This document shows, one piece after another, positions 1 to 64,000 of a stretch of 64,000 nucleotides of DNA. Position 1 is the stretch's first letter, and every line of letters begins with the position of its first letter. Below the pieces are notes generated by a model. That model did not search any database and was not told the DNA's origin. It worked only from the letters and a program-made list of their open reading frames with translations. The stretch covers positions 806,001-870,000 of the forward strand of contig NZ_CP083583.1 of NCBI RefSeq assembly GCF_020091585.1. The letters are read 5' to 3'. Made by a program: the position numbers and the translations under genes. Origin of the DNA: Kovacikia minuta CCNUW1. Lineage in GTDB: Bacteria; Cyanobacteriota; Cyanobacteriia; Leptolyngbyales; Leptolyngbyaceae.

Positions 1-1048
1 ACGCTTTGAAGTTTCCCTCTCCAAACCCCTGGGCACCGTGTCGTTCAATGACTTCAAAGAACAGGGTTGGCCGATCCTGCATGGGTTGAGTAAAGATCTG
101 GAGGAGATAGCCCTCCTGATCCCGATCGACCAGGATGCCCAATTCTGCTAGTTGGTCGAGGGGTTCATTGATCGATCCGATCCTTGCCTTTAAGGTTTCA
201 TAGTACGTTGTTGGAGCATGCAGGAATTCCACCCCTGCTTCCCTCATGCGGGTAACGGTTTCAATGATGTTTTCACTTGCCAGGGCAATATGTTGGATTC
301 CAGGTCCGTGGTTATATTCCAGATACTCCTGAATTTGAGACTTATATTTGCTTGGTGCAGGCTCATTCACAGGTAATTTAATTTTGCCCTGACGATCCTG
401 CATCACCTTAGACATTAAAGCTGAGTATTTTGTAGAAATGGTTTTATCATCAAAATGCACCAGCAGGGTAAATCCCATGACATCAGCAAAAAACTTTACC
501 CAGGTTTCCATTGCACCCAGTTCCACATTACCAACGATGTGATCAATGGCAGTTAGCCCGACACTGGTCTGGCTGGGATGAAGAGGCGGTTGGGGTTCAA
601 ACCCAGGAGCAAATCTGCCTCGATAATCGCTGCGATCGACGAACTTGATCAGAACATCGCCATAGGCATGAATTGCCGAGAAATTGAAAATACCAAAGCC
701 ATCTTCCATTTCGGTGGGAGCAATCGCGCCGATCGCCCCCCTTGCGGTTGTCTCCTTGTAAGCACTAACCGCATCTGGAACTTCCAACGCGATCACAGCC
801 ACATGATCTCCATGTTTCGCCACCCTGTTTGTAATGGCATGCTCAGGCTTTAGGGCGGTACTCAAAACAAAACGGATTTCCCCCTGTTCCATCACATAGG
901 AGGCAACATCCCGACTGCCTGTCTCTAACCCCCGATAGGCCGTATTGGTAAAGCCAAAACACTTGGAATAAAAAAGCGCTGCCTGTCTTGCATTGCCAAC
1001 GTAAAACTCTAGATGGTCAAAGCCTTGAATCGGGCAATAATCTCTCAT
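1..1048 (-). CDS. hppD: 4-hydroxyphenylpyruvate dioxygenase, 3' end cut by window edge
   Basis: Converts 4-hydroxyphenylpyruvate to homogentisate using Fe(II) and O2, in tyrosine breakdown and as the source of the tocopherol head group. I read 349 residues from an ATG preceded by GGAGGTAT, with no stop before base 1. Two vicinal-oxygen-chelate domains are visible: the N-terminal one opens with GFDHLEFYVGNA and the catalytic one starts near residue 160. The expected metal ligands are present as H170 (TAIDHIVGN), H253 (GIQHIAL) and E332 (LFFEVIERHG). Family proteins are about 350-380 residues, so only the last few residues are missing. It is divergent from the 1542 gene and fahA, which suggests a tyrosine-degradation locus; homogentisate dioxygenase is not in the window. 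Confidence 0.93.
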   Translation of the reverse strand, partial: MRDYCPIQGFDHLEFYVGNARQAALFYSKCFGFTNTAYRGLETGSRDVASYVMEQGEIRFVLSTALKPEHAITNRVAKHGDHVAVIALEVPDAVSAYKETTARGAIGAIAPTEMEDGFGIFNFSAIHAYGDVLIKFVDRSDYRGRFAPGFEPQPPLHPSQTSVGLTAIDHIVGNVELGAMETWVKFFADVMGFTLLVHFDDKTISTKYSALMSKVMQDRQGKIKLPVNEPAPSKYKSQIQEYLEYNHGPGIQHIALASENIIETVTRMREAGVEFLHAPTTYYETLKARIGSINEPLDQLAELGILVDRDQEGYLLQIFTQPMQDRPTLFFEVIERHGAQGFGEGNFKA

Positions 1049-1541
1049 GGAGATACCTCCTGGTGACGTATCATGGAGCGCTTAGTGGTTAGCAAAAGCC
1101 GTAGCGGAAACTGATAAGGGTTACTAATTGCCACCGACAAATGTGTCGTTACTCTGGGCAAGCCCTCAGACGTTCTGGGAATTCAATATGAGACAGTCGA
1201 AATATTTCCACCAGCAACAACGAGGGAAGCTTTGATAAACTCCTGATACATCTGAATTTTGTCCTGAGGGTTTTTAGTTTAGAAGTTAACTAAAAACCCA
1301 TGTTTCAATTATAAATAACATCACGAATTGGCTTCAAGGAGAAAAACTTAATAATCAGGTTGCTTTAATATTTGCAATGAATTAAGCTATCTCTCAAAAC
1401 TACCCAGGACTTGTCAAAGAAACTACGAACCTTTATCCGTTATCGTGAAGTTTACGCCAAAACTACCCCCGAACTCTCTCTAGATGTCTCAACGATTTGC
1501 TGCCGCCTGAGACCTAACCTCTAACCCCTACTGTAGTCCCT
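1049..1541. promoter_or_regulatory. divergent intergenic region between hppD and the fahA operon, with a hairpin
   Basis: This gene-free stretch must hold the promoters of both arms of the tyrosine locus. Its only clear structure is a perfect inverted repeat at 1268-1299: GGGTTTTTAGTT, an 8-base loop, then AACTAAAAACCC. Lying between divergent genes it could be an operator or a transcript hairpin; it is not followed by a T-run on the + strand, so a terminator is less likely. I see no convincing small gene here. Confidence 0.4.
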
Positions 1542-2438
1542 ATGCTGGCACCCATTAAAACGCTCCTCACCTCTATCGTGGACTACGCCGGACTGTTTCC
1601 TCCCGCAACGCTGAGTCTACCCGAAGCGTTGCAACAATACACTCAACATCAGGAGTCTTACGACGCCTGGATGCTCAGTCGTTTCGTCTTGCCAGTGTCC
1701 CGGCTCAATGAATTTGCAACACTCCTATCAAAATTCTCCTTAAAGCACTGTTCACTTAGCCTCATTCTCTCGATAGATCTGGGACAGGCGATCGTTCCCC
1801 AATTGTCGAGTCAGCTCAACCAGATTCAATCTTTGAGTCTTCCAAAGATTTCGATGCGGGCGTTAGAAGTGCCGCCGATTGCACCGGCAGAAATTGAGCA
1901 GATTCTCCCCCATCTGCCTGCGGGGATTGAAACATTTTTTGAAATTCCCCTGGGTGAAAATTTGAAACCTTACCTGGCAGTTCTGCACGATTCAGGAGCC
2001 GCCGCCAAAATTAGAACGGGGGGCATCACGGTGGATGCCTTTCCTGCGACGCCCCAACTGGGTCAGTTTATTCTGTCCTGTGCGGAGGCGGCCGTTCCCT
2101 TCAAGGCAACTGCTGGATTGCATCACCCCTTACCCGCCAACTATCCTCTGACTGCCGAGCCAAATAGTCCTGTTGCGAGGATGCAGGGCTTTTTGAATGT
2201 GGTCCTTGTGTCTGCGCTGGTTTATCACCAGAAAATTACCCGGTTAGAAGAGGCACTTACTTTGCTGCAAAATCCTTCTATTGATAATTTCCAATTCACA
2301 GCAACGGACATTTTCTGGCAGGGGTATTCCCTTAATCTGAATGAAATCGGGGCAGCACGCCAACACTTTTTCCGTTCGTTTGGCTCCTGCTCTTTCCAGG
2401 AGCCTGTTGATGCCCTCAAGGAGTTAGCACTGTTATGA
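1542..2438 (+). CDS. conserved-looking protein of unknown function, translationally coupled to fahA
   Basis: A 298-residue soluble protein that I do not recognise. It has no signal peptide or membrane segment. The C-terminal half has alternating hydrophobic strands and Gly-rich turns (KIRTGGI near 178, then FKATAGLHHP near 210) that look like a TIM-barrel or lyase-like fold; this is inference only. Its stop overlaps the fahA start by four bases (ATGA, 2435-2438), so the two are almost surely co-translated. The place in the pathway next to FahA is normally taken by maleylacetoacetate isomerase or homogentisate dioxygenase; it resembles neither in the motifs I know. A role in homogentisate breakdown rests on context alone. 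Confidence 0.85.
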   Translation: MLAPIKTLLTSIVDYAGLFPPATLSLPEALQQYTQHQESYDAWMLSRFVLPVSRLNEFATLLSKFSLKHCSLSLILSIDLGQAIVPQLSSQLNQIQSLSLPKISMRALEVPPIAPAEIEQILPHLPAGIETFFEIPLGENLKPYLAVLHDSGAAAKIRTGGITVDAFPATPQLGQFILSCAEAAVPFKATAGLHHPLPANYPLTAEPNSPVARMQGFLNVVLVSALVYHQKITRLEEALTLLQNPSIDNFQFTATDIFWQGYSLNLNEIGAARQHFFRSFGSCSFQEPVDALKELALL

Positions 2439-3742
2439 GTCGAGCCATTGACGCTACCCATCATCCAGATTTACGCAGTTGGGTTGAGTCTGCAAACCAG
2501 AAGGATACGGATTTTCCGATTCAAAACCTGCCGTTGGGTGTGTTTCGCAAACGGGGTGTCGGGGAAGCATCCCGGATTGGCGTGGCGATCGGCAATCAAA
2601 TTCTGGATCTACATGCCTGTTTTCAAACCGGGTTGTTGCAATCGCTGCCCAACTCTGTGCAAACAGCCTGCACCGCCGCTAACCTGAATCCTCTGATGGC
2701 AATGGGGGCAGACGCTTCGCTACGTCTGCGCCAACACTTAAGCCAGTTGTTGCGATCGGACAGTCCACCTCCAGAAAATCAAGTTCTCGTTCCCATCGCT
2801 GAGGCTGAACTGCTGTTGCCTGCTACGATCGGCGATTATACGGATTTTTATGCTTCCATTTTCCATGCGACGAATGTGGGTCAGTTGTTTCGTCCAGACA
2901 ATCCACTGCTGCCCAACTATAAGTTTGTCCCCATTGCCTATCATGGTCGTGCTTCCTCAATCCTGCCAAGTGGTACGTCGATCGGGCGTCCCAGGGGACA
3001 AAGAAAATTGCCAGAGGATTCCGTTCCCAGGTTTGAACCCACCCAACTGCTGGATTACGAACTGGAAGTGGGGTGTTTTGTCGGTGCCGGAAATGCCTTA
3101 GGACAGCCGATTCCCCTTGATACAGCGGAAGACCATTTGTTTGGACTATGCCTGCTCAATGACTGGTCAGCGCGGGACATTCAAGCCTGGGAATATCAAC
3201 CGTTGGGTCCTTTTCTAGCAAAAAGTTTTGCGACCACCCTTTCACCCTGGATTGTCACCCTGGAGGCACTGGCTCCGTTCCGCTGTCCGGCATTTTCCCG
3301 CCCGCCTGGGGACCCGTCTCCGCTTCCCTACCTGACAGCAGAACAGGACTCGCAAAGGGGGGGAATTGATCTCACCTTAGAGGTCTGGATTTGCTCTGCT
3401 CCCATGCGATCGGCGGGAATTGCGCCCGTCCGCTTAAGCCAAAGTTCGTTTCGTCAAATGTACTGGACGCTGGCTCAAATGCTGACCCATCACAGCAGCA
3501 ATGGGTGCAATCTTCGTCCCGGCGATCTGCTGGCAAGTGGAACGGTTTCCGGACCAGAACCAGGTTCCCAGGGATGCTTGCTCGAAATGACCCGGCGCGG
3601 CGCTAACCCAGTCGCCCTACCAACGGGGGAAACGCGATCGTTCCTGGCGGATGGGGATGAAATCATCCTGCGCGGCTACTGTGAGAAGGCAGGTTATGCC
3701 AGAGTTGGGTTTGGAGAATGCCGGGGTGTAGTCAGGGGTTAG
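2435..3742 (+). CDS. fahA: fumarylacetoacetase
   Basis: Hydrolyses fumarylacetoacetate to fumarate and acetoacetate, the last step of tyrosine/homogentisate catabolism. The 435-residue length fits the FAH family (about 420-440). The N-terminal SH3-like region contains the family phrase LPLGVF near residue 32. The catalytic fold is shown by YTDFYASIFHATNVG (near 135), YKFVPIAYHGRASS (near 160), LDYELEVGCFVG (near 205), the metal-site segment LLNDWSARDIQAWEYQPLGP (near 240) and GDLLASGTVSGPE towards the end. It starts inside the stop of the preceding gene (ATGA). A run of GGGGTTAG-type short repeats follows the stop. Confidence 0.96.
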   Translation: MSRAIDATHHPDLRSWVESANQKDTDFPIQNLPLGVFRKRGVGEASRIGVAIGNQILDLHACFQTGLLQSLPNSVQTACTAANLNPLMAMGADASLRLRQHLSQLLRSDSPPPENQVLVPIAEAELLLPATIGDYTDFYASIFHATNVGQLFRPDNPLLPNYKFVPIAYHGRASSILPSGTSIGRPRGQRKLPEDSVPRFEPTQLLDYELEVGCFVGAGNALGQPIPLDTAEDHLFGLCLLNDWSARDIQAWEYQPLGPFLAKSFATTLSPWIVTLEALAPFRCPAFSRPPGDPSPLPYLTAEQDSQRGGIDLTLEVWICSAPMRSAGIAPVRLSQSSFRQMYWTLAQMLTHHSSNGCNLRPGDLLASGTVSGPEPGSQGCLLEMTRRGANPVALPTGETRSFLADGDEIILRGYCEKAGYARVGFGECRGVVRG

Positions 3743-3920
3743 GGGTTAGAGTCAGGAGACAGGAGACAGGAGGAGGAAGCCATTCTGGCTCCGGATTGTG
3801 AATTCTATTTTTTAGCAAACTTGACACTTTTGGAAAAATTCTCGTAGACTTAATCTACTGTAATTCTATCGACTTACTGTATTTCAGTGTTCGCTTGCAG
3901 CAATTTCCAGGGAGAGTGGT

Positions 3921-4157
3921 ATGGCGATCGCGATGGATATCCCGAATTTGTCCGGGACAAAAGAGGCTTTCTCTACCAGGCTTGTACGCGCGACAAGTGC
4001 CGGGATTAAGCATTTTGGGTGGCATATCAGAGCCTATGGGATTATTTTGGGCATCCTATTCCTGACCTTTTTGAGTCTGATTGTTTTGCAACTCCACTGG
4101 ATTTCTAGAAAATTTTCGTTCGTTTTGAGGTTAGTGCCCAGTCGGAATAATTTTTGA
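3921..4157 (+). CDS. small putative membrane protein
   Basis: A 78-residue frame with a good ribosome-binding site (GGGAGAG, 7 bases before ATG). Residues about 38-58 form one strongly hydrophobic helix (GIILGILFLTFLSLIVL), after a basic N-terminal part. I do not recognise a family. It stands alone between fahA and the next membrane protein gene. The leader and transmembrane segment argue for a real gene, but the length and lack of a known family keep confidence low. Confidence 0.35.
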   Translation: MAIAMDIPNLSGTKEAFSTRLVRATSAGIKHFGWHIRAYGIILGILFLTFLSLIVLQLHWISRKFSFVLRLVPSRNNF

Positions 4158-4434
4158 ATCGGGGTTCAACAACTTCTGTAGCATCCAAATGTCATCACCC
4201 TCTTCCCTCTGGCACACAACCAGACGTTGACTTCAATAGTGACGTATGGCATGATTTCGCAATTACGGTGCCCGTTATGGTAACCCTGTTCTTAATGAAC
4301 GACTATGGGGTTTCTTGAAAGTGGGATGCGGGTCACAGCCATCTCCCCCAATCAGCGCCGCTCTAGTTGTGAGGTTTGCACCGCTCTAAGGTTTGGGCGG
4401 GCTTTTTAATGACGAAAAAGGGGAGTTTGGTGCT

Positions 4435-4896
4435 ATGGTTTATTTCCTTGCTCTGGTTATCGGCATCGTTGCGGGTCTACGCACCATGACTGCACCTGCT
4501 GCAATGAGTTGGGCGGCTTACCTGGGCTACCTCAATCTTGACGGGAGTTGGCTCGCTTTTATGGGCTACCGTTTCACACCCTGGATTCTTTCACTGCTTG
4601 CGCTGGCAGAATTTGTAACGGATCAACTCCCTGCGACGCCCAGCCGCAAGGTGCCTGTTCAGTTTGGGGCGCGGATTGTGAGTGGAGCGCTTTCGGGAGC
4701 GTTAATCGGGATCGATGCCGGGTCGCTTCTGGGCGCGCTGGTGGCTGGTGTCATCGGTGCGGTGATGGGGACACTGGGCGGTGCAGCGGTCCGTTCTCGA
4801 CTCGCCACTGCCTTTGGTCGTGACCTACCGGCGGCACTGATTGAAGACGCCGTTGCCATTCTAGGGGCAATTGCAGTGGTGGGAATGCTGCGATGA
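4435..4896 (+). CDS. small polytopic membrane protein, DUF4126-like
   Basis: A 153-residue membrane protein. I start it at the ATG at 4435, which has GGGAG about 10 bases upstream, rather than at the upstream TTG (4393). The N-terminus, with GLRTMTAPAAMSWAA near residue 12, matches what I remember of the DUF4126 family. Hydrophobic and Gly/Ala-rich helices follow, including a repeated GALxGALIG/GALVAGVIGAVMG pattern near 85-115, and a final helix AVAILGAIAVVGML. The function of the family is not known to me. It converges on the flavoprotein gene, with 12 bases between the two stop codons. Confidence 0.8.
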   Translation: MVYFLALVIGIVAGLRTMTAPAAMSWAAYLGYLNLDGSWLAFMGYRFTPWILSLLALAEFVTDQLPATPSRKVPVQFGARIVSGALSGALIGIDAGSLLGALVAGVIGAVMGTLGGAAVRSRLATAFGRDLPAALIEDAVAILGAIAVVGMLR

Positions 4897-4908
4897 ACCA
4901 GTCCTTTT

Positions 4909-6285
4909 CTACCGATTGGGACAGGTCGGCATATCCGCTCCCACCAGTAGCCTGGCGAGACTGGGCAATGCTTCCCCATAGGTTGGGTGAATGTGAACCG
5001 ATTGTTCCAGCAACTGCCAGGTTGCTTTCGCTTCCATCAAATCCAGGAACACATGCACCAGTTCAGCCGTTTCGTAGCCCACCAGCGTAGCGCCTAAAAT
5101 CAAATTTGTCTGGGTGGCGATGACCATGCGGTAGAAGCCCAGATCGTGCCCCCATTCAATGCTGCGAGCGATGTGAGCCATTGGCAAGGTGACTTCGCGG
5201 GCAGCAATCCCCTGGTTTTGAGCCTGCTCCAACGTCATCCCTACTCGTCCCACCTGGGGTTCTGTGTAAACTGCATACCCTAATACCCGATCGTTGCGGG
5301 TTCGCTGTTCGCCACAGAGAATGGCTTTCAAGCGGCGATAGTCTTCCCAGGACACATGGGTAAACGCAGGCTGCTTGGCAGCATCCCCGATCGCATAAAT
5401 TCCGGGGCAAGTCGTCTGAAATTGCTCGTCGATTTTAACAAAGCCCTGGGCATCTAATTCAACACCCGTTACCGCAGTATCTAATGCGCCCGTATTCGGT
5501 TTGCGCCCCGTTGCAATCAGCAAGGCTTCTCCATCAAGTACTTCGCCATTGTTCAATGTGAGGGTGAAAACCCCGTTCGTATAAGCAACCTGCTGGACTG
5601 TGGTGTTGAAATGCAAGCCAATTCCATCTTGCTTCAAAGCAGCTAACAACACATCACTGACATCGGGTTCTTCCTGAGCCAACAGGCGATCGCCGCGCAC
5701 AATCAGTTCAGTTTGGCTGCCTAAACGCGCCAGTCCCTGCCCTAGCTCCAGGGCAATGTAACCGCCACCTACCACCAGCAACCGGGGCGGAAGCTGCTGT
5801 AAATCAAAGAAATTGCGGTTGGTCAGATAGGGCGTTCCGGCTAAGCCAGGAAAGTCAGGAATAGCGGAGGATGTGCCTGTGTTGATGACGACGATCGGAG
5901 CCTGCACTGTCACCCCACCACCGCTGACCGTTCGCTCTCCGGTAAACTTCGCTTCAGCACAGACAACTCGAACCCCGGCACTGTCGAGTCGCCGTTGGGT
6001 TCCCTGGTTAAACTGGTCGCGAATACCCCGCACTCGCTCCATTACCGCCGGAAAATCGACTTCAACCTGCACATGGACGCCGAGTTTTGCGGCTTGGCGA
6101 GCGCGACCTGCGGCATGGGCTGCGGCTAAAAAGGCTTTCGAGGGTGTGCAGCCATAGTTGATGCAACTGCCACCCAGGGCATCGCGCTCAAACAGAACGA
6201 CGCTTTTACCGGCTTTGGCAAAGTCAGCTGCGAGGGGAACTCCACCCTGACCGCTGCCAATCACAATTAAATCTGCTGTTTCCAT
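4909..6285 (-). CDS. pyridine nucleotide-disulfide oxidoreductase, mercuric-reductase-like
   Basis: A 458-residue FAD/NAD(P)H flavoprotein of the class I disulfide reductase family. The FAD Rossmann motif is GSGQGG at residue 11, and the redox-active disulfide is in GGSCINYGCTPSK near 39. The NAD(P)H-binding glycine motif is VVGGGYIALE near 173, and the second FAD motif is GIYAIGDAA near 300. The C-terminal dimerisation domain carries the HIHPTYGE active-site base motif of the MerA/lipoamide dehydrogenase group. There is no N-terminal HMA domain and no C-terminal Cys pair of true MerA, so mercury reduction is doubtful; cyanobacterial members are usually annotated as MerA-like without a proven substrate. 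No mer regulator is nearby. Confidence 0.9.
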   Translation of the reverse strand: METADLIVIGSGQGGVPLAADFAKAGKSVVLFERDALGGSCINYGCTPSKAFLAAAHAAGRARQAAKLGVHVQVEVDFPAVMERVRGIRDQFNQGTQRRLDSAGVRVVCAEAKFTGERTVSGGGVTVQAPIVVINTGTSSAIPDFPGLAGTPYLTNRNFFDLQQLPPRLLVVGGGYIALELGQGLARLGSQTELIVRGDRLLAQEEPDVSDVLLAALKQDGIGLHFNTTVQQVAYTNGVFTLTLNNGEVLDGEALLIATGRKPNTGALDTAVTGVELDAQGFVKIDEQFQTTCPGIYAIGDAAKQPAFTHVSWEDYRRLKAILCGEQRTRNDRVLGYAVYTEPQVGRVGMTLEQAQNQGIAAREVTLPMAHIARSIEWGHDLGFYRMVIATQTNLILGATLVGYETAELVHVFLDLMEAKATWQLLEQSVHIHPTYGEALPSLARLLVGADMPTCPNR

Positions 6286-6479
6286 GATTACCTCTGTTGA
6301 TAGCTGATCAATCGATTTTAGATTTTAGATTGACGATTTTGGATTGACTCCATATCGAAGTTGGGGCTTGAGAATTATAGGTTTACAATAATTGAAACTG
6401 GGGGCTTGCAACCAGGGAAAGCTGGACTTAATCCAAAATCGCCCAGGATCGTGAATTAAATCCCATCACGATTGATCAT

Positions 6480-6550
6480 GTAGGAGCGAAGCATTCGACC
6501 ATAGACCCTGGAACCCCTTCACAGATCTTGACCGAATGCTCCGCCCCTAC
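6480..6550. repeat. 71-bp inverted repeat (GTAGGRGCGRAGCATTCG arms)
   Basis: The left end reads GTAGGAGCGAAGCATTCG and the reverse complement of the right end reads GTAGGGGCGGAGCATTCG, an 18-bp terminal inverted repeat with two mismatches around a short unpaired middle. This is the form of a widespread cyanobacterial intergenic palindrome. No target duplication is clear. Confidence 0.6.
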
Positions 6551-6881
6551 CCAATCTCGGACTTATTTAAGTTTCATTCCTAAGTTGCCTGCGCTGTGAA
6601 GGAGCGCAGTTTCTGAGCAATTAGCGAAACCCGTTGACGATCATTTTCGACCAGTAGCATGTGTGATCGGTACTGGGCTTTCTGCGCTTGCAATTTCTGC
6701 TACATGACTTGCATAGGAGTTTATTTCGTCCTTTCCGTCAGTGTCATCCAACTTAAGTTTGAGGCATCCTGGTCTTTTAGTTGGGCAGATGAATCAAACT
6801 CTCTGGCGTCAAAAATACTAACTCTCGTTGGATGACAGACCGAAGTGAGTTGACTATATTAAAGTTCAAATGAACATTGCT

Positions 6882-6987
6882 CTAGAACGCCGGTACAGAA
6901 ACCGGGTTTCTTCTCTGAGATGCTCAAGTTTTGTTGAATATCCTCACCAGAAACCCGGTTTCTCGAAATACTGTACCGATGCTCTAG
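6882..6987. mobile_element. 106-bp MITE-like element, copy 1
   Basis: Bounded by CTAG on both sides, with terminal inverted repeats GAACGCCGGTACAG and GAGCATCGGTACAG (14 bp, with mismatches) and inner arms AAACCGGGTTTCT / AGAAACCCGGTTT. Near-identical 106-bp copies lie at 12903-13008 and 16879-16984, all in the same orientation. If the duplicated target is TA, as for IS630/Tc1-type elements (inference), each insertion adds exactly 102 bp. This copy is intergenic. Confidence 0.75.
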
Positions 6988-7151
6988 CAGCGAATGGGCA
7001 GATTGAATAGAACAATGTTTCTAAAGCGTAAGCCTGCCAGCATATTATCTCACCCATCCATCAGTGTGAAGATAAAGAATTTAATCACGCTGCTGTTAGC
7101 GCCCATCAAAAGTTTAGTGCAAGACCAGGTAAGCAAGCTGAGGTGAAATCA

Positions 7152-7688
7152 ATGAATCACGTCTTACAGGCTCAACTGACTCCGATACTTTCAATGGATG
7201 ATTACAGCCGTAAGCACAATCTTAGCCAGGCAAGATCCCATCCCTTACCGGCAAAACGGGGTCGTGCTCGCGGGGTCGTTCTGTCTGATCAAGGGTGGCA
7301 AAAGCTCATGCAAGCGGGTGTGTTGTACACCGATATGGGTGAACGCCATACCTATGAACAGTTAAGTGAACGATCGCAGCTTGATGAGCGTACCGTCAGT
7401 CGCCTGTTGAGTTGCGAAGTGAGAGTTGATAAGAGTACGCTCAGGAGTTTTTTCCGTGCGTTTAACCTGTCATTAGAAGCTGATGACTACATCCCATGCA
7501 GGAATGAACGGACGAACGATCTAACCCCCGTTCCATCAACCTTTGCTACAGTGGCTATTCAGAGAGCTGAGTTTGAGCAGATTGTGGAAGAACTCGCCCA
7601 ATTGAAGCGGCGACTGAGGGAGTACGATCGCCTATTCCATCACCTGGGTTTAAGCGAAGGCAATGGGGGGCAGCAGATATTAACCTAG
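7152..7688 (+). CDS. helix-turn-helix domain protein of cyanobacterial type
   Basis: A 178-residue protein. I start it at the ATG at 7152, which is preceded by GAGGTG with a 6-base spacer; a GTG at 7143 overlaps that site. The segment RGRARGVVLSDQGWQKL (near 38) followed by YEQLSERSQLDERTVSRLL and VDKSTLRSFFRAFNLSLEADDY matches a helix-turn-helix module I know from cyanobacterial regulators and STAND-type proteins. The C-terminal 40 residues are a predicted coiled coil (FEQIVEELAQLKRRLREYD). Probably a DNA-binding or signalling adaptor; the target is unknown. It stands alone, with repeat-rich DNA upstream. Confidence 0.75.
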   Translation: MNHVLQAQLTPILSMDDYSRKHNLSQARSHPLPAKRGRARGVVLSDQGWQKLMQAGVLYTDMGERHTYEQLSERSQLDERTVSRLLSCEVRVDKSTLRSFFRAFNLSLEADDYIPCRNERTNDLTPVPSTFATVAIQRAEFEQIVEELAQLKRRLREYDRLFHHLGLSEGNGGQQILT

Positions 7689-7996
7689 CAATAAAAATTT
7701 AATTGGGTATGAGATCTCAGGAAGGGGCTGCAAGCCGCTTCAACATTAGCCCGATAAAGCAAAGATTAATCTTGGTGGTTGCCCTGGATCGGGGTCACGC
7801 TCAACGAGATGAAAGTATTGGAGTACCCTTCTCCTCAGCCGAACGGTGTTAGGGAAAAAATAAGCCGCACCCAGGAGTGTTGCGCCGATCGCCCAATTTG
7901 TTTTGCGGATCTGTACCGGCGTACATCCGCATTGTTATTTCGCTCTTACCTGCAAAAGCTACTCTGCTGCTGGATGATCCTGAGTTATGCCCTGCT
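7689..7996. other. convergent intergenic stretch, no recognisable feature
   Basis: About 300 bases between the converging HTH and hybrid kinase genes. An open 98-codon frame on the + strand lacks a ribosome-binding site, runs into the kinase antisense and has no recognisable domain. I see no strong terminator or repeat. Confidence 0.3.
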
Positions 7997-10900
7997 TCAT
8001 CCATGCCGCCCACATAGACGTGCGATCGTTTGCATCAACACCGCTGGCTCTATAGGCTTTGTGAGATGGGCTTGAAATCCTGCTTGCAGTGCCCGTTGCT
8101 GATCAACTTCTGCGGCATAGGCGGTCAGGGCAATTGCCTTTGGCAACAGCAAATCTCCTTTTAGAATTGTTTTGCCTTGTTGGGGGGAACGCGCGCGAAT
8201 TTGCTGCATTAGCATGTAGCCGTCCATCTCCGCCATGCCGATATCGCTGACCAACACATCGGGAGTGAACCGATTCAAAGCCTGCAATGCCTCGCCCCCA
8301 GAAGCAACCGCCGTTACAGTTGCGCCACCTTGTTGCAACACAAATGCTTGCAGTTCGCGAGCATCTGGCTCATCGTCTACGAGCAAAACTTGAATGCCTT
8401 TTAGAGGCAAGTCTGTGCTTAGTTGAATCCGAGTTGGCTTAGGGATGATAAATGTAGCCTGTTGTATTGTCGGCAATTGCAGGATAAAGGTTGCGCCCTG
8501 CCCTTCACCCAGACTCTCTGCCCACACAGTTCCTCCATGCATTTCAACAATTTGACGGACGATCGCCAGCCCTAACCCCAAGCCGCCAAATCTGCGGGTG
8601 GTTGAGCCATCTTCTTGCCGAAAATACTCAAATACATGCGGCAAAAACTCAGGCCTGATGCCTTTGCCTGTATCGATCACTCGAATTTGCGCGAGTTGCC
8701 CCATTTGCTTGAGTTCAACGGTTACTTGTCCACCATTGGGTGTGAACTTGACGGCATTGCTAAGCAAATTCCACACCGTTTGCTGCAACCGGGCAGCATC
8801 CCCAGAAACAGGGGCAACCTCTGGAGCCAGATTTAGGACGATTCCAATGTTTTTAGCCTCTGCTGCCAATTGCACGGTTTCCAGGGCAGCAGAAATCACA
8901 AAGGTCAAACTAACGGGAGCTACCGTTAGAGAGAGTTTGCCTTGCATGATGCGGGAGATGTCGAGCAAGTCTTCGATCAACTGCGTCTGGAGTTTGGCAT
9001 TACGTTCAATTGTGTTCAACGCTTCGCGTTGACGGGCAGCATCGAGTTTGCCGTTCTGGAGTAATTGAGTCCAACCCAGGATGGGATTTAGGGGCGATCG
9101 CAACTCATGGGAAAGTACAGCAAGAAACTCATCTTTAACACGATTGGCTCGTTCAGCCGCTTCTCGTGCCGCCTGTTCTCGATGGAGGAGCTGTTCCCGT
9201 TCAGCTTCCGCTTGTTTGCGTTCGTCTTCGGCGCGCTTGCGTTCGGTAATATCGTAAGACACTGCCAGCACTGCTTCTACTTCACGGCGATCGTTGTATA
9301 GGGGAATGCCGTGTGAAATGTAGTAGTGATCGTGGCTGTGATGCTCCCAGCTAAAGGGTTCACCATCTAGTGCCTGATGGAAATATGGCTCATAGATTGC
9401 TGCCAGATTGGGATCGAGTACCTCCCAGATGGTTTTGCCCACGAAGTCTTGAGAGATAAATCCTGCTCCCTCAAGGGCTTTGCCCTCGGCCAACTGATAG
9501 CGCAACTCCCGATCCACAATAAAGACAGCCCCATTGGGTAAGTTGGCGGCAACAGTACGGAGGCGGGCTTCACTCTGATGTAATGCTGCTTGAGCATCGA
9601 TTTCACTCTGGATATCGGTGCAGGTTCCCACCCACTTCGTCACTTGTCCCACCTCATTTTTGATGGGGGTGCCGCGTACCAACTGCCAGCGCCATTCACC
9701 CGTGTGGAAGCGGAAGCGATGTTTAATCTCCACGGGTTTGCCCGTTTCCAAACTGTGTCTCCAATCACGTGCGGTGTTTGGCAGATCCTGTGGATGCACA
9801 ACATCCTGCCAGTGCCAGTCATAAAGCTGCTCTGGGGGTAAACCGATGTAATCTGCCCACTGGGCGCTCAGATAGTCCACGTTGCCGTCGGGTGTGGCTG
9901 TCCAGATTAACTGTGGAACTGTGGCGGTCAGGGTACGAAACCGCTGCTCACTTTCGCGCAGGGCAATTTCTGCCTGTTTGCGATCGCTAATGTCACGCCC
10001 TGTGCCTGCCACGGCTTCAACCGCGCCATCTGCATCTAACAGCGGCACGAAAATGTATTCATAAACTCTTGTACCCAAAGTGCCCGTGTAGGGTGTTTCG
10101 TCTTTCAAGGGTTGGCGTGTGGTCATGACCTGTTGAATTTGCTGCTGAAGGCGATCGGCTAATTTGGGTGGATAATTGAGGTCAAAAAAGTTTTTACCGA
10201 CAATTTCTGCAAATGGCTTTTGCCAGAGATCAAGCAGTGGTTGGTTGGCATAGGTAAACCGCCCTGCCAGATCAAAGGTATAAATGAGATCACGGACAGA
10301 AGATAATACCCGATCGAGGCGACGACGAGCAGCAGCCTGACGCGATCGTCCCAGTTCCACGTTTGCCGCGACCCGTGCCAATAGTTCGCGAGCACTGAAG
10401 GGTTTAACCAGGTAATCATCGGCTCCGACACTTAGCCCTTCGACTGCTGCTGCTTCTCCGGCACGGGCAGACAGCAGCAGAATGGGAATCTCGCGGGTTC
10501 GTGGGTCGCGTCGCAACTGTTTGAGCAACTCGAACCCATCCATCCCCGGCATCATCACATCGCTGAGGACTAAATCGGGAGTTGAAGCTCGGACCGCGTT
10601 GAGGGCGGTGAATCCTTCGGTAAACACCTCAACCTGATAAAACGGGCTTAAGATGCGGTGCAGATAGTTCCGCATATCGGCATTGTCATCTACAAGGAAG
10701 ATGCGAGCGGGAGAGGGGGATGGGGGGGATAGGGCAGATGGGGGAGTAATTTCTTCCCCTTCTGCCCCACCTTCCCGGTCTGTCAAAAGCCAGCTGGATG
10801 CCTCCTGGACATAGGAAGTGGCACTATTTGTTGGTTGACCCTGCCTGCCGGGATCGCGTTTCTCTAAAGCCGAGGCTGCGCCAACACCCTGTATAGCAGC

Positions 10901-12691
10901 AGGCGATGGGTGCAGCGGTAACTGGACGCGAAATGTGCTGCCCTGACCCAGGGTACTTTTGACTGCGATCGTACCGCCGTGTAGATGCACCAGTTCTTGC
11001 ACCAGCGATAGCCCAATTCCCGTGCCTTCAAATGTGCGTCCCTGTGCGCCTTCAACGCGATGAAAGCGCTCAAATAATTGGGGCAGATCGGCGTCGGGAA
11101 TGCCTGTGCCCGTGTCTTGTACTTCCAGCTCAACAACTTGGGAAAAGGCGAAGGGTGAAGGGCGAAGGGCGAAGGTATCTTCCCTTTCCCCTTTCCCCTT
11201 TCCCCTTTCCCTTTCTCCCCATCGCAAGCTCACTCGAATTTCCCCCTCAAAGGTGAACTTAAACGCATTCGAGAGTAGATTCAGCACAATCTTTTCCCAC
11301 ATATCCCGATCCACCGACACGGGTTGTGGTAGAGCGGGACAATCCACGATCAATCGCAGTCCCGCCTGCTCAATCGCAGACTGAAATAGACTGGTTAATT
11401 CAATGGTATAGATGGCGAGATCCGTGGGTTCAAAATGGGCTTGAGCGCGTCCGGCTTCAATCCGCGAAAAGTCAAGCAGGGTATTGACGAGCTTGAGTAG
11501 CCGCTGGGCGTTGCGCTGGGCGATCGTGATTTGCTCTCGTTCGACGGCAGGCAAACGGTTACTTTGCAGCACCTCTTCTAGCGGATTGAGCATCAACGTT
11601 AAAGGGGTGCGAAACTCGTGACTGACGTTCGAAAAAAAGGCAGTCTTTGCCCGATCGAGTTCGGTTAACGCTTCGGCACGCCGACGCTCTTCCTCATACG
11701 CCTGAGCATTGCGAATCGATACGGAAACCTGTCCGACTAACAACTCGTAGAACGATCGATACCCTTCATCGAGTGCCCGATTGGGATTCACGCCAGCGAT
11801 TAACACGCCCAGCGGGGCAGCTCGACCAGAGGAGGCGATCGGCATCATCAGAGCCGAGTGGACTGGCTCATTCCACGGACCTCCGGGTATGATCCTGTGG
11901 TGCTCCAAGGTTTCTACCAGAACGATTTCACCAGCCGCCGCTGGCGCAAACGACCAGAGCGGGTGGCTTGTCGTAAAGTCAATTGAATCGGGGCAAAGCG
12001 GTTGGTCTACCGTTAAGCCCACTGCCCCTTGCAGGGTGAGCGTTCTGCCGTCCGACTCTCGTAAATAAAGCAGGGCAAACGGAACATCTAAGGGATGAGC
12101 CGCGATCGCCGTCATCAAATCCTGACAGGTGTCCTGCACACTGCGCGTTTCACCCGTTTGAGCAGCCAGATCTCGCAACAGGCGTAGTCGCCGTTCTCCT
12201 AAAACTTGCTGCGTTACCTCGCTACAAACCCCCAACATTCCCACAATTTGGCCATCATCATCTTCGGCAGGGGCGTGCGACACGCTGAAGTAGGATTCTT
12301 CTCGATAGCCAGCGCGTTCTAGAACTAGCGGCAGTGCTGGAGTCCAGTTGGCGACCCCCGTTGCCATCACCCGCTGAATCATCGGTCCGAGCGTATCCCA
12401 GGCTTCTGCCAGGGTTTCCCGGATGTCCGTTCCCAGGGCTGCTGGATGCTTATCCCCAATCAACTCAGAGTAGGCATCGTTGTAAAACTGTGTGAATTGA
12501 GATCCCCACGTCAGCACCATTGGATAGCGTGAGGTGAGTAATGTTTTGACCAGCGATTTGAGGCTTTGGGACCAGGTCTGTACTGATCCAACGGGTGTTT
12601 GTGACCAATCGAGCGAGTGCATCAACTCACCCATTTCGCCACCGTTTGCAAAAATGGAGTTGGCAGCTTTGCCCTGCACTGAACCTGTCAT
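7997..12691 (-). CDS. double hybrid sensor histidine kinase (PAS/GAF/HK/REC/PAS x3/HK/REC)
   Basis: Start chosen at 12691: ATG overlaps the stop of the XRE gene (ATGA), giving 1564 residues; an upstream ATG at 12811 would run through the XRE gene. Order: PAS-like sensor (30-160), GAF (170-330), HisKA with H358 (SNVSHEFRTPL), HATPase (455-590), receiver with phospho-acceptor D711 (LVLSDVMMPGMDG), three PAS domains (about 800-1170), second HisKA (VLSHELRSPLNP), second HATPase, and C-terminal receiver (LVSDIGMAEMDG). It has no membrane helix, so it is cytosolic. Two kinase cores and two receivers in one chain point to an internal phosphorelay. The first HATPase domain carries a low-complexity insertion at residues 492-517 (GKGKGERE and similar), encoded by heptamer-like repeats at 11140-11218. 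Confidence 0.93.
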   Translation of the reverse strand: MTGSVQGKAANSIFANGGEMGELMHSLDWSQTPVGSVQTWSQSLKSLVKTLLTSRYPMVLTWGSQFTQFYNDAYSELIGDKHPAALGTDIRETLAEAWDTLGPMIQRVMATGVANWTPALPLVLERAGYREESYFSVSHAPAEDDDGQIVGMLGVCSEVTQQVLGERRLRLLRDLAAQTGETRSVQDTCQDLMTAIAAHPLDVPFALLYLRESDGRTLTLQGAVGLTVDQPLCPDSIDFTTSHPLWSFAPAAAGEIVLVETLEHHRIIPGGPWNEPVHSALMMPIASSGRAAPLGVLIAGVNPNRALDEGYRSFYELLVGQVSVSIRNAQAYEEERRRAEALTELDRAKTAFFSNVSHEFRTPLTLMLNPLEEVLQSNRLPAVEREQITIAQRNAQRLLKLVNTLLDFSRIEAGRAQAHFEPTDLAIYTIELTSLFQSAIEQAGLRLIVDCPALPQPVSVDRDMWEKIVLNLLSNAFKFTFEGEIRVSLRWGERERGKGKGEREDTFALRPSPFAFSQVVELEVQDTGTGIPDADLPQLFERFHRVEGAQGRTFEGTGIGLSLVQELVHLHGGTIAVKSTLGQGSTFRVQLPLHPSPAAIQGVGAASALEKRDPGRQGQPTNSATSYVQEASSWLLTDREGGAEGEEITPPSALSPPSPSPARIFLVDDNADMRNYLHRILSPFYQVEVFTEGFTALNAVRASTPDLVLSDVMMPGMDGFELLKQLRRDPRTREIPILLLSARAGEAAAVEGLSVGADDYLVKPFSARELLARVAANVELGRSRQAAARRRLDRVLSSVRDLIYTFDLAGRFTYANQPLLDLWQKPFAEIVGKNFFDLNYPPKLADRLQQQIQQVMTTRQPLKDETPYTGTLGTRVYEYIFVPLLDADGAVEAVAGTGRDISDRKQAEIALRESEQRFRTLTATVPQLIWTATPDGNVDYLSAQWADYIGLPPEQLYDWHWQDVVHPQDLPNTARDWRHSLETGKPVEIKHRFRFHTGEWRWQLVRGTPIKNEVGQVTKWVGTCTDIQSEIDAQAALHQSEARLRTVAANLPNGAVFIVDRELRYQLAEGKALEGAGFISQDFVGKTIWEVLDPNLAAIYEPYFHQALDGEPFSWEHHSHDHYYISHGIPLYNDRREVEAVLAVSYDITERKRAEDERKQAEAEREQLLHREQAAREAAERANRVKDEFLAVLSHELRSPLNPILGWTQLLQNGKLDAARQREALNTIERNAKLQTQLIEDLLDISRIMQGKLSLTVAPVSLTFVISAALETVQLAAEAKNIGIVLNLAPEVAPVSGDAARLQQTVWNLLSNAVKFTPNGGQVTVELKQMGQLAQIRVIDTGKGIRPEFLPHVFEYFRQEDGSTTRRFGGLGLGLAIVRQIVEMHGGTVWAESLGEGQGATFILQLPTIQQATFIIPKPTRIQLSTDLPLKGIQVLLVDDEPDARELQAFVLQQGGATVTAVASGGEALQALNRFTPDVLVSDIGMAEMDGYMLMQQIRARSPQQGKTILKGDLLLPKAIALTAYAAEVDQQRALQAGFQAHLTKPIEPAVLMQTIARLCGRHG

Positions 12692-13032
12692 CCCCACGGT
12701 TTCCCAAAATACTGAGCAAGAATATCTGTGCCCTGTTCCCCCATTTGCTGTAGGAGCAGTTCGATCTGCTTTAATGCGATCGGCATGGGCTTTGTCCGCC
12801 CGTTTTCCCAACGATTCACACTTTGAAAGGAAACTCCCAGCTTTTCGGCAAATTTGACTTGTGAGAGATCAAGCCGCTGTCGCGTTTCTCGTACCAAGGC
12901 TGCTAGAACGCCGGTACAGAAACCGGGTTTCTGCTGTGAGATGCTCAAGTTTCGTTGCATATCCTCACCAGAAACCCGGTTTCTCGAAATACTGTACCAA
13001 TGCTCTAGCTCTGACTGCTCAATTGCAGACAT
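12688..13032 (-). CDS. XRE-family HTH regulator with an in-frame 34-codon MITE insertion
   Basis: A 114-residue regulator from the ATG at 13032 (AGGGG just upstream); an ATG at 13056 lacks such a site. The C-terminal two thirds is a standard XRE helix-turn-helix: LAALVRETRQRLDLSQVKFA, then GVSFQSVNRWENGRTKP. Residues from about SEL to VLA (12904-13005) are encoded by the 106-bp repeat listed separately. Removing 102 bp restores EQSEL joined directly to AALVRETRQ, a natural N-terminus. The stop overlaps the kinase start (ATGA), so regulator and kinase form an operon and are probably partners. Whether the insertion still allows DNA binding is unknown; it lies before helix 1. Confidence 0.85.
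   Translation of the reverse strand: MSAIEQSELEHWYSISRNRVSGEDMQRNLSISQQKPGFCTGVLAALVRETRQRLDLSQVKFAEKLGVSFQSVNRWENGRTKPMPIALKQIELLLQQMGEQGTDILAQYFGKPWG
12903..13008. mobile_element. 106-bp MITE-like element, copy 2, inside the XRE gene
   Basis: Same element as at 6882-6987, with CTAG at both ends and the same orientation. Read on the minus strand in the XRE frame it has no stop codon and encodes a peptide with HWYSISRNRVSGED and ISQQKPGFCTGV. The net insertion, assuming a TA duplication, is 102 bp or 34 codons. Confidence 0.8.
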
Positions 13033-13255
13033 AGAACCCCTACTCTTAAATGGCATTTATCAGCTATAACACCTGGTATAGTTTGGTTTTATCTATCCAG
13101 GGAGGGAGAAGTAATGGTCGTCACGTTTCTGGGTAACTGCCATCGCCCCGACCTTATCTGTCTTTAACAGTCTATGCAGGGGGATGGAATCAGAGACAGA
13201 AATCGGTGGATTGAACCTCATCTATCTGGCGCTCCGATTGTTTGATTGGTATAAC

Positions 13256-13424
13256 TTATTAACCCGGCAGCTTTTGTTCCTACATATTTTGGAATTGCGC
13301 CATGATTGCGTAGGGTGCTGTTAGCGACAGCGTAACGCACCGAGGCGTGGGTTAGCGGTGCGTTACGGCGATGCCTAACAGCACCCTACAGCTCATGCTA
13401 GATCAAATATTGCCAGGTTAATAA
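13256..13424. repeat. nested inverted repeat between the XRE operon and the sensor kinase
   Basis: The outer arms TTATTAACCCGGCA (13256-13269) and TGCCAGGTTAATAA (13411-13424) are inverted with one mismatch. Inside lies a second palindrome (13310-13389) with GTAGGGTGCTGTTAG at one end, its complement at the other, and CGTAACGCACCG / CGGTGCGTTACG arms nearer the centre. The inner part is a common bacterial intergenic palindrome. Further on (13465-13535) is a looser inverted pair rich in GGTGGGAG. There is no coding sequence in 13057-13567. Confidence 0.6.
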
Positions 13425-13567
13425 ACCGCTCCTGGGCTATTGTCCGAGGGGGGAGTGCCCTCAAGAGAAGGAGGGTGAGCGGGTGGGAGAGGGCGAAATG
13501 CCTAAGATCTCACCCTCCCACCCTCGCTCTCTTAATGTCTATCGTTTCCTAAATAGGACTACCACGG

Positions 13568-15604
13568 TTAATTAACCGATGCTTTTGTCAGTCTTGCCGG
13601 AATATGGATAGCAAATTCTGTTCCCTGCCCTGGTTGAGAAAGGCATTTTAAGGTTCCGTTATGTTTGTCCACCACAATTTGATGGCTGATGGCAAGCCCC
13701 AGCCCTGTGCCCTTACCAACAGGTTTTGTGGTGTAAAAAGGCTCAAACAGCCGCTCTTGAACAGCCGCAGGAATGCCAGGACCGTTATCAGCAATATAAA
13801 TTGCTACTTCATCGCTATTCAACATTCTGGTGGAGATGCGAATCTGGGGAGATTGATTGGTCGTTTCCACTGCACTGGATTGGGATGTGTGTTCATCTAA
13901 CGCATCGATCGCATTACTCAAAATGTTCATGAATACCTGATTCAATTGTCCTGCGTAGCATTCGATCAACGGTAACTTGCCATAGTCTTTGATGATTTCA
14001 ATTCCTTTGTGATCCGATCGATCTTTGAGACGACTGTGGAGAATCAATAGGGTACTATCAATTCCTTCGTGAATATCCACAGGTTTCATTTCTGCTTCGT
14101 CTAGGCGGGAGAAGTTGCGGAGTGACAGGATAATTTGGCGAATTCGATCGGCACCCATCTTCATTGATTTCAGCAGCTTGGGTAAATCCTCTGCTAAAAA
14201 CTCCAGGTCAATGTCTGTAATTTCTGCCTGAATCTCGTCAACGGGTGTGGGGTAATGCTGCTGATAAAGCTGGACTAAGTTCAGCAAATCTTCCGCATAC
14301 TGACCCGCCGGTTGTAAGTTGCCGTAGATGAAGTTAATTGGATTGTTAATTTCATGGGCAATGCCCGCAATCAATTGCCCCAAACTGGACATTTTTTCAG
14401 TCTGCACCAGTTGCGCCTGGGTTGTTTGCAACTCGTGCAGCGTTGTCTGAAGCTGTTGGGCTTGCGTTTGCGCCTGATGGGCAGCGGTGCGGGCTTGTTC
14501 GTACAGATCGGACTGGTCAATAGCAATTGCAAGCTGGTCGGCAATATCCTGCATTAACTCAACCTCGGTCTCACTCCAGGGACGCACGCTGCTCGCATGT
14601 TCGCAAACGATGACACCCTGACGACCAGAATGAGTCCGAATTGAGACTGCGAGGAGAGAGGTAAACCCCTGTGTTTGTAGCTGTCCTCGAATCTCATCGT
14701 GGGGCGATTCTAGTTTGGCGACATCATCAATCTGAAACACCCGATGCTGAAGCACAGCCTCTCCCAATTCCTTAATTTCTCGGATTGGGTAATGATGCAA
14801 GTAATCTTCTGATTCGGAATTGGATGCTTCATGGCTTAATTGAAATTTTGCTGAATTGCGATCGTCGTACCACAAAAACTTACAGCGATCGACATCCAGC
14901 AAATGCCGAATCTCATAAACGGCTGTGCTGAGAATCGTATCCAGTTCCAGCGATCGCCGAATTTGGCTAGAAAGGTTGCGCTTCAATAATTCGACGCGAT
15001 GACCTAGCGCCTGGAGATCCTGATTGGCTTCAATTAATTCCCGTGATTTTTGCTGCAATAGGCAACTGTATTGAATCGCCTGCGCCGCCTCTGCCAGCAT
15101 ATCAATGACCAGTTCGGAGGTGGGAAACTGGACATCATCCATCCCTAACCAGGGTTGGGGCTTGTGCAAGGCATCGTTGCTATAAACAATTTGAAACTGA
15201 CCATCGGGTTGAATTTTGCCAATGCGGCAGGTTTTCCAGAGGTGCTGGTTTTGCTCAACCCGCACGACCCCACCCGGTGTGGTGAGAGTTTGCCCACAGG
15301 CAGCCGCACGCACCTGATCGACATCAAACGATCGAGCCTGTTCAACGGCCTGTTTCCACAGGTAGACCTGCACATAGGCAGCTTCTACCGGATCGCAGGT
15401 GACGCGATCGTCACCATACATTGCCTTAAAGTTACGGACAAAGGTGTGATTGTGGGGAGTGTCTAAGCTTTGAAAATAGTTGTGCGCGGCATAGTGCCCC
15501 ACCATTGTGTCTGCCCCAATCTGGCGCACTTCATCTTCTGTGACGCTCACCGCCAGAATGGGAATGTCTTCAGCCCAAATGCCTGCTGCTTTCGTACTGC
15601 GGAT
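13568..15604 (-). CDS. sensor histidine kinase, C-terminal part of a frameshifted gene (GAF-HisKA-HATPase)
   Basis: Continues the frame of the 15570-16250 substrate-binding domain after a one-base shift at the AAAA run 15605-15608. It begins with the end of the binding domain (SVTEDEVRQIGADTMVGHYA), then a linker coiled coil, a GAF domain (LDTILSTAVYEIRHLLDVDRC onward), a second coiled coil, HisKA with the phospho-acceptor in GIAHEINNPINF, and a HATPase domain (NAIDAL, DNGPGIP, GKGTGLGLAIS). The listed frame could start at a GTG (15550), but that cuts the binding domain and is not a natural start. Dropping one T (minus strand) gives a single 893-residue protein. No membrane helices are seen, so ligand sensing would be cytosolic. 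Confidence 0.85.
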   Translation of the reverse strand: MRSTKAAGIWAEDIPILAVSVTEDEVRQIGADTMVGHYAAHNYFQSLDTPHNHTFVRNFKAMYGDDRVTCDPVEAAYVQVYLWKQAVEQARSFDVDQVRAAACGQTLTTPGGVVRVEQNQHLWKTCRIGKIQPDGQFQIVYSNDALHKPQPWLGMDDVQFPTSELVIDMLAEAAQAIQYSCLLQQKSRELIEANQDLQALGHRVELLKRNLSSQIRRSLELDTILSTAVYEIRHLLDVDRCKFLWYDDRNSAKFQLSHEASNSESEDYLHHYPIREIKELGEAVLQHRVFQIDDVAKLESPHDEIRGQLQTQGFTSLLAVSIRTHSGRQGVIVCEHASSVRPWSETEVELMQDIADQLAIAIDQSDLYEQARTAAHQAQTQAQQLQTTLHELQTTQAQLVQTEKMSSLGQLIAGIAHEINNPINFIYGNLQPAGQYAEDLLNLVQLYQQHYPTPVDEIQAEITDIDLEFLAEDLPKLLKSMKMGADRIRQIILSLRNFSRLDEAEMKPVDIHEGIDSTLLILHSRLKDRSDHKGIEIIKDYGKLPLIECYAGQLNQVFMNILSNAIDALDEHTSQSSAVETTNQSPQIRISTRMLNSDEVAIYIADNGPGIPAAVQERLFEPFYTTKPVGKGTGLGLAISHQIVVDKHNGTLKCLSQPGQGTEFAIHIPARLTKASVN

Positions 15605-16250
15605 AAAAGCCCAGATTACTGTCGCTGTTCACGGTGCTGAATACCACATCAGGCTGCGATCGCTTAATGCGTTGCACCGTTGCTTCAAACGACTGCACCC
15701 CGATCGGAATATACTCCTCACCCAGAACCGCCCCCCCAAAGCGGCGCAGTTTGGCTTTAATGATTTTGTGGCAGGTGTGGGAGAAGACAATATCTGAGCC
15801 TACCAGGTAGAAGCGGTTGCCTTTGTTTTCTAACAGCCAATTGACCGCTGGCTCGACCTGCTGATTGGGGCAGGCTCCTGTGTAGAAGATGTTTTTAGAA
15901 CACTCCAACCCCTCATACTGCACGGGGTACCACAGCAACGTGTTGAATTCTTCCAGGGTCGGCAGGATATATTTGCGCACCGTCGATGTCCAGCAGCCAA
16001 AAATGGTGGCAACCTGATCCTGTTGCACCAGCTTTGTCACCTTCTCCGCAAAGATGGCAGGTTCCGAGGCACCATCTTCAATGACTGGTTCAATCCGCTT
16101 ACCGAGCACTCCCCCTGCCTGGTTAATTTCGGCAATTGCCATCAGTTCAGCATCTTTTAGCGCTATCTCACCGATCGCCCAGGGACCGACGAGCGAATGC
16201 AGAATTCCTACTTTGATCGTCGGGTCTTCGGAGTAGCCAGGTTGATTCAT
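15570..16250 (-). CDS. urea/amide-binding-type sensor domain, N-terminal part of the frameshifted kinase
   Basis: A type I periplasmic-binding-protein domain resembling UrtA/AmiC: TIKVGILHSLVGPWAIGEIALKDAE..., INQAGGVLGKRIEPVIEDGAS, FGCWTSTVRKYILPTLEEFN and LVGSDIVFSHTCHKI. Unlike transport proteins it has no signal peptide. The frame breaks after NSDSNLGFYPQYESS; the family continuation (F-IRSTKAAGIWAEDIP) is present one frame over. Together with 13568-15604 this is a kinase whose input is a nitrogen-compound receptor; the family suggests a urea or short-chain amide ligand, which is inference. The cause may be a sequencing error or a real mutation. Confidence 0.85.
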   Translation of the reverse strand: MNQPGYSEDPTIKVGILHSLVGPWAIGEIALKDAELMAIAEINQAGGVLGKRIEPVIEDGASEPAIFAEKVTKLVQQDQVATIFGCWTSTVRKYILPTLEEFNTLLWYPVQYEGLECSKNIFYTGACPNQQVEPAVNWLLENKGNRFYLVGSDIVFSHTCHKIIKAKLRRFGGAVLGEEYIPIGVQSFEATVQRIKRSQPDVVFSTVNSDSNLGFYPQYESSRHLG

Positions 16251-16411
16251 GGAAGTAACTGAATTTAGATTGCGCTTTAGATTATTCCTAACTGCACACC
16301 CTTGCTGTACCCGTTGAGCAAGATCAGCGTTGTTCGCGTTTGGGTTTCATCACTCAATGCCGGACAATTAAGACCTGAACACTAGAATTCCCAAACTCTT
16401 CCGGGAGATAA

Positions 16412-16801
16412 CTAATCACCGCAATATACAATCAAGTCCACCTCAACATCCCCCTGACCTGCCAGGGCAATTACCCCGATCGTCGTGCGACCAGGACGAC
16501 GCCCATCTTTGAAATAGGAGGAGAACACCTCGTTGACCGCCTGGAAGTCGCGAAAATCGGTGAGGAACAGTCGTGCCATGACGGTGTTGTCAAAGCTGGC
16601 ATTGGCATGATCCAGAACTAACTTCAGGTTCTCCATAACCTGTTTGGTTTGGTCTGGAATCGGTCCCCGGTTAATTTGACCGGTTACCGGATCTTCTGCC
16701 AATTGACCCGTCACAAACAAAAAATCGCCCGCTCGTACCGCATGGGAATAGGGGGAGGGGGGTGGCAGAAGGTTGTCGGGGAGGGTGATGTATTCGAGCA
16801 T
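16412..16801 (-). CDS. ridA: RidA/YjgF/YER057c/UK114 family enamine/imine deaminase
   Basis: RidA proteins hydrolyse reactive enamines and imines made by PLP enzymes. I start it at the ATG at 16801, giving 129 residues, the usual family length; an ATG at 16858 would add 19 residues of unlikely sequence. Visible family features are YSHAVRAGDFLFVTGQLAEDP, VMENLKLVLDHANASFDN, and the catalytic region PGRTTIGVIAL with the conserved Arg, followed by GDVEVDLIVY with the acidic residue. It is the last gene in line with the ABC transporter operon, separated from it by a 106-bp element, so read-through is possible but not shown. Confidence 0.9.
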   Translation of the reverse strand: MLEYITLPDNLLPPPSPYSHAVRAGDFLFVTGQLAEDPVTGQINRGPIPDQTKQVMENLKLVLDHANASFDNTVMARLFLTDFRDFQAVNEVFSSYFKDGRRPGRTTIGVIALAGQGDVEVDLIVYCGD

Positions 16802-16878
16802 GGATATCGGTAGAAGGTCGATGAGCTTGGCAAGATGGGCCTGACAAATAGGATGCATTCCTACAATTCATCACTCTA

Positions 16879-16984
16879 CTAGAACGCCGGTACAGAAACC
16901 GGGTTTCTGCTGTGAGATGCTCAATTTTCGCTGAATATCCTCACCAGAAACCCGGTTTCTCGAAATACTGTACCGATGCTCTAG
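16879..16984. mobile_element. 106-bp MITE-like element, copy 3, overlapping the ssuB-like stop codon
   Basis: Same length, ends and orientation as copies 1 and 2. Its right-hand CTAG (16981-16984) supplies the TAG stop of the ATPase gene read on the minus strand. It fills the gap between that gene and ridA. Confidence 0.78.
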
Positions 16985-17784
16985 AGATCGGCGGTTACAC
17001 CTTCCCGATCGAGGGCGGCAATTTCAGCGGCGGTGAATTCACCCAAAACGGCTTCTCGCTCCAGGTGATGCCGCAGATGCGATCGAACATCCTGTAATCG
17101 AGGGTCTTCCGAATTACGGGGGCGATCGATGGCAATGGGGATCACCTCAATCATGCGTCCGGGGCTACCCGACATCAGCACCACCTGATCCGCGAGCATC
17201 AGTGCCTCATCCAGGTCATGGGTCACCATCGTAATGGTGGCTTGAGCATGGTGCCACATCGCCAGCAAATAGCGCTGCATCACCCGTCGGGTCTGGTAAT
17301 CGAGGGAGGAGAAGGGTTCATCCAGCAGTAACACCTGGGGGTTCATCACGAGGGCGCGGGCGATCGCCACCCGTTGCCGCATGCCACCGCTCAGCTCGCG
17401 GGGCAATTTGTTGGCATGTTCGATGAGTCCCACATCCGCCAATAACTTGCTCGCCCGTAAGCGACGTGTAGCACGCTTCACGCCCTGCGCCCGTAGACCA
17501 AAGGCGACATTATCGCGCACGGTCATCCATTCAAACAGATTGTGGTGCTGAAAGACGATCGCGGTTTCGGGACCGGGGCGGGTCAGCCGTCTTCCTCCCA
17601 GCAACACCTGTCCAGTTGTTGGCGGAATCAGTCCCGCCGCAATTTCGAGTAGGGTAGTCTTGCCGCAGCCCGATGGACCAATCAAAACCGTAAACGATCC
17701 GGCTGGAATCGTCAGGTTCACATCGGCAACAGCAGCCCGATCGCCATACAGTTTGGTGATGTTTTGGAACTGAAGTTCAGCCAC
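16981..17784 (-). CDS. ssuB: ABC transporter ATP-binding protein, SsuB/TauB/NrtD type
   Basis: The energy-coupling subunit of a sulfonate/nitrate/taurine-class importer, 267 residues. Walker A GPSGCGKTT is at 36-44, the Q-loop FQHHNLF near 78, the signature LSGGMRQR at 131-138, Walker B VLLLDEP at 151-157 with a D-loop SSLD, and the switch His in MVTHDLDEA. Eight bases of overlap link it to the permease gene upstream. Substrate choice within this transporter class cannot be read from the ATPase; the neighbouring organosulfur genes favour sulfonates. The stop codon TAG lies in a 106-bp repeat. Confidence 0.9.
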   Translation of the reverse strand: MAELQFQNITKLYGDRAAVADVNLTIPAGSFTVLIGPSGCGKTTLLEIAAGLIPPTTGQVLLGGRRLTRPGPETAIVFQHHNLFEWMTVRDNVAFGLRAQGVKRATRRLRASKLLADVGLIEHANKLPRELSGGMRQRVAIARALVMNPQVLLLDEPFSSLDYQTRRVMQRYLLAMWHHAQATITMVTHDLDEALMLADQVVLMSGSPGRMIEVIPIAIDRPRNSEDPRLQDVRSHLRHHLEREAVLGEFTAAEIAALDREGVTADL

Positions 17785-18652
17785 GATTGCCTCCTGTCAG
17801 GCGTCCCTGCTCCCACCACAGCAATCGCCGCTGCACAAACAGCATCAACCGATCGATCGCAAACCCGATCACACCGATCGTGATGATGCCTGCCATGACC
17901 AGCTTCATGTTGAACTGCTGCTGTCCTAGAATGATCAATGCTCCCAAACCGGAGTTGATGCCCGCCATTTCCCCTGCCAGAACTGCCATCCATGCAGCAA
18001 AGAAATTGACGCGGATGATGGTCAATAGGCTGGGCGACACTGCTGGAAACACCACCCACAACCATAGGCGAGTTCCACTGAGACCCAGGCTACGGGCGGT
18101 TTTTAGCAATTCTTCTGGCACACTGCTAATGGCAGCGGCAGTTGCCAATGTCATGACCGCAAAGATACCCATGAACACAACAAAAATTGCCGATTGATCG
18201 CCCGTGCCGACCAACGCGATCGCCACGGGAACCCAGGCAACCGGAGCAATGGGTGCGATCGTCTGCACGATAGGCAGCGCAAATTGCCGAAAAATGGGGA
18301 CGCTTGCGATCAATGTGCCCAACGGCAACGCTGCCAGAATGCCTAACACCAGGCCCGTAGTGACTCTTACTAAAGTCCGGACGATCGCTTCACCGTAACT
18401 CACCTGCTGCGGACCAATTCCGGCAGACAGATCGCCTCCCAGAAGATAGGGGATGACCTGGCTTGGCGGCGGCAAAATATCGGGATTGAGTACCTGCGTT
18501 GCTGCACCCAGTTCCCATCCCACTGCCAGGATCGCCCAACCAACCAAAAACCATAGGCTTGGAACCAATCGCCACAGCCATTTCCGACCCGTTGACGCAG
18601 CTAGCACTGGCTGAGTTGAAGCCTGGATGTCTTTTGCGGAAGTTGGTTGCAT
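17777..18652 (-). CDS. ssuC: ABC transporter permease, SsuC/TauC/NrtB type
   Basis: A 291-residue inner-membrane permease with about six helices. The N-terminal segment contains WRLVPSLWFLVGWAILAVGWEL, followed by periplasmic ILPPPSQVIPYLL, the family phrase. The binding-protein-dependent transport (BPD) domain includes LVRVTTGLVLGILAALPLGTLIA and PIVQTIAPIAPVAWVPVAI, and the EAA-like loop SVPEELLKTARSLGLSGTRLWLWVVFPAVSP docks the ATPase. It overlaps ssuB by 8 bases. Its own start lies about 500 bases after the binding-protein gene, a gap filled by repeat elements that probably arrived after the operon formed. Confidence 0.92.
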   Translation of the reverse strand: MQPTSAKDIQASTQPVLAASTGRKWLWRLVPSLWFLVGWAILAVGWELGAATQVLNPDILPPPSQVIPYLLGGDLSAGIGPQQVSYGEAIVRTLVRVTTGLVLGILAALPLGTLIASVPIFRQFALPIVQTIAPIAPVAWVPVAIALVGTGDQSAIFVVFMGIFAVMTLATAAAISSVPEELLKTARSLGLSGTRLWLWVVFPAVSPSLLTIIRVNFFAAWMAVLAGEMAGINSGLGALIILGQQQFNMKLVMAGIITIGVIGFAIDRLMLFVQRRLLWWEQGRLTGGNRG

Positions 18653-18716
18653 AACCCTTGAGGCAAGGAATGGGAAGAGAGAAGGTAAACCAAGTGAATG
18701 AAATCTGCGAATCGGG

Positions 18717-18823
18717 CTAAGGTGTGCTTTAAAGGTGCTGAGGCCTGAGGACTGAGAAAGGCTTAATACTTAGCACTCAGCACTACCTGAAACAGAAACT
18801 GAGGGTTTTAAAGCAGACCCTAG
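18717..18823. mobile_element. 107-bp MITE with CTTTAAA terminal inverted repeats
   Basis: The left end reads CTAAGGTGTGCTTTAAAGG and the reverse complement of the right end reads CTAGGGTCTGCTTTAAAAC. These ends match those of the larger repeat that follows, with which it shares the CTAG at 18820-18823. The interior differs (it includes CTTAGCACTCAGCACT), so this is a related but separate element in tandem. Confidence 0.55.
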
Positions 18824-19165
18824 GGCGTGTTTTAAAGCCTTCGGGTTCGTTTCCTTGACCCTTGGTGATCCCCCTAAATCCCCCTTAAAAAGGGGAACTT
18901 TGAATGGTTTGGCTCCCCCTTTTTAAGGCTACGGTGTACACACAAGTCGATCGCTGATTCGTTTTCCGAAAACCTGATCCTCCACAACCTTGATTTCTCG
19001 TTGCCGGTTCTCAATAAGCCGAGATTATTGAGATTTCAGCCAATTTCCAAAGTTGAGGCAGAGCAAGGGTTTCAGGACTTGTGTTCACAGATTTCCGACT
19101 TGTGTGTACACGGTAGCTTTTTAAGGAGGGTTGGGGAGGATCAAGGGTTTTAAAGCAGACACTAG
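18820..19165. mobile_element. 346-bp repeat, copy A (outer element interrupted by a 188-bp inner element)
   Basis: The ends are CTAGGGCGTGTTTTAAAGCC and its imperfect complement closing in CTAG. The body carries GATCCCCCTAAATCCCCC and GGTTGGGGAGGATC as inner arms. An uninterrupted 149-bp version lies at 51435-51583 and an interrupted copy B at 22630-22977. The closing CTAG (19162-19165) provides the TAG stop codon of the binding-protein gene on the minus strand. Confidence 0.75.
18929..19116. mobile_element. 188-bp inner element, copy A
   Basis: Ends CTACGGTGTACACACAAGTCG and, inverted, CTACCGTGTACACACAAGTCG: 21-bp terminal repeats with one mismatch. It is flanked on both sides by CTTTTTAAGG, a 9-10 bp target duplication, which shows transposition into the outer repeat. 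By eye it is identical to the reverse complement of 22740-22927. It has no coding capacity; the size and ends suggest a MITE moved by an IS4-like transposase (inference). Confidence 0.75.
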
Positions 19166-20229
19166 GTTAACTTCAACGATTTTTCTTGAACTGAACCATC
19201 AAATACGGTGTCAATCAGATTGGTCTGGTCTTTCTTGAGGTATCCCAAATCTGCCAGGAAACCAACACCATTTTTCAAGCTCTGGACGCCTTTTTCGTCC
19301 ATTACGGGTTGGGGCACCTGCCGCTTCAGCGCTACCGAAAGCACATCCTCCGTTGAGGCATAAACGGGAACCAGATCGGCGATCGCGGATTTATAGTCTT
19401 GATTCATCGCATCAGCGGACTTCCGCAACACCGCCAGGTAATCAGCAATCAGATTCGGCTCCTTCTGAATGAAATCGGTTGTGGAGCTGATCACACAATC
19501 GGATGCTTCCGGTCCCCATGCGCCATTGGAATCACCCAGGTAGGTGCCACCGGACTTTGCCACCACCGTTTGGGCGTAGGGTTGCGCCAGCGAACAGACA
19601 TCCACCGAGCTTTTCATGAGTGCTTCCCCCATGCCCACCATGCTGGGAAAGAAGGTCATCTTGTAGCCGGAATAATCAACTCCCAATTTCTTCAAATGAC
19701 CGAAGACCACCAGTTCCAGGGTGTCAAGCTGGAGCGTTCCAATCCTCAGACCGCTGTTTGCGGCTTTCGCCAGATCCGCTAAGGTTTTAACTGACCCCTG
19801 ATGGGCGACTAGCTCAATACCACCCTTGCCAGAGCCAGAAATAATGCGGAGTTTGTTGGTGCCCTTGGCGTAGGCGGCAACGGTATTTGTCCAGGGATTA
19901 TGGATCACATCCCGTGCCCCGGCTACCAACGCCTGCAAATTCTCACCGGGACCATTAAACTGGGTCAATTCAACGTTCAGCCCGGCTTCTTTAAACAAAC
20001 CGCGTTTGTTTGCCAGCAACAAATGGGAAACGCACCCCGCCGGGAGATGCCCAACCCGTAAGGTGGTTTTGCTGCTACCCGTCGAGGCCTGGGGTGTAGA
20101 CGATTGTTCATTTTTGCGGCTGCAACTCGAACTGGCAATCAGCGCTAGAGATGCCAAACAGCAGCTCCGGATAAATCCACGTCGGTTGAGGCTACCGATC
20201 GGGTGAAACAGACTGTCATACTTTGCCAT
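19162..20229 (-). CDS. ssuA: ABC transporter substrate-binding lipoprotein, SsuA/NMT1 type, Tat-type signal
   Basis: The extracytoplasmic receptor of the importer, 355 residues from the ATG at 20229 (GGGAG six bases upstream); a start at 20235 would add two residues. The leader has a twin-arginine motif (NRRGFIR), a hydrophobic stretch LASLALIASSS and a lipobox Cys (SSSC), so it is probably Tat-exported and lipid-anchored. The mature part opens with TLRVGHLPAGCVSHLLLANKRG and GLFKEAGLNVELTQF, typical of NMT1/SsuA-like proteins. The ligand is unproven; aliphatic sulfonate is favoured by the neighbours. The stop codon lies in the end of repeat copy A, and the genes it serves continue beyond that repeat. 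Confidence 0.88.
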   Translation of the reverse strand: MAKYDSLFHPIGSLNRRGFIRSCCLASLALIASSSCSRKNEQSSTPQASTGSSKTTLRVGHLPAGCVSHLLLANKRGLFKEAGLNVELTQFNGPGENLQALVAGARDVIHNPWTNTVAAYAKGTNKLRIISGSGKGGIELVAHQGSVKTLADLAKAANSGLRIGTLQLDTLELVVFGHLKKLGVDYSGYKMTFFPSMVGMGEALMKSSVDVCSLAQPYAQTVVAKSGGTYLGDSNGAWGPEASDCVISSTTDFIQKEPNLIADYLAVLRKSADAMNQDYKSAIADLVPVYASTEDVLSVALKRQVPQPVMDEKGVQSLKNGVGFLADLGYLKKDQTNLIDTVFDGSVQEKSLKLT

Positions 20230-20235
20230 TACCAT

Positions 20236-20736
20236 CTCCCATGACGTTGCTTTGCACTCCCACCCTGACTTTTATAACGGTTTGGCCTACAAAGGTTTGT
20301 TGCTAATTAACGAAAAGTCATTCCTGAATAAGCTCAGAACGTTAACTTCCCGCTATACTACGCCACCTCAAATAACTAGGAAAGGGTAATACTACAGTAA
20401 TTTGTTCAAAAAACCGATGTTTCTTAGTTAGAAGCAGATTATCGGATTTTTCAAAGGATATTACAGGTTGTATCTCTCCTATTTGAAACATTTCCTATTG
20501 AGATCTGAATAAACTTCATCTGATTCTTCCAAAAGCCTTGTCTGCTTCAGGTTTCTGCGACTAAACAGAAGAAAAACCGAAACCTGGAAATTGTTTCTTG
20601 GGTTACAAAACTAATTACAATTTGACTTTATCAGCCTTAGCTTGAAACCGATTTATTGCAGTAATGATGAGCCAGGAATCGGAATGATAAACAAAATTAT
20701 TGCCAATCAGTACGACCAGTCTGTATAGTTTCAACT
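20236..20736. promoter_or_regulatory. divergent control region between ssuA-like and tetR, with candidate TetR operator
   Basis: AT-rich and gene-free. Just before the TetR start, around 20710-20727, is GACCAGTCTGTATAG, whose GACCAGTC core is near-palindromic and resembles the GACC-GGTCTA type box known for LmrA/YxaF-group TetR repressors; autoregulation is likely but inferred. A weaker inverted pair, CAGGTTTC / GAAACCTG, is at 20548-20586. Confidence 0.4.
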
Positions 20737-21324
20737 ATGAGCACCACAGCCACCAACACACGCACCCGAATCATTGAAACGACAGCGATTCTTTTGTCGC
20801 TTCAGGGATTTAATGCAACCGGATTAAATCAAATTATTCGCGAGAGTACTACGCCCAAGGGATCGCTTTACTTCCACTTTCCAGGGGGCAAAGAGGAACT
20901 GGCTGCCGCAGCGTTGCTGGCTGCCGGGGCTGAAACTCAGGGCAAAATCCAAACCGCTCTGCAAACGAGCGATCGCGCGGGTGATGCCATTGCCGCCTTT
21001 GTGTTGGTCTTAGCAGAGGAACTGCAAGCCTCTGATTTTTGTAGAGGCTGCCCAATCGCGACGGTGGCAATGGAAACATCGGCAACCAGCGATCGCCTCC
21101 GTCAGGTTTGCGAACAAATTTACCGCTCCTGGTTCACACCAGTCCAGCAGAAACTGATTGATTCCGGATTGACGACTGCCGAATCACGCGCCTGGACAAC
21201 CTTAACCTGGGCATCGATCGAAGGAGCGCTGTTGCTTAGCCGCACCCACCGCAATCTGGAACCCCTTGAAACAATTGCAACCCAACTACAAACGTTATTG
21301 AACCAAAACCCAAAAATCCAATGA
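20737..21324 (+). CDS. TetR/AcrR-family repressor, LmrA/YxaF-like
   Basis: A 195-residue transcription factor. The N-terminal helix-turn-helix is TRTRIIETTAILLSLQGFNA, TGLNQIIRESTTPKGSLYFHFPGGKEEL (residues 8-58), with the KGSLYFHFPGGKEEL recognition segment characteristic of the LmrA/YxaF subgroup. The ligand-binding half contains FCRGCPIATVAMET, also usual in that group. It faces away from the transporter operon and precedes the SfnB-like gene by 94 bases in the same direction, so it probably controls one or both. The inducing ligand is unknown. Confidence 0.88.
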   Translation: MSTTATNTRTRIIETTAILLSLQGFNATGLNQIIRESTTPKGSLYFHFPGGKEELAAAALLAAGAETQGKIQTALQTSDRAGDAIAAFVLVLAEELQASDFCRGCPIATVAMETSATSDRLRQVCEQIYRSWFTPVQQKLIDSGLTTAESRAWTTLTWASIEGALLLSRTHRNLEPLETIATQLQTLLNQNPKIQ

Positions 21325-21418
21325 ATGCTGACGGTGCGATCGCGCTATTTGCACCAATCTGAATTCCCATCCATTGCATATTCGTGCTTCAGGACAACGC
21401 AGAAAGGTAGGTTGATTT

Positions 21419-22633
21419 ATGACATTCGTGCTCGAACCCCCCGTATCCGCCAGAGTTATTCGGAGTGATGCCGAAGCGATCGCGGTGGCTCAGGAACTTG
21501 CTGATGAATTTGAAAAAGACGCTTCTGAACGCGATCGCAAGCGGCAATTGCCCTATGCAGAAGTCCAAAAGCTTTCCCAAAGCGGATTACTGGCGATTAC
21601 CGTGCCGAAGGAATATGGCGGTGCAGGCGTCTCGAATGTCACCTTGGTAGATGTGCTGAAAATTCTCTCGGAAGGTGATTCTAGCCTGGGGCAAATTCCG
21701 CAGAATCATCTCTACTCAGTCGAAGCTCTGCGAATTGATGGCACCGAGGCACAAAAGCAATTTTTCTTTGATTTGATTTTGAAGGGAATGCGGTTTGGGA
21801 ATGCCTTCTCGGAACGGGGGACAAAGAACGTTCAGGATATCAAAACCCGATTAACGCCCGATGGCTCAGACTACGTGCTGAATGGACAAAAGTTTTACTC
21901 CACAGGAGCTTTGTTTGCCCACTGGATTCCGGTGCTGTGCTTGATGGATGTCAACGGCGAAGCGAAGCCTGCGATCGCCCATTTAGAACGCGACAGTGAA
22001 GGCGTTAATATCATTGATGATTGGTCCTGTTTTGGGCAAAAGGGAACGGGTAGCGGCACCACCATTTTTGAAAATGCCAGAGTCAAGGCAGAGCATATTC
22101 TGCCCCACTATCCCGCCTTTGAACGTCCCACCACAATGGGCGCATTCTCCCAGGTGATGCATGCGGCTGTGGATGTGGGCATTGCCGGTGGTGCCCTCAG
22201 GGATGCTATTCGCTTTGTCCGTGCCAATCCCCGCCCCTGGATTGATGCAGGCACAGAGTATGCCTACGAAGACCCGTTACTGATTCATCGATTTGGTGAG
22301 ATGACCTTGAAGCTGCATGCAGCAGAGGCAATTTTGCGGCGATCGGGTGAGTTTCTTGATCGAGCCTTTGCAGAAATGAATACAGAAAACTGTGCAGCCG
22401 CTTCGATCGCCGTTGCTGAAGCAAAAGCCATAAGTGAAGAGGCAGCAATTTTTATTACCAATTCACTATTTGAAATGGCTGGGACAAAATCAACAATGGG
22501 TGAATTAAATCTCGATCGTCATTGGCGTAATGCCCGTGCCCTTACAGTTCACGATCCATCCCGCTGGAAATTTTATGCCATTGGAAATTACTATCTCAAC
22601 AATGCTAATCCTCCCCGACATGGCTATATCTAG
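21419..22633 (+). CDS. sfnB: SfnB-like acyl-CoA dehydrogenase-fold oxidoreductase (organosulfur utilisation)
   Basis: A 404-residue flavoprotein of the acyl-CoA dehydrogenase fold, in the SfnB/DszC branch that uses reduced flavin on organosulfur compounds rather than acyl-CoA. The N-terminal helical domain has LPYAEVQKLSQSGLLAITVPKEYGGAG; the middle beta domain has GNAFSERGTKNVQDIKTRL and LNGQKFYSTGALFAHWI; the C-terminus ends HWRNARALTVHDPSRWKFYA...PPRHGY, the phrase typical of SfnB. GGTAGGTTGATTT precedes the ATG. Together with the SsuE-like reductase it could form a two-component monooxygenase. Its TAG stop is part of the left end of repeat copy B, so the element begins exactly at the end of the gene. 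Confidence 0.88.
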   Translation: MTFVLEPPVSARVIRSDAEAIAVAQELADEFEKDASERDRKRQLPYAEVQKLSQSGLLAITVPKEYGGAGVSNVTLVDVLKILSEGDSSLGQIPQNHLYSVEALRIDGTEAQKQFFFDLILKGMRFGNAFSERGTKNVQDIKTRLTPDGSDYVLNGQKFYSTGALFAHWIPVLCLMDVNGEAKPAIAHLERDSEGVNIIDDWSCFGQKGTGSGTTIFENARVKAEHILPHYPAFERPTTMGAFSQVMHAAVDVGIAGGALRDAIRFVRANPRPWIDAGTEYAYEDPLLIHRFGEMTLKLHAAEAILRRSGEFLDRAFAEMNTENCAAASIAVAEAKAISEEAAIFITNSLFEMAGTKSTMGELNLDRHWRNARALTVHDPSRWKFYAIGNYYLNNANPPRHGYI

Positions 22634-22977
22634 GGCGTGTTTTAAAACCTTCGGGTTCGTTTCCTTGACGCTTGGTAATCCCCCTAGATCTCCCTTTTCA
22701 AGGGGGACTTTGAATGGTTTGGCTCCCTCCTTTTTAAGGCTACCGTGTACACACAAGTCGGAAATCTGTGAACACAAGTCCTGAAACCCTTGCTCTGCCT
22801 CAACTTTGGAAATTGGCTGAAATCTCAATAATCTCGGCTTATTGAGAACCGGCAACGAGAAATCAAGGTTGTGGAGGATCAGGTTTTCGGAAAACGAATC
22901 AGCGATCGACTTGTGTGTACACCGTAGCCTTTTTAAGGAGGGTTGGGGAGGATCAAGGGCTTTAAAACATTGTCTAG
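22630..22977. mobile_element. 348-bp repeat, copy B (outer element with 188-bp inner element)
   Basis: Same outer sequence and orientation as 18820-19165, from CTAGGGCGTGTTTTAAAACC to a closing CTAG. The left CTAG contains the sfnB stop codon. The inner element occupies 22740-22927. Confidence 0.75.
22740..22927. mobile_element. 188-bp inner element, copy B, inverted relative to copy A
   Basis: Reads CTACCGTGTACACACAAGTCGG at its left end, which is the right end of copy A reversed; as far as I can follow by eye the whole 188 bp is the exact reverse complement of copy A. It interrupts the outer repeat at the same CCTTTTTAAGG site, duplicated on both sides. Confidence 0.75.
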
Positions 22978-23067
22978 ATTAGGAGCGCAATAGGTAGACA
23001 ATAAAAAACAGCAGAAGGACTGATCCATCTGCTAGTTGGTTGAGGAGAACATGCAAGGAATACAGGA

Positions 23068-23634
23068 TTATTTTGCGTAGGCTAATTCCCTGGAGGTAGG
23101 CTGAGCATTCGTGATCGCCTGCACAAAATCACGCAAGGAATGTTTCAATCGTTGCTCAATTTCTTCATCAAGTTGGACACCGCCATTCTCCAATCGCTGA
23201 ATCTGCTTATCTACGGCATAAACACCACCTAACAAATGACGTGCGCCTAACTCAGACAGCACAGGTTTCAGGGCGTAGTCGATCGCCAGCAGATGGGCGA
23301 TCGTGCCTCCAGTGGCAATGGGTAAAATTGCTTTGCCATATAATGCCTTTTGGGGCAACAAATCCAGAAATGATTTCAATAAACCTGTATAAGCTGCTTT
23401 GTAAATGGGGGTGGCAATGAGCAATCCATCGGCTTTTTCAATTTGCGCTTTTACAGGATCGAGTGATGGACTGTCGTAACGTCCAAAGACCAAATCCTCT
23501 GCCGGAAAATCACGCGCGGAAACAATGTCAACCTGAAAGTTTTCCTGCCGCAGCAAAGAAGCCGCATACTCTAGAATTCCAAACGTTTTAGAGGGGTGGG
23601 ATGGGCTGCCAGAAATCGCGAGTATGGTTGCCAT
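23068..23634 (-). CDS. ssuE: NADPH-dependent FMN reductase, SsuE type
   Basis: Supplies reduced FMN to two-component monooxygenases of sulfonate/sulfone breakdown. The 188-residue length and the flavodoxin-like fold fit SsuE: ILAISGSPSHPSKTFGILEYA at the N-terminus is the phosphate-binding loop, then ADGLLIATPIYKAAYTGLLKSFLDLLP and GKAILPIATGGTIAHLLAIDYALKPVL, which are close to the SsuE consensus. It lies on the opposite strand to sfnB beyond repeat B, and is divergent from the carbonic anhydrase gene. The monooxygenase SsuD is not in the window, so SfnB may be the partner. Confidence 0.9.
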   Translation of the reverse strand: MATILAISGSPSHPSKTFGILEYAASLLRQENFQVDIVSARDFPAEDLVFGRYDSPSLDPVKAQIEKADGLLIATPIYKAAYTGLLKSFLDLLPQKALYGKAILPIATGGTIAHLLAIDYALKPVLSELGARHLLGGVYAVDKQIQRLENGGVQLDEEIEQRLKHSLRDFVQAITNAQPTSRELAYAK

Positions 23635-23938
23635 ACAACCTAAATCTCCTAATGCAAGTTAGCCAGAGTTCAAACGGAAAGAGCACATTAATACCCTAAC
23701 CTGTAAACTACTATAAGTCGATAGGGATATAGTATTTAGTGTTTGATTAGAAGTATCACATAGCTATTCACAGTCGATTTCCTTGGGATTAACCCCACCC
23801 CCGTTCGGGTGAGCGCCCTGATTCACTCCACCCAGGTATAACAGGATCGTGCTTGCACTTTCGATGAACTCATGACAGAGTATTCAAATAAAGTACTAAA
23901 TGTCTACCGATTTACAGTAGTTTTTTTAGGATAATCCT
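23635..23938. other. divergent intergenic region between ssuE and the carbonic anhydrase gene
   Basis: About 300 AT-rich bases without a coding frame or a strong repeat; it should carry two divergent promoters. A short inverted pair around CACCCCCGTTCGGGTG at 23797-23812 could be a small hairpin. Confidence 0.3.
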
Positions 23939-24553
23939 ATGAGTTCAGTTGTGCAAGAAGTCCTGTCTGCGAATCAAGCATACGTTGCGAACTTTGGTGA
24001 TAAAGGTAATCTCCCCCTGCCGCCGGGTCGCCGAATTGCCATCCTGACCTGTATGGATGCGCGCCTTGACCCCGCCAAGTATGCCGGATTGGTTGAGGGT
24101 GATGCCCATATAATTCGGAATGCAGGTGGACGTGCCAGCGATGATGCCATTCGATCGCTGGTCATTTCCTATAAGCTGCTGGGGACGAACGAGTGGTTTG
24201 TGATCCACCATACGGATTGCGGTATGCAGCTTTTTACCGATGAAATTATTCGTGGACTGCTGGCAAATAGTCTGGAAACGGCAACCATAGACGAAAATGG
24301 TTGGGGCGATGTCGGCCAGGGACCTGGTTCACCGGAAGCTGAATTTGTGGACTGGCTAACCTTCAGAGATCTGACAGAAAGCGTCTACATTGATGTCAAG
24401 CGCATTCGTAACCATCCTCTGGTTCCCCACACCATTCCCATTCACGGCTACATCTATGATGTGAAGACAGGGCAGTTAATTGAAGTGCCCAAGGCGACTG
24501 AGGTTGGGCAAGTAAGTTCGGCCAGAACGGTAGCCGTGGCAACCTACGCCTAG
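23939..24553 (+). CDS. beta-class carbonic anhydrase, clade D-like
   Basis: A 204-residue soluble zinc enzyme. The ligand pattern is complete: C38-x-D40-x-R42 in [11 protein letters not shown] and H91-x-x-C94 in HHTDCGM, with [15 protein letters not shown] between them. The large spacing before [25 protein letters not shown] and the short C-terminal domain fit the clade-D group that includes mycobacterial Rv1284 and Thiobacillus carbonyl sulfide hydrolase. It interconverts CO2 and bicarbonate in most members; in this organosulfur neighbourhood COS or CS2 hydrolysis is an alternative (inference). It is unlikely to be the carboxysomal enzyme. Confidence 0.9.
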
Positions 24554-24797
24554 AAACGGTAAGTGCAACGTCGCAGATTTGGTTCATCCGTGCAGCATTC
24601 CTTCGCCCTGTTCAGGGAGATTTGTAGCCGATCGCGCCGCTAAGACGTGAGGTTAGTTTGTCAAATCGTCTGGTGACATAAGCCGATGCCTCTTCAGTTG
24701 TGGGTGAGCTAACCGGTTTTTGCATGAAAAACGCACCCATGACAAGTTCCTACCACTTTTCGATTTGCACCTATTAACCTAATCAATTCCACCGGAC

Positions 24798-26168
24798 TTA
24801 AATCCACTCGAACTGCGCGCTGAAGTGCCGCAAATAGGGAGGTTGATTGACAATTTTGAGTCCACGAATTTGTTCCCGTCGTTGCCAAACCAGAGCGATC
24901 GCCTCAATCACGTAGTCCATGTGAGACTGGGTATAAACCCGTCTTGGCATCGACAGCCGCAGCAAATCCCATTTTGCAGGCTGTTCAGTTCCCGTGTGAG
25001 CATCTCGACCAAACATCACCGTGCCCACTTCCACTGTCCGAATTCCGGCTTCTAAATACAACTCAACTGCCAGTGCTTGACCGGGATATTGCAGCGGTTG
25101 AATATGGGGTAAAAAGCGACGAGCGTCGATATAAACCGCGTGTCCTCCCGCAGGGCGAACCGCAGGAATGCCAAGTTGATGAAGCCGTTCCGCTACATAT
25201 CCGGTAGAGGCGATGCGATACCGCAGATAGTTCTCGTCTAAAACCTCGTGTAGCCCGACCGCGATCGCCTCCAGATCCCGTCCTGCTAACCCCCCATAGG
25301 TGGGAAACCCCTCCGTAAGAATTAATAAACGCCGCCATTCTTCTGCCAACTGGGCATCGCGGGTACACAAGAATCCGCCAATATTGGCAAATGCATCTTT
25401 TTTCGCAGACATCAAGCAGCCATCTGCGTAGGCAAATAGTTCCTGGACAATTTCTGCCACCGGCATCTGCTGATAACCCGCTTCACGCTGCTGAATGAAA
25501 TAGGCATTTTCAGCAAATCGGCAGGCATCAATGTAAAGTGGAATCCCATGAAAATGAGCCAGCTTACTGACTGCCCGAATGTTTGCCATTGAAACAGGTT
25601 GTCCGCCTCCTGAATTATTGGTAATCGTCAACAGAATGGCGGGAATGTGATGTGCGCCAACGTTCGCAATCAGCAGTTCCAGCGCAGCAACGTCCATGTC
25701 TCCTTTAAACGGAGCCTCTAGCGCCAGATCACTTGCTTCTGGGCAGGGGAGATCGATCGCTTTACCTCCAGCCACCTCAATGTTGGCACGGGTGGTATCG
25801 AAATGGGTGTTGTTTGGAATCACCATTCCCGGTCTGATCAACAGGCTGGCAAATAGGCGCTCGGCAGCACGACCCTGGTGGGTTGGAATAACGTGCGGAA
25901 AGCCAAAGATCTTCTGAACTGCGGCTTCAAAGCGATACCAGCTTTTTGCTCCCGCATAGGATTCATCCCCTTGCACAAGAGCGGCCCACGCATCGGATGA
26001 CATGGCTCCGGTGCCAGAATCGGTCAGCAGGTCAATGGTGACATCTTCTGCCCGTAGCCGAAACAGATTGAGTCCTGCGGTTTGTAAAAGGGTTTCCCGT
26101 TCCGATCGAACGGTGAACCGAATGGGTTCGACCATTTTGATCCGAAAAGGTTCAATCATGGTTTTCAT
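24798..26168 (-). CDS. tnaA: tryptophanase (tryptophan indole-lyase)
   Basis: A PLP enzyme that splits L-tryptophan to indole, pyruvate and ammonia; 456 residues. Family landmarks are EPFRIKMVEPI, IDLLTDSGTGAMS, GDESYAG, PTHQGRAAE, the PLP contacts in DACRFAENAYF and the Schiff-base Lys in SAKKDAFANIGGFLC. The close relative tyrosine phenol-lyase is less likely: where it has Arg in SMERG this protein has Val (TVEVGTV), and where it has Phe in LRFFTARF this one has His (LRHFSAQF), both as in tryptophanase. It follows kbl by 3 bases and is the last gene of the operon. Indole could act as a signal or be taken up again for tryptophan synthesis. Confidence 0.92.
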   Translation of the reverse strand: MKTMIEPFRIKMVEPIRFTVRSERETLLQTAGLNLFRLRAEDVTIDLLTDSGTGAMSSDAWAALVQGDESYAGAKSWYRFEAAVQKIFGFPHVIPTHQGRAAERLFASLLIRPGMVIPNNTHFDTTRANIEVAGGKAIDLPCPEASDLALEAPFKGDMDVAALELLIANVGAHHIPAILLTITNNSGGGQPVSMANIRAVSKLAHFHGIPLYIDACRFAENAYFIQQREAGYQQMPVAEIVQELFAYADGCLMSAKKDAFANIGGFLCTRDAQLAEEWRRLLILTEGFPTYGGLAGRDLEAIAVGLHEVLDENYLRYRIASTGYVAERLHQLGIPAVRPAGGHAVYIDARRFLPHIQPLQYPGQALAVELYLEAGIRTVEVGTVMFGRDAHTGTEQPAKWDLLRLSMPRRVYTQSHMDYVIEAIALVWQRREQIRGLKIVNQPPYLRHFSAQFEWI

Positions 26169-26171
26169 GGT

Positions 26172-27359
26172 CTAAATTACCCCAGACTGTTTTCCCACCC
26201 GGACAAACGCCTCTACACATTGATCGAGTTGTTCACGGGTGTGTGCCGCAGAAACCTGAACTCGAATCCGGGCTAGACCTTGCGGCACCACCGGAAAGCT
26301 AAACCCAATCACATAAATGCCCTCATCCAGCAAGTCCTGCGCCATGTTCTGCGCCCGCTGTGCGTCGTACAGCATAATTGGCACGATGGGATGAATACCC
26401 GGTTTAATATCAAACTCCCGATCGCCCATTTGTTGCCGAAAGTAATGGGTGTTTGCCATCAAACGGCTACGCAACTCGTGGCTTTCGTTTAACATGTCCA
26501 GAACTTTGATACTGGTGTAAGCGATCGCTGGTGCCAGGGTATTAGAAAACAGATAAGGGCGAGATCGCTGCCGCAATAGGTCAATTACCCCCTTGCGTCC
26601 TGTCGTAAAGCCACCGGATGCACCCCCCAGGGCTTTCCCTAAAGTGCTGGTAATAATATCCACCCGTCCCATCACACCACAATGTTCGATCGACCCCCGT
26701 CCCGTTTCTCCCAAAACGCCCGTTGCATGGCTATCATCGACCATTACCAGGGCATCATATCTGTCGGCAAGATCGCAAATTTGCTTCAAGTTTGCAATCT
26801 CGCCATCCATACTAAAGACTCCATCCGTCGCAATTAGGCGGATCTTAGCGGAATTAGCGGCTTCAAGGGCATGGGCTAATTCTTGCATATTGCTGTGGGC
26901 AAACCGATAGCGTTTTGCCTTACACAAACGAATTCCATCAATGATGCTGGCATGGTTGAGTGCATCACTGATAACCGCGCAGTCTGCGTCTAACAAGGTT
27001 TCAAACAATCCACTATTGGCATCAAAACAGGATGTATAGAGAATGGCGTCTTCTGTGCCCAAAAACGCTGCAATTCTTTTCTCCAGTGCTTGATGAATCG
27101 TTTGTGTACCGCAAATAAACCGCACTGAAGACAGACCAAATCCATACTCACGAATTCCTTCCTGGGCAACCGCCAGCACCTCTGGATGATTGGCAAGTCC
27201 GAGGTAATTGTTAGCGCAAAAATTAATTACCTCCTGCCCCTGCTGGAGCCTGATCCTAGCTCCCTGGGGAGATGCCAGCACCCGTTCTACCTTGGTCAAA
27301 CCAGATTGGTGAATCTCATCAAGCATGGACTGAAATAGGGAAGGAGCGGTGGTATGCAT
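26172..27359 (-). CDS. kbl: glycine C-acetyltransferase (2-amino-3-ketobutyrate CoA ligase)
   Basis: Cleaves 2-amino-3-ketobutyrate with CoA to glycine and acetyl-CoA, the step after threonine dehydrogenase. The 395 residues match the usual length (about 398). It belongs to the alpha-oxoamine synthase group: NFCANNYLGLANHPEV, GFGLSSVRFICGTQTIHQALE, DALNHASIIDGIRL, DDSHATGVLGETGRGS and the PLP-Lys motif TSTLGKALGGASGGF. It lies between tdh and tnaA in one transcription unit. Kbl rather than 8-amino-7-oxononanoate synthase is supported by the tdh neighbour and by the close match of these motifs. Confidence 0.95.
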   Translation of the reverse strand: MHTTAPSLFQSMLDEIHQSGLTKVERVLASPQGARIRLQQGQEVINFCANNYLGLANHPEVLAVAQEGIREYGFGLSSVRFICGTQTIHQALEKRIAAFLGTEDAILYTSCFDANSGLFETLLDADCAVISDALNHASIIDGIRLCKAKRYRFAHSNMQELAHALEAANSAKIRLIATDGVFSMDGEIANLKQICDLADRYDALVMVDDSHATGVLGETGRGSIEHCGVMGRVDIITSTLGKALGGASGGFTTGRKGVIDLLRQRSRPYLFSNTLAPAIAYTSIKVLDMLNESHELRSRLMANTHYFRQQMGDREFDIKPGIHPIVPIMLYDAQRAQNMAQDLLDEGIYVIGFSFPVVPQGLARIRVQVSAAHTREQLDQCVEAFVRVGKQSGVI

Positions 27360-27418
27360 AACAGATCTCCAGGAAAGAAAGTGATAATTAAAAATTGAGA
27401 ATTAAAAATGGAAACCGA

Positions 27419-27486
27419 AAACTCAAAACTTAAAACTCAAAACTCAAAACTTAAAACTCAAAACTCAAAACTCAAAACTCAAAACT
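27419..27486. repeat. heptameric tandem repeat (AAACTCA type) overlapping the 3' end of tdh
   Basis: About nine near-perfect 7-base units alternate between AAACTCA and AAACTTA, a cyanobacterial short tandemly repeated repetitive sequence. The last units fall inside the tdh frame and encode its final residues and stop codon. Confidence 0.8.
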
Positions 27487-28466
27487 TTTTTGTGAGAAAG
27501 CTTTGCCAGCATCTCTTCGACGATCGCGGGCAAGTGGTAGGTGTGTCGCCAACCCCAATCGGCACGGGCGCGTGAATCATCAATTACAGAGGGCCAGGAG
27601 TCTGCGATCGCCTGCCGAAAATCGGGCTTATAGTGGCAAACAAAATCAGGCAGATGTTTTTGAATTTCCGTAACCAGTTCTCTGGCTGAAAAACTGATGG
27701 CTGCAATGTTATAGCTGGTGCGAATGCTGATGACTGCTGGATCAGCCTGCATCAGGGTCAAAATTGCCTGAATTGCATCCGAGATATACATCATGGGCAA
27801 GCGTGTCTCTGGATGGATAAAGCAGGTATAGGTTTCGTTCTTCAGCGCTGCATGAAACATTTCAACGGCAAAGTCAGTGGTTCCGCCTCCCAAAAAGGTG
27901 TTGTAGCTGATGATTCCTGGCAAACGCAAACTCCGCACATCTACCCCCCATTGGTAGGCGTAATAATGACAAAGCAATTCGCCAGTTAATTTGGTGATGC
28001 CATACATGGTGGATGGATCTGAGATCGTAATTTGAGGCGTATCGAGTTTGGGGCTGTGTGGCCCAAACACCGCGATGGAACTGGGAAAGAAGACTTTCAT
28101 TCCATAAGTTTTTGCGGCCTCCAAAACATTTCTAAGTCCGTTGATATTGATGTCCCAACATTGGTTTGGCTGTTGTTCTCCTTTTGCAGATAGCAGCCCT
28201 GCCAGATGGTAAATGGTGTCAATTTGATGGGTCTGGATCAGTTCCTGTAGCCGTGGGCGATCGGTCACATCCAAAACTTCATACAAGAGTGACCTGTGCT
28301 GATGGCAGAGGGATTCGGGTTTTGAGACGCCCTGCTTAAGCGCAACCTGCCCAGGCAATTGACGCCCCGTTTCAATGACTTCCATCTCCCCATAGTGCTG
28401 ACGCAACGCCACGACCAGGTCACTTCCCAGTTGCCCTCTCGCTCCAGTGACTAAAATTTTACCCAT
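27465..28466 (-). CDS. tdh: L-threonine 3-dehydrogenase, short-chain (SDR) type
   Basis: Oxidises L-threonine to 2-amino-3-ketobutyrate with NAD+; 333 residues. The NAD motif is G8-x-x-G11-x-x-G14 and the catalytic residues are S130, Y155 and K159 (FFPSSIAVFGP; STMYGITKLTGELL). LRLPGIISYNTFLGGGTTDFA and LPMMYISDAI are family phrases that distinguish this enzyme from other epimerase-like SDRs. Residues 40-60 look like a small insertion. The last seven residues (KVLSFEF) and the stop are encoded by a heptamer repeat, so the natural C-terminus may have been replaced. It sits upstream of kbl, its pathway partner. Confidence 0.92.
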   Translation of the reverse strand: MGKILVTGARGQLGSDLVVALRQHYGEMEVIETGRQLPGQVALKQGVSKPESLCHQHRSLLYEVLDVTDRPRLQELIQTHQIDTIYHLAGLLSAKGEQQPNQCWDININGLRNVLEAAKTYGMKVFFPSSIAVFGPHSPKLDTPQITISDPSTMYGITKLTGELLCHYYAYQWGVDVRSLRLPGIISYNTFLGGGTTDFAVEMFHAALKNETYTCFIHPETRLPMMYISDAIQAILTLMQADPAVISIRTSYNIAAISFSARELVTEIQKHLPDFVCHYKPDFRQAIADSWPSVIDDSRARADWGWRHTYHLPAIVEEMLAKLSHKKVLSFEF

Positions 28467-28555
28467 GATCCTAACGCCTTCAGCAAGCGATGAATTTCAT
28501 CCTCTGGGTTGTAGTGAATTATCCCCGGTATAGTACTCACTACTCGACTCGCTAC

Positions 28556-29236
28556 CTATGCTTCTTCTGGTGGAAACAATCCGGGGCAGGTGAATACAAA
28601 CACATCCCTGGCTCCCTGTGCAGATCCACTGGCGCTCACAGGTGAAGTGTAGTGGAGGTACTGTTCATCCCTGAACACCAAAAATTCACCGGGATAAAGA
28701 ATTTTACTAATGGCGGGATGGCTGCTTTTGTCCTTATAAAGATGGGTTTCACCCCCTGCAATTCCTTCCCGGTAAACGGAGAAAATCCCGACCAAATCTA
28801 CTCCGTCCCGATGAATCCCTTCCGGTGCTGGATTACCAGTCTGGTCAGTGGTGGCAGTTGTCCTGATCTGATGGACGGCAACTTCATTACGGTTGGTGCA
28901 TAACTGGCAGAATTGGAAGAATTCCCAGATTACTTTTTGAAAATCGTCCTGCTCAATTAAGCCATCCTCCAGCTCCTCATATTCTCTGATCACATCTCCC
29001 AGGATGGGATTATATTTCTTCGATTGGAACAAGCGCCGATGGGGAAGTTTAACCAGGCGATCGTCCGCAATTCGAAAGTGGGAGAGCCGCCTGAAACGGT
29101 AATTACCTGCCAGGTAAGGATCTGCTGGAAGGCGATCAAAGAATGGTTTGAGTTGATCAACTTTAATGGTTGTCAACATTTCTAGGACATAACTGGCTAA
29201 ACAGTTGAATTCTTTTGGCTTAGATAGATTTAACAT
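28556..29236 (-). CDS. 2-oxoglutarate/Fe(II) dioxygenase, BsmA/amino-acid hydroxylase family
   Basis: A 226-residue dioxygenase of the family that includes Bacillus L-isoleucine 4-hydroxylase (IDO) and BsmA. The iron facial triad is readable as H142 and D144 (GIHRDGVDLVG) and H195 (QYLHYTSPV), with R210 (GARDVFVFT) as the likely 2-oxoglutarate contact. GGETHLYKD and LYPGEFLVFRD are further family phrases. Known members hydroxylate free aliphatic amino acids; the substrate here is unknown. It is the first gene of the operon with tdh, kbl and tnaA. Start at 29236 (GAGGAAA upstream); a later ATG at 29179 is possible. Confidence 0.88.
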   Translation of the reverse strand: MLNLSKPKEFNCLASYVLEMLTTIKVDQLKPFFDRLPADPYLAGNYRFRRLSHFRIADDRLVKLPHRRLFQSKKYNPILGDVIREYEELEDGLIEQDDFQKVIWEFFQFCQLCTNRNEVAVHQIRTTATTDQTGNPAPEGIHRDGVDLVGIFSVYREGIAGGETHLYKDKSSHPAISKILYPGEFLVFRDEQYLHYTSPVSASGSAQGARDVFVFTCPGLFPPEEA

Positions 29237-30228
29237 ATTTCCATTTTCCTCAAGTTGAATTTATGTCAGAAAAAGGAGTGCATTTATCCCTCAAAAACCA
29301 TTTGCTGATTGATATAAAAAGTTGTGCCAAATGAATTACATCCGACTTCACAGACCTTAGAAAGCCGCGAAAGAAAGCTGCGAAAAATCAGTAGCGCATC
29401 AAACTAAGAAACACTATGTAAGAAACACTATCAATGAGAACACAATCAATTTACAGAAACCGTATATGGCTGAGCTTCGCAGCGATCGCCCAGCGTCAGG
29501 TTTTCTGCCAATTGGGTTCTACTGTTTTAATTGTAGTTATATTTTTGGGTATTGTCGATTGAAGCGAAATGCTGGCAACCAATTCAGAACGTGTTGTTAT
29601 CTTTTACAAATCCTAAACAGACCGTTCCTATTTTTGCCCTTCAGCCTGGTGTGCCCTCTCAACTTTCTTCTGCTCAATTTTAATATTTCAAAGCCAGTAT
29701 GCCCGTGTTTGCCCCTGTACTAACGTAATTTAGGGAATTTCTTGCCAGGTAAAATGGGCAAACACTCAAGGATATAAAATCTAAGTAGTTTTACCTGAAA
29801 AATGGTTGTAGGTCAAATAAAATACCCGTAAGTTTACGACTGAAAATGAAGTGGCTAATTAACTTTTCAGTTCTTCTGATTCGCAAAACCCTTGTAAAAG
29901 AAGGTTTCCTGAAAACACTGTTGCGATAAATTTCTCAATAGTCTTTAAAATCTGAAAGGCTAAGCTGTAGTGATTGTGCAAAAAATGACAAAAATTGCAC
30001 AAGTTTTGCATATTGCAAATTTACCTTTGAAACATAGGCAGTAAAAGCCTGATCAAAATAAGGTTTTAGAACACTCTCGGATACTTTGCGGCAATGTCCG
30101 TAGCACACAGGAAGACTTTTCCTGTGTGCTAATGGGTTCTGCACTACAAACTGATTTTTGTTAGCTCCTCTCGCGCTTCTAGCCTGCATTTGCACTGATT
30201 CATCCCATCCCCTATTGTTCACACACCC
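29237..30228. promoter_or_regulatory. 990-base intergenic region before the surface-protein operon, with a strong hairpin
   Basis: No frame here has a ribosome-binding site and credible composition; two short frames (29466-29723 +, 29935-30222 -) are not supported. The clear feature is a perfect hairpin at 30102-30130: AGCACACAGGAA, loop GACTT, TTCCTGTGTGCT. It has no T-run, so it may be a leader structure or mRNA stabiliser about 100 bases before the first surface-protein gene. The unusually long, AT-rich upstream DNA suggests complex control of that operon. Confidence 0.45.
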
Positions 30229-32619
30229 ATGAAAAGACGAGTCCGTTGTGCCTACCAGCGTCTGCTGGCGGTTACCCTTCTAGCCAGTGGTGCGCTATCT
30301 TTATCCACTGCTGCTTTGGCAGATGGAACCGCAGCCGGAACCACCATCAGCAATACCGCTACGGCGACCTACGAAGATCCCAATGCTCCGGGAACCACTA
30401 TCAACGCAACTTCTAACACAGTCACCGTTACGGTTGCTGAGGTTGCAGGTGTTACGAATACCCCCCTGGCAATTACAGATATTAATGGGGGAACCGTATT
30501 ACCCAATGATGTGCTGAACTATGATTTCCGAATCACCAATGTGGGCAATGATCCAACCCGTTTCTTTATCCCAGGCAGTGCCGCAGTAACAGGTCCTGGT
30601 ACGGGCGGTACGTTGCAATATAGCACCGATGGTGGAACAACCTTTAACCCTGTTCCAGTCGGTGGGTTGACAACGACTTCGATCGCGGCTGGCGGTTCGG
30701 TGATTGTGCGTGTACCTGTGACGATTTCTGCGTTGGCTTCCTCTGGCTCAACCGTGGCTGTGCGCCTGGGAGATACTGGGCCAAATGACAACAGTACCGC
30801 AACTCAGAACCAGCCAGATGCACCTGATGGTGCGGGTACGACAGAGATTCGGACTATCGATAATCCGAATGGTACTGCGAATGAAGCGCCAGGGGCCCCC
30901 AGCAATGGGGAGCGAGAAGCCAGTGCTACGCAGCAGGTATTGGTAGGTTCACAACCGCAGGCATTTGCAGCTATCCTCAAAACGCGGACGGGCTACAGCG
31001 ATTCTGGTACAGCCGCCCTTAACGATGATGTGTTGACCTATGGCTTGTCGCTCAGGGTCGATGCTACTGCCCCTTCGGGCACCACTGGACTCAGCCCTGC
31101 AAATCTAGAGGGCACTTCAATTAACGTCGATAGTGCTTCCCAAACGCGAGTGCTGGTTTCCGATGCGGTTCCAGCAAACACAAGGCTGACAGGAACACCG
31201 GTTGCCCCAACGGGTTGGACTGTGGTTTATACCAATAGCCCAACCGGTACCAATGCAAATGTAGCAAACTGGGTAACCAATGTAGCGGCGATCGGCGGGA
31301 TCACAAATGCTACCCGGATTGGCTTTATCAACAATGGTCCCATTCCCGCTGGCACAACGGTTACAGGGTTTAGCTTCCAGGTCGTAACCATCGGCGTGAC
31401 GGGAACAACGACGATCGCCAACATTGCCCAGGTGTTTGGTCAGACGCAAGGCACTACAACTGTGGTTTACGACGAATCCGGTGACCCGATGCCAAGCAAC
31501 TTCAACGATGATGGCACCGCAAGTTCCACCCCGCCTACCAATGGCGTTGCAAACCCCACCGCAGATGGCGTTGATAGCAATAACAACAACACGGGGACAG
31601 GTCCTGGTGGTGAAGATAACGTGTTTACTATTGCCGCAGCGGGCACGATTTTGAACGGTCCAAATGGGCAGCCAGGAGCGGTTGGTCCAACCAACAACAA
31701 TGATGATTTCACCAATAAATCAACAACGATTCCGGCAAACACGGCTCCCGGTTCCACGATTGATCCAGGCCCGGTCACCTTCCTCAACACCATCAACAAT
31801 CCCACAACGGGCACCCTCAGCAATATTTTGCTGGTGCCTGACTCTGCCAACTTTACCCCTGTTACTGGTGAGGTTTTGCCTCCCAATGGCACCACTGTAA
31901 CGCTTACCTACGGTGGACAGACGGCAGTCTATACCTACAATGGCACCAACTTCATTTTCACCTCTGGCAGCACCATTGTGATTCCGACTCTGACTGCGGG
32001 AACATCCGTAAACTACAGCGTTGCAGTCGATCTACCTGCCAACGTCGCCCTCTCCACTGATACCGGAAACGGGTTTTCAATTCCCATTTACGCCTTTCAG
32101 GATGTGGATGGCGACGCCAGACCAGACCTGCCTGCCACAGAACCAACCCAAAACCGAACCATCGATCGCGTCTACACCGGATTTTTGAGGGTTGTGAAGG
32201 ATGCCCGCATCCTCGATACCAATGGCACCACCGTGGTTGAGAACTACACCCAAACTCCAACAGCGGCAAACTTGCGGGTGGGTAGATTCATTGAATACCG
32301 AATTACCTACACCAACATTTCGATCGCTCCCGTGGGTGCAGGCAATGTCACCTTAAATGCTGGCAACGTGGTGATTACAGAAGATGGTACCGCTGGCACC
32401 AACACCTGGGCAAGGGACAACGACGGCAACGGTGTGATTGACACCAGCAACGTTGTCGGTTCGACGACCGCGCAGTACGGCACGATCGCCTACTCCCCCA
32501 GTGGCGACCAGTCGGGCACAACCCAGGCAACGGATGTCACCCGCTACACCAACACACTGGGCATCTCAATCCAGCCCGGAGCCAGCGGTACATTTATCTT
32601 CCGACGCCGGATTAACTAG
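30229..32619 (+). CDS. exported DUF11-type surface protein
   Basis: A 796-residue secreted protein with a Sec signal peptide: basic MKRRVR, hydrophobic LLAVTLLASGALSLSTAALA, cleavage after ALA. The rest is beta-rich and full of Thr, Gly, Asn and Pro. Several stretches have the pattern of DUF11/CARDB-like Ig modules: GTTISNTATATYEDPNAPG, PNDVLNYDFRITNVGNDPTRF, LRVGRFIEYRITYTNISIAP. It ends in GTFIFRRRIN, a final beta strand also seen in the last protein of this operon. Likely part of a cell-surface layer or fibre; ligand and partner unknown. First of five genes leading into the barrel gene. Confidence 0.85.
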   Translation: MKRRVRCAYQRLLAVTLLASGALSLSTAALADGTAAGTTISNTATATYEDPNAPGTTINATSNTVTVTVAEVAGVTNTPLAITDINGGTVLPNDVLNYDFRITNVGNDPTRFFIPGSAAVTGPGTGGTLQYSTDGGTTFNPVPVGGLTTTSIAAGGSVIVRVPVTISALASSGSTVAVRLGDTGPNDNSTATQNQPDAPDGAGTTEIRTIDNPNGTANEAPGAPSNGEREASATQQVLVGSQPQAFAAILKTRTGYSDSGTAALNDDVLTYGLSLRVDATAPSGTTGLSPANLEGTSINVDSASQTRVLVSDAVPANTRLTGTPVAPTGWTVVYTNSPTGTNANVANWVTNVAAIGGITNATRIGFINNGPIPAGTTVTGFSFQVVTIGVTGTTTIANIAQVFGQTQGTTTVVYDESGDPMPSNFNDDGTASSTPPTNGVANPTADGVDSNNNNTGTGPGGEDNVFTIAAAGTILNGPNGQPGAVGPTNNNDDFTNKSTTIPANTAPGSTIDPGPVTFLNTINNPTTGTLSNILLVPDSANFTPVTGEVLPPNGTTVTLTYGGQTAVYTYNGTNFIFTSGSTIVIPTLTAGTSVNYSVAVDLPANVALSTDTGNGFSIPIYAFQDVDGDARPDLPATEPTQNRTIDRVYTGFLRVVKDARILDTNGTTVVENYTQTPTAANLRVGRFIEYRITYTNISIAPVGAGNVTLNAGNVVITEDGTAGTNTWARDNDGNGVIDTSNVVGSTTAQYGTIAYSPSGDQSGTTQATDVTRYTNTLGISIQPGASGTFIFRRRIN

Positions 32620-32807
32620 GTATCAGGGGTTAGGTGGTAGGGGTTAGGGAAAGTTTTGAATTTTGAGTTTTGCGTTGGTAATTGGTTGTGGGTGATTAGT
32701 TGTTGAAAACTTGCAACTGACCCCCGATCCCTCTGCCCTTCTGCGCTCTGCCCGCTTACTCCCTACCACCTACCACATACCACCTATTCACTTAAAGAGG
32801 ATGAATT

Positions 32808-33374
32808 ATGAAACGTCAATTTGCGATCGGTCTGGGAGTTGCAGCGGTGATTCTGACCATTCCCTTTGCTAGTAAATTACCTGCTGTATCCGGTTTGTTT
32901 AATTCCGATGTGGCGATCGCCAAAGCAGCACAGCATCCCAAGGTGCAACTGAACCTGGTGGGTGAAAAACAAGTCCTTGGTAAGGATGCTCAGGGTAAGG
33001 AAACAATCTCCTGGCAAGGCGGAGATAAGTTAGTGGCGCAAACGGGAGACGTTTTGCGTTATCGCCTCATGGGCAAGAATGAGGGCGATCGTTCCATCAA
33101 AAACCTGACCCTAACCCAACCTGTCCCGCAAGGAACTGTGTTGATACTCAAATCTGCAAAAGCAGATGCCAGCCAAGCGACTCGGATTACCTACAGCATC
33201 GATGGGGGACGCAGTTTTGTAGAAGCCCCCACGGTACAGGTCAAACTTGCGAATGGCAAGGTCGAAACCCGCCCTGCCCCTGCCGAAGTCTACACCCACG
33301 TCCGCTGGAACCTTCCTGGCACCCTGGCAGCAAAAGCCCCGGTGAACGCTGAGTACCAGGTGAAAGTGCGTTAG
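32808..33374 (+). CDS. small exported DUF11-like protein
   Basis: A 188-residue protein with AGAGG about 7 bases before ATG. The N-terminus MKRQFAIGLGVAAVILTIPFASKLPAVSG is a signal peptide or anchor. The body is one DUF11-like beta module: GDVLRYRLMGKNEGDRSIKNLTLTQPVPQGTVLI followed by ITYSIDGGRSFVEAP, which resembles the repeat units of its larger neighbours. It could be a single-domain subunit or chaperone-like component of the surface assembly (inference). It lies between two larger operon members. Confidence 0.85.
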   Translation: MKRQFAIGLGVAAVILTIPFASKLPAVSGLFNSDVAIAKAAQHPKVQLNLVGEKQVLGKDAQGKETISWQGGDKLVAQTGDVLRYRLMGKNEGDRSIKNLTLTQPVPQGTVLILKSAKADASQATRITYSIDGGRSFVEAPTVQVKLANGKVETRPAPAEVYTHVRWNLPGTLAAKAPVNAEYQVKVR

Positions 33375-33385
33375 GCGATAGGGGC

Positions 33386-33444
33386 TAGGAGTTAGGAGTT
33401 AGGAGTTAGGAGTTAGGAGTTAGGAGTTAGGAGTTAGGAGTTAG
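33386..33444. repeat. heptameric tandem repeat (GAGTTAG x about 8)
   Basis: Perfect 7-base units GGAGTTA run through the gap after the 188-residue protein gene. Similar GGTTAGG-type runs follow the first surface-protein gene (32620-32650) and fahA (3735-3770). Confidence 0.85.
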
Positions 33445-33626
33445 GGAACAAACCTGCGGTACGGTTTTCAGTTTTCAGCCTCCAGTTTCCATCCCCCATT
33501 TCTAGTCCTTAGTCCCTAGTTCCTAGCCCCCAGTTCTCAATTACAGATTGCGGAAAGTCCTTTGAGGCTGTTCCGGTAGGGATTTTGCGTCTGACAATTT
33601 TCAGTTCTCCAGCGATCGCTGTACCC

Positions 33627-35213
33627 ATGTCTCAGATTTTCCCCCGCTCTAAATGCTTGGCAAGGATGACAGCCGCCTTTGTGGCAATGGGTGTGCTGTC
33701 AGCGGCAACCGCTCAAGCACAGACTCCGGCACCTGCTGCGGCATCGGGTGCGGCACCCAGTATCCGGTTACAAAATACGGCTTCCTACAAGTACGACGCC
33801 ATTAGTTTTCCGCTCTGCGATCCACAAGCAGGTAACAACCAAAACTGTGGATCAACTCAGTCTGTGCAGATTTTGAATGTCACGAATCAGATTGGAGGCA
33901 CCCTGACTCAGCAGTTGGTTGACCCGCTGGGGCGAATTGTGGGTTGTGCAGGGGAGGTTTTGGAAGACTATACCGGGTTCAGCATTGCGCTGTACGAAGC
34001 GGATGCGGTAGATCCGACAGGTGTCAGTTTGGGACGGTTGATTTCATTAACACCAACCGAGGTGCCCAATCAGACAGGAAATGGGATTCCAGAGGGTCGA
34101 TCGCCCAATACGGAAAACAGTAATCCGTTCTCGCTCACAAATGGCGATCGGGGTGTTTACAATTTCATGCTGGATGTGCGGAAGGGGCAGCTAGACCAGG
34201 GGCGAACCTACATTCTGGTGATCAATCCGCCGCGTAACTCGATTTATGCTCAGCGGCGATTCCGGTTAACGATTGGGGCACGTAATGGCAACCAGGTGTC
34301 CTATACGGCGACAGCGATCGACGGAAAACCGATCAGCAGTGGCAATAACGCCAACTCGATCACAAACACGATCACGATTCAGGATGCAGAACAAACCAGT
34401 CTGGTGATTGCCGCCCTCAGTTTCGGGGCGGGCATTTGTCAGGCGCAGGAAATTCAACTGATCAAAGCGGGCGATCGGGCAACGGCAGAACCGGGCGATA
34501 CCGTGATCTACCGCCTGTTAATCAGAAATCTGTCCAGCACTACGATTCGCAATTTGATCATCACCGATACCCTACCGCTGGGCTTTCGGTTCCTGCCAAA
34601 GTCTGTGCGGGGAGATTTTCACGGCAACGCCGTTTCGATTACGACGGCACAGAACGGTTCTACCATCACTTTCCAGGTCGGCACTCCCCTACCCCAGGGG
34701 GCAACAGACCCCAGCGCGGTTATGAATATTGCCTATGCCGCAGTTGTAACACCGGATGCGGTGCGGGGCAATGGCAAAAATAGCGCGATCGTCACTGGAC
34801 AGCGAACAGACAACGGATTTGGTGTGAAGGATGGTCCCGCTACTTACCAACTCCGACTGCGTTCTGGCATCATCACCGACTGCGGCACCATTATCGGTCG
34901 CGTATTTATCGACAAAAATTTTGATGGCGAACAGCAACCCGGAGAACCCGGAGTGCCCAATGCGGTTGTGTTTATGGATGACGGGAACCGCATCACCGCC
35001 GACGCCGATGGTTTATTCTCCGTTGCCAATGTGCTGCCCGGATACCGCACTGGAGTGCTTGACCTGAGCAGCATCCCTGGTTACACCCTGGCCCCCAACC
35101 TTTATTTCAGCGAACGCAATAGCCAGTCTCGCCTGGTACACCTTGAACCCAGCGGCATGGTGCGGATGAACTTTGCCGTCACTCCTTCAGCGGTCGGAGG
35201 AGCTAACCCATGA
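33627..35213 (+). CDS. exported DUF11/SdrD-B-like surface protein, coupled to the barrel gene
   Basis: A 528-residue protein from the ATG at 33627; the upstream TTG at 33585 would only lengthen the leader. The signal peptide is MSQIFPRSKCLARM...GVLSAATAQAQ. The middle holds a DUF11 module (LIKAGDRATAEPGDTVIYRLLIRN, LIITDTLPLGFRFLP). The C-terminal part is an SdrD B-like/dockerin-like calcium loop (GRVFIDKNFDGEQQPGEPGV) plus DDGNRITADADGLFSVANVLPG, a carboxypeptidase-regulatory-like fold. Its stop overlaps the next start (ATGA, 35210-35213), so it is made together with the outer-membrane barrel and may be its periplasmic or surface partner. Confidence 0.88.
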   Translation: MSQIFPRSKCLARMTAAFVAMGVLSAATAQAQTPAPAAASGAAPSIRLQNTASYKYDAISFPLCDPQAGNNQNCGSTQSVQILNVTNQIGGTLTQQLVDPLGRIVGCAGEVLEDYTGFSIALYEADAVDPTGVSLGRLISLTPTEVPNQTGNGIPEGRSPNTENSNPFSLTNGDRGVYNFMLDVRKGQLDQGRTYILVINPPRNSIYAQRRFRLTIGARNGNQVSYTATAIDGKPISSGNNANSITNTITIQDAEQTSLVIAALSFGAGICQAQEIQLIKAGDRATAEPGDTVIYRLLIRNLSSTTIRNLIITDTLPLGFRFLPKSVRGDFHGNAVSITTAQNGSTITFQVGTPLPQGATDPSAVMNIAYAAVVTPDAVRGNGKNSAIVTGQRTDNGFGVKDGPATYQLRLRSGIITDCGTIIGRVFIDKNFDGEQQPGEPGVPNAVVFMDDGNRITADADGLFSVANVLPGYRTGVLDLSSIPGYTLAPNLYFSERNSQSRLVHLEPSGMVRMNFAVTPSAVGGANP

Positions 35214-38200
35214 AATTCCAGAAACGTCACTTAAATTCCTACCTGCTTTGGTTGTCACTGACCACCGAATTGCTGCTCCTGTTCTGGCTCAAAACCCCAG
35301 TAAAAGCTGCCACTCCCACCTTAGAAACGCCACCTGCCACAGCCGCCCCTCTCCTCGCAGATGCCGCTCCAACAAACCTATCCCCCCCTTCAACACCTCC
35401 AACTTCAGAGAACAATCCAGCCAACCAACCCGCTCCGATCGCCCCCGCTCCGATCGCCCCCGCTCCAACGACTTCTTCTGATCTACCCCTTCAACCTGCT
35501 CCGATTTCGCCGCTCCCTTCAGCTTCTCCCACTCTCTCCCCTCCCACTCCCATCCCTCCTGCCCCTCCCACTCCCATTCCTCCCACTCCCCCCACTCCCT
35601 CCCCCCCCACTCCCTCCTCCCCCCTCTCCCCCGGTGAAATCCGCGTCCTCCTTCCCGCTCCCCAGGCAATCCTGGATGTTCCTGCTGCCACTGTTGTCCT
35701 GCAATATACCCAGGGCAGCCAGGTTGAACTGAAAGTCAACGGTTCCCCTGTGCCCGATAGCCTGGTGGGACGCACGGAGACGGACAAAACCACCGGAATC
35801 GTGACCCAAACTTGGTATGGGGTGTCGTTGAAGGAAGGTGAAAATACGTTAACGGCTCAAACCCAAACCAATGGAGTGGCGGGTGCGCTGGCATCGGTGC
35901 AGGTGCAGGTGCGGGGTGACGTGCAACAGCTTACGGTGAATACGGTTGAGACGAGGATTCCTGCTGATGGACGATCGACGGCAACGGTACAGGGGCAACT
36001 GCTGGATGGCAAGGGAAACCGCTCGAATCGGGATGCGATCGTTACCCTGGTTGCTTCGGAAGGCGAGTTTGTAGGTGCCGATGCCAGTTCAGATCAACCT
36101 GGATTTCAGGTGAAGGCAATCGAGGGACAGTTTACTGCTGCGTTGCGCTCCAGCTTGAATGCTAGAACGGTTAATATTCGGGCGGTGGCAGGTAGCCTGG
36201 AAGCCTTTACCCAACTGTTATTTGAAACGAATTTGCGGCCCTCGATCGCCACTGGCGTGATCGATATTCGCTTCGGTAAACGGGGCACCAATTTCTATGA
36301 CAGCTTCCGTGATTTTCTGCCTGACGATCGCAACAATCGCTACGAGTTTGATGTGCGGGGTGCGGTATTTGCCACCGGAAAAATTGGCGAATGGCTATTT
36401 ACAGGAGCCTATAACAGTAATCGCGCCCTCAACCAGACCTGTGATGGGACGACCCGTTTATTCCGCGATACGCAATCCTGTGATCAGACCTATCCCACCT
36501 ACGGCGACAATTCCCAATCCACTGTCCTAACACCCTCTACCGATAGCCTGTATCTGCGACTGGAGCGAACTTCTCCCATCCCCGGTGCGGGCATTGATTA
36601 CGCCATGTGGGGGGATTACAACACGGAGGAGTTTGCGCGGCGATCGCAGGAGTTTACGGCAATTACCCGTCAACTTCATGGGTTAAAGGTCAATCACAAC
36701 TTTGGCAATCTGCAACTGACGGGATTCTACGGCAACAACGTGCAGGGCTTCCAGCGAGACACGATCGCCCCCGACGGCACCAGTGGTTACTACTTTCTCT
36801 CCCGGCGGCTCCTGGTTGAAGGTAGCGAAAATGTATTTCTGGAACTGGAGGATCTGAACCGTCCGGGCACGGTCCTCGATCGCAAATCCCTGAGTCGGGG
36901 ACCGGATTACGAAATTGACTACGATCGAGGTGCGCTGCTGTTCCGGCAGCCTATCCTGAGAACCGATGTGGGTAGCGATGGGGAAACCCTCGTGCGTCGG
37001 ATCATCGTCACCTACCAGTACGATACGCCAGGTTCCAACAACAGCATCTATGCGGGACGAGCAGTTTACCACCTATCGCGGGAACAAAACCGGGAAAGCT
37101 GGATCGGTGCCACCTACCTGAAAGAGGATCAGGGCACCCGCGATTTTGAACTCTATGGCGCGGATGCTTATATTTCCCTTGGTTCCACTGCCCGCCTGAT
37201 TGCAGAATATGCCCACTCCCATAATGTTTCTGACACATTGGGTCCGGTTAGCGGATCGGCATACCGGGCAGAACTGGAAGGAAAAATTGCAGAGGGAATT
37301 TTGGGGCGTGCCTACTACCGCTCTGCCGAAACGGGATTTGCCAACAATGCCACGGTTAGCTTTGTGCCGGGTCAAACCCGCTACGGTGCCCAGGTCAGCG
37401 CCAAGCTCTCTCCGATTACGGCACTTCGTTTCCAGTATGACCATGAGGATAACAAGGGCATTGCCCCCCGTCCGCTGGTAACGCTGGAAGACCTGTTGAC
37501 GCCTCGATTGGAAGCGGTTCCGGGTTCCCGAGTCGATAACTCTCTGACCACCCTTTCTGCGGGAGTGGTGCAGAAGTTTGGTTCAGCGGAACTGGCAGTG
37601 GATTGGTTCCACCGCGATCGCAGCGATCGGATCAACCCTACCTTCAACACCACCTCAGACCAGTTGCGATCTCGCCTCACCGTCCCCCTCACCCCCACGC
37701 TGACTTTTCTAGCGCAAAACGAAACAACGCTTTCGGCTCAGACGGATGCGGTGTATAGCGATCGCACCCTGATGGCGCTTAACTGGCAGGCGATGCCCGG
37801 TATCAACGTTCAGTTGGCACAGCAATTCTACACCCGGGGACAGTTTGCCGGACAAGCGATTACCAGTCTGGGGGTTGCTGGAGACTACAAACTTGGTGCC
37901 GATACCACCCTGAGTGGGCGGCTTTCCCTGCTGAGGGGATCGGAGTTGATGACCATGTACGGCACGGTTGGAATTAACCACCGGATTGTCCTGGCACCTG
38001 GTTTGAAGATGGATCTGGCGTATGAGCACGTATTTGGTGATTTTTTAGGCAAAAAGGCAACGGGAACCCAGTTTCTACAACCCTTTGCACCCGGTCAATC
38101 GGCTGCCTCGGTTGGTCTGCAATCCGGTGATACCTATAGCGTCGGGATCTCCTACACCGATAACCCGAATTTTCAAGCCAGTGCCCGGTTCGAACACCGC

Positions 38201-39145
38201 ACCTCCTCTGAAGGCAGCAACACAGTGATTTCCGCCGCTGCTACGGGCAAAATTTCCCCCTCACTCACAGCCCTATTTCGTTACCAGCAGGCGAATGCTG
38301 CTAACCAGAAACTCTCCGGTTTAGGCGACACTGCCACCTTAAAACTGGGACTGGCATATCGTGACCCCAACAACGACAAATTCAACGCCCTATTGCGCTA
38401 CGAGTACCGTAAAAATCCCTCCATCATCCCCGACACCATTTTGTTTGGCAGTGGCACTGGCTCGATTGATCACGTCTTTGCAGCAGAAGCCATCTACGCC
38501 CCCAACTGGCGCTGGGAGTTTTATGGCAAGTTTGCGATCCGGAGCAGCACTTCCTACCTGGCAAGCGATTTTGTGAACACGGGGCTGGTCACCCTTGCCC
38601 AAGCCCGCGCTACCTATCGCCTTGGTTTCAAGTGGGATGTGGTCGCTGAAGCTCGCTGGATTAACCAGCCCGGAGTGGGCTACAGCGAAACTGGTTTCGT
38701 TGCCGAGGTGGGCTATTACCTGACCCCCAATCTGCGCCTTTCCGCAGGCTATATGTTTGGTCGCGTTGGCGATCGTGATTTTGACGGCGGTTCCCGCTCT
38801 TCTGGTGGTCCCTATGTCGGCGTCACGATTAAACTTAACGAACTCTTCAATGGCTTCGGGCAACAACGCATTCCCCCACCCCAAAACCCACCTTCCCAAC
38901 CCGTCGCCACCGCTTCTCAGGAGCCAATTCAGAGTTCAGAATTCAAAATTCAAAGTTCCCAACCCTCCTCCCCCGAAACCCAAATTGCCACGACTCCCGA
39001 AATCCCAATTCAAAATTCCGACCCTTCCCCACCTTCCCCATCTCCCTCCTCTCCCCTCCTTCCCTCTCCTCCCCCCTCACTCCCTACCCCCGAAATTCCC
39101 TTCCCTGGCACAATCCCTAGCTCCGCCTCTTTTCTCAATCAGTAG
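35210..39145 (+). CDS. large outer-membrane beta-barrel protein with Pro-rich and Ig-like N-terminal region
   Basis: A 1311-residue protein. After an export segment (LLWLSLTTELLLLFWL) come about 110 residues rich in Pro, Ser and Thr (PPTPIPPAPPTPIPP), then an Ig-like pair (EIRVLLPAP..., VETRIPADGRSTATVQGQLLDGKGN, invasin-like). From about residue 345 the sequence is alternating amphipathic strands to near 1220, ending LSAGYMFGRVGDRDF and GGPYVGVTIKLNE, which fits an outer-membrane barrel of many strands. A motif near 525-585 (SGYYFLSRRLLVEGSENVFLE, RGPDYEIDYDRGALLF) recurs in large bacterial barrel proteins linked to DUF11 surface proteins. A second Pro/Ser-rich tail follows. Probably a transport or assembly platform for the exported neighbours (inference). 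Confidence 0.87.
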   Translation: MKFQKRHLNSYLLWLSLTTELLLLFWLKTPVKAATPTLETPPATAAPLLADAAPTNLSPPSTPPTSENNPANQPAPIAPAPIAPAPTTSSDLPLQPAPISPLPSASPTLSPPTPIPPAPPTPIPPTPPTPSPPTPSSPLSPGEIRVLLPAPQAILDVPAATVVLQYTQGSQVELKVNGSPVPDSLVGRTETDKTTGIVTQTWYGVSLKEGENTLTAQTQTNGVAGALASVQVQVRGDVQQLTVNTVETRIPADGRSTATVQGQLLDGKGNRSNRDAIVTLVASEGEFVGADASSDQPGFQVKAIEGQFTAALRSSLNARTVNIRAVAGSLEAFTQLLFETNLRPSIATGVIDIRFGKRGTNFYDSFRDFLPDDRNNRYEFDVRGAVFATGKIGEWLFTGAYNSNRALNQTCDGTTRLFRDTQSCDQTYPTYGDNSQSTVLTPSTDSLYLRLERTSPIPGAGIDYAMWGDYNTEEFARRSQEFTAITRQLHGLKVNHNFGNLQLTGFYGNNVQGFQRDTIAPDGTSGYYFLSRRLLVEGSENVFLELEDLNRPGTVLDRKSLSRGPDYEIDYDRGALLFRQPILRTDVGSDGETLVRRIIVTYQYDTPGSNNSIYAGRAVYHLSREQNRESWIGATYLKEDQGTRDFELYGADAYISLGSTARLIAEYAHSHNVSDTLGPVSGSAYRAELEGKIAEGILGRAYYRSAETGFANNATVSFVPGQTRYGAQVSAKLSPITALRFQYDHEDNKGIAPRPLVTLEDLLTPRLEAVPGSRVDNSLTTLSAGVVQKFGSAELAVDWFHRDRSDRINPTFNTTSDQLRSRLTVPLTPTLTFLAQNETTLSAQTDAVYSDRTLMALNWQAMPGINVQLAQQFYTRGQFAGQAITSLGVAGDYKLGADTTLSGRLSLLRGSELMTMYGTVGINHRIVLAPGLKMDLAYEHVFGDFLGKKATGTQFLQPFAPGQSAASVGLQSGDTYSVGISYTDNPNFQASARFEHRTSSEGSNTVISAAATGKISPSLTALFRYQQANAANQKLSGLGDTATLKLGLAYRDPNNDKFNALLRYEYRKNPSIIPDTILFGSGTGSIDHVFAAEAIYAPNWRWEFYGKFAIRSSTSYLASDFVNTGLVTLAQARATYRLGFKWDVVAEARWINQPGVGYSETGFVAEVGYYLTPNLRLSAGYMFGRVGDRDFDGGSRSSGGPYVGVTIKLNELFNGFGQQRIPPPQNPPSQPVATASQEPIQSSEFKIQSSQPSSPETQIATTPEIPIQNSDPSPPSPSPSSPLLPSPPPSLPTPEIPFPGTIPSSASFLNQ

Positions 39146-39296
39146 CGATAGCAGGTGTCAGGTGTCAGATAGCAGATAGCCCGCGATAAAGGGTTTCAAC
39201 AATATAAAAGACTGCTATATCAGCTTTTAGCTTACCTTTCAGCTTTTAGCCTTTACTCAAACCTCCTTCCCCATCCCCCATCCCTTATTCAAACCC

Positions 39297-41940
39297 ATGA
39301 CCCGCCCCCTCAAATCTCTCCCTCTAACTTTACTTGGCAGTTCTGCCCTCCTGCTCTGTGTCTTAAGCGGTTGGGTCAAACCTGCACAGGCAGAGGGGAG
39401 CCGCAACCTCTTTCCCAATGGGGCACCAGGTTCAAGAGCCAGTCTGGAATGGGTCGCAAACACCCGTTACGGACCGACTGCTCCGGTGGATAATTCCCTG
39501 TTGCGGCGCACTCTGCTGCAAGTTTATGCCAATGCGGGCGAGTATATTTTGATGGGGTCAACGGCAGTTGGTGTAAACAGTGGCAATGTGGTGATTTTCA
39601 ATCCTGGTACGGTAACCGGGAGAGTGGGCAATGAGACAATCCCAGGAACACCGAACTACCAGTGTTCCGCCCAAAGAACCGCAACCGGAAACACGAACCA
39701 GGGGCGAATTACCAGCCGTACCCAGGAACTGGCGGGACCCGATACGATTACCAATCCCCTGACTGCCACGCGGGGTAATCAGATTGCTTCTGGCTATGTT
39801 CCCTGCTTTTACCAGGCTCCCACAAGTGGCATCTACTATGTCGCGTTTTATGGTCCCTCTGGTGGTAACAGTACCGCAGGCGGTGGCCCTACGGCAGAAA
39901 TTGACATGATCAACGCCAACAATTTCAACGCCACGCAAGCTACGAGTACCTCTGCCTGGGATGTCACTGTTCGTAGCAGCCTGACCTCAACGACAGATAT
40001 CAACGGACGGCTGTTTGCCGATTATTTGGCTTTATTTACCAACAACAATGGCAGACCTGTTGAATCAGATATTTACATGGTCACAAAGGATGGCTACCGC
40101 TATTTCACGGATCTGAATGGGCTGGATGCAAACGGGTGGGTGATGTATGGTAACGATGTTGGATTTTATGACAGCGATGGGCAAACCCCGCTCTACCATG
40201 ACGTTGTGGGTGATAGTGCGCAACTCACAAATCTTCAAGGGGGGACGAATTTTGCATTGCCAACCCATATCATCTTTTTCAGCAATCCGATGAGTAATGC
40301 GGGGGCAACTGAAGCGATCGCTGCCCGTGGCATCCCACTTGTCCCTACTGCTCCAATGGTCAGCAATGCCAGTTTTACGGGGACTTTCTCAGGCAATACC
40401 TCGACCCAGAATACGGGAGGCACCTTTCAGTTTAGTAGTAACGTTCCCGGTAGTTACGAAATCGTTTTGAGTCGAGATGGCGTCAACTTTGACCCCACCC
40501 ATCCAAGTAACCGTAGATTGACAGGACTGATTACCACGGCGGGCATTCAAACTATCGCCTGGGACGGTAGAGATAACAGTAGTGGCTTTTTCCCTGTGGG
40601 TTCCAACTATCCCGTTCGGATTACGGTGCGCAATGGTGAGTACCACTTTCCCTTAATTGATGCCGAAAATAGCATCCGTGGTGGTCCCAGCTTTACGTTG
40701 CTAAATGCCGTTAATCCGCTGGGGAATACCACTGGTTTTTACGACGATCGCGGCTACCGGACGATCGGTGGCACGATTGTTGGCACTGTGGGAACCGTCC
40801 TTTGCGGTGGATCGCCGCCCAATCCGCCGAATAGCAACATGATGAGCGGATTCAATATGACATCTACCCAACGCGCCTTCGGAACCCCAACTGGGGGAAA
40901 CACGAATGTCTCCTGTACAGGCTCTTTTGGAGATACAAAAGGTTTGGATGTCTGGACCTATATTCCCAGTACTGCCGCTTCCACGTCCGTTAATATTATC
41001 CCCAATACACCCGACCCCACGATCGCCAAAAGTCATACAGGCAGCTTTACCCAGGGCGGTACGGGCACCTACACGATTACTGTTACAAATTCGGGAGGGG
41101 TGGCAACCAGTGGCACCGTCACTGTGGCAGATACCCTGCCCACTGGACTCACCCCCACTGCCGCCACTGGCACAGGTTGGAGCTGTGCGATCGCAGGACA
41201 AACGGTTACCTGCACGCGCTCTGATGCCCTGGCAGCCCTTGTCAGTTATCCCGCAATTACGCTAACGGTTAGTGTCGCTGCCAATGCCCCCACCAGTGTC
41301 ACTAACACCGCCACGGTTTCAGGTGGAAATGATGGCAACACGGGCAACAACAGCAGCAGTGACCCAACGACCATTACTGCTGCCAGTGCCACTCCCAGAA
41401 TTCTCCTGGTCAAGCGCATCACTGCGGTCAACGGAGTTAACATCACCACCACGGTGGATGACCCCGGTTCCACTAACGACAATGCGGCAAACTGGCCCAC
41501 TCCCGTTGATGCAACCTCTGGCATCAGCACCTATCTGCGGGGGGCAACGAACGGCGGCACTATTAAACCTGGAGATGTTTTGGAATATACGATTTACTTT
41601 TTGTCCAATGGCGGTTCTCCTGCAACAAATATCAACCTGTGCGACCTGGTGCCAGGGAATAGCACCTTTATTCCTAATTCATTTAGTAGTTCGCCAGAAT
41701 CGGGAATTAATTTGGCGATCGGTGCCACTTCTACCAACCTGACCAATGTGCCCGATTCGGATGGGGGGCAGTTTTTCAACGTCGGTGCCACCCCTTCCGT
41801 TTCCTGTTCTGCTGCCAACACCAACGGGAGCCGTGGTGGTGAATGTGGTCAAAAGCCCCGCAACGTTACCCAACGCCACTGCCCCCGGCACCCCGAATAA
41901 TTCCTATGGTGCGATTCGGTTTCGTGCCAGGGTGAATTGA
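39297..41940 (+). CDS. exported DUF11 surface protein, one-base frameshift near the 3' end
   Basis: The signal peptide is MTRPLKSLPLTLLGSSALLLCVLSGWVKPAQA. A long N-terminal beta region follows (AGEYILMGSTAVGVNSGNVVIFNP), then a FlgD-like phrase (TTAGIQTIAWDGRDNSSG), then at least two DUF11 modules (TIAKSHTGSFTQGGTGTYTITVTNSGG; GGTIKPGDVLEYTIYFLSNGG). The frame read straight ends at 41900 with an odd tail. Dropping one G from the GGG run 41826-41828 continues NGAVVVNVVKS...NSYGAIRFRARVN to 41940, giving 880 residues and a C-terminus like that of the first operon gene. I take the longer form as the true gene; the indel may be a sequencing error. Confidence 0.85.
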
Positions 41941-41981
41941 GCTGTCAAATATCAGGTGTTAGGGGGCAGGGAGGGGGGTAA

Positions 41982-42189
41982 CATATGCTCTAAAATCTGC
42001 TGCCAGTGTTCTGAATCAATGCTGGGTTCAGCAATCAAATCCATAGAGTGTGGACCTGTCGTTGGTCAGCCCAAGATTTGCTCAGACTGATGATTCACAA
42101 ATTTGGTCTGTCCTGTTCTATTGTAAAGCGTGATCATGACTGGCATAGGATCGACGATCGCTTGCAAGAGCCATTTTTGTTGATTGAAT
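41982..42189 (-). pseudogene. remnant of a PAS-domain protein
   Basis: In one minus-strand frame the stretch reads as a PAS core: WLLQAIVDPMPVMITLYNRTG, then TKFVNHQSEQILG, a stop codon (TGA where W is expected), then DLIAEPSIDSEHWQQILEHM. It has no start site, is cut at both ends and carries the nonsense change, so I read it as a decayed fragment of a sensor gene. It is bounded by the surface-protein operon and the C39-like gene. Confidence 0.6.
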
Positions 42190-42222
42190 AGCAACAAATA
42201 TCCAAGTGCAACAACACGTTCG

Positions 42223-43011
42223 CTAGTGATTAATGTGATGTGCCCAAAGCTGGTTATCCGATGAAACAGTTTGATACATTAGCTCCCAGGAATAATGCAA
42301 ATTTTCTCCACTTTTGCTTTCATCATATCCATCAGGAGTCCAAACTCCATTCGGGTCATTTACCCAAACACCTGTTTCATCAAAACCTCGGAGTAAAATG
42401 ACGTGTCCTGATTGCGTCAACTGGGTATGCACTACTACGGGCAGCCCACTTGCAATCCAGGTTTTAATAAAACCCCAATTGCTGTTGTAACTAAAACTAT
42501 CCTGACATCCATAGGCTTCAACAACTTTGGCTAAATCGAGTGGCGCATGACGATCTAAATTATGGTGATCGCAGTAAGCATCAAGTTCATCGGGATAGCG
42601 CATTTGGGGATGTTGTTGAGGAACACCTAAATAGGCTAAATCCATTGCGATCGCCGTTACATTGCACGATCCCCCTGGTGCTTCCTGGTTGTCATTTTGG
42701 TCGTAGTAATCATAGTGGGGGATGGGTAAATTAACCGATGTTGGGAGCAGGTTCAAGGGTTTTCCATCTTGCAGAATTTCAACATGGGGTCTAAATACAT
42801 ACCAGGTGTTATGTCCCTGGTAAGCAAGCTGTTTTCCTTGAGCGTCCACACCCAGTGAAACTTTAATGTGGCTGCCAACAACTTCATAACTGGAGATGGG
42901 TAATATTGTCCCCGCAGAAATGGCTTGCTTTTGGTTCTCTGGCAGCGTTGCACTCTGGGCTGTGCTTAGTTTAAACCAGGTATCGTGGTCAATTTTAAGT
43001 GTATAGATCAT
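42223..43011 (-). CDS. C39-like (papain-fold) cysteine peptidase with SH3-like N-terminus
   Basis: A 262-residue protein from the ATG at 43011 (a GTG at 43026 is the alternative). Residues 1-80 look like a bacterial SH3-like wall-binding module (DTWFKLSTAQSATL, GTILPISSYEVVGSHIKVSLG). The catalytic domain has C116 in GGSCNVTAIAMDLAYLG, H203 in QSGHVILLRGFD and N218-D219 in VWVNDPNG, the arrangement of peptidase_C39_2. It has no signal peptide, so it acts inside the cell or leaves by another route. It lies divergent from the DUF1906 gene. Confidence 0.82.
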   Translation of the reverse strand: MIYTLKIDHDTWFKLSTAQSATLPENQKQAISAGTILPISSYEVVGSHIKVSLGVDAQGKQLAYQGHNTWYVFRPHVEILQDGKPLNLLPTSVNLPIPHYDYYDQNDNQEAPGGSCNVTAIAMDLAYLGVPQQHPQMRYPDELDAYCDHHNLDRHAPLDLAKVVEAYGCQDSFSYNSNWGFIKTWIASGLPVVVHTQLTQSGHVILLRGFDETGVWVNDPNGVWTPDGYDESKSGENLHYSWELMYQTVSSDNQLWAHHINH

Positions 43012-43026
43012 GATGCAAATATTCAC

Positions 43027-43734
43027 TACGAGCTTTTCTGGTAGTGCAATCCTGTGGGTCTCAACCCTGTGTCGATCGAAACCTGGGCGTTTCTCTACAT
43101 AAAACTCCAGTTCTAGACCTAAAAACGATTCAGACTAATTTTTCTTTGTCAGGAATGATGGAAGCGTTGCAATTTCACCCTGATCTAATTGATGCAGCCG
43201 TACCTTAAAAGATAGAAAGACATCGTTAATAGAACGCCAATAGAACGCCAATAGAACGCAAACGGATGGAAATCAGAGAGTTTCAACAATTTTCGTAACT
43301 CCCAATCATTTTATTTACTAACCAGCAATATTTGATCTTGCATTCCGAACTGCCCTCATCCCCCAACCCCTGCTCGTACAATATGCTTGCGTTGAGGACG
43401 ACTTCCCTGGGAGAAATGCACAAACTTTTGTGAATAAATCCGGAGGTTACTGAGAACCCGTGCATAACCGAAATAGGAATGATATGTGAAGCTGTAAGGC
43501 AGCGAATCTATTTGGGCAATCACCTGCATGGGCGATTGTTTAGACGAAAGGTCAAAGAGTAATCTTGTAAACCGTTTGAGCCGCGCTCAAATTTCTACCG
43601 CATAAAATTCCAGGTGCTTGATTGGATGCAGATCCATTTAAGCGTGAGCAGGAATCATCAATGATGAACCGCGATCGTCACCATTAACCAACCGCAGATC
43701 AGGACGGTTTCGTTACTCAAAAACACGTGTAAGT
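43027..43734. other. divergent intergenic region with an 11-bp tandem repeat
   Basis: About 700 bases without a supported gene. At 43229-43261 the unit ATAGAACGCCA is repeated three times, the last one degenerate. The rest should hold promoters for the C39-like gene and for the DUF1906-lipase operon. A 60-codon minus frame (43283-43465) lacks a ribosome-binding site. Confidence 0.45.
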
Positions 43735-43749
43735 TTGAAGGAATTCAAT

Positions 43750-44406
43750 ATGTCTGTTTTAACCGGAACGGTGCAAAGTGCGTCGTCAGGTTTAGTTGGC
43801 TTTGACACCGATACAAAGTTGGATTTGACAACTGCCAAACTCTTTCGCCAGAGCGGGTATTATTTTTGCCTGCGATACATCTCCCTGGCAACGGAAGATG
43901 ATGATGATTTAGATCACGATGAAGCTCAGGCAATTCTGGATGCAGGGTTAGCCCTGATGCCCGTGCAGCACGTTCGATATGCTGGATGGATGCCTGATGA
44001 ATCAATGGGTGCCCAAACAGGGCAAGCCGCAGCGGACAATGCCATTCACGTAGGCTTTCCATCAAAAGTTAATGTCTGGCTTGATTTGGAGGGAATTAGC
44101 TCCGACGCCACAGCGGCTACCGTCGTTGCCTACTGCAACAGTTGGTATGATGCCGTTGCCCAGGTTGGATATCTACCTGGACTTTACGTAGGTGCTAATT
44201 CAATTCTTGACAGTCAACAGCTTTATAACGATTTGAAGTTTCAACACTACTGGCATTCCCTCAGCATCGTGCCAAATGTGGCAGTACGAGGTTATCAAAT
44301 GATCCAATCGGATGGCGGTACGGTGCATGGGGTTGGCATTGATAAAAACCTGACTCAAGCCGATGCCAGCCAGGGCCAGGTGCAGTGGTTGATTCAGCAG
44401 GGATAG
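43750..44406 (+). CDS. DUF1906 glycoside-hydrolase-like protein
   Basis: A 218-residue TIM-barrel protein of the DUF1906 (Rv2525c-like) family, thought to act on cell-wall glycans. I start it at the ATG at 43750, seven bases after AAGGA. Features: LVGFDTDTKLDLTTAKLFRQSGYYFCLRYIS opening the barrel with the acidic residues usual in the family, ALMPVQHVRYAGW, GFPSKVNVWLDLEGI with a second acidic cluster, and GYLPGLYVGANSIL. There is no signal peptide. It begins an apparent operon with the lipase and two membrane proteins. Confidence 0.88.
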   Translation: MSVLTGTVQSASSGLVGFDTDTKLDLTTAKLFRQSGYYFCLRYISLATEDDDDLDHDEAQAILDAGLALMPVQHVRYAGWMPDESMGAQTGQAAADNAIHVGFPSKVNVWLDLEGISSDATAATVVAYCNSWYDAVAQVGYLPGLYVGANSILDSQQLYNDLKFQHYWHSLSIVPNVAVRGYQMIQSDGGTVHGVGIDKNLTQADASQGQVQWLIQQG

Positions 44407-44463
44407 GGTTTAGCAGCGCTAAATCGTTTCAGTCTATGTCTTATTTTTCAGAGGATGAATCCG

Positions 44464-45360
44464 ATGATTTCAACGACTCTTTGTTTAGAGTGTCGATCGC
44501 TGTGTGCGAGCGTCGCTGCTTATGGAATTGATCCAACGGGCAAATATATTCCCCTAAACCCCTATTACCATGCCGTTGGGTTTCTTGCCCCACCTGTTGC
44601 ATTTGCAGCCGGAGACGATGATATCGATGCCTGCCTGGTGGGTACAACCGATCAGGGTGTGGTGCTTGCATTCCGTGGCACGATCCCGCCAGACATTCAT
44701 GATCAACAAAGTCTGCTGGACTGGATCAGTGATTTAACTGCTGAACCGATCGCGGTACCTGGGATTCCAGGCAAAGTGCATGAAGGTTTCTGGGAAGATT
44801 TGTCAACCCTGTGGGAACCTGTGGTGAAGGAGATTAAACAACAAATGAATGCGAGTGGGAAATCATTGCCGCTTTATATCACAGGTCACAGTAAAGGGGG
44901 TGCCCTATCCAGTCTGGCGGCATTTCGGCTCAAGCTACAGGAAGGCATTGTTCCCACGGCTGTTTACACCTATGCTTCTCCCCATCCAGGGGATACCACC
45001 TTTGCCAGCCAATATCAATTAGTGATTCCCAATCACATCCGTTATGAATACGGCAATGACATCGTTCCCCACGTCGTTCCCGATGCGGCATTTATTGATG
45101 CGATCGCTCAGATTCCTGAATTGGGCAAATTCTTTAAAGGCATGGAAACCTGGGATTACAGCCCGGTTGGTACGCTCAAGTTTATCCAATGGGATAAGAA
45201 AACCATTGACAGTGATTCTCTAGAACTCGATGTAGAACGGCTAGCTAGACTGGTTGGGGCGATCGCAGAATGCCGCTTTGAGGCGATCATCGCTGCCCAT
45301 TCAGCAAGTTGTGGAAGTGGTTATATGAGTGGAGTCTGTCCATCGGGGGTCTGTGTATAA
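44464..45360 (+). CDS. class 3 lipase (alpha/beta hydrolase)
   Basis: A 298-residue lipase. GAGG lies 8 bases before the ATG at 44464; an ATG at 44455 overlaps that site. The catalytic triad can be placed: S143 in the nucleophile elbow ITGHSKGGALSS, D199 in YGNDIVPHV, and H279 in IIAAHSASCGSGY. GVVLAFRGT near 66 gives the oxyanion-hole strand and DWISDLTAEPI follows as in fungal-type lipases. No signal peptide is seen. It lies 57 bases after the DUF1906 gene and about 40 before the first membrane protein, so co-expression is likely. Confidence 0.9.
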   Translation: MISTTLCLECRSLCASVAAYGIDPTGKYIPLNPYYHAVGFLAPPVAFAAGDDDIDACLVGTTDQGVVLAFRGTIPPDIHDQQSLLDWISDLTAEPIAVPGIPGKVHEGFWEDLSTLWEPVVKEIKQQMNASGKSLPLYITGHSKGGALSSLAAFRLKLQEGIVPTAVYTYASPHPGDTTFASQYQLVIPNHIRYEYGNDIVPHVVPDAAFIDAIAQIPELGKFFKGMETWDYSPVGTLKFIQWDKKTIDSDSLELDVERLARLVGAIAECRFEAIIAAHSASCGSGYMSGVCPSGVCV

Positions 45361-45402
45361 CAGTCCCTGCCCTGCTCAAAGTTGTATCGGTAGAACCGGA
45401 TG

Positions 45403-46398
45403 ATGGGACATTTCCCGCTGTTGGATATTGCCATTGGTCTGACGTTGATTTATACCTTCTTAAGTTTGCTGGTCTCAGAGTTAACAGAATTCATGACGAC
45501 TCTGTTGCGATGGCGAGCGCATCACCTACAGCAGGGCATAATGACGCTGTTAGGTGAATCGTTGGCTCTCAGGTATCATCCCGATCAATTTAAGAACACG
45601 GTGACTGGCAAACTGTACTATAGTTCCTTGATTGCTTCTATCACCCAGCGAACAAGACAGTACAGGCGATTCGTCGGTCCTTCCTACATTCCCTCAACGG
45701 TGTTTGCTGATGCACTGCTTGAAGTTTTGCAGACTCTACCTGAGGTTGAACGTCAACAACCTCAACTGCAACAGGGGGTGGATCAATCTATGAGCGAACT
45801 GGCTCGGTTGATGGCTAAAGTGGAGAATTCAGACCAGCTCCCTGCTCGCTTAAAAGACAACTTGAAGCGGTTAGCGAATCGAACTCAAATGCAGGCTAAA
45901 TCGACTGAACTGCAAATGGAACAGTTTAGGCATGAAATTGCGTTCTGGTATGAACATTCAATGGAGCGGCTGTCTGGGGCATACCGCCGTAAGGTTAAAG
46001 CGTTTACAGTTCTAATGGGTTCCATTCTGGCAATTCTAATTAATGCCGATTCTCTGTATATGCTCAGGAGAATCAGCGAAAACACAGCAACGCGATCGGT
46101 GATTGTTCAGAATGCAGTTCAGATTCAGGGATGTCAGGAGGATCTCAGTTCAGCACAATGTATGAACAAAATGGCGAAGTTATTAGATAGCACCACCGTT
46201 CCGATCGGCTGGCATCCGGTCAATTTTCAACAGCAGTTCCCCCAATTCAATCCGATTGTTCTGCTGAAGGTATTTCTCGGCTGGTTGTTGACAGGCATTG
46301 CGATTTCAATGGGATCTCGCTTCTGGTTTCAAATTCTTGATCAACTTGTTCACGTTCGTGAAACCGGAGAAAAACCAACTGCACTAGAAAAGCAGTAA
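45403..46398 (+). CDS. membrane protein of unknown function, paralogue A
   Basis: A 331-residue protein (start at the second of two adjacent ATGs, which aligns with the paralogue). It has three hydrophobic segments: PLLDIAIGLTLIYTFLSLLVSELTEF at 5-30, AFTVLMGSILAILINADSLYML near 205-227, and LLKVFLGWLLTGIAISMGSRFWFQIL near 285-312. The loop before the last helix carries a Cys pair, IQGC-x8-C. The long part between helices 1 and 2 is helical and probably cytosolic or periplasmic. About half of the positions match the gene at 46601. Function unknown; it follows the lipase gene. Confidence 0.85.
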   Translation: MGHFPLLDIAIGLTLIYTFLSLLVSELTEFMTTLLRWRAHHLQQGIMTLLGESLALRYHPDQFKNTVTGKLYYSSLIASITQRTRQYRRFVGPSYIPSTVFADALLEVLQTLPEVERQQPQLQQGVDQSMSELARLMAKVENSDQLPARLKDNLKRLANRTQMQAKSTELQMEQFRHEIAFWYEHSMERLSGAYRRKVKAFTVLMGSILAILINADSLYMLRRISENTATRSVIVQNAVQIQGCQEDLSSAQCMNKMAKLLDSTTVPIGWHPVNFQQQFPQFNPIVLLKVFLGWLLTGIAISMGSRFWFQILDQLVHVRETGEKPTALEKQ

Positions 46399-46430
46399 TA
46401 CTAATTTGACGTGAAAACGCGACAAATCTG

Positions 46431-46456
46431 GTAGGGCGTTTGGCCAAACGATCTTA
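46431..46456. terminator. palindrome between the two membrane-protein genes
   Basis: A perfect 14-bp palindrome, CGTTTGGCCAAACG (46437-46450), inside a longer imperfect one (GTAGGGCGTTTGG...). This type of palindrome is common between cyanobacterial genes and could act as a terminator or mRNA end, separating the DUF1906-lipase-paralogue A group from paralogue B. Confidence 0.4.
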
Positions 46457-46600
46457 CAGGATGTTGCTGTGTCATGAAGACTATTTAATTTGGGATAACC
46501 ACAAGATCTAGAGGAGTGAAATCACTGTAATTAAATAGCCACCAGATCAGGGACATTTAGCAGTTCTCATCCCAAGAAAGTTTCAACCTCGGAGCAATAC

Positions 46601-47572
46601 GTGGAGAAATTTCCTCTGCTGGATATTATCATTGGACTGTCCTTGATTTATACATTTTTAAGTCTGCTTGCATCGGGGCTGGTAGAATTTGTTGTCGTAG
46701 TTTTACGATGGAGAACCCAATATCTGAAGCAAATTATTATCACTTTGATGGGTGAATCTTTAGAACGAGGTGATGATCCAGACCAATTCAAAAATACGAT
46801 CGCAGGCAAGCTTCTGGATAGTTCACAAATTATCTCTGCAACTCAGCCTATCAATCGACGCAATCGCTCGATCGTCCTGCCTGAAGTTTCTCCCCAGGTA
46901 TTTGCAAATGCACTGCTGGATGTTTTGCAAAGTTTGCCCCAACCCGATGATCCAGGGACAAACCACAAATCAGCTCCTACAGAGGCAATCGTCCAGCTCA
47001 AGGCGATCATTCGATCCTCTCCAGATTTGTCCCCCCAGTTGAAAGAAAATTTACAGCGAATCATCGATCGTGCTCAAAGTATAGAACCTAATTCTGAATA
47101 CCAATTGTTGCGTGTGAAGTATGAGATTGGTCTTTGGTTTAGCCATGCAATGGTACTAGCACCCAACACCTATAAACTCCATTTCAAAATGGTTTCATTT
47201 TTCGTCAGTTTAGGGCTGGTGATGGCAATCAATGTTGATTCACTTTATATCATTAGAAGAATTAGCGAAAATACGGCAACGCGGGCAGTGATTTTGCAAA
47301 ATGCAACTCGAATTCAGGGATGCCAGAATAGCCTTAATTCACCAAGATGTAAAGAACACATTTCCTTGCTGATGGAGAGTACTACCCTCCCGATCGGATG
47401 GCAGGCTTCAAATCGACGGAAACAGTTTGCTCAACTCAACCACATCATTATTTTGAGAACGATCGGCGGTTGGTTTCTGACCAGTCTTGCCGTTGCCATG
47501 GGGTCTCACTTCTGGCTGCGGCTTCTCAGGCAGTTTAGTGCTTTTTGGAGCAAAGACCGCAAACCCAATTAA
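46601..47572 (+). CDS. membrane protein of unknown function, paralogue B
   Basis: A 323-residue tandem paralogue of the gene at 45403, starting at a GTG. It shares FPLLDIIIGLSLIYTFLSLLASGLVEF at the N-terminus, NVDSLYIIRRISENTATRAVILQNA after helix 2, the Cys pair IQGC-x8-C, and SLAVAMGSHFWLRLL in helix 3. The conserved core with the variable middle suggests duplication and divergence, or a hetero-oligomer. It ends tail to tail with the NB-ARC gene, overlapping by 4 bases. Confidence 0.83.
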   Translation: MEKFPLLDIIIGLSLIYTFLSLLASGLVEFVVVVLRWRTQYLKQIIITLMGESLERGDDPDQFKNTIAGKLLDSSQIISATQPINRRNRSIVLPEVSPQVFANALLDVLQSLPQPDDPGTNHKSAPTEAIVQLKAIIRSSPDLSPQLKENLQRIIDRAQSIEPNSEYQLLRVKYEIGLWFSHAMVLAPNTYKLHFKMVSFFVSLGLVMAINVDSLYIIRRISENTATRAVILQNATRIQGCQNSLNSPRCKEHISLLMESTTLPIGWQASNRRKQFAQLNHIIILRTIGGWFLTSLAVAMGSHFWLRLLRQFSAFWSKDRKPN

Positions 47573-50500
47573 CTGATCTCAACTGCGCCCAATGCTTTCA
47601 AGGTTGCGGTTTGAGCTTCAGTTAAACCCATCACGCCCGTAATATTCATCCCTTCGTAGGGGCGATCAACTTGAAGAATTTGGGTGCATTTACCTGTGTC
47701 AACTTCCCAGATTCGAATCAGGTCATCGGCTCCACAACTGGCAAGCAAATGTCCAGTGGGTTGCCACGCCACAGCCCAGAGGGAGTTGGTATGTCCTTCA
47801 AGTCGCTGTAGACACTGACCTGTTTTCACATCCCAGATCTGAACCGTCGAGTCGCCACCCCCACAGGCAACCCTTTGTCCATCTGGACTCCAGGCAATAG
47901 AGAAGATCCGCATTTGACTGACCGACAACACCTTCAAACACTCCCCCGTTTGAGCATCCCAGAGTCGCGTCGTTCCATCCTCACTGCCCGTTGCCAACAC
48001 GTGTCCATCAGGGTTCCAGGCAACAGACCAAATCCAGCTATTATGCCCCGACAATTTTTTGAAACCTAAGGTGTGGTTATCGCTGCCGCTAGCGATAACC
48101 ACACCATCGGGACTCCATGCCAGTGCCCAGATGCAATTGCTCTGCCCCCGTAACTTTTTGAAGCAGTCACCCGTGGCAATATTCCATAATCGGATGATGT
48201 AGTCATCTGAACCAGCGGCAAGGGTTTGACCATCGGGACTCCAGACCAAGGTCCAGATCGTGTTGCAGTGCCCCTGCCAGGATAAAAGTAACTGACCATC
48301 AACCGCCCGGCGCACAAAAATACTGCCGCTCCCGTCCCCATTCGCCAACCATTTGCCATCCGGACTGAAGGCAAGGGAGAACGAAATTTTAACGATTTGG
48401 GTGAATAAGGTTGCTTCAAATTGACTATTTTGAAAATTGACGGATTGAAGCCACTGTCCCTGAAGCTGGGCATTTCGCAGGGTAAGCTGGGAAAAGTCAT
48501 AGCCGGTCAGATCAATTTGCAAATGGCAGGAAAGATTAATCAGATTACCTGAGGCATACACCATTGAAGTAGACTGATTTTGCAGCAGCCTGAGAATTTC
48601 CTGCAATTGTGTTTCAATTTTCGCTGGTGTCTCGATTTTAGTTTGCAATTGAGTGGCAACACCTGTCACAATTAACCGCTGCTGGGTTTCTCTGATGTAT
48701 TCTTTGGCATTTGTTTTGAGTAACGCATGATTGCCCAAGACATCGATCGTTTGATTAGCGATTTCATTTCCTACCTGCTCTACTAATGCATCCGTGACAT
48801 ATTCCATGACGATAGGCTGGAGCGTATAGCTTCCCTGTCGTCGTTCAATTAAATTTCGCCAGCTTAAAGATTCCAGCACCTCCAGCAGTTTAGCGCGGGG
48901 CACTGGAGGGGCTGTATCTGTGGACAACTCTGCGATCGTCGTCCATTCTCGGTTGATGGCTAACCAACGCATGATGCTTTGTTCTAAGGTGGAGAGCCGC
49001 TCAAACTGTTGCTCTAGCAACCGTCGAATCCCGCTGAACAGAACCACTTCTTGCTTAAGAAATTCTTCAATGTCGCCATCTAATAGATCCTGAATTGAAC
49101 TGGCAACAATTTTCAACGCGAATGGATTGCAACTATACCGTTCTGCTAACTGTTGTTTCTGCCCTGGAGAACCGAACAATCCCCTATTCTCCAGCAATGC
49201 CCGCGCCGTTGTCCATGATCCAGCAACCGGGAAAGTTTGCACGGTCTGGTTGCCTTCCATTGCCGCCACTTCAGCCAGTTTTTCTCGGCTGGTAAGCAGG
49301 ACACAGCTCTGGTGCTGCACTTCTCCAAGCAGCTTGAACAGTTCGCTGTAATTCTCATAACCCGGACGATACTGCCCGGCGCGATTGCCTTCCTGAAAAA
49401 GGGTTTCGACATTATCCAAAATCACCAAACATCGGTGCGATCGCAGCCAGAACAGCAACCGTCCAATGTCGGCTTTGCTGTCCTGCTGGTCAGACAAAAA
49501 TGGCACCAGATCCGCCAGCAGGGATTCCAGCGGTGGGGCATTTCGCAGCGATCGCCAAATCACATACTCAAAGTTAGCCTGCACCATTTGAGCCAGTTTG
49601 ACCGATAGAGCTGTCTTGCCCATGCCACCCATGCCCAACAGCAGAATCATGCGATAGCGATCTTGAACCATCCACTGTTGCAGCGTTGCAATTTCCGTTT
49701 CCCGACCGTAGAAGATAGAAATATCAATGGCTTCACCCCAGTCGCAGTTGGTAGTCGGAGTATGGAAGTCCCCTGAATCGGTCAGCGAGATGAAGCTTGA
49801 GTTTGCCTTCCCTTCCGCGGGTGGTTCTGTCTTGAGCCGATCCCATTGGCGATCGCAACCGGCTCGAATACGCTCGTATAATTCGGTTGTTTCTGCCATT
49901 GGCTCGACGTTAAATTCATCTGCCAGAATTTGACGGCAGCTTTCATATTGCGTCAGAGCTGCCTGGCGCTGCCCCGTACAGGCAAAAAAAAGCATTTGCT
50001 GTTGATGGGCAGTCTCCCGCCACGGATCGAACGCCAATAGCTTACGGGTAACCGTTAATCCGGCAGCATAATCCTGTTGCTGAAGGTACTGTTCAGCTAA
50101 GCTATGTAAGCCGTCGATCGCCAACTCCCGTAACCGTTCCCGCTCCATCAGTGCCCAGTTTTCAAATTCCGGCGCGTCCGGCACATAGAACCCCTCCAAA
50201 AAGTCTCCCTGGTATTGAGTCACTGCTTCAGAGAGAAACTGGAGGTTGGTGGTTTTGGGGTGGGTTGCGATCGCCTGAATCACTTCCACGTCCAGGCAAT
50301 AAGGGCATTCTCGATTAAATTCAATAGTTTGCCGGGTAATGATCAGGTGCGACCCGACCAGTTGCCGCAGGTTGGGCAGCACTGTTCGCAGATTCTTCAG
50401 TGATTGACTGGATGGCATATTCTGCCAGAACAGCTCTGCCAGCATTTCACGGCTATGCAGTTTGCCAGTTACGGCAATATAGATCAATAATGCTTGCGCC

Positions 50501-50595
50501 TTACGGCTAATAAAGTGGGTGAGCGGCTGTCCATCCAGGCTGATTTGGGGGGAACCCAGGAGTTTTAAAGTTAAATTTTGATACACGAATAACAT
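47569..50595 (-). CDS. BTAD/NB-ARC/WD40 STAND-family regulator (AfsR-like)
   Basis: A 1008-residue signalling ATPase. Residues 10-245 form an OmpR-like DNA-binding plus bacterial transcriptional activation domain, as in SARP/AfsR proteins (FISRKAQALLIYIAVTG, then QYQGDFLEGFYVPD). The NB-ARC domain (290-560) has Walker A LLGMGGMGKTAL at 319-330 and the Walker-B-like LVILDNVETL. From about 740 there are six WD40 units (SPDGQTLAAGSDDYIIRLWN type). One unit lacks about eight residues after GSDNHTL. The ending EGMNITGVMGLTEAQTATLKALGAVE is common in cyanobacterial proteins of this type. It probably oligomerises on ligand sensing to control nearby genes; the targets are unknown. Confidence 0.92.
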   Translation of the reverse strand: MLFVYQNLTLKLLGSPQISLDGQPLTHFISRKAQALLIYIAVTGKLHSREMLAELFWQNMPSSQSLKNLRTVLPNLRQLVGSHLIITRQTIEFNRECPYCLDVEVIQAIATHPKTTNLQFLSEAVTQYQGDFLEGFYVPDAPEFENWALMERERLRELAIDGLHSLAEQYLQQQDYAAGLTVTRKLLAFDPWRETAHQQQMLFFACTGQRQAALTQYESCRQILADEFNVEPMAETTELYERIRAGCDRQWDRLKTEPPAEGKANSSFISLTDSGDFHTPTTNCDWGEAIDISIFYGRETEIATLQQWMVQDRYRMILLLGMGGMGKTALSVKLAQMVQANFEYVIWRSLRNAPPLESLLADLVPFLSDQQDSKADIGRLLFWLRSHRCLVILDNVETLFQEGNRAGQYRPGYENYSELFKLLGEVQHQSCVLLTSREKLAEVAAMEGNQTVQTFPVAGSWTTARALLENRGLFGSPGQKQQLAERYSCNPFALKIVASSIQDLLDGDIEEFLKQEVVLFSGIRRLLEQQFERLSTLEQSIMRWLAINREWTTIAELSTDTAPPVPRAKLLEVLESLSWRNLIERRQGSYTLQPIVMEYVTDALVEQVGNEIANQTIDVLGNHALLKTNAKEYIRETQQRLIVTGVATQLQTKIETPAKIETQLQEILRLLQNQSTSMVYASGNLINLSCHLQIDLTGYDFSQLTLRNAQLQGQWLQSVNFQNSQFEATLFTQIVKISFSLAFSPDGKWLANGDGSGSIFVRRAVDGQLLLSWQGHCNTIWTLVWSPDGQTLAAGSDDYIIRLWNIATGDCFKKLRGQSNCIWALAWSPDGVVIASGSDNHTLGFKKLSGHNSWIWSVAWNPDGHVLATGSEDGTTRLWDAQTGECLKVLSVSQMRIFSIAWSPDGQRVACGGGDSTVQIWDVKTGQCLQRLEGHTNSLWAVAWQPTGHLLASCGADDLIRIWEVDTGKCTQILQVDRPYEGMNITGVMGLTEAQTATLKALGAVEIS

Positions 50596-51201
50596 TACCT
50601 TTTGTTAAAAGGGGCTGACAGATACAGTCCTGAAATCATTCGTGAGTATAGGCGCGAAGGGGTTTTTCCCCGTATAGGGTTAAACCCCCGCATTTTAGTG
50701 ATGCTTTAAGTAAACGCCAGTAGAATGCAGTTTTTGTAACGAATGGTTAATTTGAATGGTTGGCAGGAAGGTTGATAAGGTTCTTTTTTGAGGTTTTGAA
50801 CCCTCAAAAGATGCCTGTCAGATTGCTAACGTCCACCCTGAACCAGTCTCTACCCTGTAAAGGAATCTGGAATGAAATAAAATAAAGGTTTTATTTTTGA
50901 AGAACGGTAGTATTAATTTTTACAGGGGTAATCCCCAATGTCAGGACAAGGTAGCCCACCTGAGCCTTACGAAATGTTGCGAATTGACCTGGATAGGCTG
51001 CCGCTGTCGGCTGACTCAGATTCTGCCCACGCCTGCCCCATCTCCGGGAAGTCCCCTCCTTACAGAGGATGGGGGATTTCTTCTACAGGAGTCCTGACAC
51101 CGTTGGCGATCGCTTGGCGTTTGATGGGCGACCCTTAGGCGATCGCTTTTTATAACTGTTTAGGTTGCATCAAATGTGCCAACCAGCAGGAGGGCTGAAC
51201 T
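50596..51201. other. intergenic region upstream of the NB-ARC gene
   Basis: A gene-free stretch with one weak candidate, a 66-codon frame (50938-51138) that has AGGGG upstream but no recognised family; I do not call it. A C-rich/G-rich imperfect inverted pair at 51048-51080 (GAAGTCCCCTCCT / GAGGATGGGGGATTTC) could form a hairpin. Promoters of the NB-ARC gene and of the 51202 gene should lie here. Confidence 0.35.
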
Positions 51202-51429
51202 GTGGCGAAACATTTGGCCCCCTATCGAACCTATATCATTCGCTGTTGGGAAGAACAACGTTCTCAATCAAGCACCAGTATCTACCGTTTCACGTTGGAG
51301 ATTCCTGCCACTGGAGAGCGATTTGGGTTCACCCAATCGCAGAAATTAATTCAAGCATTGGAGCTTGCCCTTGCCCACATTCAGACCCAGACAGAGCCAG
51401 ATGCCGCTCTAGAGGATGAACCTGATTAG
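51202..51429 (+). CDS. small conserved cyanobacterial protein of unknown function
   Basis: A 75-residue soluble protein starting at GTG, with an excellent ribosome-binding site (GGAGGG, 7 bases upstream). The pattern YRTYIIRCWEEQRS...YRFTLEIPATGERFGFTQ followed by a short helix (QALELALAHIQTQ) matches a small family I recall as frequent in cyanobacteria, without known function. It lies 250 bases before the giant-protein gene and is separated from it by a 149-bp repeat, so regulation of that gene is possible but not shown. Confidence 0.8.
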   Translation: MAKHLAPYRTYIIRCWEEQRSQSSTSIYRFTLEIPATGERFGFTQSQKLIQALELALAHIQTQTEPDAALEDEPD

Positions 51430-51434
51430 ATCTT

Positions 51435-51583
51435 CTAGGGCGTGCTTTAAAACCTTCGGGTTCGTTTCCTTGACGCTTGGTGATCCCCCTAAATCCCCCT
51501 TAAAAAGGGGGACTTTGAATGGTTTGGCTCCCTCCTTTTTAAGGAAGGTTGGGGAGGATCAAGGGTTTTAAAACACTGCTTAG
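51435..51583. mobile_element. 149-bp repeat, copy C (uninterrupted outer element)
   Basis: Begins CTAGGGCGTGCTTTAAAACC six bases after the stop of the small gene and ends TTTTAAAACACTGCTTAG. It contains GATCCCCCTAAATCCCCC and GGTTGGGGAGGATC as inner arms and a single CTTTTTAAGG. It shows what copies A and B looked like before the 188-bp element entered. A further inverted-type patch (GAAGGAGGGTGAACAGGTGGGAG) lies at 51617-51640. Confidence 0.75.
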
Positions 51584-51678
51584 TGTTTTGCCAGGGCGCT
51601 CATGGGTAATGCGCTGAAGGGAAGGAGGGTGAACAGGTGGGAGAGTACGAAAACTTAACTTAGAAGGAGAAAGCAACC

Positions 51679-52527
51679 ATGAAAACCCTGGCTACCCCTA
51701 CAATCGAGGCTGTTTCTGATACTCTGTCCTCTGTTTCTGTTGCTCAGGTGAGTGCAGGCAATATTTCAACCCAAAATCGCTTAATGGCAGCACTTCAAAT
51801 GAATCCTCAGAAGGTGTCTGCCCCCAATGATCCGGCGATCGCCGCTTTACTGCAATCCTTAAACGCTTCACCTAAATTTAGGCAACGGGCAAATGGTAAT
51901 CGGCGTGCCAGACGCAGCATTCGGATTAAGCGAATGTATCCGAAGTCCCATCTTCGTACTCAAAGACACGCGAAAGGATTTGGGTGGAAGCTGACGCAGA
52001 CGACCAATCCGCCGAACCATCCAAATCATCCAAATCATCCAAATCATCCGAATCATCCAAATCACCCGCACCATCCAAACTGCTCGGATGATTCTAAGGT
52101 GCTGCGTTCCCATGCGGCTCAAACTGCCATCGATCGCTACAGTAATGCCGATTCTCTGATTGAAGGCATTCAGCCTACTTTTACCCAAATTGCCTCGACG
52201 CTGCCAACTGGCTCGGCTGCGGCTGACCTGTCGATGGGATGGGATGGCACCCTCTGGGCGATTGACCAGCAGGGCGCACCCCACATTTACGACCCGATTA
52301 ATAACGAGTGGAATGTGCAGGGGGAAGGCATTGATGCCGCTGCTGCCATTGGAGAAACCCTCTATCTCTTTCGTGGCAGTGAGTATGTCACGGTGAATGT
52401 CTCTACCCAACAGACCAGTGCCCCGCTGCCCCATCACGTCGATCGCCACAAACCCGAAGTCCCCGCTGCCCCGATCGTTCCAACTGGGGATATCAGGAGC
52501 AGTGGCTGTGGGCGAGACCCTGTATGA
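51679..52527 (+). CDS. giant tectonin/VCBS/PQQ-propeller protein, N-terminal part before a frameshift
   Basis: The first 282 codons of a gene that continues one frame over. AGAAGGAGA precedes the ATG. Residues 1-70 have no signal peptide but read like a leader or docking region. Then comes a very basic stretch (NGNRRARRSIRIKRMYPKSH), six or more NHP triplets (110-132), and the first tectonin/lectin-like propeller unit (LSMGWDGTLWAIDQQGAPHIYD). The frame ends 38 bases after a GGGG run (52486-52489); dropping one G joins it to VAVGETLY of the next part. The whole gene 51679-58582 is 3n+1 bases long, which fits a single one-base insertion and a 2300-residue protein. Confidence 0.8.
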   Translation: MKTLATPTIEAVSDTLSSVSVAQVSAGNISTQNRLMAALQMNPQKVSAPNDPAIAALLQSLNASPKFRQRANGNRRARRSIRIKRMYPKSHLRTQRHAKGFGWKLTQTTNPPNHPNHPNHPNHPNHPNHPHHPNCSDDSKVLRSHAAQTAIDRYSNADSLIEGIQPTFTQIASTLPTGSAAADLSMGWDGTLWAIDQQGAPHIYDPINNEWNVQGEGIDAAAAIGETLYLFRGSEYVTVNVSTQQTSAPLPHHVDRHKPEVPAAPIVPTGDIRSSGCGRDPV

Positions 52528-55500
52528 GACCCTGTATCTGTTTCATGGAGGTCGGTATTGGCCCCAGGATGGGTCTCACCCCCCCCTCAACTTAACCGAT
52601 ATTCCAGGTTGGCCCAAGAGTGTAGCGAATTGGGCGGATGGCGTGATTGATGCGGTGTCTGTTCCGTCTAATCCCATGATGTTTGGGCAAATCACATTGC
52701 AACGCGGGAATGAGAGCCTTAATCTGGAATTTAACGGGCGGGGGTTTCAGGTGGTTGGTAGTCCCGCACCCCTGCCTCCCCAGGCGCTGGTTAACGCAGG
52801 TGCAGTCGCAACGGTGGGGAATAATCTTATCTTTTTCTACTACAGCGGCGTGCAGGTTGTGCAAGTGGGAACGAATGACATTGACCCGCATTATCTTCCA
52901 ACCGTGCACCAAAACTGGCCCGCAACCTGGCATCCGGTACTGAACCATGCCCCCAGTGGTCGGATGGGGAACCTGTGGGTGGCAACCAAAGATGGCAACT
53001 TTGTCCATCACAATGGCGAAAACTGGAGCCTGGCGCTGCCGGATGCTCAAGCGACCTCGGTTTCCGTGGGGAACGACAACAGCGTTTGGACGGCACACCA
53101 CAGTGCAACAGCTACCTTTCCCCATGTGTATGCCGTGGGAGATCCCGGCAATGGCATCCCCGGCTTGTTTGACCTGAGTAATGGTAGCGATCGCAGTTTT
53201 GCCTTTGACTACGACAGTAGTGGCAAGCAGGATCATCTGGTCTTCTACCGCACCGGCAATGGCACCGCTGGGACGGGCAAGATTGTCATTGTCAAAAATA
53301 ATGGGGATGGCTCCTTCACCCAGGTTTATCCGGCTCCAGGTACTTCCCAGAGTGCGATCGGTGGGTACAGCTTTGACGAACAAGGAACCCCACTGTCTGG
53401 ACAACCCGGCAATCTCGGCTTTGCCTTTGACTACGATGGCAGCGGTAAGCAAGATCATCTCGTCTTTTACCGTCCGGGTACAGGAGTAATCTCGATTCTC
53501 AAAAATCAAGGCGGCACTTTTACCCAGGTCTATCCACCATCAGGAGGGGGGACTGGGATTGGCGGCTACGACCTGAGCAATTCTGCCGATCGCGCCTTTG
53601 CCTTTGACTACAATGGCAGCGGCAAACAGGATCATCTCGTCCTCTATCGTCCGGGCAGGGGAATAATCTATATCATCAAGAATCAGAGCGGCACTTTTAC
53701 TCCGGTCTATCAGACTGGATCTGTACCCAACGGCATTGGCGGTTATGACCTACAAGAACCCCAAGACAAGGGTTTTGCCTACGACTACGATGGCACAGGT
53801 AAGCTCGATCACCTCGTCTTCTACCGTCCTGGTGTGGGAGCGATCTTTATCCTGAAGAACAACAGCGGCAGCTTTACCACTGTCTATAAGCAAGTAGACC
53901 CAGGCAATGGCCAACAGGGTGGCGGCATTGGTGACTTTGCCCTAACGGGTCAGTACGATCAAGGCTTTGCCTTCGACTACAAGGGCACCGGCAAACAAAA
54001 TTATCTTGTTTTCTACAGCCCCGGTACTGGCAAAATCTCTATTTTGCAGAATTTCAATGGCAACTTTTTGAATGTCTATCCCCAGGGGCAGCAAACTGGT
54101 GGCATTGGCGGCTATGACCTGGCTGGCACGATGGATCTGGGGTTTAGCTTTGATGCCACTGGCAGCGGTAACCAAAACGGCTTAGTCTTCTACCGTCCTG
54201 GCACAGGAGCGATCTTTATCCTGAAAACGGCGTTAAATTACACCCCCATCCTGGGCGGCTGGGCGAATGGCAGTTTCACAGAGCAGCCCCAGCCCGCAGG
54301 GGGCATCAATCAGGTGTCCGTTGGTGATGCGTCAAAGGTGTGGATACGCGACGGGCAAAACAACGTGATGCAGTACGACAGCCAGAATCAACAATATAGC
54401 CCTCCCAACACTCAGGTCGGTCAGGCTGCCCATATTGGGGCGAACAACGATGGCACCCTGTGGCACTGCAACAACACGCCTGATGCCCATCGGCTCGTAT
54501 CTGAAGCAACTGCCCCTTCGGAACAGTTGACGGTGGATGCGGCAGTGACCAGCGTGCAGCGAGTTGCCACCACGGGGTTTGGTTCTTCCCACTGTTTGGC
54601 GCAATACAGCGATGGCAGCCAGGGCATTTATCGCTACGATTCGCCCTATGTGTTCAAAACCTCAAATGCCTACGGAAACGCAACGGGAATCATTTCAGGC
54701 TTTGGCAAAGTGTATGTGGTGCCACAGTTGCCAAATTCTGGGAATTTGAAAGATGGAATTGTTGCATTAGATGTGCATACGGGTGAGGAACTGGCAACCT
54801 ATCCCACACCTGCAATGCCAGGGTATTACTACCAAAATCCTGTCCTTGACCCTGTTCACGAGTTAGTGTACGTAGTATCGAGCCGTTATGATGATGCACC
54901 TTCAGGGCACTCACAACTGCTTGCATTGGATGCCCACACGTTGACTTTACAGTGGTCATACTCAACTCAAAACAATTTTGAGTCGGCACCGGTGCTTACA
55001 GGGACTCAACTCTGTATTGGGGATAGCACGGGTTCAGTAGAAGCAGTAAATGTTTATATGTTTGATACAAATGCAGTGCTCAAGGCTGTTGCTGCTGGTC
55101 AATCGCCTCAACCCCTTTGGGTACAATCCCTCCAAGGAACTGAAGTAGCAGTTACCCCAACGATCGTTAGTAATCGGGTTTATGTAGCAGTAGCGAATTC
55201 AGAGGTTGGTGCCAATCATCTCGTTATTTGTGATGCTACCAATGGAACCGTCCAAAGTACGCAACCGATAGGAGCAGGAACTTATTCTCGACTGAAGGCA
55301 ACGGTTGTTACAAATTCAGCACTTACAGACTCTGATCTAGAGGTCTATATTCCTGTTAATTCGGGAATATACGTTGTTCGTCCGTTTACCGACCAAAGTC
55401 CTGCTTTCTTCAGTTTGACAGATAAAGCTACCGTCACGAGTGGTGTCACTTACGACGATGGAACACGGGTGGGAGTTTTGTCCAGCCAAGGGGCAGCTAA

Positions 55501-58500
55501 TTTAACCAGATTATGGTTTGGCGATAGCCTGGGTAGACTGTGGAGTATCGATCCGGCTACGGCTCAAGCTGTTGATGGAACGCCCGTTCAGCCTGTAGTC
55601 GGTTCTCCTATCATTTCGACACCTGTCATTTTCAAAGATTCCAAGGGTGGGGCAACCGTATTCTTTGGATCGGCAGGCACTGCAAATCAATCAGATGAAA
55701 CCACGTCGTGGTTTCTTTACGGGTATGACCCTGATAATGGCAATCTGGCTCAACTGCCCACTGGAACAACATCGTTTTTCTCGATATCGCCGCTAAATAA
55801 TGGTGTCGTTTATACTGGCGGACCAGGTTCCACTAATACAAACTCGGTTCCCCAGGTATTTGCAATTCGGGTCGATATGCTGGTGCAAGGGCTGCGCGAC
55901 TTTATTATTGAATCGCAAATGATGCAAGACCCGGAGGAACCAGCAGAGGGCGTTCCTTCTAGCAATAACGGCATTCCGAATTCAGTAAACCGCTATCAGA
56001 CTCACCTGACGGTGGTGGATGATAACAAAACCCCCCGTGCTAACGAAACCCTCAAGATCTGGGCAGATAAGCCCAATACCCAAATCACGCTGGGAAGTTT
56101 CAGCGGCACACCCGGTGGTTCCAGTGGCAGCCTTGATCCCAAAACCAATACCTACACCTGCACGATCGGTTCCGATGATGGGGACTTTGTCAGTGTGCAG
56201 ACGGGAGCAGACGGCAGCCTGACGATCGCAAGTGATGCCACTGATATGTATACCACCCCACTCCGGGTATGGGCCAGCTTTATGAACGCCTACGAACGGA
56301 TTGTAGTCAACCCCGACCAGGAGTTTCATCAACGGGTCACGACGGCTCATGCGACTGCCAGCGATACGGACCCCGACAAAGTAAATCTGGCAACCACGAC
56401 CAACTATAAGGGAGCACCGCTGTTTACCTCGGATGAGGTAACCGCTGGACAACCTGCCAATACCGCAACGGCAGTGGGGCAGATGAAGCAGGGGCTAAAT
56501 CTGGGTGGCACCAACACCTCCACCCGATTAAGCTATTCCCACCTGATGCAGGGGTCGCGTCTGGTGCCCCATTCGACCAGGGGCGAGCAACTGGCAGCTA
56601 CGCCTCAGGCATACACCGCCTATACGGATCTGCACGGCATGGGCTATTTTGCCACCAATGTTCCGAGCCAGCGATCGGTGACGCCGGTACAGTCCGTGGG
56701 CTTTATCTTCACGTCCGGTTTCACTGCCGACAATAAACCTACAAAACCCAATGCCCCCTGCACAAATGCGTCGATTCAAACCTGTAGTCACAGCGACGCG
56801 CTGAACGAAATTGACACCTGGACGGGGGATGCCTGGCAGCCCTCTGATAGCAGCGTTGAACGGGTCTTGCAGGGGCGGCGGCGGCTGGGTAACTGGTGGA
56901 CAGATTTCTGGAACTGGTTGTCCAATGCGGTTGATCAGTTGATTGCCATTGTGCAAAAGGTGGTGACGGCGATCGGCGATGCGGTGATGGTCGGAATCAA
57001 TATGCTGGTGAAAGGGATTGAACAAGTTTTTCACTGCAAGATTCAATTTTTGGAAGACATTGCAGCGGCGATCGGCTCTTTCTTCAACATGCTGGAGAAA
57101 GTCCTATCCGATGTGCTGGAAGCCCTCAGCCTGCTATTCCACTTTGGGGAAATCCTCAAAACTCAACAATGGCTTGAAAGCTATCTCATCACTCAGTTAA
57201 TCAATCTAAAACAAACGTTGAGTGAAACTGTTGTACCCAAGGTCGATAGTTACTTTAACGACGCCAAAGGCACTATCCAACAAGCTTTTGGAAAAGCAGT
57301 TCAGAATGCTCCTGCTCAGCCAGTTTCGCAGCAGCAAGGGGTTGGGGCTACCACCCACACCGCCTATAACGTAGGACAGGGGAACCAGCCCAAGTCCTCC
57401 CATGCCGTGCAGTGTAACTGGGGAACACAAAAGATGAATGCTGGCTTGCCCGGTGCACAGGAAAGTGGTGCCACCAGCGCTGCCCTGAAAGTTGGAGATG
57501 ACCCGGTAAGCCAATTCTTCGCTGGATTTTTTGATGACTTGACGAACGGAACGTATAGTGATGATTTTTCTGGCTTCAAATCGTCATTTAACCAAATGTT
57601 CCAATCTACCTCTGTCAGCGGTTTCTTCCAGAGCGCATTAAATAGTTTTTTGAGCCTATTGGAAGGATTGATTGAGCTGTTGGTTGATATTGTCCACAGT
57701 TTCGTCGGTAAGATCGATCCCAACACTCAGCAAACAACTGGGTTATTAGCGTTATTCGAAGACGCGATCGACTCACTAATTGGTTCAGATGGTAAGGGCG
57801 GAGTGCTCAATACACCCATCACGATTCCAGTTTTGAGCTGGTTGTTTAACGCGATTACAGGCGAAAATTTAACTTTTCTGAACCTGATTACCTTAGTGAT
57901 TGCCATTCCAGTGACGGTGGTTTTCCGTGTGGTAGAGGGGCAATTTCCATCGGAAGCTGGGTTGCCAAATCCCACATCGTCCGAGCCAAAACTGTTGCAA
58001 ACTCAGTTGGGAGCTGCATCCCACGCTGTTCAACTGCTCCTGGGAATTGCGAATATTGGCCTCTCAGGTTTGGGAGGGCTTGCCACCGCTATTTCTGACG
58101 CAGTATCTTTAGGCTTATCGGGGCTTGAACTTCCACTCCTACCAAAGATTTACGTTGCACTTAGCCTCCTCTCCATTCCCCTGGGGCTTCCCTTAATCAG
58201 TAGTGATGCTCCTGCCGAAACCGATTGGGTACTTTTTGGGCTTGGAGCTGCCGTCGGTTTGTCCTCTATTGCGGGGTTGGGAACACCTCCTGGAGTATCA
58301 AATGATGAATGGGGAGAGTTTCAAAGCTGTTTATGGTGTGCGCTCTCGGTCCTATCTTTGATCATTAGCAGTGTTGTCTTCCATCAAGCCGGAGCACCTG
58401 GAGGGTGGGCAGGAGTTGCCTTCTCAGTCGCCGTTTTTTCTAATGTAGCTGGCATTATCAACCCCATTAAAGTCGGTGCGGCTGCCCTGTTAACAAAGCG

Positions 58501-58582
58501 TATCGTCGTTGTTTTTGATGTTGCTGCTCCGACGATTGCATCTTTTTTGAGCTTTCTGAATACAGCGGCTGATCCGACATAG
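52490..58582 (+). CDS. giant tectonin/VCBS/PQQ-propeller protein, main part after the frameshift
   Basis: About 2030 residues. Order: tectonin-like units to about 53130; six VCBS/FG-GAP-like repeats of about 57 residues (FDYDGSGKQDHLVFYRPG core, 53190-54240); another tectonin stretch (VSVGDASKVWIRDGQNN); a PQQ-type propeller (GIVALDVHTGEELATY, LLALDAHTLTLQWSYS; 54620-55880); an Ig-like domain; then long amphipathic helices (NWWTDFWNWLSNAVDQLIAIV, 56880-57330) and a hydrophobic C-terminus (57840-58560). Propellers plus a helical, membrane-active tail recall secreted lectin or pore-forming proteins, but I recognise no named family. No signal peptide. A 12-base duplication (GAGACCCTGTAT twice) near 52510 gives ETLYETLY. 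The called upstream start at 52397 is an overlap artefact. Confidence 0.83.
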   Translation: MSGAVAVGETLYETLYLFHGGRYWPQDGSHPPLNLTDIPGWPKSVANWADGVIDAVSVPSNPMMFGQITLQRGNESLNLEFNGRGFQVVGSPAPLPPQALVNAGAVATVGNNLIFFYYSGVQVVQVGTNDIDPHYLPTVHQNWPATWHPVLNHAPSGRMGNLWVATKDGNFVHHNGENWSLALPDAQATSVSVGNDNSVWTAHHSATATFPHVYAVGDPGNGIPGLFDLSNGSDRSFAFDYDSSGKQDHLVFYRTGNGTAGTGKIVIVKNNGDGSFTQVYPAPGTSQSAIGGYSFDEQGTPLSGQPGNLGFAFDYDGSGKQDHLVFYRPGTGVISILKNQGGTFTQVYPPSGGGTGIGGYDLSNSADRAFAFDYNGSGKQDHLVLYRPGRGIIYIIKNQSGTFTPVYQTGSVPNGIGGYDLQEPQDKGFAYDYDGTGKLDHLVFYRPGVGAIFILKNNSGSFTTVYKQVDPGNGQQGGGIGDFALTGQYDQGFAFDYKGTGKQNYLVFYSPGTGKISILQNFNGNFLNVYPQGQQTGGIGGYDLAGTMDLGFSFDATGSGNQNGLVFYRPGTGAIFILKTALNYTPILGGWANGSFTEQPQPAGGINQVSVGDASKVWIRDGQNNVMQYDSQNQQYSPPNTQVGQAAHIGANNDGTLWHCNNTPDAHRLVSEATAPSEQLTVDAAVTSVQRVATTGFGSSHCLAQYSDGSQGIYRYDSPYVFKTSNAYGNATGIISGFGKVYVVPQLPNSGNLKDGIVALDVHTGEELATYPTPAMPGYYYQNPVLDPVHELVYVVSSRYDDAPSGHSQLLALDAHTLTLQWSYSTQNNFESAPVLTGTQLCIGDSTGSVEAVNVYMFDTNAVLKAVAAGQSPQPLWVQSLQGTEVAVTPTIVSNRVYVAVANSEVGANHLVICDATNGTVQSTQPIGAGTYSRLKATVVTNSALTDSDLEVYIPVNSGIYVVRPFTDQSPAFFSLTDKATVTSGVTYDDGTRVGVLSSQGAANLTRLWFGDSLGRLWSIDPATAQAVDGTPVQPVVGSPIISTPVIFKDSKGGATVFFGSAGTANQSDETTSWFLYGYDPDNGNLAQLPTGTTSFFSISPLNNGVVYTGGPGSTNTNSVPQVFAIRVDMLVQGLRDFIIESQMMQDPEEPAEGVPSSNNGIPNSVNRYQTHLTVVDDNKTPRANETLKIWADKPNTQITLGSFSGTPGGSSGSLDPKTNTYTCTIGSDDGDFVSVQTGADGSLTIASDATDMYTTPLRVWASFMNAYERIVVNPDQEFHQRVTTAHATASDTDPDKVNLATTTNYKGAPLFTSDEVTAGQPANTATAVGQMKQGLNLGGTNTSTRLSYSHLMQGSRLVPHSTRGEQLAATPQAYTAYTDLHGMGYFATNVPSQRSVTPVQSVGFIFTSGFTADNKPTKPNAPCTNASIQTCSHSDALNEIDTWTGDAWQPSDSSVERVLQGRRRLGNWWTDFWNWLSNAVDQLIAIVQKVVTAIGDAVMVGINMLVKGIEQVFHCKIQFLEDIAAAIGSFFNMLEKVLSDVLEALSLLFHFGEILKTQQWLESYLITQLINLKQTLSETVVPKVDSYFNDAKGTIQQAFGKAVQNAPAQPVSQQQGVGATTHTAYNVGQGNQPKSSHAVQCNWGTQKMNAGLPGAQESGATSAALKVGDDPVSQFFAGFFDDLTNGTYSDDFSGFKSSFNQMFQSTSVSGFFQSALNSFLSLLEGLIELLVDIVHSFVGKIDPNTQQTTGLLALFEDAIDSLIGSDGKGGVLNTPITIPVLSWLFNAITGENLTFLNLITLVIAIPVTVVFRVVEGQFPSEAGLPNPTSSEPKLLQTQLGAASHAVQLLLGIANIGLSGLGGLATAISDAVSLGLSGLELPLLPKIYVALSLLSIPLGLPLISSDAPAETDWVLFGLGAAVGLSSIAGLGTPPGVSNDEWGEFQSCLWCALSVLSLIISSVVFHQAGAPGGWAGVAFSVAVFSNVAGIINPIKVGAAALLTKRIVVVFDVAAPTIASFLSFLNTAADPT

Positions 58583-58723
58583 GCTAATGTCTGGCTGGGT
58601 TACAGCAGAAAGGTGCGATCGCCCAACACAGCAATCATGCGCCTCATAACAAGGGGCGATCACACCTCTATCTCAACTACCGATTCTCATTGGCTTGCAA
58701 AAGTTTTACTCAGGATTTCAGGA

Positions 58724-61702
58724 ATGAAAAGGTTCATCACTTTTGTCACTTTGGCATTATCGTTTGTTGTGCTGATTCTATTGACGCCATCGGTTTCGAT
58801 CGCGGCAACAAAAACAGATCCAGACTATCAACGCTACATCACCTTCCACAATGACTTTGATTTTCCCATCTATCCAGTGATTCAAGTTCCCACGGATTTG
58901 TGTGGTGATCCGACCAATGGAGCAGTGAACGTGCGTCGCATTCTTGTCAACAGCCCAGGACCGGGAATGGGACCAGGACTGGATAACAAAGGCTTGCAGC
59001 CAGGGGACACCATCACGGTTTTAATTCCCAATGAAAAGCAAACCGTGAATGTCAAAGGTGTTTCCCAGGTGCGACGCTGCTGGTACCAATCTGGGCGGGT
59101 TTATATTTTTCCCGTCGATCTGTTCCAATTTGAAGCGGCAATGGTTGCGTTAGATCGCAACAACATTGATCAGAAGACGAAATATGACAACTCCACCTAT
59201 CCCACCGTTCCTGTAACCTGCTTTCAAGGTCAGCGAGATAACCAGGCTAAAGGAGCCAATGGTAACTGCTTTACAGGCGTTGCCAAAAATTCCTTTGCGG
59301 CGGATGTCCCGGCTCAGTTGGCAGAATACACCTTCGATTCCGATAATGCCGACTCGACGGGCGACCCAGATACGGGCACTCCCATGGCAGATATCGATGT
59401 CTCGTTTGTCGATGATCTGTACCTGCCGGTTGCTGCCTCAGTGGTGAATAACGGGGCTACGGGCTATATGGGGGGAGCCATGGATCTGCCCACATTCCAG
59501 CAGCAGCTCAACAATTTCTTCACCACTGCTCCCTGGCCTAAATACTCAGCCTATCTGAGCCAGTTTCAGGTGAAAGTCAACAATGCTTTATCCGGGCTAC
59601 TGCCCCCAGCGCTGGTTGAAGGGTCAGGTACTCCCGCGCCGCATTTGCCAGCAGGTTACAACAGTATCCAGAATACGCTTTCCAAAGCTACCTCTTTGAT
59701 CTACAAGACAGGCAATAGCGCTGAGAATTATTTGATCAGTGGGGTGAACAATGAAGCCACCCAGGTAGATCCCTACATCCAGCGCTGGATGTGGTGGGTG
59801 GGGCAGCTTAATCTGAATGATCCGAATCTTCCGAATGAGCAGTTGACTTGTTCGGCGGACGTTATGAACCAACTCAACAATACGAGTCAGGTAAACTCGT
59901 CCTCAAACTGGCCCGACGGCATCCAGTCCAGTTTCAACAAACAGAATTTCTGCGATCGATTTCTAACCACGGTTAAGGATGTCTGGCTTCACTTCCTCAC
60001 AGACCAAAATGACGGGTTTAACAAAAACACAGCGTCATTCTATAAAGATTGCGGGCTGTCTGATTCAACCCCCAGTGAAATTCAGAAAAATGCCTGCATT
60101 ATCCAGCATATTGTTGGCTACAACTCCCAGGTGTTAGGAGGTGAACTGCCCGGTCAGGTTCAGGCTTTGTTGCGAGGTGTGGCTTACGACCCAACCGATG
60201 GTAGCCAACAGTATCAATACGACCCATTTTTGACCTTTGCCGCGCCCTACACCAGCCAATTCAACCTGAATCCGTTTACGCGTTTGATTCACAGCAAAAC
60301 GGATGGTATTGGCGCGACTGCCTATTCGTTTTCCATTGATGATAAATACGGCAATTTCCGTGATGCGTCATCGGGCTTCATGATTGATGCAGGAGGAACT
60401 ACTGCCCTGGAAAACCAGCAGCCCTATGACCCGTATCAGCAATATCAGCTCAACTTGAGCTATAACCGAGATTCCTTCAGTTTGATTATGATTCAGTCTG
60501 GGACAAATCTGGCGAGTATCCAGCCGCAATTGCAGGCGATCGCGCCGCAATACAAAAATCGTCCCTTCCTGATCAAACAGGGTACCAACTTATCCGTGTT
60601 GGGGCATGCCACTGGTACAAACTGGAAGCTGACTCAACCCCTCGTGACCCAGGCGCAGTTGCAAATTGCGGCTGATCAGGAAAAAATCCGCACTGGCGGG
60701 GCAACCCATTTCTACCAGGATATTATCGACTACACCTTTGGTAGCAAGAGCATTTTTCCCACCACTCCGTTAAATGTGAATGCGCCCAACTCGCAGGCGA
60801 TCGGATTGCTGGACTTTGATTTGGAGTCAGACTGGCCCGATGGTGAGGCAATCCTTTATGGCTATATCAGCCAGCAAAACGCCGATGCATCGATTCAAGG
60901 AAACTGGGTTAGCGCGAATGTCTGTGGGGTTGACATTGCAATCAATGGTTCTGGATCGCAGCGGCTGCCCCTCAAGTTTGCAGCGGGCGCATACCAACCC
61001 TGCTCGATTACCTTGAAAGACTCCTTTGGTGATGCTATGGCTTTGAAGCTGACTCTGGTATCAAAGCAGGTGACAGACACCTACACGGGTGCCAGCGTGA
61101 ATGTGTGGGGATTGCCGATTGGTGACCAATTCAGTAACTCACCACCCATCACCAGCAATCTCAGTGCAACCGACTTGCAATATTGCCAAAACAACTCAAC
61201 GGCTACAGTTTCTGGTTTGTGCAACGCCATTAATCTATCGGCAGTATGGGCGGGCGATCCGCTGGCGCGGGATGTTGTTTATATGGGGCTTGCGCCCAAA
61301 GATATGCCCAGGGTGAATATCAACTTACCTGCTGCGCCACCCAACCCACCCAACCCTAACCAGGTGAACTGGCCTCCCAAAGCAACCATGGCCTTTCAAC
61401 CGCAGAAAGATGGAACCGTTCTGGTGAGCTGGCCACCAGCGGTAGTCGGGTCAAATAAACCACTGCAATATCTGCTGTATGTGCAGAATGGAGCGAGCTG
61501 GCAACCCCAAGCCTGTGATCAATCTCAAACGTCGTGCAGTGTCAAGTTAGGAGCATCTGCAACGGTGTATGTGATTGCTGTGAACAACGCGGTATCACCC
61601 CCATCGCAAACACCGCAGTTATTTGGGTGCTATCCTGCTTCGACTCCATGCCCACCCACTAAACCAGCAAATTCCACAACAAATCGTCCTTCCAGGCGTT
61701 GA
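58724..61702 (+). CDS. large secreted protein with thaumatin-like start and C-terminal Fn3-like domain
   Basis: A 992-residue protein from the ATG at 58724 (AGGA 8 bases upstream); a start at 58613 would add 37 residues before the signal peptide MKRFITFVTLALSFVVLILLTPSVSIAA. The mature protein opens RYITFHNDFDFPIYPVIQVP, a pattern like the first strand of thaumatin/GH64-type proteins (inference). The middle (to about residue 860) is not recognised and contains many Cys, Asn, Tyr and Trp residues. The end is a Pro-rich linker (PPNPPNPNQVNWPP) and an Fn3-like domain (TVLVSWPPAVVGSNKPLQYLLYV). It follows the giant gene by about 140 bases in the same direction and is probably its functional partner. 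Confidence 0.83.
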   Translation: MKRFITFVTLALSFVVLILLTPSVSIAATKTDPDYQRYITFHNDFDFPIYPVIQVPTDLCGDPTNGAVNVRRILVNSPGPGMGPGLDNKGLQPGDTITVLIPNEKQTVNVKGVSQVRRCWYQSGRVYIFPVDLFQFEAAMVALDRNNIDQKTKYDNSTYPTVPVTCFQGQRDNQAKGANGNCFTGVAKNSFAADVPAQLAEYTFDSDNADSTGDPDTGTPMADIDVSFVDDLYLPVAASVVNNGATGYMGGAMDLPTFQQQLNNFFTTAPWPKYSAYLSQFQVKVNNALSGLLPPALVEGSGTPAPHLPAGYNSIQNTLSKATSLIYKTGNSAENYLISGVNNEATQVDPYIQRWMWWVGQLNLNDPNLPNEQLTCSADVMNQLNNTSQVNSSSNWPDGIQSSFNKQNFCDRFLTTVKDVWLHFLTDQNDGFNKNTASFYKDCGLSDSTPSEIQKNACIIQHIVGYNSQVLGGELPGQVQALLRGVAYDPTDGSQQYQYDPFLTFAAPYTSQFNLNPFTRLIHSKTDGIGATAYSFSIDDKYGNFRDASSGFMIDAGGTTALENQQPYDPYQQYQLNLSYNRDSFSLIMIQSGTNLASIQPQLQAIAPQYKNRPFLIKQGTNLSVLGHATGTNWKLTQPLVTQAQLQIAADQEKIRTGGATHFYQDIIDYTFGSKSIFPTTPLNVNAPNSQAIGLLDFDLESDWPDGEAILYGYISQQNADASIQGNWVSANVCGVDIAINGSGSQRLPLKFAAGAYQPCSITLKDSFGDAMALKLTLVSKQVTDTYTGASVNVWGLPIGDQFSNSPPITSNLSATDLQYCQNNSTATVSGLCNAINLSAVWAGDPLARDVVYMGLAPKDMPRVNINLPAAPPNPPNPNQVNWPPKATMAFQPQKDGTVLVSWPPAVVGSNKPLQYLLYVQNGASWQPQACDQSQTSCSVKLGASATVYVIAVNNAVSPPSQTPQLFGCYPASTPCPPTKPANSTTNRPSRR

Positions 61703-61866
61703 AAGAAAACTCATGCTGCCCTGTTTGATACCTGGCTGGCGATCGAACAACTGCCCATTCCACCTGCGATCGCTCCCGATATTGCCAAAATTGTGGCGCA
61801 AGGGAGTACTGCCCAAACTTAGCGGAAGGGTATGGCAAAGGTTTTTGCCCGCATGCTAAGGATCGC

Positions 61867-61975
61867 GAATTAAATAACCTGCGTAGGTTGGATTGAAGTA
61901 TGAAACCCAACACCCCCGCAGATGTTGGGTTTCGCAGACTCAACCCAACCTACAAAAGTCGATGTTATTTAATTC
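61867..61975. repeat. nested inverted repeat (GAATTAAATAAC outer arms)
   Basis: Perfect 12-bp outer arms GAATTAAATAAC (61867-61878) and GTTATTTAATTC (61964-61975), with GTAGGTTGG.. / ..CCAACCTAC and AAACCCAACA / TGTTGGGTTT arms inside. The inner part is a widespread cyanobacterial palindrome. It lies between the converging secreted-protein and cbiT genes and may act as a bidirectional terminator. Confidence 0.65.
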
Positions 61976-62023
61976 TTGTTCCTAAGCCCCTCCAAGGAAC
62001 CGACTTTATTTTGTGCCCGTTCC

Positions 62024-62629
62024 TTAGTTGTTGGGCAGGGGTTTAATCACAGTCCACTGGGTCACAGGTGCCATTGCTTTCCAGCCTAAAAACTTTCCGA
62101 TCGGCTCCGCCCGTTGAATGGCAATCCGAATCAGATTTCCACCGAGGGCTTCGTGCCACTGCAATATTGTGCGTTCCCCCTCCAGGGTGACGACATTGGC
62201 AACCAATCGTCCTCCTGGTTTCAATGCTGCCCAACACCTATCCAAAAGCCCGACTGATGCTACTCCGCCACCCACGAAAATGGCATCCGGGTCGGGTAGG
62301 TTTTGCAGTGCGGCAGGGGCTTTCCCTTCAACAATTTGCAGGTTGGGAGTGCCCAGCGCGATCGCATTATCGGCAATATAGCCCGTTCTCGATTGTTCGA
62401 TCGCGATCGCCCGACAGCGCGGGTGGCTGCGCATCCACTCGATGGCAATTGAGCCACACCCTGCCCCCACATCCCACAGCAGTTGTCCGGGGATAGGAGC
62501 CAGTGCCGCCAGGGTAATTGCTCGAACTTCTCGCTTTGTCAGTTGTCCATCGTGGTGGTAAGCAGCATCGGGGAGTCCGGAGAGGTGGGGGGGGGAGGGG
62601 TGAGGGGGCGGGTGGGTGAGGATGAGCAA
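62024..62629 (-). CDS. cbiT: precorrin-6Y C15-methyltransferase/decarboxylase, CbiT part
   Basis: A SAM-dependent methyltransferase that methylates C15 and decarboxylates in the cobalamin pathway. GLPDAAYHHDGQLTKREVRA is the family opening, LLWDVGAGCGSIAIEWMR the SAM motif, and VGGGVASVGLLDRCWAALKPGGRLV the later core. The listed frame starts at a TTG with no ribosome-binding site and a repetitive lead (HPPPHPSPPHLS) that lies antisense-free inside the end of cbiE. In cyanobacteria CbiE and CbiT are normally one chain (CobL). Adding one base in the G9 run 62587-62595 joins both frames into 407 residues, so this is probably the second half of a fused gene rather than an independent one. Confidence 0.88.
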   Translation of the reverse strand: MLILTHPPPHPSPPHLSGLPDAAYHHDGQLTKREVRAITLAALAPIPGQLLWDVGAGCGSIAIEWMRSHPRCRAIAIEQSRTGYIADNAIALGTPNLQIVEGKAPAALQNLPDPDAIFVGGGVASVGLLDRCWAALKPGGRLVANVVTLEGERTILQWHEALGGNLIRIAIQRAEPIGKFLGWKAMAPVTQWTVIKPLPNN

Positions 62630-63246
62630 GTGATGGCGATCGTGTTCAGATCGGCAAAATGGGTGGTCGTCCAGTCGGCAGCAATGCCTTCTAGAATCCG
62701 TTCGTGGTTGCCTCCCATCCGCTCTAGAACAACCATTTGGCTGTCTCCAAACCCGTGTTGAGTCAGAAGCTGAGCCACGATCGCGGGAGTTTCGCGATCA
62801 GCACTTAGCACCAGTAATCGGGCACCGGGATACAACACGGAATGAATAAACGCTGGATCACGACCGCAGAGGCTCAGGGTTTCTACCTCTGTCATTGCCC
62901 AACCTAAGCGAGCACAGGCAAGACTAAAGGCGGAGGGAGCTGGGATAATCGTTATTTCTGTTGAGGGAATCCGGCGGGTGAGCAGGACGCCGATGCCGTA
63001 CCACATGGGATCACCACTTGCCAGTACACAAACGAACTGGTCGCGGTGTTGCAAGATGGCATCAATGGAATCGCGAATCGGAGATCCCCAAACTAACTGT
63101 TTGCGATCGTCCTCTGGCAGCATTGCCAGGTGACGATCTCCACCCACCAGTACGTCAGCCTGATCTATCAGCGATCGTGCCACAGCACTCAATCCGGATA
63201 GTCCGTCTTCGCCAATTCCCACAATCGCCAGCCACTTTCGAGTCAT
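62539..63246 (-). CDS. cbiE: precorrin-6Y C5-methyltransferase, CbiE part
   Basis: The first half of the CobL-type bifunctional methyltransferase acting in corrin ring synthesis. The tetrapyrrole methylase fold is clear: LAIVGIGEDGLSGLS at the N-terminus, ADVLVGGDRHLAMLP, the SAM loop VCVLASGDPMWYGIGVLL, and PAPSAFSLACARLGW. NTIAITC marks the end of the domain, after which the frame runs on with low-complexity PLTPPPPTSPDS and stops. With the G9 tract corrected the chain continues into CbiT. It faces away from the riboswitch-cobG unit. Confidence 0.9.
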   Translation of the reverse strand: MTRKWLAIVGIGEDGLSGLSAVARSLIDQADVLVGGDRHLAMLPEDDRKQLVWGSPIRDSIDAILQHRDQFVCVLASGDPMWYGIGVLLTRRIPSTEITIIPAPSAFSLACARLGWAMTEVETLSLCGRDPAFIHSVLYPGARLLVLSADRETPAIVAQLLTQHGFGDSQMVVLERMGGNHERILEGIAADWTTTHFADLNTIAITCSSSPTRPLTPPPPTSPDSPMLLTTTMDN

Positions 63247-63424
63247 AAGTTTCGAGTCATAAGTAGAGACGTATGAATAAACTGAGGATCACTGCTGGCT
63301 AAACGTTATCAGCTCATGTGCCACCAGTTCGATTGAATGCTGCCCAGATGCTTACCGTCTACAGGCTAATTAAGAAAGATACGGGATTCAGAGTTTTAGT
63401 CGTCCCACTATGCTAAGTTAATCA
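63247..63424. promoter_or_regulatory. divergent promoter region between cbiE and the cobG riboswitch
   Basis: An AT-rich gap that should hold the cbiE promoter on the minus strand and the cobG leader promoter on the plus strand. A short direct repeat, AGTTTCGAGTCATAAG / CGAGTCATAAG, lies just beyond the cbiE start. I see no other structure. Confidence 0.35.
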
Positions 63425-63566
63425 AGCCTGGAGTCGGGAAAGTCCGGTGTGATTCCGGTACTGTGCCGCAACTGTGATCAAAAGCTTTGAATGTTCAGTT
63501 TTGAGTTAATTTAGCGCTCAAAGTTTAACACTCAAAACTTTTAAGTCAGAATGCCGACTCTGGTGG
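63425..63566 (+). ncRNA. cobalamin riboswitch, short cyanobacterial form
   Basis: The conserved core reads GGGAAAGTCCGGTGTGATTCC, then TGTGCCGCAACTGTGAT, and later AAGTCAGAATGCC; these are the B12-riboswitch consensus blocks. CTGGAGTCGG (63429-63438) pairs with CCGACTCTGG (63553-63562) to close the aptamer. The optional stem between the core blocks is long and built from heptamer-like sequence (TTTTGAGTTAA paired with TTAACACTCAAAA). Downstream, CTCCCTG/CAGGGA (63614-63633) lies against the AAGGAG ribosome-binding site of cobG and could block it when cobalamin is bound. Confidence 0.88.
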
Positions 63567-63643
63567 TGTTCGGATACCTGCACGGGTACCCAATTGGACA
63601 TCTCTATTGTCTACTCCCTGCGGCCCACAGGGAAGGAGTATCA

Positions 63644-64000
63644 ATGTTGCATTCTCAATTTGCTACCTGTCCCGGTTTATTTTACGGCCACACCTGCTCA
63701 AGACGGGACTTTATCCCGGATTCGGATACCGGGCGGAATTTTGACCGTGCAACAAGGGGAAGCGATCGCGCAACTTGCCGAGCAATGGGGTGATGGTTCT
63801 GTCCAGATCACGAATCGAGCCAATGTTCAGATCCGGGGGGTTGATGCTGGCATCCCACAGGAAGCCCTGAAGTATCTGCAACAGATGAAGCTGGCAGCTC
63901 CGATTGCGGAAGTTGATGCGATTCGCAATATTATGGGCAGCCCTACCGCTGGCATAGATCGGCAGCAATTGCTCGATACTCGACCCCTGATAGCAGGCTG
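63644..64000 (+). CDS. cobG: precorrin-3B synthase CobG, 5' part, with an early frameshift
   Basis: ATG at 63644 with AAGGAG five bases upstream, directly after the B12 riboswitch. The start frame gives MLHSQFATCPGLFY and then goes out of phase, ending at 63793. One base removed from the GG at 63686-63687 restores ATPAQDGTLSRIRIPGGILT, then GDGSVQITNRANVQIRGV, open to the window end: the N-terminal half of a sulfite/nitrite-reductase-like domain as in CobG. CobG uses O2 and a 4Fe-4S cluster to make precorrin-3B, so the pathway here is the aerobic-type branch. The gene runs off the window; the indel is probably a sequencing error. Confidence 0.85.

Follow-up and report, generated by a model that had tools for sequence, protein, structure and literature searches.

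An in-frame insertion of a CTAG-duplicating MITE in an XRE regulator gene of the cyanobacterium Kovacikia minuta CCNUW1

The window, that is, the whole stretch of 64,000 nt that was analysed, corresponds to C2:806001-870000 of the K. minuta CCNUW1 genome, which comprises 8.56 Mb in 3 contigs. On its reverse strand lies a gene for an XRE regulator, present in the ORF list as 12688-13056 (122 aa). Orthology places the native start at ATG 13032, the additional MPFKSRGS of the 122-aa ORF being unconserved as a start, so the gene spans 12688..13032 and the proteins have 80 aa (empty form) and 114 aa (filled form). The neighbouring gene on the same strand (7997..12691) had been described as encoding a double hybrid kinase in an operon with the regulator. 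This description is supported: Pfam matches to two HisKA/HATPase and two receiver domains were obtained, and the kinase ATG at 12691 overlaps the XRE stop codon as ATGA. The same overlap is seen in three of the four syntenic orthologues (L172-L174); in L175, the XRE stop falls a few bases earlier. On the other side of the XRE gene, TATACCAGGTGTTATA (13065..13080, reverse strand) is a candidate operator. Near-palindromes resembling TATACCAGGTGGTATA were observed at a distance of 44-51 nt upstream of the XRE start in the window (13065-13080) and in 11 of the 20 orthologous loci scanned (L172-L178, L180-L182 and L185), and may represent an autoregulatory operator.

The element of interest is a copy of a MITE situated within the XRE gene at 12903..13008, on the reverse strand. 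It is 106 nt long including both CTAG duplications (12903..12906 and 13005..13008), and the net insertion is 102 nt, or 34 codons. The original prediction had given exactly these boundaries, with a frame that remains open through the repeat, and both points were confirmed. The predicted net gain is also correct, and would be the same with a 2-bp or a 4-bp duplication. The insertion site is a CTAG overlapping codon 9, and removal of the element joins MSAIEQSEL to AALVRETRQ, which includes the junction of EQSEL with AALVRETRQ anticipated earlier. The HTH_3 match of the protein (12751..12894, reverse strand) follows the insert and is intact. The XRE copy differs by 2 nt from its nearest relatives. 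Two other copies are present in the window, both on the reverse strand. The one at 6882..6987 is outside the listed ORFs of at least 100 aa, and the one at 16879..16984 lies on the TAG stop codon (16981-16984) of an ABC ATPase ORF (16981-17784).

The exact two-palindrome pattern of the element occurs in 99 copies genome-wide, versus 0 for a reversed control pattern, and the repeat is thus far from chance. The same 72-nt core length was found in 95 of these 99 copies. A looser end pattern identified 135 places, 100 of them among the matches listed. The peptide encoded by the element in the XRE frame gave 134 matches in the genome and the peptide from the opposite strand gave 150; neither peptide has a Pfam match. 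Of 58 genomes, three, one of them K. minuta itself, gave matches to the MITE DNA, and K. minuta alone gave matches to the element peptide. No MITE match was found in plasmids, nor was the exact pattern found in viral contigs.

To define the ends of the element, flanks were collected for 121 located copies. Both ends were CTAG in 99 of these, 97 of which were 106 nt in length. The remaining 22 copies comprised 19 with ends that were unlike or displaced and three with matching altered ends (ATAG/ATAG, CTAA/CTAA and TTAG/TTAG). That each of these three has an identical altered tetranucleotide at its two ends, which a 2-bp duplication would not predict, argues for a duplication of 4 bp with a YTAR-like target. 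The TA duplication that had been proposed for the XRE copy is therefore rejected in favour of CTAG. A YTAR 4-bp target is a trait of the IS5 group; CTAG, TTAG and CTAA conform to it, and the single ATAG departs from it.

The element has the general properties of a MITE. It is short, multi-copy and devoid of a transposase gene, it is flanked by a target-site duplication, and it has terminal inverted repeats (GAGCATCGGTACAG and GAACGCCGGTACAG); its ends, with the CTAG duplications, are GARCNNNGGTACAG. Two scans with end patterns, performed to find a partner insertion sequence, yielded eight places and one place (L340), respectively, and no insertion sequence was recognized among the eight. One of these eight (L283) is a MITE-like stretch that encloses other DNA. 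The comparison of transposase families covered PF13340, for which 31 matches were obtained. The two groups of these with resolved left ends (15 and 8 loci) were unlike the MITE, and a search for MITE ends across L310-L339 revealed only one ordinary MITE copy. Fifteen of the PF13340 loci (L310-L324) are near-identical insertion sequences with 942 nt in common and with the ends TATAGAACCCATTT.

The insert-free, joined XRE protein was then scanned against genome contigs of 84,980 species, and 80 loci were retained; the relatives searched were all from outside the genus. The best of the 80, from Nodosilinea sp. FACHB-131, matched at 95% over residues 1-78. The 34 residues were missing from all 12 of the XRE orthologues that were aligned, which were drawn from the first 14 loci. 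Twenty loci were compared as DNA, and in four of them (L172-L175, from Nodosilinea sp. FACHB-131, Cyanobacteria bacterium FACHB-471, Oculatella sp. LEGE 06141 and Drouetiella hepatica), the upstream region, the XRE gene and the kinase gene all match at 75-89% identity and the element is absent. The empty site reads CTAG in L179, L180 and L185, and CTGG in L172-L174. The insertion, its target duplication, its open frame and the empty site can thus be read directly from the DNA, as can the recurrence of the element in other genes.

The same peptide is indeed found in other proteins of the genome, and this, with the open frame and the empty-site orthologues, bears out the proposal that the element can act as a protein-coding insertion. 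A 1970-aa protein, in which Pkinase, AAA_16, GAF and HATPase domains are found, contains the element in frame from residue 1264. An insert-free query derived from this kinase matched sequences in 17 of 22 other genomes, as well as paralogues in its own; the best homologues matched it unbroken, and the protein's own copy matched it in two pieces. Ten loci were compared residue by residue, and only the 1970-aa protein itself contains the insert, in a region where the other homologues vary in length. The insert in a Uma2 protein lies near the end of the domain, which scored 80.2 bits filled and 89.3 bits without the insert. The domain is complete in a DUF2141 protein, in which the insert follows codon 11, and in a DUF952 protein, in which the insert follows the domain and has the opposite orientation. 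In the gene for an APS kinase (L076, phase 0), the element is situated at the gene end, and the protein is extended and then stopped inside the element. Two fragments of mobile genes, IS110 and a group II intron maturase, also carry the element in frame. Two tandem copies of the MITE (L035, C1:509503-509709) are jointly open in a 381-aa ORF, which continues into a stretch that we read as signal-peptide-like and which has no Pfam match.

The recurrence of in-frame insertions can be explained by the phase of the target. In phase 0 (CTA|G), the clean 106-nt copies are stop-free in 91 of 97 cases in one orientation and in 94 of 97 in the other. The corresponding values for phase 1 are 0 of 97 and 19 of 97, and in phase 2 the CTAG itself supplies a TAG stop. 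Among 500 sampled CTAG sites, 181 were gene-internal, and 134 of these were in phase 0, so that the target rule alone would allow about three quarters of gene-internal hits to keep the frame. ORFs of at least 100 aa were restored across a copy in 12 open phase-0 frames (from 11 copies) and 9 phase-1 frames; the XRE gene is below this length cut and so is outside these counts. A Pfam match was present in six of the 12 phase-0 ORFs and in one of the nine phase-1 ORFs (PrsW-like, hit at codon 21, near the start). This tally indicates that in-frame cases are not above the 74% expected from the target phase.

The genomic distribution of the element was determined by applying one coding-score rule to the 99 clean copies and to 500 control CTAG sites, the 22 copies that lack the pair of CTAG ends being left out. 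It is apparent that the copies avoid gene interiors (1/99, versus 181/500 sites; p 5e-16) and favour TAG stop codons (28/99 versus 48/500; p 3e-6). The single gene-internal copy is an undercount, as the rule missed the sites in the XRE and 1970-aa kinase genes, but the same rule served the controls. Unclassified or non-coding positions accounted for 61/99 copies and 209/500 sites (p 4e-4), and the class 'coding on one side' for 9/99 and 62/500. When the comparison was made with non-coding sites only, the enrichment at stop codons was mild (28/89 versus 48/257; p 0.017). For 20 of the 121 copies, the duplicated TAG is precisely where an ORF of at least 100 aa terminates. An insertion on such a stop (C-TAG target) leaves the protein unchanged.

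A relative of the MITE was found in genome G025 (L061, L063, L065, L067 and L252-L277). It resembles the MITE in its ends and in its CTAG target, but its interior has diverged and its net length breaks the frame (101 nt in eight of the nine copies with a printed length, and 100 nt in the other). Seven of its 25 clean copies are at stop codons and two are in phase 1 of an ORF; none of the 25 (five of the 30 copies were skipped) is in phase 0 of an ORF of at least 100 aa.

The explanation that we favour, and consider very probable, is a recent and tolerated insertion of the CTAG-targeting MITE, by which the XRE regulator has gained 34 sense codons ahead of an intact HTH domain. A non-autonomous element of this type would have transposed recently into the CTAG at XRE codon 9, and transposition would have duplicated the four bases and added the 34 sense codons. 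The insert would be tolerated by virtue of a length that, net of the duplication, is a multiple of three, together with the lack of stop codons on both strands at CTA|G. We infer that the HTH domain and the coupling with the kinase survive because the element is frame-neutral and stop-free in the commoner phase. Ribosomes would presumably translate through the insert, and the resulting arm would be of little or no use. In an AlphaFold2 model of the filled protein, built from 13 sequences, none of the others covering the insert, block means of the confidence score were 51-63 for residues 1-40 and 82-92 for residues 41-110. The added arm, ahead of the HTH domain, probably has little structure, and a neutral or mildly disturbing effect is more likely than a useful one.

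The main effect of the insertion may be exerted on the RNA. In the XRE sense, the element RNA folds to –51.8 kcal/mol (shuffles –24.4; z –8.6), and the hairpin could lower translation or be cut by RNase III, so that the amounts of XRE and of the kinase coupled to it through ATGA would both fall. Cleavage by RNase III has been proposed for NEMIS and hypothesized for the hairpins of QMITE2 (PMC2229807, PMC5896051). On the other hand, the hairpin begins downstream of the start codon (24 nt past its first base). This explanation is possible, if somewhat doubtful, and it is compatible with a tolerated insertion, although an insertion whose hairpin lowers expression would not be neutral. The RNA hairpin may be of greater consequence than the added peptide.

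Translation might also restart within the element, GGTGAGGATATG providing a new start, from which a regulator of 90 aa with a short leader of new sequence would be made. We take part of GGTGAGGATATG to be a ribosome site, and the variant with this ATG, carried by 23 of 121 copies, is present in both the XRE and the DUF2141 copies, which are near gene starts. Two cases are few, however; the native ATG and the upstream region are conserved with the orthologues, and the ATG of the element sits in the upper stem of the hairpin, all of which render a restart unlikely. A broader reading would make the MITE family a frame-neutral 34-codon cassette. CTAG leaves two coding phases, of which the commoner is open either way, so that most gene-internal hits would lengthen proteins, and some regulators (XRE and the 1970-aa kinase) would now work differently. 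As a whole, we regard this broader reading as distinctly improbable.

Selection was assessed from 85 distinct changes in 114 copies. In each of the two open frames, four changes make stops, against expectations of 4.19 and 3.14, respectively; such changes are not depleted, and selection on the reading frame of the element is rejected. This result bears on the suggestion that the 34-residue arm confers a new function on the regulator that has been kept by selection. The intact frame and HTH domain would permit such a function, but the XRE copy is only 2 nt from its nearest relatives and model confidence for the arm is low, and we think it quite improbable. For the same reasons, tolerance and use account for the data equally well, and of the N-terminal segment envisaged in the original prediction, the gain of 34 codons stands, and a functional role for it is hypothetical.

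Selection of the whole family as a protein-coding cassette is less credible still. Phase 0 is open on both strands, one core length prevails (95 of the 99 exact-pattern copies) and the frame-breaking relative in G025 lacks phase-0 insertions in ORFs of at least 100 aa. However, near-palindromy couples the two strands, the G025 comparison spans 25 copies, stop-making changes are undepleted and gene interiors are avoided, and the probability that we assign to such selection is very low. An assembly artefact or a dead gene, in favour of which nothing was found, is very improbable in view of the clean duplication, the intact frame, the conserved neighbour arrangement and the many copies.

The tolerated insertion favoured here has several parallels. 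Rickettsia palindromic elements (RPEs) are palindromic repeats of 105-146 bp that have been described in frame in unrelated protein genes, to which they add a peptide (PMC2229807, PMC10969869), and the product of a filled gene, Rickettsia gmk, was reported to be made and active (PMC2229807). By these descriptions, the RPE and the Kovacikia MITE are alike in being short, palindromic, in frame and peptide-adding, and a further RPE trait was also found here, namely that unrelated protein genes carry the element in frame while homologues have an empty site. However, the RPE belongs to another phylum, and its duplication is entered as a question mark in the table of PMC2229807, whereas CTAG is clear in the present case. 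MITEPsy1 of Pseudomonas syringae, of 100 nt, is reported to duplicate CTAG or YTAA (PMC3189936), and IS5 to duplicate Py-T-A-Pu, most often CTAG (PMC5493358). Both share the CTAG duplication with this MITE, but their inverted repeats are different, and no IS5-like element with the MITE ends was detected here among the eight places from the first end-pattern scan or in the PF13340 groups with resolved left ends. Nowhere in its text does the MITEPsy1 paper use 'in frame', 'in-frame' or 'fusion' (PMC3189936).

In-frame fusions of MITEs are already known, according to accounts of Rickettsia, enterobacteria, Neisseria and Coxiella (PMC10969869, PMC2229807, PMC2759123, PMC5896051). ERIC/RU-1, RU-2, RU-3, the 107-bp Correia element and the Coxiella QMITE differ from this MITE in sequence and host, and the enterobacterial ERIC/RU elements are described as having TA duplications or termini, in contrast to CTAG. 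Among cyanobacteria, 15 of 147 MITEs in Anabaena sp. 90 were described in disrupted ORFs, as makers of pseudogenes (PMC3542288). Those elements are likewise multi-copy, with some in genes, but in the present case the frames stay open. MITEs with ORFs in Anabaena 7120 are named in a review (PMC10969869). GTAG REPs are reported often to supply, with their ends, the TAG that stops an adjacent ORF, and some to be located within ORFs (PMC3733652), but they are 20-40 bp in length and linked to tyrosine transposases, whereas the present element is a CTAG-duplicating MITE. The titles and abstract openings returned by a partial literature search included no frame-keeping, CTAG-targeting cyanobacterial MITE.

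With these findings, a cyanobacterium joins Rickettsia in having proteins lengthened by palindromic elements, and here the target rule is defined. From that rule it becomes possible to test how often a given mobile element that hits genes at random would lengthen a protein rather than break it, and the XRE gene, with its close empty orthologues and candidate operator, would be a compact system for measuring the effect of the added arm. The window also contains repeats of other kinds. Inverted arms of 206 nt, 98% complementary and 3.6 kb apart, are present at 18915-19120 and 22736-22941, and the repeat family that neighbours them is also found near 51434-51587. Diverged direct repeats, with a spacing of mostly 177 nt, occupy 53171-54225.
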